Assembly (NCBI RefSeq): GCF_037996645.1
Contig: NZ_JBBMXV010000001.1
Span: forward strand, 605,917 to 669,916
Reading direction: 5' to 3'
Source: Halalkalicoccus tibetensis
GTDB lineage: Archaea > Halobacteriota > Halobacteria > Halobacteriales > Halalkalicoccaceae
DNA length: 64,000 bases
The translations under genes were made by a program, and so were the position numbers. The notes under the pieces are model-generated. The model saw only the letters and a list, made by a program, of their open reading frames with translations. It searched no databases and was not told where the DNA came from. Shown here one piece after another: positions 1 to 64,000 of the stretch. Position 1 is the first letter of the stretch. Each line of letters starts with the position of its first letter.

Positions 1-7
1 ACTCCGA

Positions 8-91
8 CGGTGGGGATGGGATTTGAACCCATGAGTCCTCTCGGACACCTGCTCTCAAGGCAGGCGCAATAGGCCGCTCTGCCACCCCACC
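8..91 (-). tRNA. tRNA-Ser(TGA)
   Basis: On the minus strand the acceptor stem GGTGGGG (85-91) pairs with CCCCACC (9-15), leaving G as discriminator. The anticodon arm is CCTGC-CTTGAGA-GCAGG, which puts TGA at positions 34-36 and reads UCN serine codons. A long variable arm, as in class II tRNAs, and the T arm ATGGG-TTCAAAT-CCCAT are visible. The CCA end is not encoded and there is no intron. The 204 bases between this gene and the cold-shock gene hold nothing I recognise. Confidence 0.95.
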
Positions 92-295
92 TCGGGGTTC
101 ACTTCCGGGCGCGCGTTCTAAGGCCTGTCGGTCCTCCCCGCGGACCTCGACGCTACTCGTCACTCTCACAGACGAACTGGGAGAGGACCCAGCACTACCT
201 ACGGACGATACGGGGAGCGCTGACTACGGGACGTAGTATCGATAAAAGGTATGTGTGGTAAGTGCCGCCAGTCGGTGGCGGGCTACTGCGCCGTA

Positions 296-490
296 TTAGG
301 CGCGAACGACGTTGGTCGCTCGGGGGCCCTTGGGGGCCTGTTCGATGTCGAATTCAATGTCTGTGCCTTCCTCGAGGTCCGGGCCGCCAACGTCCTCCAT
401 GTGGAAGAAAACGTCATCATCCGCATCCTCAGTGGAAATAAATCCGTAGCCGCCAGTGTCGTTGAAGAAATCAACTTTTCCGTTTGCCAT
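296..490 (-). CDS. cspA: Cold-shock protein, CspA family
   Basis: This 64-residue protein is a single cold-shock (S1-like OB fold) domain that binds single-stranded RNA or DNA. The RNP1-like motif GGYGFI lies at residues 13-18 and the RNP2-like motif DVFFH at 26-30, and the tail GPRATNV is typical of the family. I start at MANGKV because cold-shock proteins begin there; an in-frame ATG three codons upstream exists but adds nothing. It is very acidic, as expected for a halophile. About 210 bases without a gene separate it from the next minus-strand gene, so it is probably monocistronic. Confidence 0.93.
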   Translation of the reverse strand: MANGKVDFFNDTGGYGFISTEDADDDVFFHMEDVGGPDLEEGTDIEFDIEQAPKGPRATNVVRA

Positions 491-700
491 TGCAAACAAA
501 CGTAGGGCCGAGGTGCGGATAACAGTTCCGAGGGTCGTGGTATCACGACCGCCGTTGAGTGTGAGTGCGGCTCTTTCCCGATTCGACCCGATCTACAGCG
601 AGCTACTGTACCGACCTATTAGCATCGTATCGAACGGACGTCCCATCGATCGACGAGTCCGGCTACTGGATCTCAACAGGACCTCTACGATGTATACCGT

Positions 701-1051
701 TCACTGAGTGGAATCCGAGCCGGAGCCTCCGTCTACGCCCTCGGTTTCGTCCTCGGCATCGGACTGGACGTCGTCCATGTCGACGTCGGTCCCGAGCTCG
801 TCCTCGTCGATGGCGGATTCCAGCGTGCCTTTGTCGGTGACCGCACCGACGCCGTCCTCGTCGACGGCCGATCTGATCCGATCGGCGTCGATCGCCGCGT
901 CGATGCTCCCGCCGTTCGTGTTCGATTTGAGGGCGCGTTTGACGACGACGTAGCCGATCGCGGCGGCGCTGCCGGTGGCGATCGCACCGGGGATGCCCGC
1001 GCGTTTGTATCCGGCCTTCAGCGCTTTCTTGCCGAGTGCGAGTCCGATCAT
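701..1051 (-). CDS. Haloarchaeal protein of unknown function, one membrane segment
   Basis: I do not recognise this 116-residue protein. Residues 1-17 are basic (GKKALKAGYKR), residues 20-38 form a short hydrophobic stretch (GAIATGSAAAIGYVVVKRAL), and the remaining 75 residues are a hydrophilic, increasingly acidic tail of the kind found on halophile surface or membrane-associated proteins. The codon use is normal for the window. The next gene upstream, the dodecin, is divergent. A membrane-anchored cytoplasmic tail is an inference. Confidence 0.6.
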   Translation of the reverse strand: MIGLALGKKALKAGYKRAGIPGAIATGSAAAIGYVVVKRALKSNTNGGSIDAAIDADRIRSAVDEDGVGAVTDKGTLESAIDEDELGTDVDMDDVQSDAEDETEGVDGGSGSDSTQ

Positions 1052-1237
1052 ATGGGAGAATTCTCTCGTCCAAGGGGGTAAAGACCGGGGCGATCCGTCG
1101 CAGGCCTACTACGACCCGGGAGGTGTTCGACGACCCGGCGGGATCGAACGGGATCAGGAGGGTGCTTCGAGGTGCGCGACCGAGCGCTCGATCGGTTCGC
1201 GGCGATCGCGAGATTCGGCTGTTTCCCTCGCACCCAA

Positions 1238-1248
1238 CTATTATATCT
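1238..1248 (+). promoter_or_regulatory. TATA box of the dodecin gene
   Basis: The A+T-rich stretch CTATTATATCT stands out from its surroundings, with its core TTATAT at 1241-1246. It lies about 30 bases before the ATG at 1274, the spacing expected for an archaeal TATA box of a leaderless transcript. Confidence 0.5.
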
Positions 1249-1273
1249 ATTGATGATGTAGATCTCCCAGATC

Positions 1274-1486
1274 ATGGGAGATACTGTCAAAGTCATCGAA
1301 CTGGTGGGGAGTTCGACCGAATCCTGGGAAGACGCCGCTCAGAATGCGCTCGATGACGCCGATGCGACGTTGGAAAACATCAACGGCATCGAAATAGAGT
1401 CACAGACGGCGGACGTAGAGGACGGACGGATCGAGCAGTACACGACGACCGTCCACGTGGCGTTCGTACTACAAAACCGAGAATAG
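1274..1486 (+). CDS. Dodecin family protein, variant flavin site
   Basis: The 70-residue protein has the dodecin pattern: a first strand KVIELVGSS (6-14), a helix around 17-36, and two strands ending in TTTVHVAFVL. Dodecins assemble into hollow dodecamers that store riboflavin or FMN. In the characterised haloarchaeal dodecin a Trp in the NIDW motif stacks on the flavin; here that position is Gly (NINGIE, residue 38), and the partner Gln in the last strand also appears replaced by Thr. Family membership is firm, flavin binding is not. About 240 bases after it hold no convincing gene. Confidence 0.88.
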   Translation: MGDTVKVIELVGSSTESWEDAAQNALDDADATLENINGIEIESQTADVEDGRIEQYTTTVHVAFVLQNRE

Positions 1487-1727
1487 AGAACCGTGGATAG
1501 CAGTTTTCCGGGGCACTCGATGCCGGACGCGGACATCGATATGAGTGGAGTCGGACTCGAGGACTTCAGTGTCATAGGTCGTGAAGAATGGGTAGTTCGA
1601 GGACGAGGGACGGACGTCGTATCGCGTGTCGTCGATCGGATCGTTCCCTGTCCTCCATCAGTCTGGCTAAGACCACGGATAACGAACGGCGGTCGCCTCG
1701 CGTGAACGTCTCGTCTCGCGGTCCGGG

Positions 1728-2465
1728 TTATCGGTCCGCGACGAGTTCCTCGCCCTCGACACGGAGACCCCGCTCCTCGATCCAGGTCGCCGTGTTCGCC
1801 GGGACCATCCGATCGGCGATGCGGCGCGCCCTGATCAGCGAGACGACCGTCGCGAGGTCCTCCCCCGTCTCGACGACCGGGAGCACCGGGAGGAAGTCGG
1901 TTCCGAGGCCCGCATCGCCCGCCCGCCACGCCAGCGTCTCGACGGCCGGCGGGTCGTAGGCGCCCTCGAAGTCGATCGGCTCGGCGAAGCCGGCGAAGGC
2001 GATCCGGCCGTCGGTCGCGGGCCCGAGCACGACGGGGCTGTTCCGGAGCTTCATCGCCGCACTGTCGATCTGGGTCCGGAAACAGAGCGGCGCGGCCGGC
2101 GAGAGGACCGCCGCGCTCGCGACCTCCTCGGTCTCGAGCAGGTGGGTCATCGTGTTCCCGACGCGGGCGGCGTACGTCGAGCCGACCTGGACCTCCATGC
2201 GCGGCGACTCCTCGAGGACCCCTTCGAGGAGGTCGCGGATCTCGGCCTCGGGGTCGCCGCCCGCGTGGTCGTCGGGCAGCAGTTCGGCGGGGCGGTAGTT
2301 GACGAGCAGCTCGCCCCCGCTTCGCTCGGCGGCGAGGCAGGCGTCGATGAGCATCGCTTCGTAGAGTCCGGCGGCCTCCTCGGCCGAAAGCGGGCTCGTC
2401 TCGATCAGCTCGGGCAACACGAGCCCCGGACGGGGCGGGTCCGCGAACACGGCGACGGTAGTCAT
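1728..2465 (-). CDS. DUF2064 family protein (nucleotidyltransferase-like fold)
   Basis: The start TVAVFADPPRPG followed by ELIETSPLSAEEAAGLYEAML is typical of haloarchaeal DUF2064 proteins, which resemble GT-A/cofactor nucleotidyltransferases (relatives of CofC). The family usually shows VVLGPATDGR, seen here near residue 150 and probably part of the nucleotide or metal site. I start at MTTVAV (2465); the longer reading adds ten residues without family support. No substrate is known to me. It lies 45 bases downstream of the CAP-domain gene on the same strand. Confidence 0.75.
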   Translation of the reverse strand: MTTVAVFADPPRPGLVLPELIETSPLSAEEAAGLYEAMLIDACLAAERSGGELLVNYRPAELLPDDHAGGDPEAEIRDLLEGVLEESPRMEVQVGSTYAARVGNTMTHLLETEEVASAAVLSPAAPLCFRTQIDSAAMKLRNSPVVLGPATDGRIAFAGFAEPIDFEGAYDPPAVETLAWRAGDAGLGTDFLPVLPVVETGEDLATVVSLIRARRIADRMVPANTATWIEERGLRVEGEELVADR

Positions 2466-2510
2466 GGACGGGAGTCCGCCGGCGACGGCCTTCAATCCGC
2501 GGGTACGCGA

Positions 2511-3248
2511 TCAGGTCGTCGTGCAGAACTTCTGGGTGGCGTCGACCCGGCCGTCGTCCATATAGACGCCGATCCCTTCGCTGTCCCAGCCGTCACGGAG
2601 GATGTTCTCGCGGTGGCCCTCCGAGTCCATCCAGCCCTGGACGATCCGTTCGGCGATCTCCTCGGCGGAGCCGCCCGAGCCGATCCCGGTCTGGATGTAC
2701 GCGAGGTTCTCACCCACGGCACGGCACTCGGAGGGGTGGAGGTCGCCGAAGCGGTCGGCCGGCGACTCACCCTCCGGATTGGTGTGGCTGAAGTAGTCGC
2801 GCTCGTTCATGTCCTGGCTGTGGGTCCGGGCGATCCCGGCGATCTCGTCGTCGTGGTCGAGCTCGCTCAGCCCGTGCTCGGCGCGGATCTCGTTGACCTG
2901 TGCGTGGATCTCGGCCTCGACCTCGTCGGAGCTCACGTCACCCTCGGAGGTGGTGCCGGGATCACCCTCTGCCGGCTCGGCGTCAGGGTCTACCTCCGGC
3001 GGCTCGCCGCCCTCCTCCTGGGCGGGCACTTCCCAGACGAACGGCGAGTCGATGAACCATTCCGGCGGTTCGACGACGTCCTCGACGACCGGCTGGTCGA
3101 CCTCGCTCGTGTCGACCAGCCCCATCAGCGAGGCCGACCAGAGCAGTCCCAGCAGGAGGGCGACGAACACCAGGAGGCTCAGCAGCGAGAACACCGCGCC
3201 GATCAGCCGCCTGATCACGGCGACCACCGGCGATCCGATTCTCCCCAT
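2511..3248 (-). CDS. Membrane-anchored CAP/SCP-domain protein
   Basis: The 245-residue protein has a strong hydrophobic segment at about residues 12-42 (LIGAVFSLLSLLVFVALLLGLL), an acidic Pro/Glu-rich linker, and a C-terminal CAP (SCP/PR1) domain of about 125 residues. The CAP signatures are HAQVNEIRAEHGL, the RTHSQDM helix, FSHTNPEG, the GENLAY motif and WMDSEGHRENIL, so the His and Glu cavity residues are present. It is probably extracellular and tethered to the membrane. The start is placed at MGRIGSP; an in-frame ATG 16 codons upstream would add an arginine- and proline-rich extension. The molecular function of archaeal CAP proteins is not known. Confidence 0.85.
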   Translation of the reverse strand: MGRIGSPVVAVIRRLIGAVFSLLSLLVFVALLLGLLWSASLMGLVDTSEVDQPVVEDVVEPPEWFIDSPFVWEVPAQEEGGEPPEVDPDAEPAEGDPGTTSEGDVSSDEVEAEIHAQVNEIRAEHGLSELDHDDEIAGIARTHSQDMNERDYFSHTNPEGESPADRFGDLHPSECRAVGENLAYIQTGIGSGGSAEEIAERIVQGWMDSEGHRENILRDGWDSEGIGVYMDDGRVDATQKFCTTT

Positions 3249-3345
3249 CCCGTAACGCGGGTGACCATCGAAGGGAGCTAGGGGCCGCAAACGCATAAGC
3301 TACCGGACCCATCGCTTTATGCTCTGTGAGGGTGACACACGCACC

Positions 3346-3546
3346 ATGCGCGCAGTCTCGGTTTCGGTCGCGGCCCTCCTGCTCGCGACCGCGGTCCTGG
3401 CCCTCGGGGCCGTCGCGACGTTCGCGAGCACCCTCTCGACTGACCCCCGATCGGTCGGCACGCTGGCCGCCCTGACCCTCGCGGTGGTGGCCGCGGTCGC
3501 TCTCGGGATCCGGACGGCAAAGCGCTCGCGGACGTCCTACTGGTGA
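3346..3546 (+). CDS. Small two-helix membrane protein, unknown
   Basis: A 66-residue protein with two hydrophobic segments, about residues 3-28 (VSVSVAALLLATAVLALG) and 37-55 (TLAALTLAVVAAVALGI), and a basic end. I prefer the ATG at 3346 to the upstream in-frame ATG at 3319, which adds only a polar nonapeptide. Its stop codon TGA is the first base pattern of hairpin array A (the TGA overlaps GAAAGCCCTC), so the array lies in its 3' untranslated region. Function unknown. Confidence 0.55.
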   Translation: MRAVSVSVAALLLATAVLALGAVATFASTLSTDPRSVGTLAALTLAVVAAVALGIRTAKRSRTSYW

Positions 3547-3870
3547 AAGCCCTCGGCCGGACTCGACAGTCCGGTCTCGCCCGTTTCATGTCCACGAAAG
3601 CCCTCAGCGCTCGCTGGCGCTCGCGCTCGCGCTTCGCCCTTTTCATGTCCAAGAAAAGACTGCTGCGCAGTCTTTTCGGGCTGAGCGGCGACGACGTCGC
3701 CGCGAGGTCCGCGGGAACTGCGTTCCCGCGAGATCCCAGAAATCGAAGATTTCTGCGGACCACCAGGACCGTTTGCGAGGGGTTCGGATCCGAACCCCTC
3801 GCTTAGGACGCCAGCCCTTCCCCGTTCGATTCGCGGCCACGGGCCGCGAAGCGAGGCCACCGCATGGCCG
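3545..3870 (+). repeat. Hairpin array A
   Basis: A run of about eight short inverted repeats separated by fixed linkers. Clear stems (arm; loop): 3555-3576 (9 bp; CGAC), 3653-3677 (11 bp; TGC), 3685-3703 (8 bp; GAC), 3710-3730 (9 bp; TGC), 3737-3755 (8 bp; GAA), 3775-3802 (28-bp perfect palindrome) and 3830-3850 (9 bp; ACG). GGTCC at 3706-3710 and GGACC at 3757-3761 can pair around two of them. The unit GAAAGCCCTC ... CGCCCTTTTCATGTCCA occurs twice (3545-3594 with one mismatch, 3596-3651). Linkers match array B near 46.7 kb while most stems do not. No open frame explains it. Confidence 0.85.
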
Positions 3871-3909
3871 GCCGAAGACATCAAATATCCGTTCGTTGTA
3901 CGGACGACC

Positions 3910-4116
3910 ATGCCCTCGAACCCCGTCGAGCGGAACTTCCTCACCCGGTTCATTCTCGGGTTCGCGGTCATCGGGCTGATGTCCATCGGCGGCGGGGCCG
4001 TCGCCCGGCCGCTCGTCTCGATGGTCGGTCCCATCGCCGGCTTCATCGGGGCACTGATCGTCTTCGTCCTCTTCGCGCGGTGGTACACCCGCTACGACGC
4101 CTCGTTCGCGGAGTGA
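3910..4116 (+). CDS. Small two-helix membrane protein, unknown
   Basis: A 68-residue protein with a polar start and two hydrophobic stretches, about residues 12-33 (FILGFAVIGLMSIGGGAVA) and 36-57 (VSMVGPIAGFIGALIVFVLFA), ending in a short charged tail. It follows hairpin array A by about 40 bases and is convergent with the glycosylase gene, with only four bases between the two stop codons. An A+T patch (CATCAAATATCC, around 3880) about 30 bases upstream may be its TATA box. Function unknown. Confidence 0.6.
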   Translation: MPSNPVERNFLTRFILGFAVIGLMSIGGGAVARPLVSMVGPIAGFIGALIVFVLFARWYTRYDASFAE

Positions 4117-4120
4117 CCCG

Positions 4121-4750
4121 CTATCGGCCCTGGCGCCCCTTCGTCTGGCGGTAGTCCCGGCCGAAGAGATCGGAAAACGCCTCAAGGAACGCCTCACGCT
4201 GGTCGTCGGTTCCCTCGGCGGGGTGGATGGTCGGCACGATCTCGAACCCGCGCCCGCGGATCTCGGTCGCGTGGTCCTCCTCGATGTCGAACTCCTCGGC
4301 GGGGGTCGTGGTGTACTCGGTCGCGATCTCCCGCAGGGCGCGTTCGCCGACGGGGACGATGATCTCGGGGTTGATCATCCGGACCTCGGCGTTCAGGTAG
4401 GGCTCGCAGTTCGTGATCTCTTCATCCGTGGGTGGGCGCTCGGGATGACGACAGCGCGTGAGTAGGGTGAGATAGGCGTTGTCGAGTTCGGGCTCCTCGC
4501 CCGGCTCCTGGGTGGCGAAACCGAGCGCGCGGAGGACCTCCTGAAACGCCTCGCCACGCTCGTCGCCGAAGAAGGGGATCCCCGTCTCGTCGGCGCCCGG
4601 CGAGGGGCGTTCGCCGACGAAGAGGAACTCCGCACCCACGTCGCCGTAGCCGTGGGCGATCTCTTCTCGAGTCTCACAGAGTTTCGGGCAGTTCGTACAC
4701 TCCTCGTCCATCCCGAAGGGGTTGCTGGCCGAGAGCTGATCGGCGTCCAT
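4121..4750 (-). CDS. Uracil-DNA glycosylase superfamily protein
   Basis: A 209-residue protein of the UDG superfamily (family 4/5-like) that removes uracil from DNA. Four cysteines suited to a [4Fe-4S] cluster are visible as CTNCPKLC near residues 18-25, with further Cys at TRCRHP and NCEPYL. FVGERPSPGADETGIPFFG (about 49-67) corresponds to motif A, and TIHPAEG near the end to the conserved His motif. I start at MDADQL (4750); the open frame continues upstream only by overlapping the next gene. The subfamily is uncertain. Confidence 0.85.
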   Translation of the reverse strand: MDADQLSASNPFGMDEECTNCPKLCETREEIAHGYGDVGAEFLFVGERPSPGADETGIPFFGDERGEAFQEVLRALGFATQEPGEEPELDNAYLTLLTRCRHPERPPTDEEITNCEPYLNAEVRMINPEIIVPVGERALREIATEYTTTPAEEFDIEEDHATEIRGRGFEIVPTIHPAEGTDDQREAFLEAFSDLFGRDYRQTKGRQGR

Positions 4751-4758
4751 ACCCCCAC

Positions 4759-5274
4759 TCAGTCGTCCCGCGTGGAAACGTCTTGTTCCACGAGCGCCTC
4801 CGGGAGCAGCTCCTCGACGTCGACCTCGATGTCGCGCTTTCGGTACTCCCGGACGAGCCTGTGGACGGCGACGTAGCCGACGACCGTGAACAGGACCGCG
4901 AGGACGAGGTTGCCAACGAGGAGGCGCGTGACGACGTCCGGGCCCGCCGAGAAGGAGACCTCCGCGAGCGTCACGCCGGGCACCGGCCCGAGCAGCTGCG
5001 TCCCGATCCAGAAGCTCCCCGCGTAGACGCCCCACTTCGCCGCGGGGTTGAGCACGATCAGCGAGGCGAACAGCGCGATCCGGCTGACGCGCTCGAACAG
5101 GTAGACGATCGCGACGAACAGGAGGAGGCCGGTGCCGAGCGTCGGCAGCGACGTGATGAATATCCCGGTGGCGAAGCTGGCGGCGATCTCGTGGGGCGAG
5201 CGGTCCTCGTCGAACGCCGAGACGAACTCGGAGCGGACCCGCTCGCGATACGACCGCAGCGCCTCGCGCACCAT
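4759..5274 (-). CDS. DUF2062 membrane protein
   Basis: The 171-residue protein has the DUF2062 pattern: a basic N-terminal helix, GIFITSLPTLGTGLLLFVAIVYLF (two short hydrophobic helices at about 37-60), and NPAAKWGVYAGSFWIGTQLLG. A further membrane helix at about 118-140 precedes a charged tail. In bacteria this domain occurs alone or fused to lipid-related enzymes; no function is established. The glycosylase gene follows with eight bases between, which suggests co-transcription. Confidence 0.8.
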   Translation of the reverse strand: MVREALRSYRERVRSEFVSAFDEDRSPHEIAASFATGIFITSLPTLGTGLLLFVAIVYLFERVSRIALFASLIVLNPAAKWGVYAGSFWIGTQLLGPVPGVTLAEVSFSAGPDVVTRLLVGNLVLAVLFTVVGYVAVHRLVREYRKRDIEVDVEELLPEALVEQDVSTRDD

Positions 5275-5330
5275 CTACCCCGTACGAGGCGGGGACGGGC
5301 AATCAACGCTTCGCCGGCGCGAGCGCGCGA

Positions 5331-5564
5331 TCAGCGCCCCAGCCCGCCCCGTTCCTTGACGTTCAGGATGTTTCGCACGGCGATGTAGATCTCCTCCGGA
5401 CTGGTTTCCTCGCTCCCGTCGTAGAGGTCGCTCACCCGGTAGAGGATCGCCGCGAGCTGCTTGCTCTCGGAGCTCTCGCCCCGGAGATCGTCGGCGGCCT
5501 CCCGGAGCATCGCGACCCGTTCGGGGTCCGGTTCGCGTCCGTCCGACTCCCCGGACTCGCTCAT
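5331..5564 (-). CDS. Small conserved haloarchaeal protein
   Basis: A 77-residue soluble, acidic protein, predicted helical ([50 protein letters not shown]). Its start codon overlaps the Mrp stop codon (ATGA, 5561-5564), so the two are translationally coupled and it may work with the Mrp ATPase. No motif lets me assign a function. I start at MSESGES because the frame upstream is a shadow of mrp. Confidence 0.7.
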
Positions 5565-6601
5565 CGCTGGCTCTGTCCTTGGCGCTTCGTGACCCCGACG
5601 TTGTTCGCGACCTTCTCGGTGATCGCCCGGAACGCCCCGCCCGTCTCGCTGTCCTCGTCGAGGACGATCGGCGCCCCCTCGTCGCCCCCGGTCCTGACGG
5701 CGGGGTCGAGGGGCACCCCCCCGAGGAACGGCAGCTCGTTCTCGGCGGCGAACGTCTCGCCGCCGCCCGTCCCGAAGACGTCGTGGGTCGAGCCGCAGTC
5801 GGGGCAGGTGAACCCGGACATGTTCTCGGCGATCCCCAGCACGACGGTGTCGTGGCGCCCGAACATCCGAAGCCCCTTGTTCGCGTCGTCGAGCGCGACC
5901 TCCTGGGGGGTGGTGACTATCACCGAGCCCGTCACGGGCACGCTCTGGAGCAGCGTCAGCTGGGCGTCGCCCGTCCCCGGCGGGAGGTCGACGATCATGT
6001 AGTCGAGGTGGCCCCACTCGACGTCCTCCCAGAGCTGCGTGAGGACCTTGTGGACCATCGGGCCCCGCCAGATCACGGGGTCGTCCTTCCCGACGAGGAA
6101 GTCCATGCTCATCAGCTTCATTCCGAACTTCTCGGGAGGTATTATCTGCTCCTCCTCGGTGGCCTGCGGGCGCTGGTCGGCATCGACCATCCGCGGGACG
6201 TTCGGCCCGTAGATGTCGGCGTCGAACAGCCCGACGCGCGCGCCGAGCTGCGAGAGGCCCGCCGCGATGTTGACCGCCATCGTCGACTTCCCGACCCCGC
6301 CCTTGCCCGAGGCCACGGCGATGACGTTCTCGACGTTCGGCAGCACCTGCTCGTCGGCCGAGAGCCCGCTGTCGACGTTCGCCGAGAGCTCGAGCTCGCG
6401 ATCGAGATCGGAAAGTGCCTCGCGGACCTCGCTCGCGATCGCCGTCTCGGTCGGCGAGTACGGCGCGCCGAGCGCCAGCGAGAGCGACACCCGATCGGGC
6501 TCGACCGTGACGTCGTTGACGAGGCCCAGCGAGACGATGTCGTCGCCGAGATCCGGGTCCTCGACCCCGCGCAGGCGGTCGAGAACGGCGTCTTCGTCCA
6601 T
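5561..6601 (-). CDS. Mrp/ApbC-type P-loop ATPase, Fe-S cluster carrier
   Basis: A 346-residue protein with an N-terminal MIP18/DUF59 domain (about 1-80) and a Mrp/NBP35 ATPase domain. The deviant Walker A motif [10 protein letters not shown] lies near residue 100, the switch motif is DADIYGPN, and [10 protein letters not shown] forms the Walker B region. A CXXC pair (FTCPDC, about residue 255) is the site where family members bridge a [4Fe-4S] cluster in the dimer. The family scaffolds and carries Fe-S clusters in the cytosol. The length is normal for haloarchaea and the 3' end is coupled to the small gene downstream. Confidence 0.93.
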
Positions 6602-6716
6602 GGCCCGAGTAGGCGGTCTCGGGTGGATAAGGCTTCTGAACGACCGACTCGTGAGCACAACACATATGTCGTCTGGGCAACTATTGTGCGAGTGTCCCGC
6701 GGTGGGAGGGGAGACA

Positions 6717-7289
6717 ATGGACTCGCAACAGCCCGGCCCGAACGATCGATCGGCGACGGAACGGCCGGAGACGGTAGCCACCGAAGGGTCGGACGCCGCC
6801 GACCTCGCCGACGAGCTCGGCCGGGTCCAGCTGCGGTCGATCGACGGCCGGCGGCTGCGTGCGCGCATCGAGTCCGTCGTCGATCGGGGCGGGACGATCC
6901 GGCTCTGGTACCGCCTCCCGCACGACGCCTACGCGAGCGAGGAGTTCGAGAAGCCGATGCCGTGGAGCGACCGGTTCAAGTTCGCACGCGTGATCGAGGA
7001 CCTCGGCTACAGCCCGAGCAGCCTCGCGGGGATCGAGGGCGAGGAGGTCGTCCTCGGCCGGGTCGGCGGCGAGTGGCGCGTCGAGGACCCCGAGCGGCGC
7101 TTCGAGGAGCCGCTCGGGGCCGGCTCCCTGGGCGCGGCCGGGCCGGTCGCCGTCCTCGGGTTCGCCATCACGGTGCTCTATCTCGTGCTGTTGTTCGTTA
7201 CGACCGCCGGCGCGATGGACCTCGTCGGCGCGCTGGCCGTCGCCGCCATGCTCTGTTCGCTCGCGCTGCTGGTCGCCTACTCCTGGTAA
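6717..7289 (+). CDS. Haloarchaeal protein with two C-terminal membrane helices, unknown
   Basis: The 190-residue protein has a polar N-terminal part of about 30 residues, a soluble domain (about 35-130) containing [19 protein letters not shown] and [18 protein letters not shown], and two hydrophobic helices at about 135-160 and 164-188. I start at the ATG at 6717, behind a GGGAGGGGAGA stretch that could bind the ribosome. I do not recognise the soluble domain. It is divergent from mrp and upstream of moaA on the same strand. Confidence 0.65.
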
Positions 7290-7357
7290 CCAGTATCGGT
7301 TATATCGCGGGAGCATCTGACCACTATCTTAAGTCCGTGCGCTTGATAGGGGGTATC

Positions 7358-8341
7358 ATGAGTGTCCTCGCCGACGACTACGGACGGGAGGTGACGGGGG
7401 TTCGGATCTCCCTGACCGACCGGTGTAACTTCGACTGCGTGTACTGCCACAACGAGGGGCTCGGCGACACCCGGGGCCCGATGGACCCCCAGGACGACGA
7501 GATGACCGCCGACGAGGTCGTTCGATTCCTGGAGGTGGCGAGCGAGTTCGGCGTCGGGAAGGTGAAGTTCACCGGCGGCGAACCGATGCTCCGGGACGAC
7601 CTGGAGGAGATCATCCGCCGGACACCCGATCACATGGAGGTCTCGCTGACCACCAACGGGACGTTCCTCCCCGGACGCGCCGAGGGGCTCGTCGAGGCGG
7701 GTCTCGATCGCGTCAACGTCTCGCAGGACGCGCTGGAGCCGAAGGCGTTCGCCGAGATCACGAAAAGCGGCGCCTACGACAAGGTGATCGAGGGGGTTCA
7801 TGCGGCGCTCGACGCCGGGCTCGACCCGGTGAAGCTCAACATGGTCGTCTTCGAGCACACCGCGGGCTACGTCCCCGAGATGGTCGACCACGTCGCCGAG
7901 AACGACGGGCTCCAGCTCCAACTCATCCAGTACATGCCCGAGCTGACCGGAAAGCCCGAGTGGAACATCGACATCGAACGGGTCCACGGCTGGCTCGAGG
8001 AGCAGGCGACGAGGGTCGAACGCCGCGAGATGCACCACCGCGCGCGCTACTGGATCGAGAACGAGAGCGGTGACGGCGAGGGGATGGTCGAGATCGTCGA
8101 CCCCGTCGAGAACCCCGAGTTCTGCGCGAACTGCCATCGGGTGCGGGTCACCCACGAGGGCTACCTGAAGGGCTGTCTGAACCGCAACGACGACCTCCGG
8201 CCGATGGGCGAGATGAGCAAGGCGGAGATCCGCGAGACCTACCGCGAGACCGTCGCGAACCGCGTTCCGTTCTACGGCGAGTACATGATCCGCGACGGCA
8301 ACGGCGGCTGGGAGATGAACGACGAGTACGTCGACGCCTGA
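7358..8341 (+). CDS. moaA: GTP 3',8-cyclase MoaA
   Basis: This 327-residue radical SAM enzyme carries out the first step of molybdenum cofactor synthesis. The SAM cluster motif is CNFDCVYC (residues 23-30), followed by FTGGEPMLR (72-80). The second cluster is bound by CANC (258-261) and a Cys 13 residues later (GYLKGC), as in MoaA. The C-terminus ends in a ten-residue extension after GNGG rather than in the terminal Gly-Gly known from bacterial MoaA. The start at 7358 gives the family N-terminus. The gene is about 70 bases from its upstream neighbour. Confidence 0.95.
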
Positions 8342-8381
8342 AGCGGGCCACTTATTCTCGCGCCGTCGGTCTCTCGGGGCA

Positions 8382-9020
8382 GTGAGGACGTACGTCATCG
8401 CGATCGTCGGCCTCGACGGCGCCGGCAAGACCACGCAGGCCCGGGCGCTGGCCGAGGCGCTCCGCGCGGCCGGCCACGACGCGACGTCGGTCCACCCCTC
8501 GAACGACCTGATCGCGCTCGTCCCCGGCGGGGAGCGGATCAAACGCCGCCTGGTCGGCTGGCTCCACCGACCGACGCTCGCGAGCCGGGCGACCCGCCGG
8601 CTGCTCATGGTCCTCCTCGGCTACCCCTTCGCGCTCCTGTCGATCGTGCTCGCCCGCTATCGCTATCGCGGCCGGATCGTCGTCTTCGATCGCTATCGCT
8701 ACCAGTTCCTCCACGACTGCTACGGGCCGCTCGCGCCGGCTCTCGTCCACACCCTCCCGTCGCCCGACCGGACGATCCGGCTGACGGCCGACCCGGGGAC
8801 GCTTCGGGGCCGGACGAGCGGCCGCGACAGCGAGCGCCCCCGCGAGTACTACCGGGCGGGCCGGCGCTTTCACGACCGGCTGGGGGCCGAGCTCGGCTGG
8901 GAGACGGTTCGGACGGACCGGTCGGTCGAACGGGTCGGGGAGAGGGTGTTCGACGCCGTCGCCGGGTCCGGGACGCCCATCGAGCACGCGGCCGGCGACG
9001 GCCCACTTACCGATAGGTAA
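8382..9020 (+). CDS. Thymidylate-kinase-like P-loop kinase
   Basis: The 212-residue protein starts with a GTG codon and has a Walker A motif GLDGAGKTTQ at residues 10-19. The DRYRYQ motif (about 103-108) corresponds to the DR(Y/F) motif of thymidylate kinases. Its lid region is arginine-rich (LRGRTSGRDSERPREYY). A hydrophobic stretch at about 73-92 (LLMVLLGYPFALLSIVLA) is not usual in dTMP kinase, so it may act on another nucleotide or sugar nucleotide. It follows moaA by 40 bases. Confidence 0.7.
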   Translation: MRTYVIAIVGLDGAGKTTQARALAEALRAAGHDATSVHPSNDLIALVPGGERIKRRLVGWLHRPTLASRATRRLLMVLLGYPFALLSIVLARYRYRGRIVVFDRYRYQFLHDCYGPLAPALVHTLPSPDRTIRLTADPGTLRGRTSGRDSERPREYYRAGRRFHDRLGAELGWETVRTDRSVERVGERVFDAVAGSGTPIEHAAGDGPLTDR

Positions 9021-9089
9021 CCCGGTTCGCGTACTGGAGAGTTCGCTGAACTACATCCCCGACGCGGGGCTCCTCGGAGTAGAGCACCC

Positions 9090-9776
9090 GTGTCGACCAC
9101 CAACGCGCCCTCCACCCTCGGCCCGAACCCCGACTACGTCCGTCGGCTCCCGGATCTGACCCTCGTCGGCGTCGTCCACGACCATCCCGCGAGCGTCGAG
9201 CGAGTCGAGTCGACCCTTCGGCAGACGGCCCCCGAGACGGTCGCGCTCGAACTCCCGCCGCTGGCGATCCCCCTCTACCGGTCGTACGCGAGGCGTGACG
9301 GCTCCCGCGGGGCCGGCGGCGAGATGAGCGCTGCGATCCGGGCGAGCGACGCCCCGGTCGTCGGCGTCGACGGGCCGAGCCGACGGTTCCGCCATACCTT
9401 CCGCCGGTACGTCGACCGCGAGGGACTCGACGACGAGACCCGCGAGCGGCTCTCCGAGAGCGTCCGGATCGCGGGCGATCGGGCCCTCCGCTGTCGCCTC
9501 GCGGCCACCCGGCTCGGCCGACGGTCCGGGCTCGAGGGCGACCGCCCCTTCACCTACGACCGCGACCTGGACGGCGATCCCGAGGAGCTGGCCGCCGACG
9601 AGCGCTCGCACGTCGCCACCGCCCGGGCCGCGACGGCGTTCTCGCCGCCCCACGTCGCCCACCGTGACGCGATCCGCGAGGAGTGTATGGCCGAGGCGCT
9701 CGGCGAACTACCGGGACAGACCGTCGCGGTCGTCGGGATCGACCACCTAGAGGGGCTCGTCTCTCTGCTGGAGTAG
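9090..9776 (+). CDS. TraB/GumN-like protein
   Basis: A 228-residue protein, read from a GTG codon, with the TraB/GumN (EreA/TIKI-like) pattern: LTLVGVVHDHPASVERV near the N-terminus, ETVALELPPLAIPLY, and a C-terminal VAVVGIDHLEGL. These conserved His and Glu residues would form the metal or hydrolase site known for TIKI-type members. Archaeal TraB homologues are usually longer and membrane-bound; this one lacks a membrane segment. Its 3' end overlaps the convergent flavoprotein gene by 30 bases. Confidence 0.7.
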   Translation: MSTTNAPSTLGPNPDYVRRLPDLTLVGVVHDHPASVERVESTLRQTAPETVALELPPLAIPLYRSYARRDGSRGAGGEMSAAIRASDAPVVGVDGPSRRFRHTFRRYVDREGLDDETRERLSESVRIAGDRALRCRLAATRLGRRSGLEGDRPFTYDRDLDGDPEELAADERSHVATARAATAFSPPHVAHRDAIREECMAEALGELPGQTVAVVGIDHLEGLVSLLE

Positions 9777-10769
9777 GCGCTCGCCCAGTTCGCGCCCGTT
9801 CTCGAAGGCCGCGGCGACCCGCCCCTCGCCGACGACCCAGTCGCCCGCGAAGTACAGTGCGTCGTCCTCCGCGCGCGCGAGAACGTCGGTGTTTGCCCCC
9901 TCGTCGGGCAGCGCGTGGCGCCAGCGCCCGCAGTCCGTCCAGTCGGGACTCTCGAGCGGGGGCTCCTCGAGCAGGTCGGCGGCCAGCCCCGCGGCCGCCC
10001 CCGCGACCGCCTCCTCGGGCTCGCCGTAGCGCTCGAGCGACCAGTCGGGCGCCATCTGGACGATCAGGAGCGACTCGCCGTCGGGGACGTGACCGGGTTT
10101 GCACTCCTCGCGCGAGAACCAACTGATCTCGTGGCCCTTGTCGGTGTTGACCAGCGCGTAGTAGGGCCGATCGAGCTCGAAGGGATAGTGCAGGACCAGC
10201 GAGAGGATCGTCCGATAGGGGACCGCCTCGATCGCCTCGACCAGCTCCTCTCGGATCGCAGCGTCCCAGTCGGTATCGGCCAGGAGCGCGGCGGTCCGCG
10301 GGGCCGGCGGCGTCAGGGCGAGCGCGTCGAACCCGTACCTCCGCTCCTCGCTTTCGACCCGCCAGCGCTCGCCCTCGCGGGCGATCGACTCGACCCTCGT
10401 CTCGGTTTCGAGGGCCGCGTCGCACTCCGCGAGGACCTCCTTCGCGAAGCGCCTGATCCCGTCCTCGTAGGTGAGCGACGGCCGGTCGCGGTCCTCGCCC
10501 GGCTCGATGGTCTCCTCGGCGTCGAACGTCCAGACGGGATCGTCGATCCCGGCCGGCTCCCCGAGTTCGCGCATGAACGCCTCCAGCTCCGGGTCGGGCG
10601 TGACGTAGTTCGCGCCGTGATCGTAGGTACAGCCGTTCTTCCGCCGCGTGGCGGCCCGTCCGCCCACCCCGCGACTCTTCTCCAGCAGTGTCACGTCGGC
10701 GTCGGTCCCGCGCAGCTCGTACGCCGCGCCGAGTCCCGCGATCCCGGCGCCGACGATCCCGATCTCCAT
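9747..10769 (-). CDS. Renalase-like FAD-dependent amine oxidoreductase
   Basis: The 340-residue protein begins with the dinucleotide-binding motif IGIVGAGIAGLGAAYEL followed by LLEKSRGVGGRAATR, the GG-doublet of the amine oxidase family. FAGDWVVGEGRVAAAFENGRELGERL at the C-terminus is the second FAD-binding motif. The overall pattern resembles renalase-type proteins that oxidise reduced nicotinamide isomers or amines, but the substrate is not deducible here. I start at MEIGIVGAG; the reading frame stays open far upstream only as antisense to other genes. Confidence 0.85.
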   Translation of the reverse strand: MEIGIVGAGIAGLGAAYELRGTDADVTLLEKSRGVGGRAATRRKNGCTYDHGANYVTPDPELEAFMRELGEPAGIDDPVWTFDAEETIEPGEDRDRPSLTYEDGIRRFAKEVLAECDAALETETRVESIAREGERWRVESEERRYGFDALALTPPAPRTAALLADTDWDAAIREELVEAIEAVPYRTILSLVLHYPFELDRPYYALVNTDKGHEISWFSREECKPGHVPDGESLLIVQMAPDWSLERYGEPEEAVAGAAAGLAADLLEEPPLESPDWTDCGRWRHALPDEGANTDVLARAEDDALYFAGDWVVGEGRVAAAFENGRELGERLLQQRDEPL

Positions 10770-10844
10770 ACCGCCCCTCGGGACGCCAGCGCCATAGTTC
10801 CCGCCGGGCGATAGCGTTAGGGCGACCCGTGCAGTGGTCCCGAT

Positions 10845-12155
10845 ATGAGCGACGAACGCGGATCGAGCCGCTCGGTCGTCGAGCGCGCCCGCACGGTGAT
10901 CCCGGGCGGCGCACAGACCGGGTTGCGGGCGCAGGCCTACGACCTCGGCGAGATCGCCTTCTCGGGAGCGACGGGCACGACACTCGAGACCGTCGAGGGC
11001 GAGACGTTCACCGACTACCACCTCGCCTTCGGCCCGGTCGTTCTGGGTCACGGCCACCCCGAGGTGGACGACGCAGTCACGGAGACGATCGACGAGGGAG
11101 TGCTCTACGGGGCGGCGACCACGCCCCTGGAGGTCGAGGTCGCGGAGCGAGTCGTCGACCTGCTTCCGAGTGCCGAGCGAGTGAACTTCTGCAACAGCGG
11201 GACGGAGGCGACCTATCACGCGATCCGGCTCGCACGCGCGTACACCGGCAACGACCGGGTGATCAAGTTCGAGGGCTGCTACCACGGTTGGCACGACTAC
11301 GTCGACGTGGGCGTCTATCCCCCGAAAGAGCGCATCGGCGAGAAACACCCCGAGTCGGCGGGGATGCTCCCCGAGGCGGTCGAGCACACCGAGGTCCTGC
11401 CGTTCAACGATCCCGATGCCGTCGAGGCCGCCCTCGAGGAGTTCGACGACGTCGCGGCGGTGATCTGCGAGCCGATCCCTCACTCGGTGGGCTGTCTGCT
11501 GCCCGAGGAAGGGTTCCTCGCGAGTCTGCGAGAAGCCACCGCCGAGAACGGCGTGCCGCTGATCTTCGACGAGGTGATCACCGGGTTCAGACACTCCGCC
11601 CACGGGATTCAGGACGAGTTCGGCGTGACGCCCGATCTGACCACGCTGGCGAAGGCGATGGGCAACGGCTACCCCGTCGCGGCGGTCTGCGGGCGCGAGG
11701 AGCTCATGGCCCAGGCCGGCGGCGACAACACCTCCGGCGTGGTGATCAGCGGGACCTACTCGGGCCATCCCGTGGGGCTCGCGGCGGCCCGCGAGACGCT
11801 CCGGCTGCTCGACGAGGAGTCCGTCGTCGAGGAGATATCTGCCCTGGGCGAGCGCTACCGCGAGGGGCTCGAGGGGCTGTTCGCGGAGCACGGGATCGAG
11901 GGGCGGGTCGTGGGCTACGGCAGCGTCTTCGCGCCCCAGTTCGGCGTGACGGGAGAGCCCCGGCGCTACGAGGACGTCCTCAGGCTCGACGAGGCGACGT
12001 TCGAGGAGTTCGCCCGCAGGATGCGCGAGCGCGGGCAGTTCTTCACGCCGAACCCCTACAAGCGCCAGCACCTCTCGTGGGCCCACGGCGAAGCCGAACT
12101 GGAGGGGTATCTCGCGGCCGCCGACGAGGTGCTGGGATCGATGATGGGGACGTGA
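10845..12155 (+). CDS. Class-III aminotransferase, glutamate-1-semialdehyde-aminomutase-like
   Basis: A 436-residue PLP enzyme. FCNSGTEATYHAIRLARAY and EGCYHGWHDY are the cofactor-phosphate region, IFDEVITGFRHS holds the PLP-ring Asp, and TLAKAMGNGYPVAAV carries the Schiff-base Lys. The pattern is close to HemL, but ITGFRHSAHG and AKAMGNGYP differ from the usual MTGFR and GKVIGGGLP of HemL. It may therefore be an HemL-like transaminase with another substrate rather than the tetrapyrrole enzyme. It stands alone, before tRNA-Ser. Confidence 0.8.
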   Translation: MSDERGSSRSVVERARTVIPGGAQTGLRAQAYDLGEIAFSGATGTTLETVEGETFTDYHLAFGPVVLGHGHPEVDDAVTETIDEGVLYGAATTPLEVEVAERVVDLLPSAERVNFCNSGTEATYHAIRLARAYTGNDRVIKFEGCYHGWHDYVDVGVYPPKERIGEKHPESAGMLPEAVEHTEVLPFNDPDAVEAALEEFDDVAAVICEPIPHSVGCLLPEEGFLASLREATAENGVPLIFDEVITGFRHSAHGIQDEFGVTPDLTTLAKAMGNGYPVAAVCGREELMAQAGGDNTSGVVISGTYSGHPVGLAAARETLRLLDEESVVEEISALGERYREGLEGLFAEHGIEGRVVGYGSVFAPQFGVTGEPRRYEDVLRLDEATFEEFARRMRERGQFFTPNPYKRQHLSWAHGEAELEGYLAAADEVLGSMMGT

Positions 12156-12252
12156 TCCGGTGGCCTTAAGTACGCGAACGGGATAGGTGCGGGTGCATAC
12201 ACTGCAGGGACGCGGCGTCCCGAGTCCGGAAGGGCGACAGTACAGACAGCGT

Positions 12253-12337
12253 GTCGTGGTAGCCAAGCCCGGCCCAAGGCGCAGGGTTGCTAACTCTGTG
12301 GCGTACAGCCTCCGGGGTTCGAATCCCCGCCACGACG
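12253..12337 (+). tRNA. tRNA-Ser(GCT)
   Basis: The acceptor arms GTCGTGG (12253-12259) and CCACGAC (12330-12336) pair, with G as discriminator. The anticodon arm is CAGGG-TTGCTAA-CTCTG, placing GCT at 34-36 (AGC/AGU codons). A long variable arm confirms a class II tRNA. A possible promoter, CCTTAAGTA, lies about 85 bases upstream. The gene sits 80 bases before the uS13 gene. Confidence 0.95.
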
Positions 12338-12416
12338 CTACACTACCGGGACGCATCCGGTAGCACATCACCACCGCGATCGGTTCGCGGCTGGACGACC
12401 CCTGGCACGAAGACAC

Positions 12417-12929
12417 ATGAGTGCAGAAGACCCAGAACAACAGGACGGACCGGAGGACGACAAGGACCTTCGGTACTTCGTTCGCATCGGGCAGACGGAC
12501 CTCGATGGGACGAAATCCGTCGAACGATCGCTGAGCGAGATGAACGGAATCGGCCGACGAGCGGCCAGAATCATCGCCCAGAACGCCGGTATTTCGCGTA
12601 CCGCGACGTTCGGGCGACTCGACGACGACGAGATCGACGCGATCGTCGAAGAGGTCGAGGGGTTCGCCGAGAACAACCCCGAGTGGCTCGCGAACCATCA
12701 GAGCTACTACAGCGGCGAGATCACCCACGAGACGGGTAACGACCTCGAGCTCACCCGCCGGCAGGACATCAACCGCCTGCAGATGATCAGCGCCTACCGT
12801 GGCGTGCGCCACCAGCGCGGACAGAAGGTCCGCGGTCAGCGCACCCGTTCGACCGGGCGCTCGGAGGGGACCATCGGCGTCAACGTCGAGGCCATCAAGG
12901 AGGAGCAGGAGGAGGGAGGTGACGAGTAA
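12417..12929 (+). CDS. rps13: 30S ribosomal protein uS13
   Basis: A 170-residue head protein of the small subunit. After an acidic leader of about 15 residues it shows [21 protein letters not shown], the helix-two-turns-helix ALL-type region [16 protein letters not shown], and the conserved C-terminal [18 protein letters not shown]. It opens the uS13-uS4-uS11-RpoD operon found across archaea and ends with TAATG overlap into uS4. Confidence 0.98.
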
Positions 12930-13453
12930 TGGCGCTCGGTAGCAACACCAAGTTCTACGAGACGCCGAACCACCCCTTCCAGGGAGAGCGCATCGCCAGC
13001 GAGCACTCGCTGGTCGGTCGCTACGGCCTGAAGAACAAGGAGGAGCTCTGGCGCGCACAGTCCGAACTGCGCTCGTTCCGCCGGGAGGCGCGTGACCTGC
13101 TTGGCGAGGCGCAGGGAGACGCCGAGGACGCCGCCAGCGAGGGCGGCGAGTTCCTCTCGCGGCTCCAGCGGCTCGGTATCCTCGGCGACCAGGAGGGGCT
13201 CGACGACGTCCTGTCGCTCGAGGTCACCGACCTGCTCGAGCGCCGTCTACAGACGATTGCCTACCGGAAGGGCCTGGGCAACACGCCCAAGCAGGCCCGC
13301 CAGTTCATCTCCCACGGCCACGTCACGATCGACGGCCGGCGGGTGACGGTCCCCTCCTATAAGGTGAGCGTCGCCGAGGAGGACGCCGTCGAGTTCGACG
13401 AGAACAGCCCGCTCGCCGACGAACTACACCCCGAACGCGCGGAGGAACAATAA
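12929..13453 (+). CDS. rps4: 30S ribosomal protein uS4
   Basis: A 174-residue primary rRNA-binding protein. The N-terminal [14 protein letters not shown] and [22 protein letters not shown] are archaeal S4 signatures. The S4 RNA-binding domain runs from about residue 105, with [37 protein letters not shown]. Its ATG uses the last base of the uS13 stop codon, so the two are coupled. Confidence 0.98.
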
Positions 13454-13843
13454 ATGAGCGAATCAGGAGACAGCAAGTGGGGCGTCGCGCACGTCCACGC
13501 GTCGTTCAACAACACGGTCATCACGATCACCGACCAGACCGGCGCCGAGACGATCGCGAAGTCCTCGGGCGGGACGGTCGTGAAACAGAACCGCGACGAG
13601 GCCTCGCCGTACGCGGCGATGCAGATGGCCGAGGTCGTCGCCCAGGAAGTGCTCGACGCCGGCATCGAGGGCGTTCACGTCCGCGTACGCGGGCCCGGCG
13701 GCAACCGCCAGCAGAACCCCGGCCCCGGTGCGCAGGCGACGATCCGCGCGCTCGCACGCGCGGGCCTCGAGATCGGCCGCATCGAGGACGTCACGCCGAT
13801 CCCGCACGACGGCTGTCGTGCACCCAAAAACAGCGGGTTCTAG
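13454..13843 (+). CDS. rps11: 30S ribosomal protein uS11
   Basis: A 129-residue platform protein. [39 protein letters not shown] and the C-terminal [17 protein letters not shown] are conserved family regions. It starts directly after the uS4 stop codon and precedes rpoD by one base, in the usual archaeal order. Confidence 0.98.
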
Positions 13844-13844
13844 C

Positions 13845-14591
13845 ATGGAGGGGAACTTCGACGTCGAGGTCATCGAACACGAGGACCGAAGCGCACGGTT
13901 CCTCGTCCGGAACGCGACGCCCGCGTTCGCAAACGGCATCCGCCGGGCGATGATCGCGGACGTCCCGACGCTCGCGATCGACACCGTGCGCTTCATCGAG
14001 AACTCCTCGGTGATGTTCAACGAACAGCTCGCGCTCCGGCTCGGGCTCGTTCCGCTGTCGACGCCCGACGACTACGAGCTCGGCGAGGAAGTCACCCTCG
14101 CGCTCGACGTCGAGGGGCCCGCCACCGCCTACTCGGGCGACCTCGTCAGCTCGGACGATCAGGTCGGGCCCGCCGAACAGAACGTACCCATCATCGAGCT
14201 CAAGGAGGGCCAGCGACTGGAGCTGGAGGCCGACGCGGTGCTCGACGTCGGCCGCGAGCACGCCAAACATCAGGGCGGCGTCTCGGTCGGCTACCGACAC
14301 CTCCAGCGCGTGATCGTCGAGGGCAACCGCGAGGAGTTCGCCGACGAGGAGGCGAACATCACCCGCGGCGTCATCGAGACCGAGGAGGGCGATCTGATCC
14401 CGACCAGCGAGTTCGGCCACGACCTCTCCGAGCGCTATCCCGGCAAGGAGCTGCGCGTCGAGGACGTCCCCGGCGCGTTCGTCTTCCACGTCGAGACGGA
14501 CGGCTCGATGACGGTCGACGAGCTGGTCGACCGCGCCGCCGCCTCGATCGGCGACCGCGCGAGCGAGCTCGAAGACGCAGTCGCACTATAG
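13845..14591 (+). CDS. rpoD: DNA-directed RNA polymerase subunit D
   Basis: The 248-residue subunit corresponds to Rpb3 and the N-terminal half of bacterial alpha; it pairs with subunit L to nucleate polymerase assembly. The signature [29 protein letters not shown] starts near residue 18, and [14 protein letters not shown] follows. I see no cysteines for the Fe-S cluster found in some archaeal D subunits. The long frame reading upstream is a uS11 shadow, so I start at MEGNFDVEV. Confidence 0.97.
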
Positions 14592-14710
14592 AATCGCCAT
14601 GTGTCCCGTCACCCACCCCCCGGCGTTCGCTCCCGCGGAGAGCGCACGCCACGGCCAGCGGTGGGTAACCGAAAGTGGCTTTACGGGGCAGAAAGTACGA
14701 GGAGTTGCGA

Positions 14711-14795
14711 GCAGGGATAGCCAAGTCTGGCCAACGGCGCAGCGTTCAGGGCGCTGTCTCGTAGGAGTCCGCAGGTTCAAATCCTGCTCCCTGCA
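14711..14795 (+). tRNA. tRNA-Leu(CAG)
   Basis: Acceptor arms GCAGGGA (14711-14717) and TCCCTGC (14788-14794) pair, with A as discriminator. The anticodon arm CAGCG-TTCAGGG-CGCTG gives CAG, which reads CUG. The D arm (AGCCAAGTCTGGCCAACGG) and a long variable arm fit a leucine tRNA. The last 22 bases of the gene recur as an exact direct repeat at 14879-14900. Confidence 0.95.
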
Positions 14796-14900
14796 TTTTC
14801 CGGCTCGACCGAACGGGAGAGCCGTGGAAATCGAACGAGCAGGTTTGGGCCACGGGAGTCGAGTATCGCCTCCCGGCCGGTTCAAATCCTGCTCCCTGCA
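14796..14900 (+). repeat. Partial tRNA-Leu 3'-end duplicate
   Basis: GGTTCAAATCCTGCTCCCTG plus CA (14879-14900) repeats exactly the T arm to discriminator of tRNA-Leu(CAG) at 14774-14795, 105 bases downstream. The sequence before it only loosely recalls a tRNA (GGCCACGG against GGCCAACGG) and forms no acceptor partner, so it is not a working tRNA. It may be a decayed second tRNA copy or the scar of an element that once integrated at the tRNA end. Confidence 0.75.
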
Positions 14901-14945
14901 CTCCGCTTCGACTTTTCCGCACTTCCACCATAATCAGGAGGAACT

Positions 14946-15299
14946 ATGAGTAAGACCAATCCGAGGCTCACCAGTCTCATCGCCGAATGCAAGTCGGTTT
15001 CCCGCGAGTCGGGCGCCGACGTGTGGAGCGACATCGCAGACCGCCTCGAGAAACCACGCCGGACCCACGCGGAGGTCAACCTCGGTCGCATCGAACGGTA
15101 CGCGACCGAGGACGAGACCGTCGTCGTGCCCGGCAAGGTTCTCGGCAGCGGTGTGCTGCAGAAGAACGTCACCGTCGCGGCCGTCTCCTTCTCGGGGACC
15201 GCCGAGACGAAGATCGAACAGGCCGATGGCCAGGTCGTGCAGTTGGAGGAGGTCATCGAACAGAACCCGGAGGGGAGCAACGTGAGGGTGATCGCATGA
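14946..15299 (+). CDS. rpl18e: 50S ribosomal protein eL18
   Basis: A 117-residue archaeal/eukaryotic protein. [37 protein letters not shown] and [21 protein letters not shown] are conserved. A ribosome-binding stretch AGGAGGA lies just before the ATG. It opens a second ribosomal/RNA polymerase operon running to uS2. Its stop codon overlaps the ATG of a 20-codon frame that leads into uL13. Confidence 0.97.
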
Positions 15300-15358
15300 G
15301 AGACCACAGTGAACGAATGCGAGGACGCCAGAACGACGTTCTGGAGGTAACCGCATGA
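15296..15358 (+). CDS. Possible 20-codon bridging ORF between eL18 and uL13
   Basis: An ATG overlapping the eL18 stop (ATGA, 15296-15299) opens a frame of 20 codons whose TGA overlaps the uL13 start (ATGA, 15355-15358). The peptide would be [21 protein letters not shown] perfect hairpin, CCAGAAC-GAC-GTTCTGG (15328-15344), lies inside it and its 3' arm includes the first two bases of the GGAGGT ribosome site for uL13. The arrangement would let terminating ribosomes open the site. Whether the peptide is made is unknown. Confidence 0.35.
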
Positions 15359-15792
15359 GCATCGCCGAGTTCGAGGCCGACCTCGTCGTCGACGCCCGGG
15401 ACTGCATCCTGGGTCGCGTCGCGAGCAAGGTCGCCGAGGCGGCGATGGACGGCCAGCGCGTCGCCGTCGTGAACGCCGAATCGGCCGTGATCACCGGCAG
15501 CGAGGACGACATCATGAGCGTCTACCGAAAGCGCATCGACGTCGGCGCCGAGAACGGTCCGTACTACCCCAAGCGACCCGACGGCATCCTGAAACGCTCG
15601 ATCCGCGGGATGGTCCCGTACAAGAGCACGGCGGGTCGCGAAGCGTTCGAGAACGTCCGCGTCTACGTCGGCAACCCCCACGACCGGGACGCGGAGGTCC
15701 TCGAGGGGACCTCGCTGGATCGGCTCTCGAACATCAAGTTCGTCCAGCTGGGCGAGGTAAGCGAGAACCTGGGGGCAAACGTCACATGGTAA
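15355..15792 (+). CDS. rpl13: 50S ribosomal protein uL13
   Basis: A 145-residue large-subunit protein. [30 protein letters not shown] is the conserved N-terminal part, followed by [28 protein letters not shown] six bases upstream supports this ATG. The gene overlaps uS9 by seven bases. Confidence 0.97.
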
Positions 15793-16181
15793 CGAACACG
15801 AGCGGCAAGAAGAAGACGGCCGTCGCCCGCGCCACCGTGCAGGACGGCGAGGGGCGCGTTCGCATCAACTCCCAGCCAGTCGAGCTGGTCGAACCGGAGA
15901 TCTCACGCCTGAAGATGCTCGAGCCGTTCCGCATCGTCGACGGCATCCGCGACGACGTCGACATCGAGGTCGACGTCCAGGGCGGCGGGTACAACGGACA
16001 GGCCGACGCGGTCCGGACCGCGATCGCCCGCGGGCTCGTCGAGTTCCGCAACGACGCCGAGCTGCGGGACGCCTACATGGAGTTCGACCGCTCGCTGCTG
16101 GTCAACGACGTGCGCCAGTCCGAACCGAAGAAGTGGGGCGGACCCGGTGCGCGGGCCCGCTACCAGAAGTCCTACCGTTAG
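15786..16181 (+). CDS. rps9: 30S ribosomal protein uS9
   Basis: A 131-residue protein. [23 protein letters not shown] and the C-terminal [18 protein letters not shown], whose tail reaches the ribosomal P site in this family, identify it. The ATG lies within the uL13 end, in the usual archaeal order L18e-L13-S9-RpoN-RpoK. Confidence 0.98.
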
Positions 16182-16192
16182 GTGATCCACCC

Positions 16193-16384
16193 ATGATGGT
16201 ACCAGTCCGGTGTTTCACGTGTGGTAGCGTCGTCGGCGAGCACTGGGAGGCGTTTACCTCCCGCGTCGACGAGGGGGAGGACCCAGCCGAGGTGCTCGAC
16301 GACCTCGGCGTCTCGCGACACTGCTGTCGCCGGATGCTCGTCTCGCACACCGATCTCGTCGACGTGGTGGCCCCCTACCAATGA
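16193..16384 (+). CDS. rpoN: DNA-directed RNA polymerase subunit N
   Basis: A 63-residue zinc protein equivalent to Rpb10. The atypical CX2C...CC zinc site is visible as [14 protein letters not shown] near the start and [17 protein letters not shown] near the end. Two adjacent ATG codons (16193 and 16196) could start it; I take the first. The stop codon overlaps the rpoK start. Confidence 0.96.
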
Positions 16385-16560
16385 CGGGCCAACAGTTCAG
16401 CCGCTACGAGAAGGCCCGGATCCTCGGCGCGCGAGCGCTGCAGGTGTCCTACGGCGCGCCGGTGTTGATCGAGACCGACCAGTCCGAACCGATCCTCATC
16501 GCCGCCGAGGAGTACGACGCGGGGGCGCTGCCCTTCACCGTCGGGCGGGGTGGGAAATGA
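16381..16560 (+). CDS. rpoK: DNA-directed RNA polymerase subunit K
   Basis: A 59-residue protein equivalent to Rpb6/omega, beginning [20 protein letters not shown] and continuing [14 protein letters not shown] and [19 protein letters not shown], all conserved in archaeal RpoK. The subunit clamps the largest polymerase subunit during assembly. It overlaps rpoN upstream (ATGA) and enolase downstream (ATGA), so all three are coupled. Confidence 0.95.
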
Positions 16561-17756
16561 CGCAGATCGCCGAGATCCGGCTTCGCCGAGTGCTCGACTC
16601 GCGGGCCAACGGCACCGTCGAGGCCGACGTACTCACCGAGAGCGGCGGCTTCGGGCGCGCTGCGGCCCCGAGCGGTGCGAGCACGGGCGAGCACGAGGCG
16701 ATCGAGCTCGCTCCCGAGGAGGCGATCGCCGCGGCCCGCGACCGGGCCGTCCCCCGACTCGTCGGCGAGGCCTACGCGGGCGACCAGCGCGGCGTCGACA
16801 GGGCGCTGCACGCCGCCGACGGCACCGACGACTTCTCGGAGATCGGCGCGAACAGCGCCGTCGCGATCAGCATGGCCGCCGCCAAGGCCGGCGCGGACAT
16901 GCTCGGCGCGCCGCTGTACCAGCATCTCGGTGGCGCGTTCCGGGGCGAGAACTTCCCGGTACCCCTGGGCAACGTCATCGGTGGCGGCGAACACGCCGCC
17001 GACGCGACCGACATCCAGGAGTTCCTCTCGGCGCCGGTCGGCGCACCGAGCGTCACCGACGCCGTATTCGCGAACGCCGCGGTCCACGCCGAGGTCGGCG
17101 ACGTCCTCGCAGAGCGCGGCATCCCTGCAGGTAAGGGCGACGAGGGCGCGTGGGCGCCCTCGGTCGAGGACGAGGTGGCCTTCGAGATCATGGCCGAGGC
17201 GACCGAGACCATGAGCGACGACGTCGGCTTCGAGATCGGCTTCGGGCTCGACGTCGCGGCCGCCGAGATGTTCGAGGACGGCGAGTACCAGTACTCGGAT
17301 CGCACCCGCTCGACCGACGAGCAGGTCGAGTACGTCGCCGACCTCGTCCGGGAGTACGACCTGGTCTACGTCGAGGATCCCCTCGACGAGAACGACTTCG
17401 AGGGCTTCGCCGAGCTCACCGACCGGGTGGGCGAGGAGACGCTGATCTGTGGGGACGACCTGTTCGTCACCAACACCGAGCGCCTACAGCGCGGGATCGA
17501 ACAGGGATCGGCCAACTCGATCCTGATCAAGCCCAACCAGATCGGCACGCTGACGGACGCCTTCGACGCGGTCGAGCTCGCGGGGCGAAACGGGCTCGAC
17601 GCGGTGATCTCCCATCGCTCGGGCGAGACCGAGGACACGACGATCGCACACCTCGCCGTGGCGACCGACGCCCCGTTCATCAAGACGGGCGCGGCCGGCG
17701 GCGAGCGAACCGCCAAACTCAACGAACTCATCCGCATCGCGGAGGACGCATTATGA
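16557..17756 (+). CDS. eno: Enolase (phosphopyruvate hydratase)
   Basis: A 399-residue glycolytic enzyme that interconverts 2-phosphoglycerate and phosphoenolpyruvate. [10 protein letters not shown] (about 38-47) is the flexible substrate loop, [10 protein letters not shown] lies in the middle, and VEDPLDEND and CGDDLFVTN provide metal ligands. [11 protein letters not shown] holds the catalytic Lys and [17 protein letters not shown] the C-terminal signature. Location inside a ribosomal operon is usual in archaea. It overlaps both neighbours by four bases. Confidence 0.97.
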
Positions 17757-18574
17757 GCAACGACCCAGACCAAGACGGGCTCGAGGCGGCCGAGGAGGAG
17801 ATCGACGAGGAACCCGAACCCGAAGCGGGCGGGGACCCCGACGTCGATCCCGACGAGGACGTCCGAGCCGAGAACGAGGAACCGAGCGCCGACGCCGACA
17901 CCGACTCCGATATCGAGGAGCTCGACGTCGAGGCCGAGGCAGAAGAAGAGGACACCGGGCCGACGTTCGACGAGGACGTCATGCCCGACGAGGAGGCCGA
18001 CCTCCTCATCCCGGTCGAGGAGTACCTCGGCGCGGGCGCCCACATCGGGACCCAGCAGAAGACCCAGGACATGGAGCGCTTCATCCACCGCGTGCGCACG
18101 GATGGGCTGTACGTGCTGGACGTCTCGAAGACCGACCAGCGCATCCGCACCGCTGCGGACTTCCTCTCGAACTACGACCCCGAGCAGGTGCTGGTGACTT
18201 CCTCGCGGCAGTACGGTCGGTTCCCGGCCGAGAAGTTCGCCGAGTCCATCGGCGCGCGCGCCCGTACGGGCCGGTTCATCCCGGGGACGTTGACGAACCC
18301 CAAGTACGACGGCTACATCGAACCCGACGTGCTCGTGGTGACCGACCCGATCGGCGACGCACAGGCCGTCACCGAGGCGATCACCGTCGGTATCCCCGTG
18401 ATCGCGATGTGTGACTCGAACAACTCGACGAGCAACGTCGACCTCGTCATCCCGACGAACAACAAGGGTCGCAAGGCCCTCTCCGTCGTCTACTGGCTGC
18501 TGGCCAACGAGACGCTCGACCGCCGCGGTGCCGACACGGTCTACGCGCTCGAGGACTTCGAGAGCGGGATCTGA
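17753..18574 (+). CDS. rps2: 30S ribosomal protein uS2
   Basis: The 273-residue protein has an acidic, low-complexity extension of about 75 residues before the S2 core that starts at [40 protein letters not shown] and [22 protein letters not shown] are core S2 motifs. The extension makes it clearly longer than the core family. The gene overlaps eno by four bases and ends the operon before the mevalonate kinase promoter. Confidence 0.97.
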
Positions 18575-18656
18575 GCGGAACGTTCGCCACGTCGACACTT
18601 CCTTTTGCGTGACGTCATGACCGACCAGCGGCTGGTGTTCACGGACGAACCTGCAG

Positions 18657-18664
18657 CTATAAAC
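18657..18664 (+). promoter_or_regulatory. TATA box before mevalonate kinase
   Basis: CTATAAAC lies 24-31 bases before the mvk ATG, the right distance for a leaderless archaeal transcript, and is the only A+T-rich patch in the 113-base gap after uS2. Confidence 0.5.
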
Positions 18665-18687
18665 CGCGTCGCCGACCACCCTTCCCC

Positions 18688-19671
18688 ATGACCACCGCAA
18701 GCGCGCCGGGGAAGGTGTACCTCTTCGGCGAGCACGCCGTCGTCTACGGCGAGCCCGCGGTCCCGAGTGCGATCTCGCGCCGGGCGCGGGTCACCGCCGA
18801 GCGCCGCGCGGACAGCCGGCTTCGCGTCCATGCCGAGGACCTCTCGCTCGACGGCTTCACCGTCGAGTACAGCGGCGAGACCGATTCGACACCCGACGTG
18901 GACGTCTCGCCGGGGTTGGTCCGAGCGGCGATGGGCTACGTCGACGCCGCGGTTTCGCAGGCCCGCGAGGCGACGGACGCCCCCGAGGCGGGCTTCGACA
19001 TCACCATCGAGAGCGAGATCCCGCTGGGCGCGGGGCTGGGCTCCTCGGCGGCCGTCGTGGTCGCGGGGATCGAGGCCGCGACCCGCGAGCTGGGCGTCGA
19101 ACTGGGAACCGAGGAGATCGCCGACCGGGCGTATCGCGCGGAGCACGAGGTCCAGGAGGGCCAGGCCTCGCGGGCCGATACGTTCTGTTCGGCGACCGGC
19201 GGAGCGGTCCGGGTGGAGGGCGAGGACTGCCGGGCGATCGAGGCGCCGGATCTCCCCTTCGTCATCGGGTTCGACGGCGGCGCGGGCGACACCGGCGAGC
19301 TCGTCGCGGGCGTCCGGGAGCTGCGCGAACGCTACCCGTTCGCGGCGAGCACGGTTGAGACGATCGGCGACCTCGTCCGCCAGGGCGAGCGCGCGCTCGC
19401 GGAGGGCGATCTAGAGGAGCTCGGCACGCTGATGGACTTCAACCACGGACTGCTCTCGTCGCTGGGGGTCTCCTCGCGCTCGCTCGACCGGATGGTCTGG
19501 GCCGCCCGCGACGCGGGCGCCCACGGCGCGAAGCTCACGGGCGCGGGCGGCGGGGGCTGTATCGTCGCGCTCGATCCGACCGACGGGACCGAGAGCGCGC
19601 TGGGGTTCACGCCGGGCTGCGAGGAGGGCTTTCGGGCCGAGCTCGACGACGAGGGGGTGCGCGTCGAGTGA
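18688..19671 (+). CDS. mvk: Mevalonate kinase
   Basis: A 327-residue GHMP kinase that phosphorylates mevalonate at carbon 5 for archaeal lipid synthesis. APGKVYLFGEHAVVYGEPAV opens the protein, the phosphate-binding loop PLGAGLGSSAAVVVAG lies near residue 112, and KLTGAGGGGCIVAL near residue 275. Its TGA overlaps the GTG start of the isopentenyl phosphate kinase, so two steps of the pathway are coupled. Confidence 0.96.
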   Translation: MTTASAPGKVYLFGEHAVVYGEPAVPSAISRRARVTAERRADSRLRVHAEDLSLDGFTVEYSGETDSTPDVDVSPGLVRAAMGYVDAAVSQAREATDAPEAGFDITIESEIPLGAGLGSSAAVVVAGIEAATRELGVELGTEEIADRAYRAEHEVQEGQASRADTFCSATGGAVRVEGEDCRAIEAPDLPFVIGFDGGAGDTGELVAGVRELRERYPFAASTVETIGDLVRQGERALAEGDLEELGTLMDFNHGLLSSLGVSSRSLDRMVWAARDAGAHGAKLTGAGGGGCIVALDPTDGTESALGFTPGCEEGFRAELDDEGVRVE

Positions 19672-20396
19672 TCGTCCTGAAGCTCGGGGGATCGGTGATC
19701 ACCGACAAGGACAGCGACGAAACGGTCGACGAGGAGCGCCTCGCGGCGCTTGCGGGTGCACTCGGCGGATACGACGGCGAGCTCGTCGTCGTCCACGGCG
19801 GCGGGAGCTTCGGGCATCCCGCGGCCGCGGCCCACGGCGTCTCGCGGACCGACGGCACCCGCTCGGCGGAAGGGGTTCGGGAGGTCCACGCCGCGATGAA
19901 GCGGCTGAACGATCGGGTGGTCAGTGCGCTCGCGGGCGAGGGCGTCCCGGCCGTCCCGGTCCATCCGTTCTCACTGGCCCATCGTTCCCGGGAGGGCGAG
20001 CTCTCGCTTCCCGTCGAAGGGGTCGAGGCGAGCCTCGGCGAGGGGTTCGTCCCGGTGCTTCACGGCGACGTCGTCGTCCATCGGGACGAGGGCGCGACGG
20101 TCGTCAGCGGCGACGAGCTCGTGGTCTCGCTCGCCGAAGGGCTCGGCGCCGACCGGGTGGGGCTGTGTTCGACGGTGCCGGGCGTGCTCGACGACGGGGG
20201 CGAGGTGGTCCCGCGGATCGGGGGTTACGACGAGGTCGCGGGCTATCTGGGCGAGAGCGAGTCGACGGACGTCACGGGCGGGATGGCGGCGAAGGTGCGC
20301 GCGCTGCTCGATCTGGAAGCCCCGGCGTCGGTCTTCGGACCCGAGGCGCTGGAGGGGTTCCTCGCGGGCGAGGAGCCCGGTACGCGGATCGGCTGA
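19668..20396 (+). CDS. Isopentenyl phosphate kinase
   Basis: A 242-residue amino-acid-kinase-fold enzyme that turns isopentenyl phosphate into the diphosphate in the archaeal mevalonate pathway. LKLGGSVITDK (3-13) is the ATP-phosphate loop, VVVHGGGSFGH (about 41-51) carries the His diagnostic for this family, and DVTGGMAAKV lies near the end. The GTG start overlaps the mvk stop. Together with the adjacent prenyl synthase it forms a lipid-precursor cluster. Confidence 0.94.
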   Translation: MIVLKLGGSVITDKDSDETVDEERLAALAGALGGYDGELVVVHGGGSFGHPAAAAHGVSRTDGTRSAEGVREVHAAMKRLNDRVVSALAGEGVPAVPVHPFSLAHRSREGELSLPVEGVEASLGEGFVPVLHGDVVVHRDEGATVVSGDELVVSLAEGLGADRVGLCSTVPGVLDDGGEVVPRIGGYDEVAGYLGESESTDVTGGMAAKVRALLDLEAPASVFGPEALEGFLAGEEPGTRIG

Positions 20397-20410
20397 GAGA
20401 ACGACGGAAG

Positions 20411-20420
20411 GATTATATCT
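20411..20420 (+). promoter_or_regulatory. TATA box of the small membrane protein gene at 20442
   Basis: GATTATATCT is about 25-30 bases before the ATG at 20442, consistent with a leaderless transcript. Confidence 0.45.
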
Positions 20421-20441
20421 CTTCTCATACATGTATTATAT

Positions 20442-20786
20442 ATGGTACGGACACCGGGATGGGTTGCCGTCTCGGCGGGCGCGTATCTCGTGGCCCTCTC
20501 CCTGCTCGTCCTGTTGCTCGATGGAGTGGCACTGACCGGCCCGCTCGCACGACGGGCCCGCACGTACAGACTACTCGAAAACGGAGTGATTCGACAGGAT
20601 AGCGGCGCACTCGTCAGCACGTTCGTCCCCGGTTCGCGGATCACGGTCGCCGAACGCGATGGGGAGCTGATCAGGTTCGAACGCCGCGGACCGTGGTGGC
20701 CGGAGACGGCGTTCGTCGTCGACGAGGGCGGGGACCGAGAGGCCACCGCTCGCTGGTTCGACGTCGGTACCGGTAATCCCTACTGA
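20442..20786 (+). CDS. Small membrane protein, unknown
   Basis: A 114-residue protein with one clear membrane helix at about residues 7-30 (VAVSAGAYLVALSLLVLLLDGVAL) and a soluble, charged C-terminal part with FVPGSRITVAERDGELIRFERRGPWWPETAFVV. I do not recognise a family. It is convergent with a broken membrane protein gene. Confidence 0.6.
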   Translation: MVRTPGWVAVSAGAYLVALSLLVLLLDGVALTGPLARRARTYRLLENGVIRQDSGALVSTFVPGSRITVAERDGELIRFERRGPWWPETAFVVDEGGDREATARWFDVGTGNPY

Positions 20787-20820
20787 GCGAACGCGGCTCG
20801 AATGGACGCTGTCTTCGTCT

Positions 20821-21393
20821 CTATCGCGCACGCTGCCGGGCGACCGTCTCGGCGAGCCGGGGGAACGCCAGCATCGCGAGCCCTGAGACGCCCACCGCGC
20901 TCGCGAACGCCGCGGGCGGGTAGCCGACCAGCGCCGCGAGCGCGACGCTCCCGTAGGAGGCGGCGAGGAGCGTGAGGTTGTAGTAGACGAGCCGGAGCCC
21001 GACGAGCGCCGGCGTGATCGACACCCAGCCGAGCGTGTCGGTGACGAGCGGGCGGACCAGCCCCGTGTGGATCGCCGTCGCGACGAGGGTCATCGTCGTC
21101 CAGGCGGCAAACGCCGACCCGGAAACCCCGAACCCGCCGTCGACGACCGTTGTGCTGATTCAGACGAGCGTCGGCAGCGCGAGGACGGCGATCTCCGCGA
21201 ACAGATACGGGGTATCGTGGAGGAACTGCCCGAACGCGCTCTTCTCGCCCGACCCCGTGCTCCCCCAGCCGTACCAGCTCCGGCGGCTCGACGTGTAGGC
21301 CGGGCACGTCTTCCGGCCCGAGACCCGCTTACGGGGCGGCGGATCGGCCGGCCTGGCCCTTCGGTTCGCTTTGGGCGTCGTCGGACTGCTCAT
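20821..21393 (-). pseudogene. Membrane protein gene interrupted by an in-frame TGA
   Basis: Two minus-strand open pieces in the same frame, 21163-21393 and 20821-21159, are separated only by a TGA at 21160-21162. The first ends TPYLFAEIAVLALPTLV and the second continues ISTTVVDGGFG and then TMTLVATAIHTGLVRPLV, several hydrophobic helices and LAMLAFPRLAETVARQRAR. Read through, it would be a protein of about 190 residues with at least four membrane segments. A nonsense mutation, a sequencing error, or two separate genes with a restart at 21093 are all possible. I do not recognise the family. Confidence 0.6.
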
Positions 21394-21503
21394 CGTTCCC
21401 GGCTTCCACGTCCACCTACAAGAACCGTGGCAAGTGATAGCATCGGTGGGCGATCCGGTGTTCGGCGCGCGACCCTCCCTCGGGCGGCGGATGTAGGCAT
21501 CAG

Positions 21504-21541
21504 TGGGTCGGTTCAGCCTGTCACGGGCTGCAACGAACCCA
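21504..21541. repeat. Imperfect inverted repeat before RNase J
   Basis: TGGGTCGGTTCAGCC and GGCTGCAACGAACCCA form a 38-base imperfect stem (TGGGT/ACCCA, GTT/AAC, CAGCC/GGCTG with small bulges). It lies just before the TATA-like TTTATACC at 21547. It might be a terminator or an operator. Confidence 0.4.
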
Positions 21542-21546
21542 CGTTC

Positions 21547-21554
21547 TTTATACC
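21547..21554 (+). promoter_or_regulatory. Possible TATA box upstream of RNase J
   Basis: TTTATACC would give a leader of about 150 bases before the ATG at 21726. Another A+T patch, CTATATAC (21709-21716), is too close to the ATG to be its TATA box. Confidence 0.3.
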
Positions 21555-21725
21555 GTAGGATCTCGTAGCGCCACCTAACGAAACCCGCGGGTAATGCGGA
21601 TCGGCCGCATGCGGGAGCTCGAAATCGTTCGGGACCTGTCGACTCACGGCGGTGCGGTGCCGGGAGCGTCCGCGGTTTTCAATGAGCGCGTTCGCCATCA
21701 GGCGAACCGCTATATACACCCAACT

Positions 21726-23072
21726 ATGGAAATCGAAATCGCAACGATCGGCGGCTACGAGGAGGTCGGCCGGCAGATGACTGCCGTCCGCGCTGGCGAC
21801 GACGTCGTCATCTTCGACATGGGACTCAACCTGTCGAAGGTCCTCATTCACGACAACGTACAGACCGAGAAGATGCACAGCCTCGACCTGATCGACATGG
21901 GCGCGATCCCCGACGATCGCGTGATGTCCGACATCGAGGGCGACGTTCAGGCGATCGTCCCGACCCACGGTCACCTCGACCACATCGGCGCGATCTCCAA
22001 GCTCGCCCACCGCTACGACGCGCCCATCGTGGCGACGCCCTTCACGATCGAGCTCGTCAAACAGGAGATCGACGATGAGAACAAGTTCATGGTCGAGAAC
22101 GACCTCCAGAAGATGGAGTCGGGCTCCTCGATGGAGATCGGCAACGGCCTCGAACTCGAGTTCGTCAACGTCACCCACTCGATCATCGACGCGATCAACC
22201 CGGTGCTCCACACCCCCGAGGGCGCGATCGTCTACGGGCTCGACAAGCGTATGGACCACACGCCCGTCATCGGCGACCCGATCGACATGGAGCGCTTCCG
22301 CGAGATCGGCCGCGAGGGCGAGGGCGTCCTAGCGTATATCGAGGACTGCACCAACGCCAACAAGAAGGGGCGGACCCCCAGCGAGGCGGTCGCCCGGCGC
22401 CACCTGCAGGACGTCATGACGAGCATCGAGGACTACGACGGCGGGATCGTCGCGACGACGTTCTCGAGCCACATCGCCCGCGTGAAGTCGCTCGTCGAGT
22501 TCGCCCAGGACATCGACCGCACGCCCCTGCTTCTGGGCCGGTCGATGGAGAAGTACTCGGGCACCGCGGAGCGACTGGGCTTCGTCGACTTCCCCGACGA
22601 GGTCGCCATGTTCGGCCACCGGAAGGCCTACCAGCGCGCATTCAAGCGCATCATGAACGAGGGCAAGGAGAACTTCCTGCCGATCGTGACGGGCCATCAG
22701 GGCGAGCCCCGCGCGATGCTCACCCGGATGGGACGGGGCGAGACGCCCTACCAGCTCGACGACGGCGACAAGGTGCTGTTCTCGGCGCGGGTCATCCCGG
22801 AGCCGACCAACGAGGGTCAGCGCTACCAGTCCGAGAACCTGCTGCGGATGCAGGGCGCGCGGATCTACGACGAAATCCACGTCTCGGGCCACCTCTGCCA
22901 GGAGGGCCACTACGAGATGCTCGACGCCCTCCAGCCCCAGCACGTCATCCCGGCCCACCAGAACATGAAGGGCTACTCGGGCTACGTCGACCTCTGTCAG
23001 AACCAGGGCTACGAACTCGGTCGTGACATCCACGTCACGCACAACGGCAACGTCATCTCGCTGGTCGAGTAA
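21726..23072 (+). CDS. rnj: RNase J family ribonuclease
   Basis: A 448-residue beta-CASP metallo-beta-lactamase. The zinc motif [10 protein letters not shown] lies near residue 80, THSIIDAI near 140, and a beta-CASP region follows; the C-terminal [14 protein letters not shown] and [12 protein letters not shown] carry the last His residues. Archaeal members are 5'-3' exoribonucleases acting on 5'-monophosphate RNA. The stop overlaps the idsA start (TAATG), the usual haloarchaeal order. Confidence 0.93.
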
Positions 23073-24115
23073 TGACCAATCCAGAGGCGCGGTCGGTGGA
23101 CGAGGCGGTGGCCAAGCGTCGTGAGCTGGTCAACGAGGCCATCGACGAGGAGCTCCCCGTCACCCGGCCCGAGCGGCTCTACGAAGCCTCGCGCTACCTG
23201 CTGGAGGCGGGCGGAAAGCGCCTCCGCCCGGCGGTGTTGCTGCTGACCGCGGAGGCGCTGTCGGACGTCGAGCCCCTCACGACGAGTTATCGGGAGTTCC
23301 CGACGCTCGACGGGGACCGCATCGACGTGATGCGGGCGGCCGTCTCGATCGAGGTCATCCAGTCGTTCACCCTGATCCACGACGACATCATGGACGACGA
23401 CGACCTCCGACGGGGCGTGCCGTCGGTCCACCGCGAGTACGACCTCGAGACCGCGATCCTCGCGGGCGACACCCTCTACTCGAAGGCCTTCGAGATCATG
23501 CTCGAGAGCGGCGCCGAGCCCGAGCGGAGCCTCGAGGCGGTCCGGACGCTCGCCCATACCTGCACCCAGATCTCCGAGGGGCAGTCGCTGGACGTCGAGT
23601 TCGAGCGCAGCGACTCGGTCGACGAGGAGCAGTACCTCGAGATGGTCGAACACAAGACCGCGGTGCTGTACGGGGCCGCCGCGAGCCTCCCCCCGACGCT
23701 GCTCGGCGCCGAGAGCGGGACCGTCGAGGCGCTCTATCGCTATGGGATCGATATCGGCAGGGCGTTCCAGATCCAGGACGACGTGCTCGACCTGACGGTG
23801 CCGAGCGACACCCTCGGCAAACAGCGGGGCAGCGACATCGTCGAGGGTAAACGCACCCTGATCACGCTACACGCCCGCCAACAGGGCGTCGACGTCGACG
23901 ATCTGGTCGACGTCTCGGACCCCGAGGCCGTCTCGGAGGCCGAGATCGACGAGGCCGTCTCCACGTTGGAGGAGGCCGGCAGCATCGACTACGCCCGCAA
24001 AACGGCCCAGTCGCTCGTCGACAACGGGAAGGCCGAACTCGAGGTCCTGCCCGACAACGAGGCGCGGGCACAGCTCGAGGCCGTCGCCGACTTCCTGATC
24101 GAACGCGGCTACTGA
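23072..24115 (+). CDS. idsA: Polyprenyl synthetase (GGPP synthase type)
   Basis: A 347-residue trans-prenyltransferase making C15-C25 isoprenoid diphosphates for archaeal ether lipids. The first aspartate-rich motif HDDIMDDDDLRRG (about 105-117) and the second QIQDDVLD (about 233-240) are intact, as is GGKRLRPAVLLL near residue 48. Product length cannot be read from this. It is coupled to rnj and close to mvk and ipk. Confidence 0.95.
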   Translation: MTNPEARSVDEAVAKRRELVNEAIDEELPVTRPERLYEASRYLLEAGGKRLRPAVLLLTAEALSDVEPLTTSYREFPTLDGDRIDVMRAAVSIEVIQSFTLIHDDIMDDDDLRRGVPSVHREYDLETAILAGDTLYSKAFEIMLESGAEPERSLEAVRTLAHTCTQISEGQSLDVEFERSDSVDEEQYLEMVEHKTAVLYGAAASLPPTLLGAESGTVEALYRYGIDIGRAFQIQDDVLDLTVPSDTLGKQRGSDIVEGKRTLITLHARQQGVDVDDLVDVSDPEAVSEAEIDEAVSTLEEAGSIDYARKTAQSLVDNGKAELEVLPDNEARAQLEAVADFLIERGY

Positions 24116-24263
24116 CGCGCCATTTCCTCCGAAGACCCGCCGCGGAATCGCCGCGACGTCGCCCCGTTCGCGGGCAGCCGGATCCAGACACCACTGGACC
24201 TCCGAGCGACCTACTCCACGCCCGATCAGTTTTCTTTTCACCCGTTCGCGCGAAGCGACGGTA

Positions 24264-26033
24264 ATGGACCAGGAGCTCAGAGAGCGGATCGAGCGGGAGG
24301 CCGAGAAACACGCGCTGATGAACGCCGTCAAACACGGCGGCGAGGCAGACGTGGGCGCGATCATGGGGCCGCTGATGGGCGAGAACCCCGAGTTCCGACC
24401 CCACGGCGACGAGATCCCCGGCGTCGCTGGCGGGGTCATCGCCCGGGTCAACGACCTTACGCCCGAGGAACGTCGCGACCGACTGGCCGAGCTCGCCCCC
24501 GAACTGCTCGCGGAGCTGGAGGCAGACGACGAGGAGGACGACCGCGTCCTGCCGGACCTGCCGAACGCGGAGGAGTACGAGGAGATTCGGATGCGCTGTG
24601 CGCCCAACCCCAACGGTCCGTGGCATCTCGGCCACGGCCGGATGCCCGCCGTGATCGGGACCTACAAGGAGCTCTACGACGGCTGGTTCCTCGTCCGGTT
24701 CGACGACACGGACCCCGAGACCAAACGCCCCGACCTCGAGGCCTACGACGACATCCTCGAGGACATCGAGTACCTCGGGTTCGAGCCCGACGAGACCATG
24801 AAGGCCTCCGATCGGCTCGAGACCTACTACGAGCACGCCCGCGAGCTCATCGAGAAGGGGGGTGCCTACACCTGCTCGTGTCCCGGCGAGGAGTTCTCGG
24901 AGCTGAAGAACGACGGCCGGCCCTGTCCGCATCGCGACAAGGACGCCGGGACCACCCTCGAGGAGTTCGAGGCGATGATCGACGGGGAGTACGAGTCGGG
25001 CGAGATGGTGCTTCGCGTTCGGACCGACATCGAGCACAAGAACCCCGCGCTGCGCGACTGGGTGGCGTTCCGGCTCATCGACACGCCACACCCCCGCGAG
25101 GAGGCCGCGGAGTACCGCTGCTGGCCGATGCTCGACTTCCAGTCGGGCGTCGACGACCACCTCAAGGGGATCACCCACATCATCCGCGGGATCGACCTGC
25201 AGGACTCGGCGAAGCGCCAGCGGTTCGTCTACGAGTACTTCGGCTGGGAGTACCCCGAGGTCGTTCACTGGGGACACATCCAGACCGACGAGTACGACGT
25301 GGCGCTCTCGACCTCGACCATCGGCGAGCTGATCCGGAAGGGCGAGCTCGACGGCTGGGACGACCCCCGGGCGCCGACCCTCCAGAGCGTCCGCCGGCGG
25401 GGCATCGAGGGTGAGGCGGTCACCGAGGCAATGGTCGAGCTCGGCACCTCGACGAGCAACGTCGATCTGGCGATGAGCAGCGTCTACGCGAAGAACCGCG
25501 AGCGCGTCGACGACGGGGCGACCCGGCGCTTCCTCGTCCGCGACGGGGTCGAGTACCCCCTGACCGGCGACCATCCCGAAACGGCCGAGCCGCCGGTCCA
25601 CCCCGACCACGAGGACCGGGGCACGCGCCACATCCCCGCCGGCGAGGCGGCCCTCATCGAGCCCGTCGACGTCCCCGACCACGGCGAGCGGGTCTGGCTG
25701 AAGGGGCTGGGCTGTTTCCGCCACGAACGCGACACCCTCGAGTACACGGGTGACGATATCGAGGCCGTCCGCGAGGGGGGCGTCGACGTGATACACTGGG
25801 TGCCCGCCGACGAGAGCGTCCCCGTCCGGCTCCGGACGATGGACGGCGACGTCGAGGGGCGCGCCGAGCCCGGGTTCGTCGAGTCCGAGGTCGACGAGGT
25901 CGTGCAGTTCGAGCGGATCGGGTTCGCCCGGGTGGACCGCGTGGCGGGACGCGCCGCGGCCGGGACGAGCGGGTCCGACCCGCGAGACGAGGGCGAGAAA
26001 AGCGAATCGGTGGCGTACTTCGCGCACCCCTGA
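24264..26033 (+). CDS. gltX: Glutamyl-tRNA synthetase, archaeal type
   Basis: A 589-residue class I synthetase. After an N-terminal helical region the HIGH-type motif appears as PNPNGPWHLGHGRMP (about residue 115-129), and the KMSKS position is occupied by ALSTSTIGELI, as in archaeal enzymes. VRFDDTDPETKRP and GVDDHLKGITHIIRG are catalytic-domain signatures, and the C-terminal beta-barrel domain is GluRS/GlnRS-like. Haloarchaea use such enzymes to charge both tRNA-Glu and tRNA-Gln (indirect route). A 148-base spacer separates it from idsA. Confidence 0.95.
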   Translation: MDQELRERIEREAEKHALMNAVKHGGEADVGAIMGPLMGENPEFRPHGDEIPGVAGGVIARVNDLTPEERRDRLAELAPELLAELEADDEEDDRVLPDLPNAEEYEEIRMRCAPNPNGPWHLGHGRMPAVIGTYKELYDGWFLVRFDDTDPETKRPDLEAYDDILEDIEYLGFEPDETMKASDRLETYYEHARELIEKGGAYTCSCPGEEFSELKNDGRPCPHRDKDAGTTLEEFEAMIDGEYESGEMVLRVRTDIEHKNPALRDWVAFRLIDTPHPREEAAEYRCWPMLDFQSGVDDHLKGITHIIRGIDLQDSAKRQRFVYEYFGWEYPEVVHWGHIQTDEYDVALSTSTIGELIRKGELDGWDDPRAPTLQSVRRRGIEGEAVTEAMVELGTSTSNVDLAMSSVYAKNRERVDDGATRRFLVRDGVEYPLTGDHPETAEPPVHPDHEDRGTRHIPAGEAALIEPVDVPDHGERVWLKGLGCFRHERDTLEYTGDDIEAVREGGVDVIHWVPADESVPVRLRTMDGDVEGRAEPGFVESEVDEVVQFERIGFARVDRVAGRAAAGTSGSDPRDEGEKSESVAYFAHP

Positions 26034-26049
26034 CCTGACTCAACCGCGA

Positions 26050-26211
26050 TCACTCCCAGTCGGCGTCCCCGAGGGGTTCGGCGACGACGCCGTCCTGCCT
26101 GGCGAGCACCCGCGCGTGGGCTGTACAGACCAGCCGCTCGTCGGCCCAGGGAACGTGCAGCCGGACGGCGGCCGAGCGGTCGCAGCCGGCCTCGGAACAG
26201 GGTTCAGTCAT
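26050..26211 (-). CDS. Small zinc-finger-like protein
   Basis: A 53-residue protein with a likely zinc site: MTEPCSEAGCDRSAAVRLHVPW...LVCTAHARVL supplies two Cys early, then Cys and His. The start at 26211 lies eight bases inside the end of tmcA, so it is the last gene of that unit. Function unknown. Confidence 0.6.
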   Translation of the reverse strand: MTEPCSEAGCDRSAAVRLHVPWADERLVCTAHARVLARQDGVVAEPLGDADWE

Positions 26212-28438
26212 CGGTGTAGCGGTCTCTCTCTTCGAGGGCCGCTTCATCCCCGTACTCGTCGACCAACGGCTTGAACGCCTCGCCGAGTTCGCGCATGCAC
26301 ATCCGCATCGAGACGAACTCCAGCTCGTCGGTGACGCGGTCCCAGGGACGGCCCTGCAGGGCTTTGCGCACGAGCAGGCGTTCCTGGCGGTCCGTGAGCT
26401 CGGCGACGGGGTCGAGCAAGTGAGCCAGTGCGAGCGCCCCGAACCCGTGAGGGGCGGCGTCGAACGCGCCCGACCCGTAGGCGGCGCTCGCGACGTGGCG
26501 CCAGGCGCGCTCGGAGAGCGCCGGGTTCCGCGGGGCGTCAGTCGACCGCAGCGCCGCCCGGACGACGTCGGGCTCGGCGTCCCGGAGCGGGTCGGCGAGC
26601 ATCCCCCCAGCCCGCTCGGCGAACCAGTCGGCGTGGGCGTCGTGGAGCCCGCGGCCCGCCTCGCTTGTCGGCGCGAGCATGATGGCGGAGTACTCGCCGC
26701 TCGCGTCGTTGCGCGTCGTCGAGAGGTGGACCGTCGAGAAGTCGTTCTCCGACCAGAAGGAGATGAGCTCGGGGGTCGCGCCGTAGCCGACGCCGAGCCA
26801 GTCCGCTCGCGAGGAGAGCTCCCCGTGGATCTCCGAGAGCAGCCGCGACCCCAATCCGCGCGAACGGGCCGCGTGGTGGGTCGCGATCCGCATGACCCGC
26901 CATCCGACCGTCTCTCCCGCGCTCTCGTCGCGTAGCTGGCTCGTCAGGAGATCGGGGATCATGTTTCCTCGAACTCGGCCGCCGTCGTAGAGCTCCCGCC
27001 GCGTGTCGGGACCGAGGCCGCCCTCGCGGGCAAGCAGCGCGACGCTCGCGACGTGGCCATCGTGGATCAGCGCGCGGACCGCGAGGTTCGGCGCGTCGAG
27101 CAGGCGCGCGAGGTCGTCGGGCTCGGTCCGGTAGTGGGCCGCGACGAGCAGGCCGAACGTCTCCCGGAGCAGCCGCTCGTCGCCCGCGAGGTCGCCCTTC
27201 GAGAGGGCGCGATATTCGACCGTTTCGGGGCTCGCATCCGCGACCAGCGGCTCGACGGGCGGGCGCGCGTCGAGCAGCAGGGCGCGAAACGCCCAGATCT
27301 CGAGCGGGTCGCCCGCGGCATAGCGGATGGGGTCGGCCATCGACACCGAATGGGTCTCGTGGTCACCCTCCTCCAGTCGATCGCGAAAGCGAACCGAGAA
27401 GCCCCGGCCGGCCCCCTCGTAGCCGTGGATCGTCGTGACGAACGCGACCCGATCGACCGCGAGGAATCCCTCGAGCACTCGTACCGGCAGCGCCGCCGCC
27501 TCGTCGACGATCAGGACGTCGGGCTCCTCGCCCGCCGCGGCCGCGGGCGGCGCGAACCGGACCCGGCCCCCGGTGGCGGTCTCCAGGGGGCGCTCCCCGT
27601 CCGGGTCCGCGAGCCCCTCGCCATCGAGGAGTTCGCGTGCGCGCGCGAATACTTCCATGACGTTCCGGGCGTCGGGGGCGGTCACGAGCACGTCGTGGCC
27701 CTCGGCGGCCAGCGCGCCCGCGGCGAGCCCCGCGGCGCTCGACTTTCCCCGTCCCCGGTCGGCCTCGACCACGACCGCCCGCCGGCCCTCCCGGAGCGAT
27801 TCGAGCGTGCGAAGGGCCTCGGCCTGGTCGCCGGTCAGACAGGCCTCGTAGGCCCGCCGGGAAAAGGCGTGTTCGTCGGGGATCTCGGTTCGGTTCCCGC
27901 TCGAACCGATCCGCGGGGCCGGGTGGGTCAGCCCGTCGCGTTCGATCCCCCCCGAGTCGACGTCGACGATCCCGATCCCCGGATGGGCGTACAGGAGGTC
28001 GATCAGCCGGCCGCGAAAGCGCCCGGACACCTCCCTGACCCCGAACGGTGGGACCGCGAGCGAACCGTCGAAGCCGTCGCGTCGGTCGGGCCACCCCTCG
28101 AGGTCGGGCGCGAGCAGGACCAGCAGGCCGCCACCGTCGACGACGCCGCTCAACTGCCCGAGGGCGTTGGGGAGTAGCGCGTCGTGGGCGTCGTAGACGA
28201 CGATCTCGCGAGTGGTGCCCAGCAGCTCGGCGGTTCGCTTGGGGTCGACCCGTTCGCAGGGGAGGGCGTCCCGATCGCTCACGAGGACGGTGTCGGTCAC
28301 GCCCACGGATAGGGCCTCGAGGACCGTCCGCAGCGTGGAGAAACACCGTTCGCGGTCGCCGGCGAGCACGAGCAGTCGGCGCTCGTTCGTTTCGCGGGCC
28401 TCCGCGAGGAGGCGGGCGGCGACCGAAGCGGGGTCCAT
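26204..28438 (-). CDS. tmcA: tRNA(Met) cytidine acetyltransferase TmcA
   Basis: A 744-residue enzyme that makes N4-acetylcytidine, in tRNA and, in some archaea, widely in rRNA. The helicase-like ATPase carries Walker A in VVEADRGRGKSSAAG (about residue 230) and VLIVDEAAALPV as Walker B. The GNAT domain shows MRIATHHAARSRGLGSRLLSEI near residue 545. The C-terminal helical domain is present, so the length is complete. I start at MDPASVA (28438); upstream codons are low-complexity. Confidence 0.93.
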   Translation of the reverse strand: MDPASVAARLLAEARETNERRLLVLAGDRERCFSTLRTVLEALSVGVTDTVLVSDRDALPCERVDPKRTAELLGTTREIVVYDAHDALLPNALGQLSGVVDGGGLLVLLAPDLEGWPDRRDGFDGSLAVPPFGVREVSGRFRGRLIDLLYAHPGIGIVDVDSGGIERDGLTHPAPRIGSSGNRTEIPDEHAFSRRAYEACLTGDQAEALRTLESLREGRRAVVVEADRGRGKSSAAGLAAGALAAEGHDVLVTAPDARNVMEVFARARELLDGEGLADPDGERPLETATGGRVRFAPPAAAAGEEPDVLIVDEAAALPVRVLEGFLAVDRVAFVTTIHGYEGAGRGFSVRFRDRLEEGDHETHSVSMADPIRYAAGDPLEIWAFRALLLDARPPVEPLVADASPETVEYRALSKGDLAGDERLLRETFGLLVAAHYRTEPDDLARLLDAPNLAVRALIHDGHVASVALLAREGGLGPDTRRELYDGGRVRGNMIPDLLTSQLRDESAGETVGWRVMRIATHHAARSRGLGSRLLSEIHGELSSRADWLGVGYGATPELISFWSENDFSTVHLSTTRNDASGEYSAIMLAPTSEAGRGLHDAHADWFAERAGGMLADPLRDAEPDVVRAALRSTDAPRNPALSERAWRHVASAAYGSGAFDAAPHGFGALALAHLLDPVAELTDRQERLLVRKALQGRPWDRVTDELEFVSMRMCMRELGEAFKPLVDEYGDEAALEERDRYTDD

Positions 28439-28597
28439 GCCCCGGCTTGGAGGGGCCGGCGTATGGCCGTTTCCCATCCGTCGGCCATCGCCTCGTTCAC
28501 TTCGATTGTTCGTCGCCGTCCGTCTTTCTTTCACCGGGAAATCTCTCGCGTCTATTTCCGTGCGCCGGGATCACACGCCCTCTATCGTTTGAACACG

Positions 28598-28605
28598 CTT
28601 TTATG
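28598..28605 (+). promoter_or_regulatory. TATA box of the L7Ae operon
   Basis: TTTTATGG lies in an otherwise G+C-rich 276-base gap. A start near 28627 would give a leader of about 88 bases. In that leader TCCTA-GCCGTT-TAGGA (28650-28665) can form a short hairpin and AGGAGGAGAT precedes the ATG. Regulation through the leader is only a suggestion. Confidence 0.4.
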
Positions 28606-28714
28606 GGGTGGTGCGCTATTCGAGTCTACAGCCTGCGCGGGGTCATGACGCTCCTAGCCGTTTAGGATCTATACAGGCAGGGGAGCGAGAGCCCGCGTGC
28701 AGGAGGAGATCACA

Positions 28715-29077
28715 ATGCCAGTATACGTCAACTTCGACGTCCCGGCCGACCTTCAGGAGGACGCCCTCGAGGCCCTCGAGGTCGCCCGAGACACAGGTTC
28801 GGTGAAGAAAGGTACCAACGAAACGACCAAAGCCATCGAGCGCGGCAACGCCTCGCTCGTCGTCATCGCCGAGGACGTCCAGCCCGAGGAGATCGTGCTG
28901 CACCTCCCCGAGCTCGCCGACGAGAAGGGCATCCCGTTCGTCTTCGTCGAGACCCAGGACGACGTCGGCCACGCGGCCGGCCTCGAGGTCGGGAGCGCCG
29001 CCGCCGCCATCACGGACGCCGGCGACGCCGAGGACGACGTCGAGGACATCGGTGGGAAGGTCGAGGAGCTCCGCTGA
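28715..29077 (+). CDS. rpl7ae: 50S ribosomal protein L7Ae (eL8)
   Basis: A 120-residue kink-turn-binding protein that serves the ribosome, box C/D and H/ACA RNPs and RNase [32 protein letters not shown] and [18 protein letters not shown] are the RNA-binding and family motifs. The AGGAGG six to eleven bases before MPVYVNFDV decides this start over the in-frame GTG at 28697. It opens the L7Ae-eS28-eL24-NDK operon. Confidence 0.97.
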
Positions 29078-29085
29078 GATAACCA

Positions 29086-29310
29086 ATGAGCGCAGAAGAA
29101 TCCGCCAACGACTCCACGTCCGCCGAGGTCATCGAGGTCGTCGGCAAGACGGGGATGCACGGCGAGGCCATGCAGGTCAAGTGCCGCATCCAGGAGGGCG
29201 AGAACCAGGGACGCATCATCACGCGAAACGTCCTGGGCCCGGTCCGCGAGGGCGACGTGCTGCAGCTCCGCGAGACCGCCCGGGAGGCCGACTCCATCGG
29301 AGGACAGTAA
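29086..29310 (+). CDS. rps28e: 30S ribosomal protein eS28
   Basis: A 74-residue OB-fold protein. [21 protein letters not shown] and [22 protein letters not shown] are the conserved blocks, with a short acidic N-terminal leader. It starts nine bases after L7Ae and its stop overlaps the eL24 start (TAATG). Confidence 0.97.
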
Positions 29311-29720
29311 TGGTCGAGACACGCACCTGCGACTACAGCGGCGAGGAGATCGAACCCGGTACGGGCATCATGTTCGTCCGGACCGACGGCACCGTGCTCA
29401 ACTTCGTCGACTCGAAAGCGGAGAAGAACTACTTCCTCGGGCGCGAGGCCCGGGATCTGGAGTGGACCGCCGCCGGCCGCGCCGAGAAGGAGGGGCGCGC
29501 CCAGGCCCAGGAGAAGCGCGACGCACACGCCGAGTCCACCGCCGCGGACGCCGGCGACGTCGGCACCGAGGCCGCCGGGACCGAGGAAGAAGCGACGATC
29601 GAGACCGACGAGGAGGCCGCAGAGGAGGCCACCGCCGACGACGGCGACGTCGAGAGCGACGACGGCGCCGAGCAGGCCGAAACCGTCGAGGACGAGGACA
29701 GCGAGGAGACCGAAGAATGA
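29310..29720 (+). CDS. rpl24e: 50S ribosomal protein eL24 with long acidic tail
   Basis: A 136-residue protein of which residues 1-58 are the eL24 core ([36 protein letters not shown]). In zinc-bearing relatives the core has four Cys (CDYC and FCSSKC); here only the first remains, the others being Ser, Val and Ala. Residues after about 70 are an Ala/Glu/Asp-rich tail, roughly doubling the usual length. The tail is in frame and reaches the ndk start with ATGA overlap, so it is probably translated. Confidence 0.93.
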
Positions 29721-30184
29721 GCGAGGACCACGAGCGCACCTTCGTGATGGTCAAGCCCGACGGCGTGCAGCGTGGCTTGATCGGCGAGATCGTCTCGCGC
29801 TTCGAGGAGCGCGGGCTGAAGCTCGTCGGCGGGAAGTTCATGCGTATCGACGAGGAGCTCGCCCACGAACACTACGGCGAGCACGAGGACAAGCCCTTCT
29901 TCGAGGGGCTCGTCGACTTCATCACCGCCGGCCCGGTCTTCGCGATGGTCTGGGAGGGCCAGGACGCCACGCGGCAGGTCCGGCGGATGATGGGCGAGAC
30001 CGACCCCGCAGACTCGGCGCCCGGCACGATCCGTGGCGACTTCGGGCTCGATCTGGGTCGTAACGTCATCCACGGCTCGGACCACGAGGACGAGGGCGCC
30101 AACGAGCGCGAGATCGAGCTGTTCTTCGACGACGACGAGCTGCTGGACTACGAGCGGGTCGACGAGACCTGGCTCTACGAGTAG
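29717..30184 (+). CDS. ndk: Nucleoside diphosphate kinase
   Basis: A 155-residue enzyme that moves the terminal phosphate between NTPs and NDPs. [19 protein letters not shown] is the N-terminal signature and [19 protein letters not shown] holds the catalytic His in NVIHGSD. Haloarchaeal NDKs have this length. It closes the ribosomal operon; a T-rich stretch (CGACCGTTTTTACCG, around 30198) follows, between it and the convergent aldo-keto reductase. Confidence 0.97.
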
Positions 30185-30215
30185 TCCGATCGCTGCGGCG
30201 ACCGTTTTTACCGTT

Positions 30216-31055
30216 TTACTGCGAGATACCGTACACGTCGCGACTCCAATCGCGGGCCCCGGTGTCGTAACAGGGCTGGTCGCGGTCGATCCCGTCGAGG
30301 CGACGGTGATCCTCCTCGTCAAGCTCCCAGTCGAACACCCCGACGTTGTCGCGGACGTGTTCAGGCGAGGAGGACTTGGGCAGGACGACGACGTCCTTCT
30401 CGACCGCCCACCGGAGGGCGACCTGTGCGGCGGATCTGTCGTATTTCTCGGCGAGCTCCCCGATCGTCTCGTCGTCGAAGACCCCCGTCCGGGCGAGCGG
30501 TGCCGCGGCCTCGATGGTTGTCCCGGTCTCCCGACAGTACTCGACGAGATCGGGGCGCTGGAACCAGGGGTGGAACTCGATCTGGTTGACGGCGATCGGG
30601 ACGTCCGAGACGTGGTGGGCGGCGCTGAGCTGGTAGGCGCTGAAGTTCGAGACGCCGACGTTTCGGACCAGCCCGCGTTCGTGGAGCCGTGCCATCCCGT
30701 TCAGCGTCTCGCGCAGCGAGATCGCGGGGTTGGGCCAGTGGATCAGGTACAGGTCGAGGTAGTCGGTCCCCAGCCGGTCCAACGAGGCCTCACACGCCTC
30801 GATGACCGATTCGTAGGCGAGGTTCGACGGGAGCACCTTCGAGGTGAGAAAGACGTCCTCGCGGTCGTGTTCGGCCAGCACGGAGCCGATCTCGGATTCG
30901 TTCATGTAGCCCTCGGCGGTGTCGATATGCGTATAGCCGGCATCGAGCGCCGCACGCACGGACTCCTCGACGGTCTCGCCCTCGATGTCCCAGGTTCCGA
31001 GGCCGATTCCGGGGATCGAGTCGCCGCTCGGCAGCGTCTGCGTTGGTACGGTCAT
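30216..31055 (-). CDS. Aldo-keto reductase
   Basis: A 279-residue TIM-barrel NADPH oxidoreductase. GIGLGTWDIEG and HIDTAEGYMNE hold the catalytic Asp and Tyr, FLTSKVLPSN the Lys, and DLYLIHWPNP the His, so the tetrad is complete. VGVSNFS, VNQIEFHPW and LPKSSSPEHVRDN (coenzyme phosphate site) are also present. I start at MTVPTQ; six more residues are possible upstream. The substrate is unknown. Confidence 0.9.
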   Translation of the reverse strand: MTVPTQTLPSGDSIPGIGLGTWDIEGETVEESVRAALDAGYTHIDTAEGYMNESEIGSVLAEHDREDVFLTSKVLPSNLAYESVIEACEASLDRLGTDYLDLYLIHWPNPAISLRETLNGMARLHERGLVRNVGVSNFSAYQLSAAHHVSDVPIAVNQIEFHPWFQRPDLVEYCRETGTTIEAAAPLARTGVFDDETIGELAEKYDRSAAQVALRWAVEKDVVVLPKSSSPEHVRDNVGVFDWELDEEDHRRLDGIDRDQPCYDTGARDWSRDVYGISQ

Positions 31056-31158
31056 CGACTCGAATAGACGCACAGACCTACTTAACTGTCAGGGGGCCCC
31101 GAACCGAGGCCTCCGGGCGCGATCCGAGGGTCGACCGTCCCGGCTGAAAAGCGAGGTT

Positions 31159-31635
31159 TCAGAAGTGTTCGCGCCAGCGCTCGGTGCCCGAGAGCAGGTC
31201 CTTGATCGCGGTACACTGGGCCTCCGCCTCCTGTTCGCCGAGCTCGTCCTCGCGATCGGAGACGCAGGCGCTCCAGGAGCCCCCGAGGTCCGACCAGTAC
31301 TCGAGGGCCTCCCGGCGATCCATCCCCTCCGGCAGGCGATCGCCGCTGTCGACCTCCTCGTCGACGACGTCCGTCACCCGCTCGTCCTTCGGCTCGGGGA
31401 GGTCCGTCTCGCCGAAGGTCGTGGGCTCGAGCGCCCCTTCCCTGTACGTCGCCGAGCCCCCCTCCTCGAGGGCGACCACGAAGGCGGGTCGCTCGGGGCT
31501 GGCCTCGACGTCGGCGTGGTCGTGGCCCTCTTGGGGAAACGAGAAACCCTCGGCTCGCGTCGCGAGGACGACCCCACGGCCGTCCGGCGTCGCGACGACG
31601 TCGCCCGACTCGTACGGCGTCGCTGCTCGTGACAT
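31159..31635 (-). CDS. Unknown protein, tandem paralogue 1
   Basis: A 158-residue acidic protein. The N-terminal third has YESGDVVATPDGRGVVLATRAEGFSFP, which looks like a small beta-barrel, and the C-terminal third has EALEYWSDLGGSWSACVSDREDELGEQEAEAQCTAIKDLLSGTERWREHF with two Cys about 20 residues apart. The neighbouring gene upstream is a clear paralogue with the same layout. I do not recognise a family. Confidence 0.7.
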   Translation of the reverse strand: MSRAATPYESGDVVATPDGRGVVLATRAEGFSFPQEGHDHADVEASPERPAFVVALEEGGSATYREGALEPTTFGETDLPEPKDERVTDVVDEEVDSGDRLPEGMDRREALEYWSDLGGSWSACVSDREDELGEQEAEAQCTAIKDLLSGTERWREHF

Positions 31636-31691
31636 GGGCGAGACTGACTCACGGATCGATGCTATCGGCTATGCCTTCGATCGCAACCCTT

Positions 31692-32171
31692 CTAAAACCG
31701 GTTGCGCCACCGCTCGGTCCGTAGCACCTCGTCCTTCATCGCCGAGCAGTGCTGTTTCGCTCGGTCCTCGCCGAACTCCTCTTCCATGTCGTCGACGCAC
31801 TCCTCCCAGGAGCCGCCGATCCCCTCCCAGTACTCGAGGACGCTCTCGCGGTCCCAGCCCTCGGGCAGCGAGTCCAGCCCGTTTACCTCCTCGTCGATGG
31901 TGTCGGCCAGGCGCTCGCCTTCGACCTCCGGGACGTCGCTTTCCTCGTCGTCCAGACTGCTCGCCTCGAGCGCGGAGGCGCGATAGGGAGCCGAGCCGAC
32001 CGACTCGAGGCCGACGACGTAGGCCGGTTGGTCGTCCGTGGCCGTCACCTGCTCGTACTCGTCCTCGCCACCTTCTCGAGGGAAGTAGAACGTCTCCGTG
32101 AGGACCGCCGCGACGACCCCACGGCCGTCGGGCGTCGCAACGACGTCGCCTTCCTCGTAGCGCGTTCCCAT
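31692..32171 (-). CDS. Unknown protein, tandem paralogue 2
   Basis: A 159-residue paralogue of the next gene: YEEGDVVATPDGRGVVAAVLTETFYFP at the start, LPEGWDRESVLEYWEGIGGSWEECVDDMEEEFG and QHCSAMKDEVLRTERWRNRF at the end. The middle parts (VGSAPYRASALEASSL against GGSATYREGALEPTTF) align too. Both genes are preserved as open frames, which points to use. The C-terminal helices with two spaced Cys are the most conserved part. Confidence 0.7.
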   Translation of the reverse strand: MGTRYEEGDVVATPDGRGVVAAVLTETFYFPREGGEDEYEQVTATDDQPAYVVGLESVGSAPYRASALEASSLDDEESDVPEVEGERLADTIDEEVNGLDSLPEGWDRESVLEYWEGIGGSWEECVDDMEEEFGEDRAKQHCSAMKDEVLRTERWRNRF

Positions 32172-32223
32172 GTCCGGGCGTTTTTCGGTGGGCGACGTAG
32201 CCGTTTCGCCTGGAAGCGCAAGC

Positions 32224-33222
32224 TCAGAGCCACTCGATGAGCGCCTCCCGGTCGGCGGTCTCGGCGTTCTCGACGTAGTAGGCGCCACAGACGTTTCCGA
32301 GCGCGAGTGCGAGCTCCCAGTCCCACTCGTGAGCGAGCGCGTGGGCGAGGCCGGCGGTGAACCGGTCGCCCGCCCCCGTCTCCCGGGCCGGCTCGTCGAC
32401 CGAGCGGTTCGGCACCTCGATGACGCCCTCCGCGGTAGCGGCGAGCGCCTCGTCGGCCGTGTGGAGCACGACCCCCGTGACCCCGAGCTCCTCGCGCAGG
32501 GCGACGACCCCCTCGCGGCCGTCGCCGCCCGCTCCGAGGACGGCCGTCGCGGTCCGGAGCTCCGAGCCGTTGACGCTCAGGACGACGTCGTAGATCCCCT
32601 CGAGCGCCGAGAGCGCGTCGAACAGCTCGCGGATCTCCCCGCCGGATCGGACCGAGATCGGGCCGGGGTCGAACACGAGGACCCCGCCGTCGATCGCTGA
32701 ATCGGCGAGCTCCCGGAACGCCCCGGTCAACCCCGGGGCGGAGGGCCAGTTGCCACAGCAGACCGCGTCTGCCTCGAACGCCCCCTCGAAGTCGTCCGCG
32801 ACGGTCCGGAGATCGTCGAACACCCAGTCGCCCAGCTCCTCGGAACGTTCGGCGAACAGCACGTCCTCGTCCATCGGGTAGACCTCCACCCGTGAGGGAT
32901 CGCCCATCGAGGTCGTCTCGAACCCCCAGTCCGCGAGAACGGGGTCGTCGAGGTGGCCGAACAGGCTCGTCCGGTCGCCGAGCGCGTCAGATTGGATCGC
33001 CATGTTGACCGCCTGCCCGCCGGGCTCGGTCGACTCGCGGGTGACGGGGAACGCCGGCGGGTCCTCGACGAGCCGCTCTGCGAACGTCCCGCGGTCCTCG
33101 ATGGGCTCGCCGTGGGCGTCGTAGGCACTGTAGTAGACGTCGACGCTCCCATCGGGGAACGCCGTGATCGTCCGTTCCCCGGCGTCGTTCGCGAGCGCCT
33201 CGGCCAGCTCGTCGTAGCTCAT
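32224..33222 (-). CDS. PfkB-family carbohydrate kinase
   Basis: A 332-residue ribokinase-like protein. GGQAVNMAIQSDALGDRTSLFGHLDD is the PfkB N-terminal motif region and ARETGAGDRFTAGLAHAL the C-terminal signature with the catalytic Asp of GAGDRF. The substrate (sugar or nucleoside) cannot be read. It stands alone between the paralogue pair and the methionine synthase genes, 57 bases from the latter. Confidence 0.88.
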   Translation of the reverse strand: MSYDELAEALANDAGERTITAFPDGSVDVYYSAYDAHGEPIEDRGTFAERLVEDPPAFPVTRESTEPGGQAVNMAIQSDALGDRTSLFGHLDDPVLADWGFETTSMGDPSRVEVYPMDEDVLFAERSEELGDWVFDDLRTVADDFEGAFEADAVCCGNWPSAPGLTGAFRELADSAIDGGVLVFDPGPISVRSGGEIRELFDALSALEGIYDVVLSVNGSELRTATAVLGAGGDGREGVVALREELGVTGVVLHTADEALAATAEGVIEVPNRSVDEPARETGAGDRFTAGLAHALAHEWDWELALALGNVCGAYYVENAETADREALIEWL

Positions 33223-33279
33223 ACGGTTCGAAACGGGCTCGCGGGTAAAAGGGACGCAGGTCGCGGTCGGCGGATCAGG

Positions 33280-34338
33280 TCAGTCCGCGCTCGCGGGCGT
33301 GCGCGAGACCTCGATCTCGCCGCGGTCGATCTCGGCTTCGATCTCGCGGGCGGCCTGCACCATGTTCGCCATCTTGCCGTAGGCGACGTCGCGGGGAAGC
33401 AGCTTCAGCCCGCAGTCGGGCGAGATCGTCAGCCGATCGGCAGGAACGACCTCGAGGCCTTTCTTGATGTTCTCCTTGATCTCCGCCACCGACTCGACCT
33501 CCGCGACGTGGACGTCCGTGACGCCCAGCGCGAGATTGCCCGTGAACTCGTGGTCGGTGAAGACGTCGAGCTGCTCGTAGTCGCCGTTCGCGAGCTCGAG
33601 GTCGTACTCGTCGACCGGGTAGTCGAGGATCTCGGGGTAGATCCGCGAGTAGTCGCCGTAGCAGACGTGCAGGCCGAGGTAGACGTCCTCGTGGATGTCC
33701 TCGGCGATGCGTTCGAGCGCCTCGCCGACGATCGCGTGGTCATCGGGCGTCGTGGCCAGGGCGGGCTCGTCGATCTGGATGTAGCGCGCACCGGCGTCGA
33801 CCAGCTTCTCGATCTCCTCGTTGACCAGATCGGCCAGATCGTAGACGAGCTCCTCCTCGGTCTCGTAGGCCTCGTTGAACGACCAGTTCGCGAGCGTGTA
33901 GGGGCCCGTGATCGGGACCTTCACCGGACGATCGGTCAGTTCGGCGGCGAACTCGTACTCGTCGACCAGCCAGCTCTCGTCGTAGGCGACCTCGCGGGTG
34001 ACCGAGGGCTTGTCGAAGTAGTTGTGCCCCCAGACCTTCACGGGGCCGTTGAACTCGTAGCCCTCGATCCGGTGGGCGAAGAACTCGACCATCTCGTTTC
34101 GTCGAACTTCGCCGTCGACCAGCACGTCGAGGCCCGCCCGCTCGTGTTCGTCGGTGATGACGCGGGCGGCGTCGTCGGTCGCCTCGTCCCAGTTCTCGTC
34201 GTCGAAGTCGCTCTCCTCGTCCTCCCAGAGGTCCCGGACCCGGTGGAGCCACTTGGGCTTGGGGTAGCTCCCCACCACGGTCGTCATGATGAACGTCTCG
34301 TTCGCGTGGTCCGGCCGGCGGAACTGATCTCGTTTCAT
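33280..34338 (-). CDS. Methionine synthase, MetE core (zinc-bearing)
   Basis: A 352-residue protein equal to the C-terminal catalytic barrel of cobalamin-independent methionine synthase. The zinc ligands are visible in LHVCYGDYSRIYP (His and Cys) and SPDCGLKLLP (Cys), and VVGSYPKPKWL and YIQIDEPAL are family motifs. It overlaps the preceding gene by four bases (ATGA), so the two products are made together. In archaea such proteins probably take the methyl group from a corrinoid protein rather than from folate; that is family knowledge, not shown here. Confidence 0.9.
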   Translation of the reverse strand: MKRDQFRRPDHANETFIMTTVVGSYPKPKWLHRVRDLWEDEESDFDDENWDEATDDAARVITDEHERAGLDVLVDGEVRRNEMVEFFAHRIEGYEFNGPVKVWGHNYFDKPSVTREVAYDESWLVDEYEFAAELTDRPVKVPITGPYTLANWSFNEAYETEEELVYDLADLVNEEIEKLVDAGARYIQIDEPALATTPDDHAIVGEALERIAEDIHEDVYLGLHVCYGDYSRIYPEILDYPVDEYDLELANGDYEQLDVFTDHEFTGNLALGVTDVHVAEVESVAEIKENIKKGLEVVPADRLTISPDCGLKLLPRDVAYGKMANMVQAAREIEAEIDRGEIEVSRTPASAD

Positions 34339-35330
34339 GCCGTCACCTCCGTGCGCGCGGCGACCTCGCCCAGCGCCGCGAGCTTCTCCTTATATTTGTT
34401 CTCGGGCAGGTAGAACAGCTCGGTGTTGGTCGTCACGTAGGTTGTGTCGAACTCCTGGGCGGGCAGGCGCTCGCCGATCCAGTCGATCCGTTCCGCGATC
34501 GTCTCGGGGCTCTCGACGCGCGTGTTCTGGCCGTCGAGCAGGCCCAGCGCGACCGAGTCCTTGGTGCCGTACTCCTGGATGTTGTAGAGGTTGTCGTCGA
34601 CGTCGCTGACGAAGTCGTAGCCGATGGCGTCGACGTCGGCGTCGAGCAGGTGGGCGTGGACCTTCTCCTCCAGTGCCCCCCAGTAGGTGTGGACGACGAC
34701 CTCGGCGTCGGTCGCCGCGGCCACGCGGTCGATCGCCTCGCTTGCCCGCTCGTCCTCGCCGTCTCCGGGCGCGTTCTCGACAAGAGAGGGCTCGAGGAGA
34801 AAGAGCGTCTCGTGGGCCGGGAACGCCTCGACCTCGCCGGCGAGGAACTCCGCGACCGCGTCGAGGAAGTCGTCCTCCCGGTAGTGTTCGTTGCTCGCGA
34901 GGTCCGCGAGCGAGTACGGGCCGGGAAGCACGGCCTGCAGCGAGTCGGTGAACTCGCTTGCGGCCTCCAGTTCGCGCGCGACGTCGCCGCTCTCGGTCAG
35001 TTCGCCCGTGACGACGGGGTCGCGATAGAAGTTGTTGTTGTCGTAGTAGCGGACGATCCCGCGGGTCTCGACGTTATCGTGGACCGCCAGCGGATGGGCA
35101 AGCATGTCGTCCCAGCGTGCCTGGCCCTCGGTAACCAGATCGAGACCGGCCTCGGTCTGGTCGACCAACAGCTCCTCGCGGACGTCGCCGTACGCGTCGG
35201 CGATCTCCCCGCCCTCGTCGCCGCCGATCAAGTCGTGCTTCTGGTGGCCTTTCAGCCCCGAGAGGGCCTCCTTCGCCCAATCGGGCAGCGGATACAGCCC
35301 CGGTGTCGTCGTGACTACGGTCATCTGCAT
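34335..35330 (-). CDS. MetE-related protein lacking the zinc site
   Basis: A 331-residue paralogue of the next gene. TTTPGLYPLPDWAKEALSGLKGHQK, LPGPYSLADLASNEHY and VVVHTYWGAL follow the MetE barrel, but HTY replaces the His-X-Cys zinc motif and the final Cys motif is missing. It is therefore probably a non-catalytic partner, comparable to the N-terminal half of full MetE. A start at MTVVTTT (35324) is equally possible. It leads the two-gene unit. Confidence 0.85.
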   Translation of the reverse strand: MQMTVVTTTPGLYPLPDWAKEALSGLKGHQKHDLIGGDEGGEIADAYGDVREELLVDQTEAGLDLVTEGQARWDDMLAHPLAVHDNVETRGIVRYYDNNNFYRDPVVTGELTESGDVARELEAASEFTDSLQAVLPGPYSLADLASNEHYREDDFLDAVAEFLAGEVEAFPAHETLFLLEPSLVENAPGDGEDERASEAIDRVAAATDAEVVVHTYWGALEEKVHAHLLDADVDAIGYDFVSDVDDNLYNIQEYGTKDSVALGLLDGQNTRVESPETIAERIDWIGERLPAQEFDTTYVTTNTELFYLPENKYKEKLAALGEVAARTEVTA

Positions 35331-35350
35331 ACCGCTTCGAGATACGACTG

Positions 35351-35360
35351 TTTAATATTT
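35351..35360 (-). promoter_or_regulatory. TATA box of the MetE gene pair
   Basis: AAATATTAAA on the minus strand lies 21-30 bases before the start codons at 35330/35324, which suits a leaderless transcript. Confidence 0.5.
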
Positions 35361-35425
35361 CCCATCCTGTTTGATGCTCTGTAGTTATACCCGGACCGAA
35401 AGGGACCCGGTCCGATACTAACATC

Positions 35426-35436
35426 ATAATTTATTT
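35426..35436 (+). promoter_or_regulatory. TATA box of the GntP permease gene
   Basis: CATAATTTATT lies about 27-37 bases before the ATG at 35463, the typical spacing for a leaderless transcript. Confidence 0.5.
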
Positions 35437-35462
35437 ACCGTCGTAGTCGGGCCGTCGAACAC

Positions 35463-36842
35463 ATGTTAGAGAACCCCGTGTTGGTGTTCGGCATCGGCCT
35501 GGTGGCCGTCGTCCTGCTGCTCGTTTGGCTCAAGGTACCCGCCTTTCTCGGACTGGTCGTCGCGACGTTGATCGTCGGCGCCGCGACCGCACAGATCCCG
35601 TTCGGGGAGGTTCCGGAGGCGACGGCGGAAGCGTTCGGCGAGACGATGGTCGGCGTCGGGATCCCGATCCTGATGGCGGCGGTGATCGGCAAGACGATGA
35701 TGGAAAGCGGCGCCGCTGAACGGGTCGTGCGGGGGTTCCAGTCGCTGACCGGCGAGGAACGCTCGTATCTCGCGTTGTGGGGCTCTTCGAGCGCGCTCTC
35801 GATCCCCGTCTTCTTCGACAACGTCTTCTTCCTGATGGCACCGTTGGCCCGGTCGATGCGCGCACGGACCGGTCGGGACTACGCGCTGTTCATCACCGTC
35901 GTCGGCGCCGGCGCGGCGACGACCCACGTGTTCGTGCCGCCGACGCCGGGGCCGCTCGCGGTCGCGCTCGAGCTCGGCGTCGACCTCGGGATCGTCATGC
36001 TGATCGGCTTTCTCGTGGCGGTGCCGACCGCGGTGGTCGCGGGCGTCCTCTACGGCCACTGGATCAACGAGCGAATCGACGACATCCCGCTTCGCGAATC
36101 GATGGGTTCGTCCGCCGAGAAGATGCAGGAGATGGCGGAGCGTCCGACCGAGAAGCTTCCGGGAATGGTCGAGGCGACACTCCCGATCACGCTCGCGATC
36201 GTGCTCATCGCGTCGAACACGACGGTCGACTATCTCGTCGACCTCGAACTCGTCGCCGAGAACTCGCCGCTCGTCGCGATCACGAGCTTCCTCGGCAACG
36301 CGAACTTCGCGCTGACGGCGGCGGCGTTCGCGGCGGCGCTCACCTTCTATCGGATCCGCGCGCTCGATCGCGATACGTGGGCGGACGAGTTGGTCGAGTC
36401 GCTCAAGAGCGGCGGGCACATCGCGGCGATCACCGCAGCGGGTGGTGCCTTCGGTGCGACGCTCGCGGAGGCCGGTATCGGCGACTACATCGCGACCCTC
36501 TTCGCGGACATCGGGATCCCGCTGCTGATCGCCGGCTTCGTCATCGCGGCGACGATCCGCATCGCCCAGGGCTCGGCGACGGTCGCGATGCTCACCACCG
36601 CGGGAATCATGGCGCCGCTGGTTCCCGACCTGACCGTCCACCCGGTCTACCTCGCGCTGATCATCGGCGCGGGTGGGAACATCTGCTCGTGGTTCAACGA
36701 CAGCGGCTTCTGGGTCATCAAGGAGATCGGCGGGCTCACCCAGATCGAGACGCTTCAGATCTGGACCGTGCTGACGACGATCATCTCGATCACGGGCTTC
36801 ATCATCATCATGGTGCTCTCGACGCTGTTCCCGATGGCCTAA
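35463..36842 (+). CDS. GntP-family gluconate/organic acid permease
   Basis: A 459-residue permease with about twelve hydrophobic segments. FFDNVFFLMAPLARSMRARTGRDYALF, HVFVPPTPGPLAVA and ARIAQGSATVAMLTTAG-like TIRIAQGSATVAML, followed by NDSGFWVIKEIGGL, are GntP signatures. Family members take up gluconate or related hydroxy acids with protons. The substrate is not evident and no catabolic gene adjoins it. It ends four bases into the convergent methyltransferase gene. Confidence 0.88.
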   Translation: MLENPVLVFGIGLVAVVLLLVWLKVPAFLGLVVATLIVGAATAQIPFGEVPEATAEAFGETMVGVGIPILMAAVIGKTMMESGAAERVVRGFQSLTGEERSYLALWGSSSALSIPVFFDNVFFLMAPLARSMRARTGRDYALFITVVGAGAATTHVFVPPTPGPLAVALELGVDLGIVMLIGFLVAVPTAVVAGVLYGHWINERIDDIPLRESMGSSAEKMQEMAERPTEKLPGMVEATLPITLAIVLIASNTTVDYLVDLELVAENSPLVAITSFLGNANFALTAAAFAAALTFYRIRALDRDTWADELVESLKSGGHIAAITAAGGAFGATLAEAGIGDYIATLFADIGIPLLIAGFVIAATIRIAQGSATVAMLTTAGIMAPLVPDLTVHPVYLALIIGAGGNICSWFNDSGFWVIKEIGGLTQIETLQIWTVLTTIISITGFIIIMVLSTLFPMA

Positions 36843-37417
36843 CGGCGTAGCTTCACCACCGACAGCGTCTCGAAGGGAAACGACTCCTCGTTTACGACGT
36901 TCGCCTCGAACCCGCGTTTTTCGGCGTACTCGAGGACGTCCTCGAACCCCGTGAGGCTGCTCACGAGCAACAGCACGATCCCGTCGGGCGCGAGCACTCT
37001 CCCTACCGAGTCGAGGAACGGATCGATCACCTCGCGGCCCGACTCGCCGCCCGAGAGCGCGACCTCCATCCAGTCGTTCCACTCGTTCTCGGGGTCGGTC
37101 GGCAGGTACGGCGGGTTGAACAGGACGGCGTCGAAGGCGTCCGCACGGAAGGGCGCGAGCAGGTCGGCCCGAACGGCTTCCAGTCCTCGATCCTGCGCCC
37201 GCCGGCAGGCGTGGGGGTTAAGGTCGGAGGCGATCACGCGCACGTCGCCCGCGTCGGCGACCGCCCCGCCGACGTGGCCCGAGCCGGTGCCACAGTCGAG
37301 GACGGTCCAGCCGGGCTCGATCGCCTCGGCGGCGGCCTCCGCGAGCAGCTGTGAGTCCTCGGCGGCGCCGTAGACCTCGGTCTCGACCCCGCGGCGCTCG
37401 GCGAGGTCGCGGGTCAT
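36839..37417 (-). CDS. HemK2/Mtq2-like methyltransferase
   Basis: A 192-residue SAM-dependent methyltransferase. VLDCGTGSGHVGGAVAD is the SAM-binding loop, and LFNPPYLPTD is the NPPY motif of glutamine/adenine N-methyltransferases. By family it probably methylates the GGQ glutamine of release factor aRF1. It overlaps mscS by four bases, at the end of the eL21-led operon. Confidence 0.87.
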   Translation of the reverse strand: MTRDLAERRGVETEVYGAAEDSQLLAEAAAEAIEPGWTVLDCGTGSGHVGGAVADAGDVRVIASDLNPHACRRAQDRGLEAVRADLLAPFRADAFDAVLFNPPYLPTDPENEWNDWMEVALSGGESGREVIDPFLDSVGRVLAPDGIVLLLVSSLTGFEDVLEYAEKRGFEANVVNEESFPFETLSVVKLRR

Positions 37418-38547
37418 TCCTCACCCCCGTCGGCCTGTGGGGTCGCGTCCGGCGCCTCTGGCGGTTCCCCGAGCCCCTCGAACGCCCCCTCGCGGTCCGA
37501 GAGCTCGCGCTGGGGGTACGGGATGGTGATCCCCTCGCGGCGGAACGCCTCGGTGATCGACTTGATCACCGCCTGCTTCGCGCGCCAGCGCCGGCGGGCG
37601 CTCGGCTTGTCGATCCAGAAGCGGACGTCGAACTCGATCGCCGAGTCGCCGAATCCCGTGACCACGACCTGCGGCGTCGGCACGCGCATCAGCCGGTCGA
37701 TGTCCGAGATCGCCTCGCGGATGACCGCCTCCGCCCGGTCGAGATCGGTGTCGTAGTCGACGCCCACCGAGACCTGCAGGCGGAGTCGCCCCTTCCGGGA
37801 GTGGTTGATGATCGTCCGGCTGCCCACCTCGTCGTTGGGGAGGATCGCGTACTCGCCGTCCGCGGTCTGGATGCGGGTACTGACGATCGTGATGTCGCTG
37901 ACGATCCCCTCGTTGTCGCCGATCTGTACCCAGTCGCCGATCTCGAAGGGCCGCGAGAACATGAGGACGAACCCCGCGAAGATCGACGCGAGCGTCTGCT
38001 GGGCCGCGAGTCCGAGGACTGCTCCGAGGACGCCGGCACCGATCAGCAGCCCGCTCAGGTCGACGTTCCAGATCCCGAGGACGACGAGGAGCGCGAGCAG
38101 GTAGGTCCCGACCTGCGTAATGCGGTAGGTCACCTCGATCTGGTGCTCGCTGACCGCGTCGTGGCCGCCGAGGAGCTCGCCGATCACCCCTTTGAGAAAG
38201 CGCACGAAGACGAACGTCCCGACCAGCAGCCCGATCGTCAACAGGACGGTCCCGAGCGTGTCGACGCCGACGTTGGCCCGCGCGAGCGCGAACGCGACGG
38301 TGGTCCCCTGTCCCCAGACCCCGATGACGACGGCGGTCGCGCCGACGGCGGAACCCACGAGCGCGATCGAGCCCGCCAGGTCGAGGACCGCCGATCGGAG
38401 ACCCTCGCCGGTCTCGCTGCGGAGGCGGGCGACGCTCCAGGCCATCAACGAGACGATCGCGAGCGCCAGCAGCGTGATCGCGAGCCGTTCGGGGACCGTC
38501 GCGTACTGCTCGCCGAGGGCGTCCAGCCCGACGAGCGCCTCGTTCAC
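37414..38547 (-). CDS. MscS-type mechanosensitive channel
   Basis: A 377-residue membrane protein with five hydrophobic segments before the MscS core. The pore helix region LIGAGVLGAVLGLAAQQTLASIFAGFVLMFSRPFEIGDWVQIG is clear at about 165-207, followed by the beta domain with IQTADGEYAILPNDEVGSRTIINHSR. The C-terminus is a charged tail. Such channels relieve osmotic down-shock. It overlaps both neighbours by four bases, in an operon otherwise devoted to translation. Confidence 0.92.
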   Translation of the reverse strand: MNEALVGLDALGEQYATVPERLAITLLALAIVSLMAWSVARLRSETGEGLRSAVLDLAGSIALVGSAVGATAVVIGVWGQGTTVAFALARANVGVDTLGTVLLTIGLLVGTFVFVRFLKGVIGELLGGHDAVSEHQIEVTYRITQVGTYLLALLVVLGIWNVDLSGLLIGAGVLGAVLGLAAQQTLASIFAGFVLMFSRPFEIGDWVQIGDNEGIVSDITIVSTRIQTADGEYAILPNDEVGSRTIINHSRKGRLRLQVSVGVDYDTDLDRAEAVIREAISDIDRLMRVPTPQVVVTGFGDSAIEFDVRFWIDKPSARRRWRAKQAVIKSITEAFRREGITIPYPQRELSDREGAFEGLGEPPEAPDATPQADGGEE

Positions 38548-39377
38548 CCGGGCTCACCCCGCTCCATCGCCAGTTCGCAGAGCGCGGCGAACTCCGCCGG
38601 AGCGAGGGTCCCCGCCCGCCGACTCATCAGCTCCTCGTCGGCCGCCTCGACGACCGCCTCGGGGTCTTCGAGCCCGGAGATGTGGCCCGTGTTGCGGACC
38701 GCGTTCCTGAGGGTCTTCCTACGCTGAGTGAACAGCGCCTTGACGAACCGCAGGAAGAAGGCCTCGTCGCTGACGGTGTACTCGGGGTCGCGGGGTCGGG
38801 CGCGCACGACCGCGCTCTCGACGGCCGGCGGCGGGGAGAACGCCTCCTTGGGGACCGTCTCGACGATCTCGGGGTCGGCGTAGTGCTGGGTCGAGACCGA
38901 TAGCCGACCGTACTCCGGCGTGTCCGGCTCCGCGACCATCCGCTCGGCGAACTCCCTCTGGAACATCAACACGAGCGGGCGCTTCTCGGGGAACAGCCGG
39001 AACGCGATCCCGCTGGAGACGCCGTACGGCAGGTTCGAGACGCAGGCGGTGAACGCCGGCAGGTCGAGTTCGAGGGCGTCGCCCTCGAGGACCTCCAGCC
39101 GGCCCGCGTCGATCTCCTCGTCGAACTCCCGGCGGAGGAAGGAAACCAGATCCGGGTCGCGCTCGATCGCGGTGACGTGGTCGGCCGTTCGACAGAGTCG
39201 ATCGGTGAGCGCGCCGGTGCCGGCGCCGACCTCGAGGACGTCCTCGAGGTCGGCGTCGACCTCGCTCGCGTAGCCGGGGAGACGATCGAGCACGCGGTCG
39301 TCGATCAGGAAGTGCTGGTCGACGTCCGGGTCGCCCCGAACGCCGGCACGGGCGAGCAGCCCGTCGGGATCCCTCAT
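38544..39377 (-). CDS. ksgA: 16S rRNA dimethyladenosine transferase KsgA
   Basis: A 277-residue enzyme that dimethylates two adjacent adenines in the small-subunit rRNA 3' helix. QHFLIDDRVLDRL, the SAM loop VLEVGAGTGALTDRL, and the catalytic SNLPYGVSSGIAFRLF are intact. FVKALFTQRRKTLRNAV lies in the C-terminal domain. Position after RpoF and DUF655 is the normal archaeal order. Confidence 0.96.
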   Translation of the reverse strand: MRDPDGLLARAGVRGDPDVDQHFLIDDRVLDRLPGYASEVDADLEDVLEVGAGTGALTDRLCRTADHVTAIERDPDLVSFLRREFDEEIDAGRLEVLEGDALELDLPAFTACVSNLPYGVSSGIAFRLFPEKRPLVLMFQREFAERMVAEPDTPEYGRLSVSTQHYADPEIVETVPKEAFSPPPAVESAVVRARPRDPEYTVSDEAFFLRFVKALFTQRRKTLRNAVRNTGHISGLEDPEAVVEAADEELMSRRAGTLAPAEFAALCELAMERGEPG

Positions 39378-39415
39378 TCCGCGGGGGTAGACGGGCGCCT
39401 GCTGTAAACCCCTCG

Positions 39416-39982
39416 CTATTCCTCGCGGACGAACAGCCGGTATTTGAGCTCGTCCTCGCGCAGCTCCTCGAGGATCCGGTCGGCGAGCACGCCCTTCGGG
39501 TCGTGCAGCCCCGTCACCCGGTCGTCGAGCTCCTCGAAGCTCTCGAAGGGCTTTCGCTTTCGCTCGTCGAGGATGGAGTTCCTGAGCTTCTTGCCGATTC
39601 CCGGCAGCAGGTTGAGCTGGTGGAGCCGCAGCGTGATCGGCTGGGCGTCGTTGTAGAAGGAGACGAACCGGTCCTCCTCCTCCTCGATGAGGTCCTCGAT
39701 GACGTACTCGATCTCCGAGCGGGCGCCGCTCGAGAGGTCGCCGTACTCGACGTCGCGGACCCGCTCGACGCCCTCGGGCGGCTCCGAGAGGTCGAGCCAG
39801 TCGCCGATCTTGACGTCGGCGTCGTCGTCGAGCGTCAGCTCGTGGAGGGAGAACTGGTCGCTGTCGAGGGCGAACGCGAGCGGCGGCTTCTGGTAGCTCG
39901 GCCGGTCGTCGTCGGCCCGGCCATGCGGGAGGTAATCGAGGACGATCGCGTCCTCTTCGGGGGGAGCGTCGCTCTCGCTCAT
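39416..39982 (-). CDS. DUF655 family protein
   Basis: A 188-residue protein. AIVLDYLPHGRADDDRPSYQKPPLAFAL is the N-terminal OB-like part, and LHQLNLLPGIGKKLRNSILDERKRKPFESFEEL is a helix-hairpin-helix nucleic-acid-binding motif. Family members sit between RpoF and KsgA in most archaea and probably take part in RNA or DNA metabolism. I start at MSESDAPP because the eight upstream codons have no support. Confidence 0.9.
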   Translation of the reverse strand: MSESDAPPEEDAIVLDYLPHGRADDDRPSYQKPPLAFALDSDQFSLHELTLDDDADVKIGDWLDLSEPPEGVERVRDVEYGDLSSGARSEIEYVIEDLIEEEEDRFVSFYNDAQPITLRLHQLNLLPGIGKKLRNSILDERKRKPFESFEELDDRVTGLHDPKGVLADRILEELREDELKYRLFVREE

Positions 39983-40022
39983 GGCGGACGTACGCGAAGG
40001 CCCCACTTAAAGAGTCGGCCGA

Positions 40023-40379
40023 TCAGGCGTACTGCGAGACGACGTTCAGGACCTCGTCGAGTTCGTCGCCCGAGAGCGAGTAGCGCTCCTGGGCGTACAC
40101 CGAGCGCAGTTCGTCGCGGTCCCGGGGGAGGAGGTCGGCGATCTTGTAGGCGGTCGCCTCGTCGACCTTCTCGAGCTCGCGGAGGTCCGAGACGAGCGCG
40201 TTGGCGTCCTCCGGCGGAAGGACCGCGAAGCGGTTGACGTGCTCGATCGCGCGCGCGAGTTCGTAGCGCATCTCGCGTTCGGGGTCGGCGGCGCGCTCGG
40301 CCTCGACGTCCGAGAGCAGCGCCTTGGCCTCCGAGACCGTGAGATACTCCTCGCCGAGCACCTGCTTGAAGATCGTCAT
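40023..40379 (-). CDS. rpoF: DNA-directed RNA polymerase subunit F (Rpb4)
   Basis: A 118-residue helical stalk subunit that pairs with Rpo[22 protein letters not shown] at the start and [35 protein letters not shown] at the end are characteristic. Its ATG overlaps the eL21 stop by four bases. Confidence 0.94.
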
Positions 40380-40666
40380 TCCTGAGCGCGCAGGTGGGCG
40401 GGCTTCGCGATGATCGTCTTTTCCTTGCCGCCGTCGGTGATCTCGACCGTGTAGGCGGTCCCCTGTTCGCCCGAGATCACGCCGGTGTGGCCGTTGAACC
40501 GGGGGTGGAACCGACCGTCGGGGACGCTGGCGTCGATCTTGAGGTGGACGCGCTGGCCCTCCTCGTACTCGGCGACGGCGCGCTGTGGCGGGGAGGTCCC
40601 ACGCTCACGCGGGTGGTTCGAGAGCTTCTTACGTGTGCCGTTGAGGGGTCCGTTTGAACTCGGCAT
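40376..40666 (-). CDS. rpl21e: 50S ribosomal protein eL21
   Basis: A 96-residue archaeal/eukaryotic protein. [34 protein letters not shown] and [25 protein letters not shown] are the family blocks. A TATA box 29-38 bases upstream suggests a leaderless mRNA. It leads the operon eL21-RpoF-DUF655-KsgA-MscS-Mtq2. Confidence 0.97.
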
Positions 40667-40694
40667 AGTCGTACCGACGAATTACCCCGTGACG

Positions 40695-40704
40695 GTTATA
40701 AATC
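40695..40704 (-). promoter_or_regulatory. TATA box of the eL21 operon
   Basis: GATTTATAAC on the minus strand lies 29-38 bases before the eL21 ATG at 40666. Confidence 0.55.
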
Positions 40705-40710
40705 CCACCT

Positions 40711-40812
40711 TTTAGCACGCGCCCTTTGCTGTGCTCACTCGCTTCGTTCGCTAGCAGAACCTGCACCGAAACGATCCTCGCTCCCTACGGTCGCTCGCGG
40801 AGACTGCACTAA
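40711..40812. repeat. Haloarchaeal intergenic imperfect palindromes
   Basis: Two related imperfect palindromes, CTCACTCGCTTCGTTCGCTA (around 40735-40752) and CTCGCTCCCTACGGTCGCTC (around 40778-40797), are separated by a short spacer. Strings of this CTCGCT...GCTCG type are scattered between genes in haloarchaeal genomes. They lie between a divergently facing promoter and the 3' end of the next minus-strand gene, so a terminator role is possible. Confidence 0.5.
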
Positions 40813-40819
40813 TACCCGG

Positions 40820-41245
40820 TCAGCTCCGTCGCCGCAGGAACCCCCGGTAGTTCAATCGGGGCTCGGGGATCGGGCGGACGATCCCGAACCACACACGATA
40901 AAGAAGCGTGCCGAGCACGCTCCCGAACCCGAACGACCACTCGAACTCGGGATCGAGTTTGCGAACGAGGAGGTTCCAGCCGATCGCGAACAGGAGCTGT
41001 CGCGTACGGCTCCGACGAATCCCCCCGATGTCGTGGTCGTCGGTGTATGAGAGTACGACTGCCGATATCGCCCCTGAGATGGTCTGTCGAAGCGAAAACG
41101 CCTCCGGCCCTGGGATTTCGTCGTACTGACGCTGTAACCGTCGGCCGGAGAGGACTGCGATCAGACCGAACAGCGCCATGCCGACCTCGAACACGAGGAC
41201 CTTCGTTTCCGTTCGCATACACTGTGTTGTTTCTGTACTACTCAT
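40820..41245 (-). CDS. Unknown protein with weak membrane segments
   Basis: A 141-residue protein. LVFEVGMALFGLIAVLSG (about 16-33) is hydrophobic and a second weaker stretch is WSFGFGSVLGTLLYRVWFGIV near the end; the middle is charged. I do not recognise a family. A second ATG at MRTETK, nine codons in, could be the true start. It is divergent from the trans-sulfuration gene. Confidence 0.55.
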   Translation of the reverse strand: MSSTETTQCMRTETKVLVFEVGMALFGLIAVLSGRRLQRQYDEIPGPEAFSLRQTISGAISAVVLSYTDDHDIGGIRRSRTRQLLFAIGWNLLVRKLDPEFEWSFGFGSVLGTLLYRVWFGIVRPIPEPRLNYRGFLRRRS

Positions 41246-41301
41246 AGGAGTTTCGGCCAGCTGACGACAAGAGTAATCGGCCCCGCCGTTCGAGGGGGAG
41301 T

Positions 41302-42477
41302 ATGGGCGACTCCAACGAACCTACCGCGAAGCGAATCGAGACCCGGGCGATCCACGCCGGACAGGACCCTGATGAAGAAACCGGCGCGCTGATGACGCCG
41401 ATCCACGCCAACTCCACGTACGTCCAGGACGGGCCCGGCGACCACCGGGGCTACGAGTACTCCCGCACCGGGAATCCCACCCGCACCGACCTGGAGGCGA
41501 ACCTCGCCTCGCTCGAGGGCGGGGAGTTCGGCCGCGCCTTCTCCTCGGGGATGGGCGCGATCAACACCGTGATGAACCTGCTCGAGTCTGGCGATCACGT
41601 CGTCACCGGCGAGGACGTCTACGGCGGCACCCACCGCATCTTCACGCAGGTCTACGAGGAGTACGACGTCGAGTTCACGTTCGTCGACATGACCGACCTC
41701 TCGGAGATCGAGGCCGCGTTCCGGGAGAACACCGAACTGCTCTGGCTCGAGACGCCGACCAACCCCCTGATGAGCGTCGTCGACATCGCGGGCGCAAGCG
41801 AGATCGCGGCGGCGAACGACGCGCTGTGTGCGATCGACAACACCTTCGCCACGCCGTATCTCCAGCGCCCGCTCGAGCTCGGTGCGGACATCGTCTGTCA
41901 CTCGCTGACGAAGTATCTCGGCGGGCACTCGGACGTGGTCGCCGGCGCGCTCGTCACCGACGACGCGGAGCTCGACGAACGGATCGGCTTCTATCAGAAC
42001 TCCGTGGGCGCGACGCCCGGCCCCTTCGACTGCTTTCTGGTGCTCCGGGGCACGAAGACCCTCCCCGTGAGGATGGATCGTCACTGCGAGAACGCCCGGC
42101 AGATCGCAACGTGGCTCGACGACCAGGATGCCATCGACCGGGTGTTCTACCCCGGGCTCGAATCGCACCCGGGCCACGAGGTCGCCGCCGAACAGATGGA
42201 CGACTTCGGCGGGATGCTCAGCTTCGAGCTCGACGGCTCGCTCGAACAGGCGAGCACCCTGGTGACCGAGACGGAGGTCTTCACGCTCGCGGAGAGCCTC
42301 GGTGGCGTCGAGAGTTTGATCGAACAGCCCGCGCCGATGACCCACGCCGCGATCCCGAAGGAGGAACGGATCGCAGCCGGGTTGACCGACAGTCTGATCC
42401 GGGTGAGCGTCGGCCTCGAGAGCGTCGAGGACCAGATCGCGGATCTTGAACAGGCGATCGAGGCGGCTCGGAAGTAA
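41302..42477 (+). CDS. Cystathionine gamma-synthase/lyase family PLP enzyme
   Basis: A 391-residue trans-sulfuration enzyme. ETRAIHAGQDPDEETGA, YEYSRTGNPTRTDLEANLASLEGG and the PLP-Lys motif HSLTKYLGGHSDVVAG are family signatures, and SLGGVESLIEQPAPMTHA lies near the end. Synthase and lyase activities cannot be separated by eye. It is the second methionine-related locus in the window. Confidence 0.92.
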   Translation: MGDSNEPTAKRIETRAIHAGQDPDEETGALMTPIHANSTYVQDGPGDHRGYEYSRTGNPTRTDLEANLASLEGGEFGRAFSSGMGAINTVMNLLESGDHVVTGEDVYGGTHRIFTQVYEEYDVEFTFVDMTDLSEIEAAFRENTELLWLETPTNPLMSVVDIAGASEIAAANDALCAIDNTFATPYLQRPLELGADIVCHSLTKYLGGHSDVVAGALVTDDAELDERIGFYQNSVGATPGPFDCFLVLRGTKTLPVRMDRHCENARQIATWLDDQDAIDRVFYPGLESHPGHEVAAEQMDDFGGMLSFELDGSLEQASTLVTETEVFTLAESLGGVESLIEQPAPMTHAAIPKEERIAAGLTDSLIRVSVGLESVEDQIADLEQAIEAARK

Positions 42478-42574
42478 ACGAACGGGTGGATATCGACGCT
42501 CGATATTTTTAATCGCTATATTATTCGGAGAATTCAAGTTCGGATGGCGGCCCCGTGCGAAAAATACACAATCC

Positions 42575-42582
42575 TTAAGTAT
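42575..42582 (+). promoter_or_regulatory. TATA box of the tctCBA genes
   Basis: TTAAGTAT lies 25-32 bases before the tctC ATG at 42607, behind an A+T-rich stretch. This supports a leaderless transcript for the transporter. Confidence 0.4.
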
Positions 42583-42606
42583 GGATGTCGACGTCTATCG
42601 AACATA

Positions 42607-43635
42607 ATGCAACGTCGAACATTTCTCCGAGGGACGGGGGCCGTCTCTACGGGGGCATTGGTGGGGTTAGCGGGCTGTGCCGGCGACAACGGCAACGGAG
42701 ATGACGACTTCCCGAGTGAATCGCTCACTTGGATGATCCCTTGGTCGGAGGGCGGCGGAACCGACACCTACGCCCGCCAGCTCGCGCCGCTCATGGAGGA
42801 GCCCCTCGGGGAGTCGATCGAGATCGACAACCGGCCCGGCGCCGGCAGCCTCGTGGGTAGCGAATGGCTCTACGAGCAGGAGAACGACGGACACACGTTC
42901 GGGACGGTCAACACGCCCGGCTGGGAGTTCACCTGGCGCGTCGAGGAAGTCGAGGCCTGGGAGCCCGCCGACTTCGAACCGATCAGCTACTCGGGGGTGT
43001 TCGGGTATACGATCATCGTCAACGACAACCACGACATCAACGACTTCGCGGAGCTACAGGACGCCTACGCGGATGGTGAAATCGACAACTTCGCCTACCA
43101 GGGCGTCGGCAGCGACAGTCACATGATCTCGCTGCTGCTGCGCGACGAGTACGACCTCGAGTGGGGCAACATCGTGCCCTACGACGGCGGCGGCCCCGTC
43201 AACGAGGCGGTCATCTCCGACGAGGTCCCCGCGGGGATCGCGACCAACACCTCGGCGGGCGATGCCGTCGAGTCGGGCAACGTCAGCGCGATCGTCAACC
43301 TGATGGACATCGACCTCCCCACCTTCCCCGACATCGACGAGATCACGAACTACGGGGACAGCCTGGCGTACATCACCGAGTTCCGCCAGACCCAGGTCGC
43401 CCCGCCGGACACCGATGAGGACGTCCGCCAGGAGATCGCCGACGCGGTCGAGGAGGCCGCCTCCAGCGACGAGGCGCAGGAATGGGCCGAGGAGACGGGC
43501 AACGTCCTCGAGTTCGGCGGCATCGAGGACGCTCAAGAGGCCCTCGAGGGCACCGTCGAGGAGCTCGAGGAGAACGTCGACTTCGAGGAGTTCCGCCAGC
43601 AGGTCGAGGAGACCGACGAGGAAGAGCAGGGTTGA
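42607..43635 (+). CDS. TctC substrate-binding lipoprotein
   Basis: A 342-residue Tripartite Tricarboxylate Transporter solute-binding protein. The Tat signal is MQRRTFLRGTGAVSTG and the lipobox LAGC places the mature Cys near residue 24. IPWSEGGGTDTYARQLAP, IEIDNRPGAGSLVGSEWLYE and PYDGGGPVNEAVISDEV are Bug-family motifs. It binds an organic acid outside the cell. The C-terminus is a Glu-rich tail. The start at 42607 is set by the signal peptide. Confidence 0.93.
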   Translation: MQRRTFLRGTGAVSTGALVGLAGCAGDNGNGDDDFPSESLTWMIPWSEGGGTDTYARQLAPLMEEPLGESIEIDNRPGAGSLVGSEWLYEQENDGHTFGTVNTPGWEFTWRVEEVEAWEPADFEPISYSGVFGYTIIVNDNHDINDFAELQDAYADGEIDNFAYQGVGSDSHMISLLLRDEYDLEWGNIVPYDGGGPVNEAVISDEVPAGIATNTSAGDAVESGNVSAIVNLMDIDLPTFPDIDEITNYGDSLAYITEFRQTQVAPPDTDEDVRQEIADAVEEAASSDEAQEWAEETGNVLEFGGIEDAQEALEGTVEELEENVDFEEFRQQVEETDEEEQG

Positions 43636-43701
43636 TCGGGCCGGAGCGATCCGACTCGCGCCGAACACGCATCCAGGACGGATACCCTATGATCTCATAA
43701 G

Positions 43702-44289
43702 ATGGGACTGGCGACCAAGCTGCTCGGCGAGCGACCGACGATGGAGCACGTCCTGCTCGTGCTGTTTCTCGGCGTCGGGGTCTACATGTACGTCGGGGCG
43801 AGCGAGTTCGCCTCGGACGCCGCGACGTTCCCGCGACTGCTCGCCGGGGCGACGGTCGTGTTCTCGGTGCTGCTCCTCGCCCGAAACTACCTGCCCGGTC
43901 CGATCCGGTCGTTCGTCGCCGAGCCGATGCAGGTTCTCGGCGAGGACGAGATGGACGCGACAGAGGGGGCGGACGGCGAGGGCTCGGAACCGGCCGAATC
44001 GGCCGAAACGGGTGCGAGCGGCGGCTACACCTACGACATCGACGACCCACGGGGACCTGCGGTCACCGGCGCGCTCTGTGTACTCTACATGGGGTTGACC
44101 TTCGTCGTCGGGATGCTGTACGCGACGCCGATCTTCGTCGCCGCCTACGCGATCTGGGCGCGAATGGAGCTCCCGAGGGCCGGCGCGCTCACCGTTCTGA
44201 GCTTCGCCACCGCCTACGCGTTCTACGCGCTCATCTCGGGTGACATCGCGATCGGCTGGTACACCGGCTGGAGGCTACCGGTCCCATGA
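43702..44289 (+). CDS. TctB small membrane subunit
   Basis: A 195-residue protein with hydrophobic segments at about 15-34, 38-62, 120-150 and 160-185. A long acidic loop (GADGEGSEPAESAETGASGG) separates the two halves. Position between tctC and tctA and a four-base overlap with tctA identify it as the small subunit of the TTT transporter. Confidence 0.88.
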   Translation: MGLATKLLGERPTMEHVLLVLFLGVGVYMYVGASEFASDAATFPRLLAGATVVFSVLLLARNYLPGPIRSFVAEPMQVLGEDEMDATEGADGEGSEPAESAETGASGGYTYDIDDPRGPAVTGALCVLYMGLTFVVGMLYATPIFVAAYAIWARMELPRAGALTVLSFATAYAFYALISGDIAIGWYTGWRLPVP

Positions 44290-45803
44290 GCGTCGAGACC
44301 CTGCTGGGCGCGATCGACGTCCTCCTGACCGCGGAGACGCTGTTCTGGATCGTCACCGGGATCCTCGTGGGGATCCTCGTCGGCGCGCTTCCGGGGCTCG
44401 GACCGCCGCTTGGGATGGCGATCATCCTCCCGCTGACGCTCCCGATGACCCCCGAGAACGCGATCATCCTGCTGATCGGCGTCTATAGCGGGTCGATGTA
44501 CGGCGGATCAATCGCCGCCGTCCTCATCAACACGCCGGGGGTATCGTCCTCCGCGGCGACGATGTTCGACGGCTACCCGATGTCCAAACAGGGGAAGGCA
44601 GCGACGGCGTTGTCGATCTCCGCGACCGCCTCCGCGGTCGCCGGCTTCTTCACCATCACGGCGCTGATCCTCTTCTCGCCGGTCCTCATCGAGATGGTGC
44701 TCCGGGTGGGGACGCCCGAACGGTTCCTCGTCGCAATCCTCGGGCTCGCGATGATCACCGTCGTCACCCGCGGCTCGATCGCGAAGGGGCTGCTCGCGGG
44801 CGCGGCCGGGCTTCTCGTCACGACAGTCGGCGCGGCCCCGATGACGCTCGACCGGCGCTACGCCGAGAGCCTGCTTCTGTACGACGGTATCGACTTCGTG
44901 GCCGTGCTGATCGGGCTCTTCGCGATCGCGGAGATGATGAAGCTCGCCGGCCAGGAGGGCGGCATCGCGGAGGGCGCAGTCGAGATCGGCGGCAACGTCA
45001 GGGAAGGGGCAATCGAGACGCTCAGACACCCGGTCATGCTGATCAAGTCCGGCCTGATCGGAATGGGCGTCGGCGCGATCCCCGGTGCGGGCGCGACGGT
45101 GTCTAACTTCGTCGCCTACTCCGAGGCCGTACGGTCCTCGGACGACCCCGACTCCTTTGGCTCGGGCAACCCGTTGGGGGTGATGGCCAGCGAGGCCTCG
45201 AACAACGGAACGGTGGCAGGATCGCTCGTGCCCGCGATCTCCTTCGGGATCCCCGGCAGTTCCTCGACGGCGGTGTTGATCGGCGGGCTGCTCATGCACG
45301 GACTACGGCCCGGCCCGAGCATGTTCGAGGCCGACGGCGAGCTCATGCTCACCTACACGATGCTGCTCGCGTTGCTCGTGGGCAACGTGATCATCCTCGC
45401 GTTCGGGCTCACGATGGTCACCCGGCTGGGCTACCTCACGAAGATCGACACGAACTACATCATCCCGATGGTCGTCGTGCTCTCCTTTCTGGGGACCTAC
45501 GCCCTGCGGGTCAACCCCATCGACATCGTGACGATCATCGTCTTCGGCGTGATCGGCTTCTACATGGTGCGGTACAACTACTCGGTGATCGCGTTCGTCC
45601 TCGGGGTCGTTCTGGGGGACATCGCCGAGGAGAACCTCTATCGCTCCCTGCAGCTCTCGGACGGCGACTGGGCGATCTTCGTCAACCCCTTCGAGTACGG
45701 CCGGTGGCTCTCGCCGATCCTCGTGGCCGTGATCTGTGCGATCCTCTTCGGACCGTTCCTGAAGGGCTGGGTCGACGACCGGCGAAGCTCGACCGGCGAG
45801 TGA
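44286..45803 (+). CDS. TctA large permease subunit
   Basis: A 505-residue permease with about twelve membrane segments. GILVGILVGALPGLGPPLGMAIILPLT, YSGSMYGGSIAAVLINTPGVSSSAATMFDGYP and VPAISFGIPGSSSTAVLIGGLLMHGLRPGP are the DUF112/TctA repeats. It completes a CBA transporter for a tricarboxylate or other organic acid; the substrate is unknown. Confidence 0.95.
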   Translation: MSVETLLGAIDVLLTAETLFWIVTGILVGILVGALPGLGPPLGMAIILPLTLPMTPENAIILLIGVYSGSMYGGSIAAVLINTPGVSSSAATMFDGYPMSKQGKAATALSISATASAVAGFFTITALILFSPVLIEMVLRVGTPERFLVAILGLAMITVVTRGSIAKGLLAGAAGLLVTTVGAAPMTLDRRYAESLLLYDGIDFVAVLIGLFAIAEMMKLAGQEGGIAEGAVEIGGNVREGAIETLRHPVMLIKSGLIGMGVGAIPGAGATVSNFVAYSEAVRSSDDPDSFGSGNPLGVMASEASNNGTVAGSLVPAISFGIPGSSSTAVLIGGLLMHGLRPGPSMFEADGELMLTYTMLLALLVGNVIILAFGLTMVTRLGYLTKIDTNYIIPMVVVLSFLGTYALRVNPIDIVTIIVFGVIGFYMVRYNYSVIAFVLGVVLGDIAEENLYRSLQLSDGDWAIFVNPFEYGRWLSPILVAVICAILFGPFLKGWVDDRRSSTGE

Positions 45804-45818
45804 TCCCGTTCCTGGTAC

Positions 45819-46450
45819 TCAGACCGGCGCCCGCTCGCTCAACAGCAACTGGAGCCCGAAGCCGACGAGCACCGACCCCGAGACCCACCTGACCGCGTCC
45901 GCGACCGCCGGCCGGCGTTCGATCAGGCGTCGGCCCCGCCCGCGAGGACCGCGACGAGCGCGAGGTAGCCGATCGTCAGCAGGGAGTAGAGCGCGCCGAG
46001 CAGCCCCATCTGGAGCGAGGCGGCCGTCCCCGTCTCGACGAACTGGGGGAGGAACGCGAGGAAGAACAGCGCGACCTGCGGGTTGAGCACGTTGACGGTG
46101 AGCCCGCCGGTGAACGTCCCCGCGGCCGTGTACTCGGTCGTCGTCGATCCGAGCTCGAACGCCTCGCGCCGCCTGAGTGTCCGGACGCCGAGGTAGATCA
46201 GATACAGCGCGCCCGCGTACTTCAGCAGGGCGAACGCCAGCGCGGAGGTCCGAAGCAGGACCGAGAGGCCGAGGACGGCCGCGGCCGTGTGGACGAGGAT
46301 GCCGGTGCTCGTCCCCAGGGCGGCGGCCAGACCCGTGGCGTGGCCGGCGGCGACGCTCCGCGTGAGGACGTAGATCGAGTCGGGCCCCGGCGAGACGACG
46401 AGCGCGAGCGAGGCGGCGAGGAAGACGGCGAGAACGGAGGAGTCGAGCAT
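45819..46450 (-). pseudogene. LysE/RhtB amino-acid exporter with a frameshift
   Basis: The open frame from MLDSSVLAVF (46450) shows the LysE pattern, LVVSPGPDSIYVLTRSVAAG and GGLTVNVLNPQVALFFLAFLPQFV, but stops at GGADA (45923), about 35 residues too early. Shifting to the next frame at the run CCCC (45934-45937) gives RRLIERRPAVADAVRWVSG and SVLVGFGLQLLL up to a stop at 45819, the expected C-terminus. Loss of one G in a run of five would explain it. It may be a real lesion or a sequencing error. Confidence 0.75.
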
Positions 46451-46539
46451 GGCGTGTGCGCGTCCTGATCTCTGCGACGCCATCGGCATAAACGGTGGCG
46501 TCAGCGACCGGCTGTGGACGGCGAAACTGACGATGGCCT

Positions 46540-46808
46540 CGCTCAGCGGGCGCCGATCCGGCGCCCGCTGAGCGAACGGGGAAAGGCTGGTTTCCCTAAG
46601 CGAGCGGTTGCGATCGCAACCGCTCGCAAACGGTCCTGGTGGTCTCGAAAATCGCTGCGCGATTTTCTGGACCCAGAAAGGCCGCAAAGCGGCCTTTCTT
46701 AGGAAATGAAAAGGGCGAGCAGGGCGAGATTGCTTCGCAATCTCGCTTGCGAACGGGACGCGAAGCGTCCCGTGAGGAACGCACGCCAGTGCGTTCCGAG
46801 GGCTTTCG
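46540..46808 (-). repeat. Hairpin array B
   Basis: Directly after the aEF-1beta stop codon, in that gene's direction, seven stems follow one another. In plus coordinates (arm; loop): 46776-46797 (9 bp; GCCA), 46753-46773 (9; GAA), 46724-46746 (10; TTC), 46676-46698 (10; AAA), 46647-46667 (9; TGC, enclosed by GGTC/GACC), 46600-46627 (28-bp perfect palindrome) and 46540-46574 (16; ATC). Linkers match array A: GAAAGCCCTC, CGCCCTTTTCAT, CCACCAGGACCGTTTGCGAG (identical), and CCAGCC(C/T)TTCCCCGTTCG. Confidence 0.85.
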
Positions 46809-47075
46809 TTAGATGCGACCGACGTTCTGGACTTCGACGCTCTCGACGCCCTCGACCTCCGAGAAGCGCTCCTCGACGGCCTCCGTCCCGCCTGCATCGT
46901 CGGGGACGATCACGGTCGGGAGCAGCGCCACGAGGCCGAAGGCGACGTCGTCGCGCTCGAACCCGTTGATCTTCGCGCCCTCGGGCAGCGAGCCTTCCAG
47001 TCGGTCCTGGAGCTCGTCGAGGTCGATCTCCGGGTCCTGGGGCATGACCTTGAGCTTGGCGGCGACCTTTCCCAT
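46809..47075 (-). CDS. ef1b: Translation elongation factor aEF-1beta
   Basis: An 88-residue nucleotide-exchange factor for aEF-1alpha. [49 protein letters not shown] and [15 protein letters not shown] cover the whole domain. It follows the zinc-ribbon gene by two bases. Its stop codon borders hairpin array B, which therefore forms its 3' untranslated region. Confidence 0.95.
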
Positions 47076-47077
47076 CG

Positions 47078-47257
47078 TTATGGTCCGGTGAAGCCGCAGT
47101 CGGGACACTCGTAGAGGTTGCTCTGCTTGCGACATTTCGCACAGCGGTAGATCTGGGTTCCACACTCGGGACACGCGAACCGGGCGGCATTGGTTCCCGA
47201 GATGTTGATCCCGCACGAGACGCATTTCCGCGCTCGCTTCTGTTGGGACTGACTCAT
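47078..47257 (-). CDS. HVO_2753-type zinc-finger protein
   Basis: A 59-residue protein with four CXXC pairs: CVSC, CPEC, CAKC and CPDC, enough for two zinc ions. It resembles the haloarchaeal micro-protein HVO_2753, which adjoins aEF-1beta in other haloarchaea and is a probable translation-linked factor. I start at MSQSQQ; three more codons exist upstream. Confidence 0.85.
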
Positions 47258-47334
47258 GGACCCCACTTTCGTCGCGTCGCTTTTAACCGTTGTCGTTCGG
47301 CGTCGACGCCGACCGAAACCGGACGCCGGCCCGG

Positions 47335-47493
47335 CTACAGGGGGAGCAGGAGGGCGTACAGCAGCGCCATCACGGTCAGTGCGAGCACGACGTGTGCGAG
47401 GACCAGCAGCGGACCGGTGATCCCGAGGACGATACGTTCGATCCGGTCGATCTCGCGCCCGAACAGCCGCCGTTCCGCTTGTGCGATAGCCAT
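47335..47493 (-). CDS. Small single-helix membrane protein
   Basis: A 52-residue protein, [20 protein letters not shown], then a hydrophobic segment of about 30 residues ([21 protein letters not shown]). The longer open reading upstream lacks membrane or family signs. It lies 120 bases beyond the orphan TctA-like gene. Unknown function. Confidence 0.5.
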
Positions 47494-47614
47494 CGTGGTC
47501 ACCTTCCAGTTAGGCATAGGCCATGCTACCGGAACAACCCCTCCGGCGATTCTCAGGCGCTGGGAACACGGAGCTGATCGTAGGAGATCCGGCCAGCCAC
47601 GGAGGACGGGTAGA

Positions 47615-48853
47615 TCAGTAGTACCACAGTCCAATAGGAACGATCAACACCCCCATCAGATGGACACGGTTCGCGCCGAACCGGGTCGGAACGAACCCGA
47701 TGAGCGCGCTCACGAGGAAGACGACGACGCCGACCGCGCCCGCGAAGAGGTACGACAGCCCGACGAGCAGACAGAGGATGACCACACAGAGCTTCGCGTA
47801 GTCGACGGTGCCGATGGCCCGCAGATACCAGTCGCCGACGACCAGCACGAGGACGAACCCGATCGCGGCCGCGATGGCGACGGCCGAGAGGAGCACCGGG
47901 AGGTTCAGTGGGACCTCCGCGCGTTCGACCGCCACCAGCACGCCCGTTCGGGGCGCCCCGAGCGCCACCAGCGCGAACAGCGCGAAGATCGTGTTGGCGG
48001 TGTTGACCCCGCTGGTCGCGATCACGAACCCGCGATCCCCGCTCGATCCCGGCAGCGCCAGCAGCGCGATGACGGCCGCGATCGCACTTGAGACGCCCGG
48101 CAGGTAGCCCACGACCGCCCCCGCGACCGCGCCGGCCGCCGCCGGCAACAGCACTGCCCGGCGGGGGATCGTGATGGTGTCGTCGGTCTGCTCGGGGATG
48201 CCGTCCCCGCCCATCGCGTCGACCAGGATCGGCGCGCCGAACAGACCGGCGAACAGCGGCGCGAGGATGTCGCCGTGAAGCGGGGCCGCGGGGTCGAGAT
48301 CGAGCGCCGCGACACCCAGCAGGCCGCTGATCGAAAAGGCTAGCAGTCCGCCGACGAGCCCCGACAGCGAGTTCTCGGTCAGCAGCATGATCGCCACGAC
48401 GGTGCCCAACACCAACGCCATGTGCTCGACGAGCGTCGGCCAGGCCTCGACCATCACCAGCGTGATCGGGATCGCGAGCGGGACGGCAAAGACGACGGCC
48501 AGCGCGCTGCCCATCGCCGAGAGCCGCAGTGCCTCGTAGCCCCTCCCTTCGAGCACCAGTCGGTGGCCGGGAAGCGCCATCACCGCCATGTCCGCGTCGG
48601 GAACCCCCAGTGCGAGCGCCGGCACCACGTCCAGGAAGGTGTGGACGACGCCGGCCGAAAGCATCGCGGCGCCGACCAACAGCGGCGGGCCGGGTACCAG
48701 TGGTGCCATCCCCGCGAGGATCAGCGCGAAGTTGTTCGCGTGCAGCCCCGGCGTCAGCCCGCTCAGCGTGCCCAGCAGGGCGCCGCCCAGCACGAAGGCC
48801 AGCGCCTGCAGCGCGAAGGAGGGGTCGCTCGAAAGGGTGACGCCGAGGTCCAT
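47615..48853 (-). CDS. Orphan TctA-like permease (DUF112 relative)
   Basis: A 412-residue protein with about eleven hydrophobic segments. FVLGGALLGTLSGLTPGLHANNFALI, VVGYLPGVSSAIAAVIALLALPGS and IATSGVNTANTIFALFALVALG are spaced like the two glycine-rich motifs of TctA, but there is no TctB or TctC partner here. Haloarchaea often carry such a single-gene form. Substrate unknown. Confidence 0.8.
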   Translation of the reverse strand: MDLGVTLSSDPSFALQALAFVLGGALLGTLSGLTPGLHANNFALILAGMAPLVPGPPLLVGAAMLSAGVVHTFLDVVPALALGVPDADMAVMALPGHRLVLEGRGYEALRLSAMGSALAVVFAVPLAIPITLVMVEAWPTLVEHMALVLGTVVAIMLLTENSLSGLVGGLLAFSISGLLGVAALDLDPAAPLHGDILAPLFAGLFGAPILVDAMGGDGIPEQTDDTITIPRRAVLLPAAAGAVAGAVVGYLPGVSSAIAAVIALLALPGSSGDRGFVIATSGVNTANTIFALFALVALGAPRTGVLVAVERAEVPLNLPVLLSAVAIAAAIGFVLVLVVGDWYLRAIGTVDYAKLCVVILCLLVGLSYLFAGAVGVVVFLVSALIGFVPTRFGANRVHLMGVLIVPIGLWYY

Positions 48854-48947
48854 CGCACCTGGTGGGACCCTGCCGGTATTTGAACCTCAGGACGGCACCG
48901 CCGCTGGCGGATGGAAAAACAAAGGGGAAAACTGGGTGTCGAGGCGT

Positions 48948-49292
48948 CTAACCGAACAGCTGGCCGAGGCCTTCGCCGCCGTCGCCCTCGTCCTCGTCGT
49001 CGTCCTCCTCTTCGGCTTCGGCCTCCTCGGCCTCGTCCTCGCCGCCCTCGTCGGCCTCCTCGTCCGCATCGCCCGCGGCGGCCGCGCCGCCCGAGGCCCC
49101 GCCCGCTGCGGGGACTGCGGCGGCCTGCTCGACGGCCTCCTCGATGTCGACGTCCTCGAGTGCGGCGACGAGCGCCTTCACTCGCGACTCCTCGACGTCG
49201 GTGCCCGCGGCCTCGAGGACCTCGGTCAGGTTGTCTTCGTTGATCTCTGCGCCGGTTTCGTTCAGGATGAGTGCTGCGTAAACGTATTCCAT
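48948..49292 (-). CDS. rpl12: 50S ribosomal protein P1/L12
   Basis: A 114-residue stalk protein. [30 protein letters not shown] is the dimerising helical domain, followed by an Ala/Gly hinge and an acidic tail ending [11 protein letters not shown], the hydrophobic anchor that binds translation factors. It is last in the L1-L10-L12 operon. The upstream frame is intergenic shadow. Confidence 0.96.
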
Positions 49293-49308
49293 TGTAACTA
49301 CCTCGTTG

Positions 49309-50358
49309 TTATCCGAACATCGCTCCGAGCCCTTCGCCGCCCGAGTCGTCGTCATCGTCGTCGTCCTCGGGTTCGTCTTCGGCGTCGGCCTCGTCTTCGT
49401 CGGGCTGTTCGTCCTCCTCGGCATCCGTCTCGGCCTCATCAGCCGCGGGCTCGGGCGTCTCGACGCCCCGAAGCTCCTCGGGAAGGGCCTCCTCGTCGTC
49501 GATCTGTGCGGCAAGGGCGCGCAGCTGCGCGTCGGCCTTGCTCACGAGGTCGTCGGCGAGGTCGGGGCTCTCGATCGCGGCGGACAGGCCGAGGCTTTTC
49601 GCCTCGCCCGTCGCCTTCGAGAGCAGCGCGGGTGCGGTCCGAGCCGTCGGGTAGACGGCGTTGATCGAGAGGTTCCGCGCGCCGGCGGCGGCGGCCTCGA
49701 TGTCCGCACGGTACTCGTCGACGTCGATCGCGAGGTCCTCGGGATCGAAGAGGATCCCCTCGCTGTGGACCGCGCGCAGGTCGAGGCCGACCTCCTTGGG
49801 CTCGATGCCGAGCTCCGAGAGGACGTTCGCGAGGTCCTGGGAGACCTCCTCGCCCTCCGAGAGGACCTGCGAGTCCTCGGTGACGTGGATCGAGCCGTCC
49901 TGGATCCGCGCGGCGGCACCGACCTGCTGGAGGTCGCCGACGAACGGGCCGGGGTCGACCCCCGTATCGCCCTCCGGAATCACGATGTCGTTGGGGGCGA
50001 CCTCGCCGGCGCCGATCGGCGCGGGCGTCTTCGACTCCTCGAGCTGTTTGTACAGCCCGAAGGGGTTGTCGTTGGTCCCGATGACCCCGACCTGGCCGGC
50101 GACGTGCTCGGTGAGCTCCTCGCGACCTTCGCCGACGTCCTCGAGCGCGCGGGTGAGCAGCGTGTTGCGGCTGACCCGCAGCTCCGCGCTGCCGTACAGG
50201 CCGCGGCGCATGTCCTGGAGCTGGCGGCTCGGGATGCCGGCGATGTTGACGACGCCGACGCTCGTGTACGACTCGAGCATCTCGACGAGCTCGTCGACCT
50301 CCTCCCGTTTCCACTCGGGGAGGTTCTGGGTCTTGCGTTCGGACTCTGCGGTGCTCAT
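49309..50358 (-). CDS. rpl10: 50S ribosomal protein uL10 (P0)
   Basis: A 349-residue protein. [38 protein letters not shown] and STNTLL-type [15 protein letters not shown] identify uL10, and the C-terminal acidic part ends [11 protein letters not shown] like P1. The helical spine between carries the P1 dimers. It begins one base before uL1 ends. Confidence 0.96.
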
Positions 50359-50997
50359 CTAGGCCACCTCCACGGCGGGCCCCATCGTGGTCTTGACGTA
50401 GACCGAGTCGATGTTCAGGGGGCCCTTCTCCAGGTCGCCGTACAGCCGGCGCATGATCGTGTCGATGTTGTCGCCGATCTCCTCGGCGGACATCTCCTCG
50501 GTACCGACGAGCGCGTGGAACGTTCGTCGGTCGCGGCTGCGGACCTGGACGGTGTTCTTCATCCGGTTGACGGTCTCGACGACGTCCTCGTCGGGCTGGA
50601 GCGGCGTCGGCATCTTCCCGCGGGGGCCGAGCACCTGCCCCAGCGATGCGCCAATGGTGGGCATCATCGAGGCTTCGGCGATGAAGAAGTCTGTTTCGTC
50701 GGCGAGGTCTTTCGCGGCGTCCTGGTCGTCGCCCAGATCGTCGAGGTCATCACTGGAGAAGACCTCGTCGGCGACTTCCTCTGCCCGGACGCCGGTTTCG
50801 CCCTCGGCGAATACGACGATGCGCGTGTCCTGTCCCGTTCCGCTGGGAAGGACGACGCTCTCGTCGACACGGTTCGACGGATCGTTGAGATCGAGATCGC
50901 GCAGGTTGATCGCGAGGTCGACCGTCTCGCGGAAGTTCCGCGGCGGTGCGTCCTCGAGTGCGCGAGCGACTGCTTGTTCTATGTCCTGATCTGCCAT
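50359..50997 (-). CDS. rpl1: 50S ribosomal protein uL1
   Basis: A 212-residue L1-stalk protein. [32 protein letters not shown] at the start and [24 protein letters not shown] in domain II are conserved. L1 represses its own mRNA in several archaea by binding the leader; a leader of roughly 95 bases is present here, but I could not identify the site. Confidence 0.96.
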
Positions 50998-51116
50998 CGT
51001 TCACCTCCGTAGTACGACGCGTGTCTGCTACGGTGTGAAACAGGTGTACTGTCGGTCGTAACTACAACGATCGCCAGTATCGAGGCCTGTCTCTACCGGA
51101 GGAAGTGGAATGAGCG

Positions 51117-51125
51117 ACTTAAACC
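51117..51125 (-). promoter_or_regulatory. TATA box of the L1-L10-L12 operon
   Basis: GGTTTAAGT on the minus strand would set a transcription start near 51093, leaving a leader of about 95 bases before uL1. Confidence 0.4.
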
Positions 51126-51186
51126 CGTCGAACCCGCAGCGATGGCCGGCACAACGCGGATCCGCTCCGGCCCGTTAGCCGTCCCC

Positions 51187-51894
51187 ATGTCGGAACTCGC
51201 GCTTCTCGCGGCGTGTGCCCTGGCGGGCGTCCACCTGCTCGCCGGTCGCCTCCGCGGGCTCGACCGCGTCCCCCGGCGCCGTTGGCTCTCGGCCAGCGGC
51301 GGGGTCTCGGTCGCGTACGTGTTCGTCCATATGCTGCCGGAGCTGAACGAGCACCAGCGCGCCATCGAGGACGTGGGGCTGTTCGCGGGGTTCCTCGACC
51401 GGCACGTCTACCTCGTTGCGCTCGTCGGGTTCGGGACGTTCTACGGGCTCGAACGCCTCGCCCAACGCTCGCGGACGGACGACGGGGCCGACGAGTCGGT
51501 CTTCCGGGTTCACGTCGCGTCGTTCGGGCTCTACAACTGCCTGGTCGGCTATCTGCTCGTTCACCGCATCGGTGCCGGGGCCGAGTCCCTCGCGGCGTTC
51601 ACCGTGGCGATGGCGCTTCACTTCCTCGGCAACGACTACGGGCTCCGAGTCCACCACGCGGAGCGCTACCACCGAACCGGCCGCTGGCTGCTCGCGGGCG
51701 GCGTCCTCGCTGGTTGGTTGCTCGGAACCCTGGTCACGTTCGCCGAGATCACGCTCGCGGTCCCGGTCGCGTTCCTCGGCGGCGGGATCGTTCTCAACGC
51801 GATCAAAGAGGAGCTGCCCGCGGAGCGCGAGAGCCGGTTCTGGGCGTTCGCCCTCGGCGCCGGCGGCTACGCGGCGTTGTTGCTCGCGATCTGA
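51187..51894 (+). CDS. Multipass membrane protein, unknown
   Basis: A 235-residue protein with about seven hydrophobic segments. VSVAYVFVHMLPEL, AMALHFLGNDYGLRVHHAERYH and VAFLGGGIVLNAIKEELP stand out. The His/Glu/Asp residues within membrane segments recall ZIP-type metal transporters in a loose way only. I start at MSELALL (51187). It is convergent with the amphi-Trp gene. Confidence 0.65.
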   Translation: MSELALLAACALAGVHLLAGRLRGLDRVPRRRWLSASGGVSVAYVFVHMLPELNEHQRAIEDVGLFAGFLDRHVYLVALVGFGTFYGLERLAQRSRTDDGADESVFRVHVASFGLYNCLVGYLLVHRIGAGAESLAAFTVAMALHFLGNDYGLRVHHAERYHRTGRWLLAGGVLAGWLLGTLVTFAEITLAVPVAFLGGGIVLNAIKEELPAERESRFWAFALGAGGYAALLLAI

Positions 51895-52149
51895 TCACTC
51901 CTCGGCGTCGATCTCGAGCTCGTCCTCGCCCCGTGGCCACTCCATCTCGATCTCGAACTCGCGGTCCTCCTCGGCGTCCTCGAGCTCGACCTCGAACTCG
52001 ACGGTCTCGGCGGGGTCGACGTCGACCGAGACGTCGCCGATAACGACGGTGAAGGCCTCCTCGGAACGGAGCCCCTCGGCGATCTCTTCGAAATAGGTCG
52101 CTGCTTCCTCCCGACTCAGCTCCGCTTCGTGTTCGATCTCTCCGGCCAT
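51895..52149 (-). CDS. Amphi-Trp domain protein
   Basis: An 84-residue acidic protein. ELSREEAATYFEEIAEGLRSE is a helix, and the following strands end in FEIEMEWPRGEDELEIDAEE with the terminal Trp-containing amphipathic strand for which the domain is named. The function of this haloarchaeal family is not known to me. It lies 43 bases beyond the uL11 gene. Confidence 0.75.
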   Translation of the reverse strand: MAGEIEHEAELSREEAATYFEEIAEGLRSEEAFTVVIGDVSVDVDPAETVEFEVELEDAEEDREFEIEMEWPRGEDELEIDAEE

Positions 52150-52192
52150 AACGGGTACCGTTTCGCCGGGAGATCGGGTAAAAGTACCGCCC

Positions 52193-52681
52193 TCAGGCCG
52201 CGACTTCCTCTGCGAACCGGTCGTCGTACTCGCCCGAGTCGAGGCGCTCCTTGAACTCGCGGGGGTTCTCGCCCTCGATGGTGACGCCAAGCGAGGTGCA
52301 GGTGCCGACGACCTCCTTGGCCGCGCCCTTCAGGTCGTAGGCCAGCAGGTCGGGCAGCTTCTGTTCGGCGATCTGTTTGACCTGATCGACCGAGAGGTCC
52401 GCGACGAAGTCCGTCTGGGGCTCGCCGCTGCCGGTCTCGAAGCCGGCCTCGTCCTTGATGAGCGCCGCCGTCGGCGGGACGCCGACGTCGATCTCGAAGC
52501 TCCCGTCGTCCTCGTAGGTGATCGTCACGGGGACCTCGGTGCCGTCGAACGCTTCGGTCTGATCGTTGATCTCCTGGACGACGGCCTGTACGTCTACGGG
52601 GGTGGGTCCGAGCTCGGGACCGAGCGGCGGGCCAGGGGTGGCCTCGCCGCCCGGGACGAGCGCTTCGATCGTTCCAGCCAT
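52193..52681 (-). CDS. rpl11: 50S ribosomal protein uL11
   Basis: A 162-residue stalk-base protein. PGGEATPGPPLGPELGPTPVDVQAVVQEIN is the N-terminal signature and PPTAALIKDEAGF and CTSLGVTIEGENPREF lie in the C-terminal rRNA-binding domain. The start at MAGTIEALVPGG is the family start. It is separated here from the L1 operon by two genes. Confidence 0.96.
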   Translation of the reverse strand: MAGTIEALVPGGEATPGPPLGPELGPTPVDVQAVVQEINDQTEAFDGTEVPVTITYEDDGSFEIDVGVPPTAALIKDEAGFETGSGEPQTDFVADLSVDQVKQIAEQKLPDLLAYDLKGAAKEVVGTCTSLGVTIEGENPREFKERLDSGEYDDRFAEEVAA

Positions 52682-52882
52682 ACCCGGAAGAACCGCTGGG
52701 CCAGTGTTAAGCCTTGCTAAGTGGCCTAGCCCGCGACGGCCGTCGGGACGCACGCGGGCCCGATATACGAGTACTGCGGCGTGGCCAGCGACGGATCACG
52801 TCGATCGGCCGACCATCGACTGGGAAGCGTGGCGGACGCTACGCGGCGGCGGGTCGCGAAAAATCGAGTGTATCTGGGCGGC

Positions 52883-53401
52883 TTACTCGCCGTCTTCGTC
52901 GTCGTCGAGACCGTCGTCCTCGTCGTCTTCGAGGTCGTCGTCCTCGTCGTCTTCGAGGTCGTCGTCCTCGTCGCCGGCGTCCGCGAAGCTGACGGTGACC
53001 TCCTCGTCGGCGCCGTCGACCTCGACGTCCTCCTCGGCGTCCTCGTCGTAGTCGTCGTGTTCGGCCACGACGGTGTACTCGCCGTCCTCGACCTCGGCTT
53101 CGGCCTCGCCGTCAGCGTCGGTATCGGCTTCGTCCTCCTCGCCGAAAGCACCGCCGAGAATACCCTCGTCGTCCTCGACGGAAACGGTCGCTCCCTCGAG
53201 GGGTTCGCCGGCGTCGTCCTCGACGGTGACCGTCAGGGAGTATGTCTCCCCGTCCTCACCGTTCTCGTCGTCCTCACCGTTGTCCTCGTCACCGTTGTCC
53301 TCGGGGTCCTCTTCTTCCTCTTCCTCGTCGTCGGTACAACCCGCCAGCAGCGGGGTCGTCGTTGCCAGTCCGGTCAGGGCGATGAATTTGCGTCGTCGCA
53401 T
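52883..53401 (-). CDS. Acidic lipoprotein with a carboxypeptidase-regulatory-like domain
   Basis: A 172-residue secreted protein. The Tat-type start MRRRKFIALTGLATTTPLLAG and lipobox LAGC place the mature Cys at residue 22. After an Asp/Glu linker comes a beta-sandwich, YSLTVTVEDDAGEPLEGATVSVEDDEG to EVTVSFADAG, like PEGA/CarboxypepD_reg folds. The C-terminus repeats DDDLEDDE at eight-residue spacing, encoded by a 24-base repeat at 52910-52980. The role is unknown. Confidence 0.8.
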   Translation of the reverse strand: MRRRKFIALTGLATTTPLLAGCTDDEEEEEEDPEDNGDEDNGEDDENGEDGETYSLTVTVEDDAGEPLEGATVSVEDDEGILGGAFGEEDEADTDADGEAEAEVEDGEYTVVAEHDDYDEDAEEDVEVDGADEEVTVSFADAGDEDDDLEDDEDDDLEDDEDDGLDDDEDGE

Positions 53402-53423
53402 CAGTTCGTCCTATGAGGAAGCC

Positions 53424-53432
53424 CTTTATTAC
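53424..53432 (-). promoter_or_regulatory. TATA box of the lipoprotein gene
   Basis: GTAATAAAG on the minus strand lies 23-31 bases before the ATG at 53401. Confidence 0.4.
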
Positions 53433-53535
53433 AGTTGCGATTATCATTTATTTTTGTCTAATTTGAAGAATGTTTCTGATACGTACACTCCGATGATCGA
53501 AGGGAAAATCCGTCGGGTGGGGAGAGCGCGTTCGG

Positions 53536-53736
53536 TTACGGGACCGTCACGCCGTGGCGCGAGAGATAGCCGTTGACGTCCTTGATCTCGACGGGACTGC
53601 CGATGATCCGGACTATCTCGCATTCGTCGAACACCGTCACGGAGAAGTTCGCCTCGAGGTCGCCCCTGATCCCGTCGAGCGCGGACGGCGGGACGATTAT
53701 CTGGGTGCTGTCTCGAAGCCGTGACGGATCTGGCAT
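53536..53736 (-). CDS. VNG_1110C-type small protein
   Basis: A 66-residue protein, MPDPSRLRDSTQIIVPPSAL at the start and VRIIGSPVEIKDVNGYLSRHGV at the end. From memory it matches small haloarchaeal proteins of the VNG_1110C type, usually next to the Drg GTPase gene, as here. No function is known. Confidence 0.7.
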   Translation of the reverse strand: MPDPSRLRDSTQIIVPPSALDGIRGDLEANFSVTVFDECEIVRIIGSPVEIKDVNGYLSRHGVTVP

Positions 53737-53834
53737 CGTATATAATTAGCCATACATCCGTGCGATATGAAGGTATCGAAGTCGGGTCCGGTAAACGGAA
53801 AGGGTTTTTCGCTCGAAGCGGCCAGTAGGAGACG

Positions 53835-54944
53835 ATGGGACTGGAAGAGGAGATCGAGGAGATCGAGGAAGAGATCTCCTCGACGCCGTACAACAAGTCG
53901 ACCGAGGCCCACATCGGTCGCTTGAAGGCGAAACTCGCCGACAAGAAGGAGAAACTCGAGAACCAGTCCTCCGCCGGCGGTGGCAGCGGCTACGCCGTCG
54001 AGAAGACCGGCGACGCGACCGTTGCCCTGGTGGGCTTTCCCAGCGTCGGCAAGTCGACGCTGCTGAACGCCCTGACCAACGCCGAGAGCGAGGTCGGCTC
54101 CTACGAGTTCACGACCCTCGACGTCAACCCCGGCATGCTGCAGTACCGCGGCGCGAACATCCAGATCATGGACGTGCCGGGGCTGATCGAGGGCGCCGCG
54201 AGCGGCCGCGGGGGCGGCCAGGAGGTCCTCTCGGTCGTGCGCGCGGCCGACCTCGTCGTCTACGTCCTCTCGGTGTTCGAGATCGACCAGTACGAGCGCC
54301 TGAGCGAGGAGCTCTACAAGAACAAGGTCCGCCTCGATACCGAGCCGCCGAGCCTCTCGGTGATCAAGAAGGGGCGGGGCGGGATCCGCGTCACCGCAAG
54401 CGAGGACCCGGGGCTCCCCGAGGACGTGATCAAGGAGGTACTGCGCGAGCACGGCTACGTCAACGCCAACGTGACCGTGCGCGAGGAGCTCGACGTCGAC
54501 CGGCTGATCGACTCGATCATGGAGAACCGGGTGTACCTCCCCTCGATCGTCACGGTCAACAAGGCCGACCTGATCGACCGCGACTACCTCGAGACCGTCA
54601 ACGAGGACCTCCGATCCCACGGGCTCGACCCCGAGGAGGTGACGTTCATCTCCGCCGAGAAGGAGAAGGGCCTCGACGGCCTCAAGGAGCGCATCTGGCG
54701 GACTCTCGGGCTGATGCGGATCTACATGGACAAGCCCGGCCGCGGCGTCGACTACGAGGAGCCGTTGATCCTCAAGAAGGGCAGCGACATCGAGGACGCA
54801 ATGGAGAAACTCGGCGGGGAGTTCGAGGAGCGCTTCCGCTTCGCGCGGGTTTCGGGCCCGAGCGCGAAACACGACGAACAGCAGGTCGGCACCGACCACG
54901 AGCTCGCCGACGAGGACGTCGTGAAGTTCATCCTCCGGCGGTAG
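53835..54944 (+). CDS. drg: Drg-type Obg family GTPase
   Basis: A 369-residue GTPase. An N-terminal helix-turn-helix region (1-55) is followed by G1 GFPSVGKSTLLN (about 68-79), G3 DVPGLIEGAASGRGGG, and G4 NKADL (about 239). The C-terminal TGS domain contains MRIYMDKPGRGVDYEEPLILKKGSDIEDAMEKL. Drg proteins bind ribosomes. AGGAG five bases before the ATG suggests a Shine-Dalgarno start. Confidence 0.95.
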   Translation: MGLEEEIEEIEEEISSTPYNKSTEAHIGRLKAKLADKKEKLENQSSAGGGSGYAVEKTGDATVALVGFPSVGKSTLLNALTNAESEVGSYEFTTLDVNPGMLQYRGANIQIMDVPGLIEGAASGRGGGQEVLSVVRAADLVVYVLSVFEIDQYERLSEELYKNKVRLDTEPPSLSVIKKGRGGIRVTASEDPGLPEDVIKEVLREHGYVNANVTVREELDVDRLIDSIMENRVYLPSIVTVNKADLIDRDYLETVNEDLRSHGLDPEEVTFISAEKEKGLDGLKERIWRTLGLMRIYMDKPGRGVDYEEPLILKKGSDIEDAMEKLGGEFEERFRFARVSGPSAKHDEQQVGTDHELADEDVVKFILRR

Positions 54945-54998
54945 CCCTCGGAGGGGCTGGGTGGGGTTTTTTACCGGCCTTCGTCGAACGTTCCGGGC

Positions 54999-56678
54999 AT
55001 GTCAGAGTTCGGCGCGGTGTCGCTGATCCCGCCGCTGCTGGCGATCGTGCTCGCGATCGCGAGCCGGCGGCCGATCCCGGCGCTGTTCCTGGGGGTCTGG
55101 TCAGGGGGGTTCATCTACGTCTTCGCCGATAGCGTCGGCTACGCGGCGTCCGCCACCGGCGGGGTTCCCGGCCTCGACGAGCTGCTCGCCGTCCTCATCG
55201 CCGTCTTCTGGGGCTTCACGCAGGCGGTTCAGTGGCTCGTCGAGTCGATCGGCGACGACACGTTCCACGCCCAGATCCTGCTCTTTACCATCCTGTTGGG
55301 CTCGGGCGTCGCGCTGATCTGGCAGCTGGGCGGCTCGCTCGCGGTCAGGCGGGCCGTCGCCGACCGCCTCGATACCCAGCGGAAGGTCGGGATCACGGCG
55401 TGGGCGCTCGGGCTATTGATGTTCTTCGACGACTACGCCAACACCGCGATCGTCGGCAGCGTGATGAAGGACCTCTCGGACCAGCTGCGGATCTCCCGCG
55501 AGAAGCTCTCCTACATCGTCGACTCGACGGCCGCCCCCATCGCGACGCTCGGGCTCTCGAACTGGGTCGCCTTCCAGATCGGCATGGTTCAGGAGGGCTA
55601 CGAGATCGCCGGCATCGCCGACGAGGCCCCCTCCGCGTTCGCGACCTACGTCGGGTCGATCCCCTACAACGTCTACTCGATCTTCGCGATCGTCATGGTC
55701 GCGCTGATCGTCCTCACCCGTCGGGACTTCGGCGAGATGCTCGCGGCCGAGCACCGCTCGGTCCGCACGGGACAGGTCAACCGCGAGGGCGCGACCCCGA
55801 TGCAGGCCATCGAGAACGAGCTCGGCGAGCCGAGCGCCGACGACCCGATGCTGCGGAGCTTCGCCATCCCCGTTATCGCGCTGGTCGTCGCCGCGATCGC
55901 CGGCGCGCTGATCACGGGCTACGCGCCCGGCGCGGACGCCATCGACGTGCTCGACGAGGCCGACTGGGGTGCGGCGCTGCTGTGGGGGGCGTTCGCGATG
56001 GTCTTCTCGGCGCTCGCGGTCGGCTTCTACTACCGGATCTTCTCGCTCGAGACCGGGATCGGGGGCGTCATCGACGGCTTCTCGATCATGCTCACCGCCG
56101 TGACGATCCTCGTGCTCGCGTGGGCGATCAGCACGGCCGCCGAGGTGCTCGAAACCGGCGTCTACGTCGCGGGGGTCGCGGAAGGCGTCGTCTCGCCCGA
56201 ACTGCTGCCGATCGTCGTGCTGTTCACCGCGGCGTTCATCGCGTTCTCGATGGGCTCGTCGTGGGCGACCATGGGCGTGCTCACGCCGATCGCGATCTCG
56301 GTCGTCTGGGAGCTCACCGGGAGCTTCGAGCTGATGCCCGTGATCGTCGGCGCGGTGTTCTCGGGGGCGATCTTCGGCGACCACACCTCGCCCATCTCGG
56401 ATACGACGGTCCTCTCCGCGACCTTCACCGGCGCGGACCTGATCGACCACGTCCGCACCCAGATGTACTACGCCGGCACCGTCGTCGTCGTCGCGACGGC
56501 CTGTTATCTCCTCTACGGCTACCTCGGGCTCCCGCCGCTGGTCTTCCTCCCGATCGGATTGGTCCTGCTGGTGGGACTCGTCTACGGGCTCTCCGAGCTC
56601 GACTCGCGCCGCCAGGGGCTCGCGCCGAAGGCGGTCACCGCCGAGCGCGAGGACGCCGATCCCGGCCGGGCGGAGTAG
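54999..56678 (+). CDS. NhaC-family Na+/H+ antiporter
   Basis: A 559-residue membrane protein with about twelve hydrophobic segments. MFFDDYANTAIVGSVMKDLSDQLRISREKLSYIVDSTAAPIATL and FGDHTSPISDTTVLSATFTGADLIDHVRTQ are NhaC signatures with buried Asp residues. It exports sodium for protons, relevant to a salt-in organism. TTTTTTACC about 25 bases before the ATG may be its TATA box. Confidence 0.9.
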   Translation: MSEFGAVSLIPPLLAIVLAIASRRPIPALFLGVWSGGFIYVFADSVGYAASATGGVPGLDELLAVLIAVFWGFTQAVQWLVESIGDDTFHAQILLFTILLGSGVALIWQLGGSLAVRRAVADRLDTQRKVGITAWALGLLMFFDDYANTAIVGSVMKDLSDQLRISREKLSYIVDSTAAPIATLGLSNWVAFQIGMVQEGYEIAGIADEAPSAFATYVGSIPYNVYSIFAIVMVALIVLTRRDFGEMLAAEHRSVRTGQVNREGATPMQAIENELGEPSADDPMLRSFAIPVIALVVAAIAGALITGYAPGADAIDVLDEADWGAALLWGAFAMVFSALAVGFYYRIFSLETGIGGVIDGFSIMLTAVTILVLAWAISTAAEVLETGVYVAGVAEGVVSPELLPIVVLFTAAFIAFSMGSSWATMGVLTPIAISVVWELTGSFELMPVIVGAVFSGAIFGDHTSPISDTTVLSATFTGADLIDHVRTQMYYAGTVVVVATACYLLYGYLGLPPLVFLPIGLVLLVGLVYGLSELDSRRQGLAPKAVTAEREDADPGRAE

Positions 56679-56738
56679 GTCGACGGAAGCGACCGACACG
56701 ACCGGGAGGCCTATGCTACTCGAACGGGAACGCCCGGT

Positions 56739-57461
56739 ATGTCCCGTGGCGTCGGCGAGTTCGAGGTGATCCAGGGTGCGATCCCCGATCCGTTCGCGAT
56801 CCTCGTCGCGCTCGTCACCCAGCTCGGCGATATCTGGTTCGTCTCGCTCCTTCTGGTGGTGTTGTTCGTCCGTTCCGACCGCGTCGGGCGCGACCGGATC
56901 GCGATCGTCGGCGGGTTCGTGATCGGCGCGATCGGGCTCGTCTTCGCCGCGAAATACCTGTTCGCGCTGCCCCGGCCCGACCAGCCGCTGATCGCCCTTA
57001 GCGCACTGCCGCCGTCCCTCCAGCCCGTCTACGAGCTGACGGGCTACGCGAGCGGCTACGGCTTTCCCAGCGGACACGCGGTCGTCTCGACCGTGACGTA
57101 TCTCGCGCTCGCCGAAACGCTCCCGGTGAGCACCCGACGGCGTCGGTACGCCGGTGCGGCGGCGGTGATCACGGTCGTCTGTTTCGCGCGCGTCGCGCTC
57201 GGACTGCACTACCTCGTCGACGTGGTCGCCGGGGCCGCACTCGGCGCTGCCTTCCTGTTCGTCGCCTTTCGACTGGTGGCGCGCTATCGATCGGCCGAGC
57301 GGCGACGAACCGTCGCGCTGGGGCTGGGCGTGACACTCGCGGGGATGAGCGTCCTCGTGAGCGGCGCCCATTACGAGCCGCTCGTGCTGCTCGTCGCCGC
57401 GAGCGGTGTGTTCGGGCTCTCGTACGTCTTCGACGAACGTCGCGCGACGCCCACGCGGTAG
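56739..57461 (+). CDS. PAP2-family membrane phosphatase
   Basis: A 240-residue protein with six hydrophobic segments. The acid-phosphatase motifs are KYLFALPRP (about 67), GYGFPSGHAV (about 103-112) and RVALGLHYLVDVVAG (about 147-161), all catalytic residues present. It probably hydrolyses lipid phosphates or pyrophosphates on the outer face. UppP, an unrelated lipid phosphatase, is nearby. Confidence 0.9.
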   Translation: MSRGVGEFEVIQGAIPDPFAILVALVTQLGDIWFVSLLLVVLFVRSDRVGRDRIAIVGGFVIGAIGLVFAAKYLFALPRPDQPLIALSALPPSLQPVYELTGYASGYGFPSGHAVVSTVTYLALAETLPVSTRRRRYAGAAAVITVVCFARVALGLHYLVDVVAGAALGAAFLFVAFRLVARYRSAERRRTVALGLGVTLAGMSVLVSGAHYEPLVLLVAASGVFGLSYVFDERRATPTR

Positions 57462-57532
57462 CCAGCCCCCGACAGGCGGCAACGCCGTCGCCTCTCGGTA
57501 CTGTTTTGCCCCCGGACGGCGATGACCTCCCC

Positions 57533-58330
57533 ATGGGAGCGACGCTCGACCACGTCATGATGCGCGTCTCGGACCTGGAGGAATCGCTCGAGTGGTACGG
57601 CGAGCACCTGGGCTACGAGGAGAAGGACCGCTGGGAGGCCGACTCCTTCACCAACGTCTACCTCGGCCCCGAGGAGCTCGGCGAGGAGGGCGCGATGCTC
57701 GAACTCACCCACAACCACGACGGCGGGCCCGACGAGATGGGCGACGCCTGGGGCCACATCGCCGTGCGGGTCCCCGACGGCGAGCTCGAGGAGCACTACC
57801 AGCAGCTGATGGACGAGGGCGTCGAGGACTACCGGGACCCGGAGTCCTGTGGCGGGCGCTACGCCTTCGTGAAGGACCCCGACGGCCACGAGATCGAGAT
57901 CGTCAAGCGCGACCCCGAGCAGGGGGCGACCTGGTCGATCGACCACACGATGATCCGCGTCGAGGACGCCGACGAGGCGCTGGGCTGGTACACCCGGAAG
58001 TTCGAGTACGAACACACCGGGCGCTGGGAGGCCGACTCCTTCGCGAACTACTTCATGAAGCCCGAGGGGGCTAGTGATGAAGCGATGGCGCTCGAACTCA
58101 CCTACAACTACGGCGACAACACCTACGATCTCGGCGATGCGTGGGGCCATCTCTGTGTGCGCGCCGACGACCTGAACGAGTTCTGGGACGACCTGATGAC
58201 GCGGGGCGCCCCGGACTACCGCGACCCCGAGTCCTGTGACAACGAGTACGCGTTCACGACGGACATGGACGACCACGAGATCGAGATCATCGAGCGCGAC
58301 CCGAACAGCGACTCGCTGTTTCCCGAATAA
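57533..58330 (+). CDS. Double glyoxalase/VOC-domain protein
   Basis: A 265-residue protein of two tandem VOC domains (about 1-128 and 135-265). Each has the pattern LDHVMMRVSDLEESLEWYGEHLG or IDHTMIRVEDADEALGWYTRKF, a GDAWGH(I/L) strand, and a final HEIEI(V/I) strand, giving the His/Glu metal ligands of glyoxalase I. The product may detoxify methylglyoxal or act as a dioxygenase-like enzyme. I start at MGATLDH; nine upstream codons are not family-like. A short copy of its 3' end lies 215 bases downstream. Confidence 0.88.
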   Translation: MGATLDHVMMRVSDLEESLEWYGEHLGYEEKDRWEADSFTNVYLGPEELGEEGAMLELTHNHDGGPDEMGDAWGHIAVRVPDGELEEHYQQLMDEGVEDYRDPESCGGRYAFVKDPDGHEIEIVKRDPEQGATWSIDHTMIRVEDADEALGWYTRKFEYEHTGRWEADSFANYFMKPEGASDEAMALELTYNYGDNTYDLGDAWGHLCVRADDLNEFWDDLMTRGAPDYRDPESCDNEYAFTTDMDDHEIEIIERDPNSDSLFPE

Positions 58331-58331
58331 C

Positions 58332-58351
58332 CCGCTGCACTGCGGTTTTTT
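58332..58351 (+). terminator. Hairpin and T-run after the VOC gene
   Basis: CCGC-TGCACT-GCGG is followed by TTTTTT, directly after the stop codon. This looks like a simple transcription terminator. Confidence 0.55.
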
Positions 58352-58353
58352 GT

Positions 58354-58507
58354 CGCCAGAAACCGGAGGTTCTGGCTGCTAACCAGAACGCGAAGCGTTC
58401 CGGTGATGTGGTCAGAGCTTCGCTCTGACCGCCTGCCGTACGTAGTCCGGCAATGTGGCTGGAAGCCACTGGCTTCCAGCTACTAATCGGACAGTTTCCT
58501 GTCCGAT
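58354..58507 (+). repeat. Hairpin cluster C
   Basis: Six stems follow at short spacing: 58354-58375 (GCCAGAA..., one bulge, loop GGA), 58383-58402 (loop GAA), 58410-58430 (9 bp, loop TTC), 58434-58452 (loop GTA, one mismatch), 58458-58480 (10 bp, loop ACT) and 58486-58507 (9 bp, loop TTTC). Spacers are four to seven bases such as TGCTAA and TGATG. It does not share the linkers of arrays A and B, but it has the same style of stems with three-base loops behind a stop codon. Confidence 0.75.
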
Positions 58508-58544
58508 GATGGAGGAGGTTTTTGCGTGAGCGAGTGGCGAAGCC

Positions 58545-58622
58545 ATGAGTGAACGGAAAACGGTCTGGGATATGGAGATCATCGAGCAAGATCCGAATGC
58601 AGAGTCGCCGTTTCCGAAATAG
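58545..58622 (+). pseudogene. Remnant copy of the VOC gene 3' end
   Basis: The last 16 codons, MEIIEQDPNAESPFPK and TAG, mirror the end of the VOC protein, IEIIERDPNSDSLFPE. The in-frame ATG at 58545 gives a 25-codon frame. The nucleotide sequences are similar but diverged, so it is an old duplicate or the remains of a deleted second paralogue, now surrounded by hairpins. Confidence 0.65.
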
Positions 58623-58635
58623 AAAACGTTGCGGA

Positions 58636-58706
58636 CCGGCGCGGCGGAGCCGCGCCGGGGTTTTTGGAGGAGATTTTTGCTCCGAGCGGGTCGCTACGCG
58701 ACCCCG
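58636..58706 (+). terminator. Two hairpins with T/A runs before uppP
   Basis: CCGGCGCGGC-GGA-GCCGCGCCGG (58636-58658) is followed by GGTTTTTGG. GGGTCGC-TAC-GCGACCC (58687-58704), framed by CTCC/GGAG, is followed by AAAAA. The first looks like a terminator for the upstream unit. Both use three-base loops. Confidence 0.5.
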
Positions 58707-58753
58707 AGGAGTAAAAAGGTCCGTAGGAAAGGTCCACGTCGAAACGCCACCCC

Positions 58754-58760
58754 TTTTATC
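58754..58760 (+). promoter_or_regulatory. TATA box of uppP
   Basis: TTTTATC lies 23-29 bases before the GTG at 58783, fitting a leaderless mRNA. Confidence 0.45.
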
Positions 58761-58782
58761 GCGCCGGGAGTTCCGACGGGTA

Positions 58783-59601
58783 GTGACGCTTCGCGAGATC
58801 CTCGTGGCCATCGCCGCCGGCGTCGTCCAGGGGTTAGTCGAGTGGCTGCCGATCTCGAGCTCGGGCAACCTCTCGCTGTTCCTCACGGCGCTCGGGACCT
58901 CCCCCGACATCGCCGTCCAGCTCGCGCTGTTCCTCCAGATGGGGACGACCCTCTCGGCGGCGGTCTACTACCGCGACACCATCTCCGACGCCGTCAACGC
59001 CGCGCCCGGCTGGCGACCCCGAACCGCGTTCGAGGAGACCAACGCCGAGACCTCGTTCGTCCTCGTGGCGACCGCGATGACCGGGCTCGTCGGGATCCCG
59101 ATCTACCTCCTGCTGATCGACTTCGCGAGCGAGCTCACCGGCGGGGCGTTCGTCGCGCTGATCGGCGCCCTCCTCGTTCTGACCGGGCTGGTCGAACGTG
59201 CCTCCGAGGACGTCTCGCTCGGCGAGCGCGGCACCCCGTCGCTGCTCGACGCCGTCATCGTCGGCGCGTTCCAGGGCGTGACGGTCCTGCCGGGCGTCTC
59301 CCGGTCGGGCACCACCGCGAGCGTGCTGCTCTTCCGGGGCTACGAGGGACCGGCCTCCTTCCGGCTCTCCTTTCTCCTCTCGATTCCCGCCGGGATCGGC
59401 GCGGGCGTGCTGATCACCCTCGACGACGGCCTGCCGACCACGGGCCTGGAGGCGGTCATCGCGCTGGTCGTCAGCGCGATCGTCGGCTACGCGATGATCG
59501 ACGCGATCATGCGGGTAGTTCACAAGGTCGACTTCTGGGTCGTCTGTGTCGCCCTCGGCGGGCTGGCGGTCGTCGGCGGCGGGCTAACGATGGTCATCTG
59601 A
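58783..59601 (+). CDS. uppP: Undecaprenyl-diphosphatase-like UppP/BacA
   Basis: A 272-residue integral membrane enzyme. VVQGLVEWLPISSSGNLSLF (about 16-35) and VTVLPGVSRSGTTASVLLF are the two conserved motifs with the catalytic Glu, Ser and Arg residues. In archaea it probably recycles dolichyl or other polyprenyl diphosphates for glycosylation. The GTG start gives VTLREILVAIAAG, the expected beginning. It overlaps the convergent VanZ gene by 18 bases. Confidence 0.92.
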   Translation: MTLREILVAIAAGVVQGLVEWLPISSSGNLSLFLTALGTSPDIAVQLALFLQMGTTLSAAVYYRDTISDAVNAAPGWRPRTAFEETNAETSFVLVATAMTGLVGIPIYLLLIDFASELTGGAFVALIGALLVLTGLVERASEDVSLGERGTPSLLDAVIVGAFQGVTVLPGVSRSGTTASVLLFRGYEGPASFRLSFLLSIPAGIGAGVLITLDDGLPTTGLEAVIALVVSAIVGYAMIDAIMRVVHKVDFWVVCVALGGLAVVGGGLTMVI

Positions 59602-59973
59602 TTCCTGATCCGAGCCCGAGAGCGCGAGCGCACAGAGTAGGGCGACCGCGCCGAGGGCCGCTCCGCCCACGTTGACGAGCATATCGAGGTAGCTGAACGT
59701 GCGATAGGGGATCGGGTACTGGACGCATTCGATCAGCGCGCCGTAGGCACCCGCACCGCCAGTCCCCGCGACGAGCGCGCGGGCGCGATTCCCGGGGGCG
59801 AGCAGCGCGTAACCGATCGCGGCCGCGAGGGCGGCGTAGCCGACGACGTGGAACAGGCCGCTGGTCGGGATCCCGCCGCCGTCCTCGGGGACCGAGCCCG
59901 GGATCGGGATCACGGAAGCGACGAGTATCGCGCCCGCGAGCAGCGCGACGGGCATCCAGCGGGAGGTCCTCAT
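59584..59973 (-). CDS. VanZ-like family membrane protein
   Basis: A 129-residue protein with four hydrophobic segments. ILVASVIPIPGSVPEDGGGIPTSGLFHVVGYAALAAAIGYALL and YGALIECVQYPIPYRTFSYLDMLVNVGGAALG follow the VanZ pattern (H and E/Q residues in the membrane, FSYLDMLVN). Its ATG overlaps the dphB stop by four bases. Function unknown. Confidence 0.85.
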   Translation of the reverse strand: MRTSRWMPVALLAGAILVASVIPIPGSVPEDGGGIPTSGLFHVVGYAALAAAIGYALLAPGNRARALVAGTGGAGAYGALIECVQYPIPYRTFSYLDMLVNVGGAALGAVALLCALALSGSDQESDDHR

Positions 59974-60743
59974 TCGAGCGGCGCGAGCTCCGGGGGCGCG
60001 CCCGCGAACGCCCGCAGCGCCTCGCTCTCGATGTGGTGGAGCTCGCCCGGCACGACCAGCAGGTGCAGCGGGCCGCCGAACTCGCGGTCCGCGAGCTCCG
60101 AGAGCGCGTCGGCCGCGACGACGGGGTCGGGACTGCCGGCACGACAGACCGCGACCGCGAGCGTCTCGGGGTACGCCTCCGAGAGCAGGTCGGCGGCGAC
60201 GTCGGCGGTCATGTAGTCGCCGCGTTCCTGTTTTATATCGAGGTAGACGAGCGTATGCAGGCCCCGCTCGCGGTTGTCGTCGATCGTGTTCGTGACGCTC
60301 GCGGGCAGGCCCTCGGCGCCGTGGGCGTAGGGGAACGGCAGGGTCGTGGCGGGTCCGAAGCGGTAGTTCTGCAGGCCGGTCAGCGAGCTCGCGGCGGCCT
60401 CGGCGGTCGTGCCGTGGATGATCCGCGTCTCGATTCCCCGGTCGGCGGCCCGGAGCCGCAGATCGACGTGTGTCGTCGAGACCATCGGGTCGCCCACCAC
60501 CAGGAAGGCGACGTCTTCGCCTTCGGCGGCCGCAAGCATCTCCTCGGGGTGCTGCTCGACGCCCGCCCGGTCGCGGAGCTCGATCCCGGTGCCGTGTTCG
60601 GCTTCGAGGCTCTCGACGTCCGTGCCGATCAGCCGGCTGGTGTACTGTTCCATGAAGGCGCGGTCCGCTCTTTGAAGGGCGTCGCGGCCCTCGACGGTGA
60701 TCGATCGTTCGTCGTAGAGGCCGAGGCCGACGAAGGTGAGCAT
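59970..60743 (-). CDS. dphB: Diphthine synthase
   Basis: A 257-residue methyltransferase that trimethylates the 3-amino-3-carboxypropyl-His of EF-2 on the way to diphthamide. MLTFVGLGLYDERSITVEGRDAL, FLVVGDPMVSTTHVDLRLRA and NYRFGPATTLPFPY are strong signatures of the Dph5 family. The length is normal. It leads the two-gene unit with VanZ. Confidence 0.95.
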   Translation of the reverse strand: MLTFVGLGLYDERSITVEGRDALQRADRAFMEQYTSRLIGTDVESLEAEHGTGIELRDRAGVEQHPEEMLAAAEGEDVAFLVVGDPMVSTTHVDLRLRAADRGIETRIIHGTTAEAAASSLTGLQNYRFGPATTLPFPYAHGAEGLPASVTNTIDDNRERGLHTLVYLDIKQERGDYMTADVAADLLSEAYPETLAVAVCRAGSPDPVVAADALSELADREFGGPLHLLVVPGELHHIESEALRAFAGAPPELAPLE

Positions 60744-60826
60744 ACCCGGGGTCGGTGGGCCGGCGGGTTAAACGGCGCGTTCGGCCGAAGCGCCAACGGT
60801 AAATCGGCCGGCCGACAGGCTCCGGT

Positions 60827-61864
60827 ATGGAGGTTCCGTGCGTCCGGGTCCCGCGGGCGGAGGGCGAGGCGACCCGCCGCGAGCTGGCCGAGGCCGACCT
60901 GATCGCCGACGACCGCGAGATCACTGTGGAGAACGGCTGGCTCTATATTCCTGTCGTCGATCCCGACCGGGTCGCGCCAGGCTACGACCTGGTCGATCGC
61001 GACGCCCCGGAACGCGAGACCCAGACGACGCCCGCGGACCTGCTCGGCTTCGACCCCTCCTACGAGCGCCTCGGCGACGTCGTCCTGCTCGACGAGGACG
61101 ACCCAGAGCGCGCCGACCGGATCGCCCGCGCGATCGTCGAATCGGACCTGCCGGTCGAGACGGTGCTGAACAAGGCCTCGAAGGTGAAGGGCGAGACGCG
61201 CGTGCGCGACTGGGAGCTGCTCGCGGGCGAGGGCACCGAGACCGTCCACCGCGAGTACGGCTTCGAGTACGCGCTGGACCTCGCGGACGTGTACTTCTCG
61301 CCGCGCCTCGCCACCGAGCGCCACCGAGTGACCGAACAGGTAGGGGAAGGCGAGCGGGTCTTCGACATGTTCGCCGGCGTGGGTCCGTTCGCCATCCCCG
61401 CGGCGGCCCGCGGCGCGGAGGCCGTCGGCGCCGACGTCAACGAGCGCGCGATCGAGTATCTCCGCGAGAACGCCGAGCGAAACGGCGTCACGGACCGGGT
61501 GACGGCGATCCACGGTGACGTCAGGGAGGTAGTCACGGGCGCGTCGGACGGCCGGCGTTCGTCGGACGACGGGGAGGTCACCACCGACTACGAGGGGTGG
61601 GCCGACCGGATCGTGATGAACCTCCCCCACAGCGCCGACGAGTTCCTCGCTACCGCCGTCTCGCTGGCCGGCGAGGAGTGCGTGTTCCACTACTACGACA
61701 TCCAGCACGAGGACGACCCGTTCGGACCGGGCGAGCGGGCGATCCGCGGGGCCGCCTCGGAGGCGGGGTACGAGGTGGAGGTCGAGACGCGCCACGTCGT
61801 GCGCTCGTACGCGCCCCACGAGTTGAACGTCTGTCTCGACGTTCGCCTCACCCGGCCGGCGTGA
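60827..61864 (+). CDS. trm5: tRNA (guanine37-N1)-methyltransferase Trm5
   Basis: A 345-residue enzyme. SKVKGETRVRDWELLAGE and REYGFEYALDLADVYFSPRLATERHRV are archaeal Trm5 blocks, FDMFAGVGPFAIPAA is the SAM loop, and MNLPHSADEFL the catalytic NLPxxS-type motif. It adds the m1G next to the anticodon that prevents frameshifting. Divergent from dphB and upstream of tRNA-Thr, though the two need not be linked. Confidence 0.93.
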   Translation: MEVPCVRVPRAEGEATRRELAEADLIADDREITVENGWLYIPVVDPDRVAPGYDLVDRDAPERETQTTPADLLGFDPSYERLGDVVLLDEDDPERADRIARAIVESDLPVETVLNKASKVKGETRVRDWELLAGEGTETVHREYGFEYALDLADVYFSPRLATERHRVTEQVGEGERVFDMFAGVGPFAIPAAARGAEAVGADVNERAIEYLRENAERNGVTDRVTAIHGDVREVVTGASDGRRSSDDGEVTTDYEGWADRIVMNLPHSADEFLATAVSLAGEECVFHYYDIQHEDDPFGPGERAIRGAASEAGYEVEVETRHVVRSYAPHELNVCLDVRLTRPA

Positions 61865-61911
61865 TTCACAACGCTTATCCCGGTATTGGCGTCTACGTAT
61901 GGATACGACGT

Positions 61912-61984
61912 GCCGGTGTAGCTCAGCTGGCAGAGCGATTCCTTCGTAAGGAATAGGCCAAGGGTTCAAATCCCTTCACCGGCT
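61912..61984 (+). tRNA. tRNA-Thr(CGT)
   Basis: Acceptor arms GCCGGTG (61912-61918) and CACCGGC (61977-61983) pair, with T as discriminator. The anticodon arm is ATTCC-TTCGTAA-GGAAT, giving CGT for the ACG codon. D arm GCTCAGCTGGCAGAGC and T arm are standard, and there is no intron. Confidence 0.95.
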
Positions 61985-62768
61985 TCAGACTCTTCGTACA
62001 CGTCTCACGCGGGGTTGCTGTTGCTGGCCGAGTACCCACTGTTATGACAAGCATCGTGCGGCGGATCAAACCCTACACGAGTTCTCTGCTAACTTCCCAT
62101 TAGCGTCCCCCACTCCTCTCCTCCTCTGATCTCCGCTGTATTCGAGTCCAACTTTGTACAGCGCTCGCCGTCCTGAACGGGCTGTCTGCTTCAGAAGGTC
62201 TATCCCGGGATTCGTCTGTAATGGCCGTCTGTAACTCTTGGCTGTTCAATATATCTGTAACATGCCTCGGAAAACGTCTATCGTTCGATGGCCACCGACG
62301 TCAGTCAGACCCTCTACAACCCTCAGCTCATGCCAGAGAGAAACGATCGGTAGCAGTCAGTACAGAGGTCTTCGCGTCACTTGCCCTTTCCTTGCTCGCA
62401 GCAGGAGCAGCACTACAGGTAACTGCGGTTCTCCTCCTCTGAATACAGAACTGCCACTGCCCTATTCGATAGACGCTGTCGAGGCATATGCAGGCAACTG
62501 TTTCTTTTAGATAGCGGCTCCAGTATCGAGTAGCATCAACTGACTCGGAGAAGTGGATGAGCTCCTGACGGTTGGTGCTCAGGTGCCCCTGCGCTCATGG
62601 TCAAGCGCTCCTGCACCTGTTTTCAGCAACGAGATACAGACATATAGTCCATTCGCCGCTCAGCATCCCCCGATAGAGGCCTCGACGGGGCCTTCTCGGG
62701 TTCGGAGACGAGGGGCTCGACGACCGATATCGCTATGTACGGCTCGGCGCCTGAGTTCTATCGGTCAT
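61985..62768. other. Gene-poor stretch behind tRNA-Thr
   Basis: About 785 bases with lower G+C and codon-free appearance. Small frames exist, such as one from 62288 (MATDVSQTLYNPQLMPERND) and a hydrophobic one ending at 62442 (VFASLALSLLAAGAALQVTA), but none shows a family pattern or start signal. No integrase, no copy of the tRNA end and no terminal repeats were seen. It may be the decayed rest of an integrated element, since tRNA ends are common targets. Confidence 0.5.
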
Positions 62769-62948
62769 ATGTCCAACGGAGAAAAGGTGAAGAGCGTTGC
62801 GATCTGCGAGAACTGCGACCAGCCGAGCCCGGTTCGGATCTGGCCGGACGGTACCGTCCGGCCCATCGGCGGGAAACGACGGTGCTGTTCCGAGAGCTCC
62901 TATCGGGTCGTCGAGAACGAGCCCCCAGCCGAGTTCGCCGACGACTGA
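62769..62948 (+). CDS. Small zinc-ribbon-like protein
   Basis: A 59-residue protein. CENCDQPSPVRIWPDGTVRPIGGKRRCCSE supplies CXXC and CC, suited to one zinc ion. The start at MSNGEKVK follows the gene-poor stretch; the frame upstream lacks protein-like composition. Base use returns to the window's normal. Function unknown. Confidence 0.6.
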   Translation: MSNGEKVKSVAICENCDQPSPVRIWPDGTVRPIGGKRRCCSESSYRVVENEPPAEFADD

Positions 62949-63274
62949 TCCGCTGCTTCTTCGATCCCCCTTGAGTCCTGTGAACCTCCATTGCCCGAGC
63001 GTCGTACACCTGGACGCCTAACGGGAACTCCGTCCGGCGGTTACGTCTCGCTTCGATCCGATATAGTTCGGATGGTTGCCAACTACAACGGTAAATTATA
63101 GCGTCGTTTATCTCGAAAATATTATATAACTTCGAAAACATATAGGAAAACAAGCACGAAGGTAGCCGACTGAGAGCGGGGCGAGCGATCGAATACGCCC
63201 TCCAGCGTCGTGTCGACGCATCACGGCGCGTAGAACACCGCCCTCGCGTCGGTCGCGTTCGTGCTCCAGAAACA
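62949..63274. other. A+T-rich intergenic stretch before the pilin gene
   Basis: 326 bases without a gene. AAATATTATATAAC (63116-63129) is a strong TATA-like sequence for the pilin gene, although it would leave a leader of over 110 bases. TATAGTTCG and similar A+T patches surround it. I see no repeat or RNA gene. Confidence 0.45.
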
Positions 63275-63739
63275 ATGACACTCAAAACGCTCAAACAGAA
63301 GGTAAGCGGTCTTTGCAGCGGCGAGGACCGTGGTGTATCGCCCGTCATCGGCATCGTCCTCATGGTCGCCATCACCGTGGTGCTCGCGGCCGTGATCGGT
63401 GCGTTCGTGATGGGAATGGGAGATGAACTTGGCGACTCGACCCCGACTGCTTCAGTGAATGCGGAGATTACAGACGATGACGTTGTGTTCTATCACGAAG
63501 GCGGAGACACAATGGATGAAGACGACCTCCGAGTCGTTACTGGTGAGGGTGACGAAGGGATCGATGGATCCGAGACGTTTGGTTCTGGACAATCCCTTGC
63601 TGTTACAGAGAGCACAACAAACAATGATATTGACTCAGAGAGTCTTACCGGTGAGACAGTAAGTCTCGTCTTCGATGATGGTAGTTCGTCGGTGACTCTT
63701 GCTAGTGTGGATGTTGGAGAAAATGAATTTGACGATTAA
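63275..63739 (+). CDS. Type IV pilin-like protein
   Basis: A 154-residue protein. After a short charged leader (KQKVSGLCSGEDRG) comes VSPVIGIVLMVAITVVLAAVIGAFVMG, the class III signal and hydrophobic domain shared by haloarchaeal pilins; prepilin peptidase would cut before VSPVIG. The rest is an acidic, Thr/Ser-rich exported domain without Cys beyond the leader. Its 3' two thirds have clearly lower G+C than neighbouring genes, which suits an accessory, fast-changing surface gene. Confidence 0.88.
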   Translation: MTLKTLKQKVSGLCSGEDRGVSPVIGIVLMVAITVVLAAVIGAFVMGMGDELGDSTPTASVNAEITDDDVVFYHEGGDTMDEDDLRVVTGEGDEGIDGSETFGSGQSLAVTESTTNNDIDSESLTGETVSLVFDDGSSSVTLASVDVGENEFDD

Positions 63740-63895
63740 AGCTAGAAATTCAAGACACAGATAGATTCCAATGGTCGCCCTCTCGATCACCCGCGACATA
63801 GAAGGGATCCGTGATACCATCGCCGACGGCAAGTACGGGATCGACGTCGTCGCTCCCTCCTCGCTCGACTGAATCCCCGAAGAGCGAAAATGCGG

Positions 63896-64000
63896 TCAGT
63901 CGCGCTCCGCTCGCCGCGAGTCGTCCACCTGGATCGGCGTCCCGCGCGCCCATCCCCGGTCGTTCTCGACCGTGTGGCCGGTCTCGACGTGGTGTTCGAT
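63896..64000 (-). CDS. C-terminal end of an unidentified protein (partial)
   Basis: The minus-strand frame running in from the window edge ends at TGA (63896-63898). Its last residues are ETGHTVENDRGWARGTPIQV then DDSRRAERD. Composition and codon use look like a real haloarchaeal gene. I do not recognise it. The 33-codon plus frame at 63771-63872 in front of it is probably not a gene. Confidence 0.5.
   Translation of the reverse strand: MEHHVETGHTVENDRGWARGTPIQVDDSRRAERD

Follow-up and report, generated by a model that had tools for sequence, protein, structure and literature searches.

Two intergenic regions of the stretch of Halalkalicoccus tibetensis DNA analysed here (64,000 nucleotides; hereafter the window) carry arrays of hairpins, A and B, in which short linkers recur in a fixed order while the stems between them differ. 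What kind of element keeps its linkers and its base pairing while exchanging its stems is the question that this locus raises. Comparison across haloarchaea showed that A and B are two copies of one dispersed element, for which dispersal, site stability, maintained pairing, stem replacement, and strand-specific mismatch and loop rules are all established. We prefer to read both arrays as belonging to a family of dispersed repeats between haloarchaeal genes that act as a structural DNA element, similar to REP or ERIC, with about as much reason to doubt this reading as to accept it.

Two copies of one element in the window

Array A spans positions 3546-3863 on the + strand and array B positions 46531-46806 on the - strand. 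An earlier note, based on the letters of the window, had claimed that their linkers occur in the same order on opposite strands, that they share an identical 20-mer, and that each starts at the stop codon of the preceding gene. All three claims held, and every linker named was present. The first base of A is the A of the TGA stop (3544-3546) of a 66-aa open reading frame (3346-3546, +), a small putative membrane protein, as the note had it, without Pfam match. Array B begins 2 nt past the TAA of a gene (46809-47075, -) whose proposed identity as aEF-1beta (EF1_GNE) was confirmed (PF00736, E 7e-23). Perfect hairpins with stems of at least 8 bp reach 21.9 per kb in the arrays vs 0.5 per kb for the remaining window (about 40-fold), and no third copy of the element was found in the window.

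The anatomy originally proposed for both arrays had to be corrected, since A contains two H1 units and the H1 base of B is interrupted by two additional hairpins. In A, the first H1 unit, AAAGCCCTC-GGCCGGACT-CGAC-AGTCCGGTC-TCGCCCGTT (3546-3585, +), matches our covariance model (G000:C1:609462-609501 in genome coordinates), and the second (3597-3642, +) has a stem 6 nt longer than in another copy, copy C (L036). Four inserted hairpins follow (3653-3755, +), at 3653-3677 (loop TGC), 3685-3703 (loop GAC), 3710-3730 (loop TGC), and 3737-3755 (loop GAA), with GGTCC (3706-3710) and GGACC (3757-3761) closing around the last two. The array continues on the same strand with the linker CCACCAGGACCGTTTGCGAG (3760-3779), hairpin H2, a 12-bp palindrome with a GATC centre (3775-3802), the linker CCAGCCCTTCCCCG (3811-3824), hairpin H3 (3826-3854), and the conserved 3' end GGCCACCGC (3855-3863).

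In B, all on the - strand, the H1 5' linker and stem-loop GGAACGCAC-TGGC-GTGCGTTCC (46776-46806) are separated from the 3' base TCGCCCTTTT by two inserted hairpins (46753-46773 and 46724-46746). The linker CGCCCTTTTCATTTCC (46702-46717) is followed by two further inserted hairpins between H1 and H2 (46647-46699; at 46675-46699 and 46647-46667), an exact CCACCAGGACCGTTTGCGAG (46642-46623), H2 with 12 bp and a GATC centre (46600-46627), the linker CCAGCCTTTCCCCG (46577-46590), and H3 with a 17-bp stem (46539-46575). The GGTC(C)/(G)GACC closure claimed for both arrays holds in A, while in B it reads GGTCC/GAGACC. Elsewhere in the 3.6-Mb genome CCACCAGGACCGTTTGCGAG does not occur, even allowing three mismatches. 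A second, different cluster of GNA-loop hairpins (e.g. aaccGGAggtt, aacgCGAAGcgtt) lies at 58330-58720 of the window, with repeated GGAGGAG(G/A)TTTTTGC linkers and without H1 linkers.

Across all copies compared, the core is about 150 nt and consists of three hairpins, H1-H2-H3, within fixed linkers, and additional hairpins frequently separate H1 from H2. Read on the top strand, H1 forms a 40-mer, AAAGCCCTC-N9-TGGC-N9-TCGCCCTTT, nearly always exactly 40 nt long although 18 stem positions vary. Next come T(CAT)(G/T)TCC and, in some copies, 41 to 120 nt of inserted hairpins; (A/G)CCAGG..CCGC then leads into H2 (a palindrome of 9-13 bp centred on a GATC-type sequence), which a G-rich stretch (e.g. 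GAGGACG) separates from CCAGCC(C/T)TTCCCCG, H3, and CGGCCACCGC. In one copy (L231; G001:C1, about 369850), the H1 loop is itself invaded by two further hairpins, forming nested palindromes. Another group of copies in Halapricum and relatives (L058, L070, L125-L129) has another kind of tail behind H1, GCGGTGCCGCGCCGATCGGCGCGGCATCCGC ... CGCACCGC repeats and CCCCGTTCCTCCCCGG, and is probably a second subfamily of the element.

Distribution and age of the sites

A search of this genome and related haloarchaea with the linkers only, proposed in the earlier note as the test of its reading, was positive, with many copies behind stop codons and with changing stems. Linker-defined H1 units numbered 17 in the H. 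tibetensis genome and 3-20 in six congeners, compared to 0 for the reversed-pattern control. A covariance model of H1 (R1) had 20 matches in the same genome (G000) and 4-23 in other congeners, and matched 49 of 146 sampled Halobacteriales genomes (about a third), from 20 of 56 genera and 8 family labels. R1 was strongly multi-copy in f1/g1, f6/g7, and f7/g8, and its matches in families f5, f13, and f17 were few and weak. A linker search requiring TGGC, with at most 3 mismatches, matched 40 of 392 Halobacteriales genomes, and contigs of H. paucihalophilus also carry the element. When 84,980 species were scanned with the linkers only, leaving stem and loop free, 21 of the 23 haloarchaeal matches could form 7-9 of the 9 stem pairs, whereas only 1 of the 49 non-haloarchaeal matches formed 7 or more, and two viral-contig matches were unpaired. 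The highest H1 copy numbers (29-42 per genome) were observed in three f6/g7 genomes (G041, G014, and G058), often as shortened variants of 33-35 nt.

Conventional searches returned nothing comparable. An exact search for the 20-mer in the genome contig collection gave no match, hence the shorter 40-mer design; Rfam 15 detected only tRNAs in the window at gathering score and only sub-threshold chance matches for seven copies with E up to 5; and BLAST of one query copy against INPHARED (phages) and PLSDB (plasmids) gave no match. Sequence searches miss the element because its longest parts change wholesale, while a linker pattern or covariance model detects it. The note had known of no described haloarchaeal element with this design; this is consistent with Rfam and the papers searched, and the family is likely undescribed, although such searches are not proof.

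Synteny with two to four congeners holds for most loci, where the coding flanks are for the most part 77-93% identical. Several sites extend across families, where the element follows the same upstream gene and starts between -2 and +8 nt relative to its stop codon. Such sites follow aCPSF1 (TIGR03675; families f1, f6, f7, and f8), glutamate dehydrogenase (f1, f6, and f7), a FAD-binding reductase (FAD_binding_6; f1 and f4), gyrB (f1 and f6), a small protein ending DMWYSEVRSFL* (f1 and f4), and a protein ending HVTIH* (f1 and f7). Two provisional labels of upstream proteins were rejected, 'dph5' for one that matches FAD_binding_6 and 'acs-like' for one identified as aCPSF1 by TIGR03675. The stems differ between families at these common gene ends, and the element is absent from the aCPSF1 site in several other families. 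Copies have also been lost and gained: the L176 site is filled in one congener (G001) and empty in four, three lack an element at the L163 site, and in G004 only a deleted remnant of L160 is left. Old sites shared by descent are the simplest interpretation, with repeated insertion at the same gene ends not excluded.

Maintained pairing and exchanged stems

Pairing is maintained while stem sequences turn over, by both ectopic conversion and compensated substitution. Across 90 distinct H1 stems, 723 of 810 pairs (89%) are Watson-Crick, and 23 of 30 predicted pairs in aligned cores show changes on both sides. A covariation test limited to one orthologous site, the one following aCPSF1 (12 species, two families), removes between-locus differences. 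Here, 95.2% of H1 pairs were standard, with 43 double-change cells vs 15.3 +/- 2.8 in shuffles (reached by 0 of 500) and a covariation of 0.621 vs 0.162 in shuffles (0 of 500), a signal destroyed by sliding the partner. This site includes intermediates, e.g. GCGAGCGCC/AGCGCTCGC with a single C-A mismatch, and the outermost helix covaries as well, from AAAG/CTTT to TAAG/CTTA in other genera. As the copies are related, p-values from them overstate the evidence.

Stem replacement is equally visible. Orthologous H1 stem-loops average 58% identity vs 49.5% for non-orthologous copies, and 8% are identical, while identical stems recur at unrelated loci. Array A and copy C share an internal block of 249 bp (238/249, 96%), and the 45 bp flanking either side are unrelated, aligning at chance level; this common block inside unrelated flanks reflects ectopic gene conversion. 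The earlier suggestion that the structure is selected or that stems are replaced as cassettes is thus supported, with both processes visible, one in the aCPSF1 shuffles and the other in the A/copy C block. The element accordingly offers a natural comparison of stem exchange by conversion vs compensated substitution, at single orthologous sites (aCPSF1) and in multi-copy families. A larger rearrangement also has copies of the element at its breakpoints: between L151/L152 in G000 and L169/L170 in G001, two inverted copies about 50-60 kb apart, the flanks are exchanged, apparently through an inversion.

A repeat without function, in which template switching and gene conversion alone keep the palindromes perfect, could in principle generate such patterns. 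Ectopic conversion is frequent, identical stems occur at unrelated loci, and inverted loops (GCCA for TGGC in L201; ACTTTC for GAAAGT in L177) are what errors in palindrome replication typically leave. However, conservation across families extends to linkers outside the palindromes, tandem T-C mismatches persist uncorrected at fixed positions, the same gene ends retain the element across families, and single-copy Natrialbaceae have no obvious second H1 copy from which to convert. We therefore consider this explanation unlikely.

The folded strand, gene context, and competing explanations

Mismatches and loops indicate which strand folds. In H1, T-C/C-T mismatches outnumber G-A/A-G mismatches 51:1 (12:1 when collapsed to 30 stem clusters, p=0.003), and are nearly all tandem 5'-TC/5'-TC, i.e. 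tandem 5'-GA/5'-GA when read on the bottom strand; for tandem mismatches in H3 the ratio is 24:0. These tandem mismatches sit at fixed stem positions, and 88 of 90 H1 stems have a loop that reads GNNA on the bottom strand. Among inserted hairpins, 46 of 53 have 3-nt loops, mostly closed by C-G, and 34 of these 46 loops are GNA on one strand, in both orientations, resembling the very stable DNA mini-hairpins of the d(GCGAAGC) type. GNA and GNNA loops are known rules for stable DNA hairpins, although we found no direct source for a GNNA DNA tetraloop in the literature searched. Based on the recurrent tandem T-C mismatches and the GNNA/GNA loops, the folded form is likely the bottom strand, an inference from sequence alone. 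Two further candidate signals did not hold: an excess of G-T over A-C wobbles (47:20) fell to 12:10 once related H1 stems were collapsed, and a kink-turn reading of bottom-strand H1 (tandem G-A, flanking GGC/GGG) was dropped because the loop is symmetric.

The bottom strand is also predicted to be the more stable one, in 31/31 cores with RNA parameters and 30/31 with DNA parameters. The difference between strands is -11.0 kcal/mol with RNA parameters vs -4.2 with DNA parameters, and tandem G-A and GNNA are stable in RNA too, so that thermodynamics does not decide between DNA and RNA. We favour DNA as the folded molecule, an inference without experiment, but the same motifs would also suit RNA.

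Gene context bears directly on this choice. A first count (28 convergent, 10 tandem sense, 9 tandem antisense, and 10 divergent) suggested no orientation preference, a reading dropped because genes had been miscalled and orthologues counted repeatedly. Recounting per locus gave ++ 8, +- 7, -+ 6, and -- 4; after the IscA, window A, and L036 loci were read directly, the 25 loci comprised about 9 tandem sense, 8 convergent, 7 divergent, and 1 tandem antisense. The top strand is thus the sense strand at a gene 3' end at about 17 of the 25 loci, and by about 9:1 in tandem contexts. Of 38 copies behind an upstream gene in the same orientation, 29 start within -1 to +5 nt of its stop; next to a divergent gene, the distance to its start codon is often 37-43 nt, which roughly matches a promoter's edge. 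Gene calls around the copies rest on composition and open frames. Neither the A+T profile nor the A/T runs beside 68 copies showed a peak or a promoter-like positional signal, and a model in which the element has its own promoter was rejected on these grounds. Together with the context, this probably rules against a simple autonomous RNA gene, while a role at 3' ends remains the main rival to our reading.

In this main rival, which remains possible, the element is co-transcribed with the upstream gene and serves to end transcription, or to protect or process the mRNA. In Haloferax, terminators consist of T-stretches that end at C, some of which use hairpins (PMC7237163), and the element similarly presents a sense H1 hairpin that abuts the stop codon and leads into TTTTC. 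The tight spacing behind co-oriented genes and the tandem sense bias also favour this explanation, as does the presence of the element on the termination factor gene aCPSF1 itself in four families. If it acts in RNA, the element would be a conserved signal for 3' ends, carried even by the gene for the archaeal termination factor. However, it is far larger than these terminators, some 7 of the 25 loci separate divergent genes, several of them 37-43 nt from a start codon, and the divergent copies have no obvious transcription since no A+T peak adjoins them. Moreover, the sense strand is the less stable in nearly every core, the T-run is lost in TAAG...CTTAG variants, and a terminator needs no conserved H2/H3 linkers.

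A further explanation is mobility. A Y1 HUH transposase of the REP/RAYT or PATE/IS200-IS605 type would have moved a non-autonomous element in the form of folded single-stranded DNA, and mostly old copies would now remain. REP/BIME repeats (PMC3733652, PMC8266576) are likewise extragenic, located near gene ends, built of a short conserved tag and a palindrome, and present in many copies, with subfamilies having alternative complementary stem residues and conserved stem mismatches; where tested, they are recognised as folded single strands. Strand-specific hairpins, conserved mismatches, and linkers resemble both REP and IS605 ends (PMC8266576, PMC3119063), and one site occupied in G001 lacks the element in four congeners. 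In contrast to REP, described so far in bacteria only and with no haloarchaeal family in the text of the REP paper (PMC3733652, PMC8266576), the element has no GTAG or CGTC tag at the hairpin foot, which reads AAAGCCCTC/TCGCCCTTT (AAAGGGCGA/GAGGGCTTT on the bottom strand), and consists of three hairpins in fixed order rather than single or inverted pairs. Several carriers lack a RAYT gene, and sites are common to several families, largely shared by descent, with no copy found on phages or plasmids by one query copy. Y1_Tnp (PF01797) was not found in G000 (97% complete), G001, G002, G014, G041, G042, or G139, which carry 1-42 copies, and a Y1 transposase is therefore rejected as current mobiliser; we consider this explanation unlikely. 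The PATEs and SMRs of Haloquadratum (PMC3119063) are also haloarchaeal, non-coding, palindrome-bearing, and dispersed, and attract nested insertions; however, PATEs resemble IS605 ends and include many strain-specific insertions, while sites of the element are old and shared, and the H. tibetensis genome has no Y1 gene. ERIC and BOX repeats of bacteria, at about 100-150 bp, are similarly intergenic, modular or imperfectly palindromic, and positionally stable between related species, but they keep their stem sequence, whereas the element keeps its linkers and exchanges its stems.

The structural DNA element, our preferred reading, may work as follows. A bottom-strand DNA hairpin would be exposed when the strand is single, or as a cruciform, and a host protein, not identified, would read the shape, the loop, the tandem G-A motif, and the linkers rather than the stem sequence, leaving stems free to be replaced. 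Its origin was probably mobile, and it may no longer be actively jumping; because positions are stable, we propose a domesticated, useful site, e.g. for a nucleoid, topology, replication-fork, or recombination protein. This reading is no better than evenly matched by its difficulties: no binding protein or experiment supports it, the tandem sense bias is not required of a purely DNA-level element, and losses at some loci show that no single copy is indispensable. A bolder version, which we are mildly inclined to doubt, would posit a shape-coded DNA site, a bottom-strand hairpin trio at defined gene ends (among them aCPSF1/FttA, gyrB-gyrA, and glutamate dehydrogenase) that predates the split of several haloarchaeal families, with stems as exchangeable cassettes and an unknown protein reading loop, tandem G-A, and linkers. 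This is inferred without binding data; if true, the element would be a chromosomal signal conserved in structure and not in sequence, and a protein reading its shape would be an archaeal counterpart of REP or other folded single-stranded DNA recognition. As a separate observation, in the H. tibetensis genome the assembly has gaps inside one + copy (L155) and in L159 (poly-C or poly-G plus N), which raises the possibility that folded DNA blocks sequencing.
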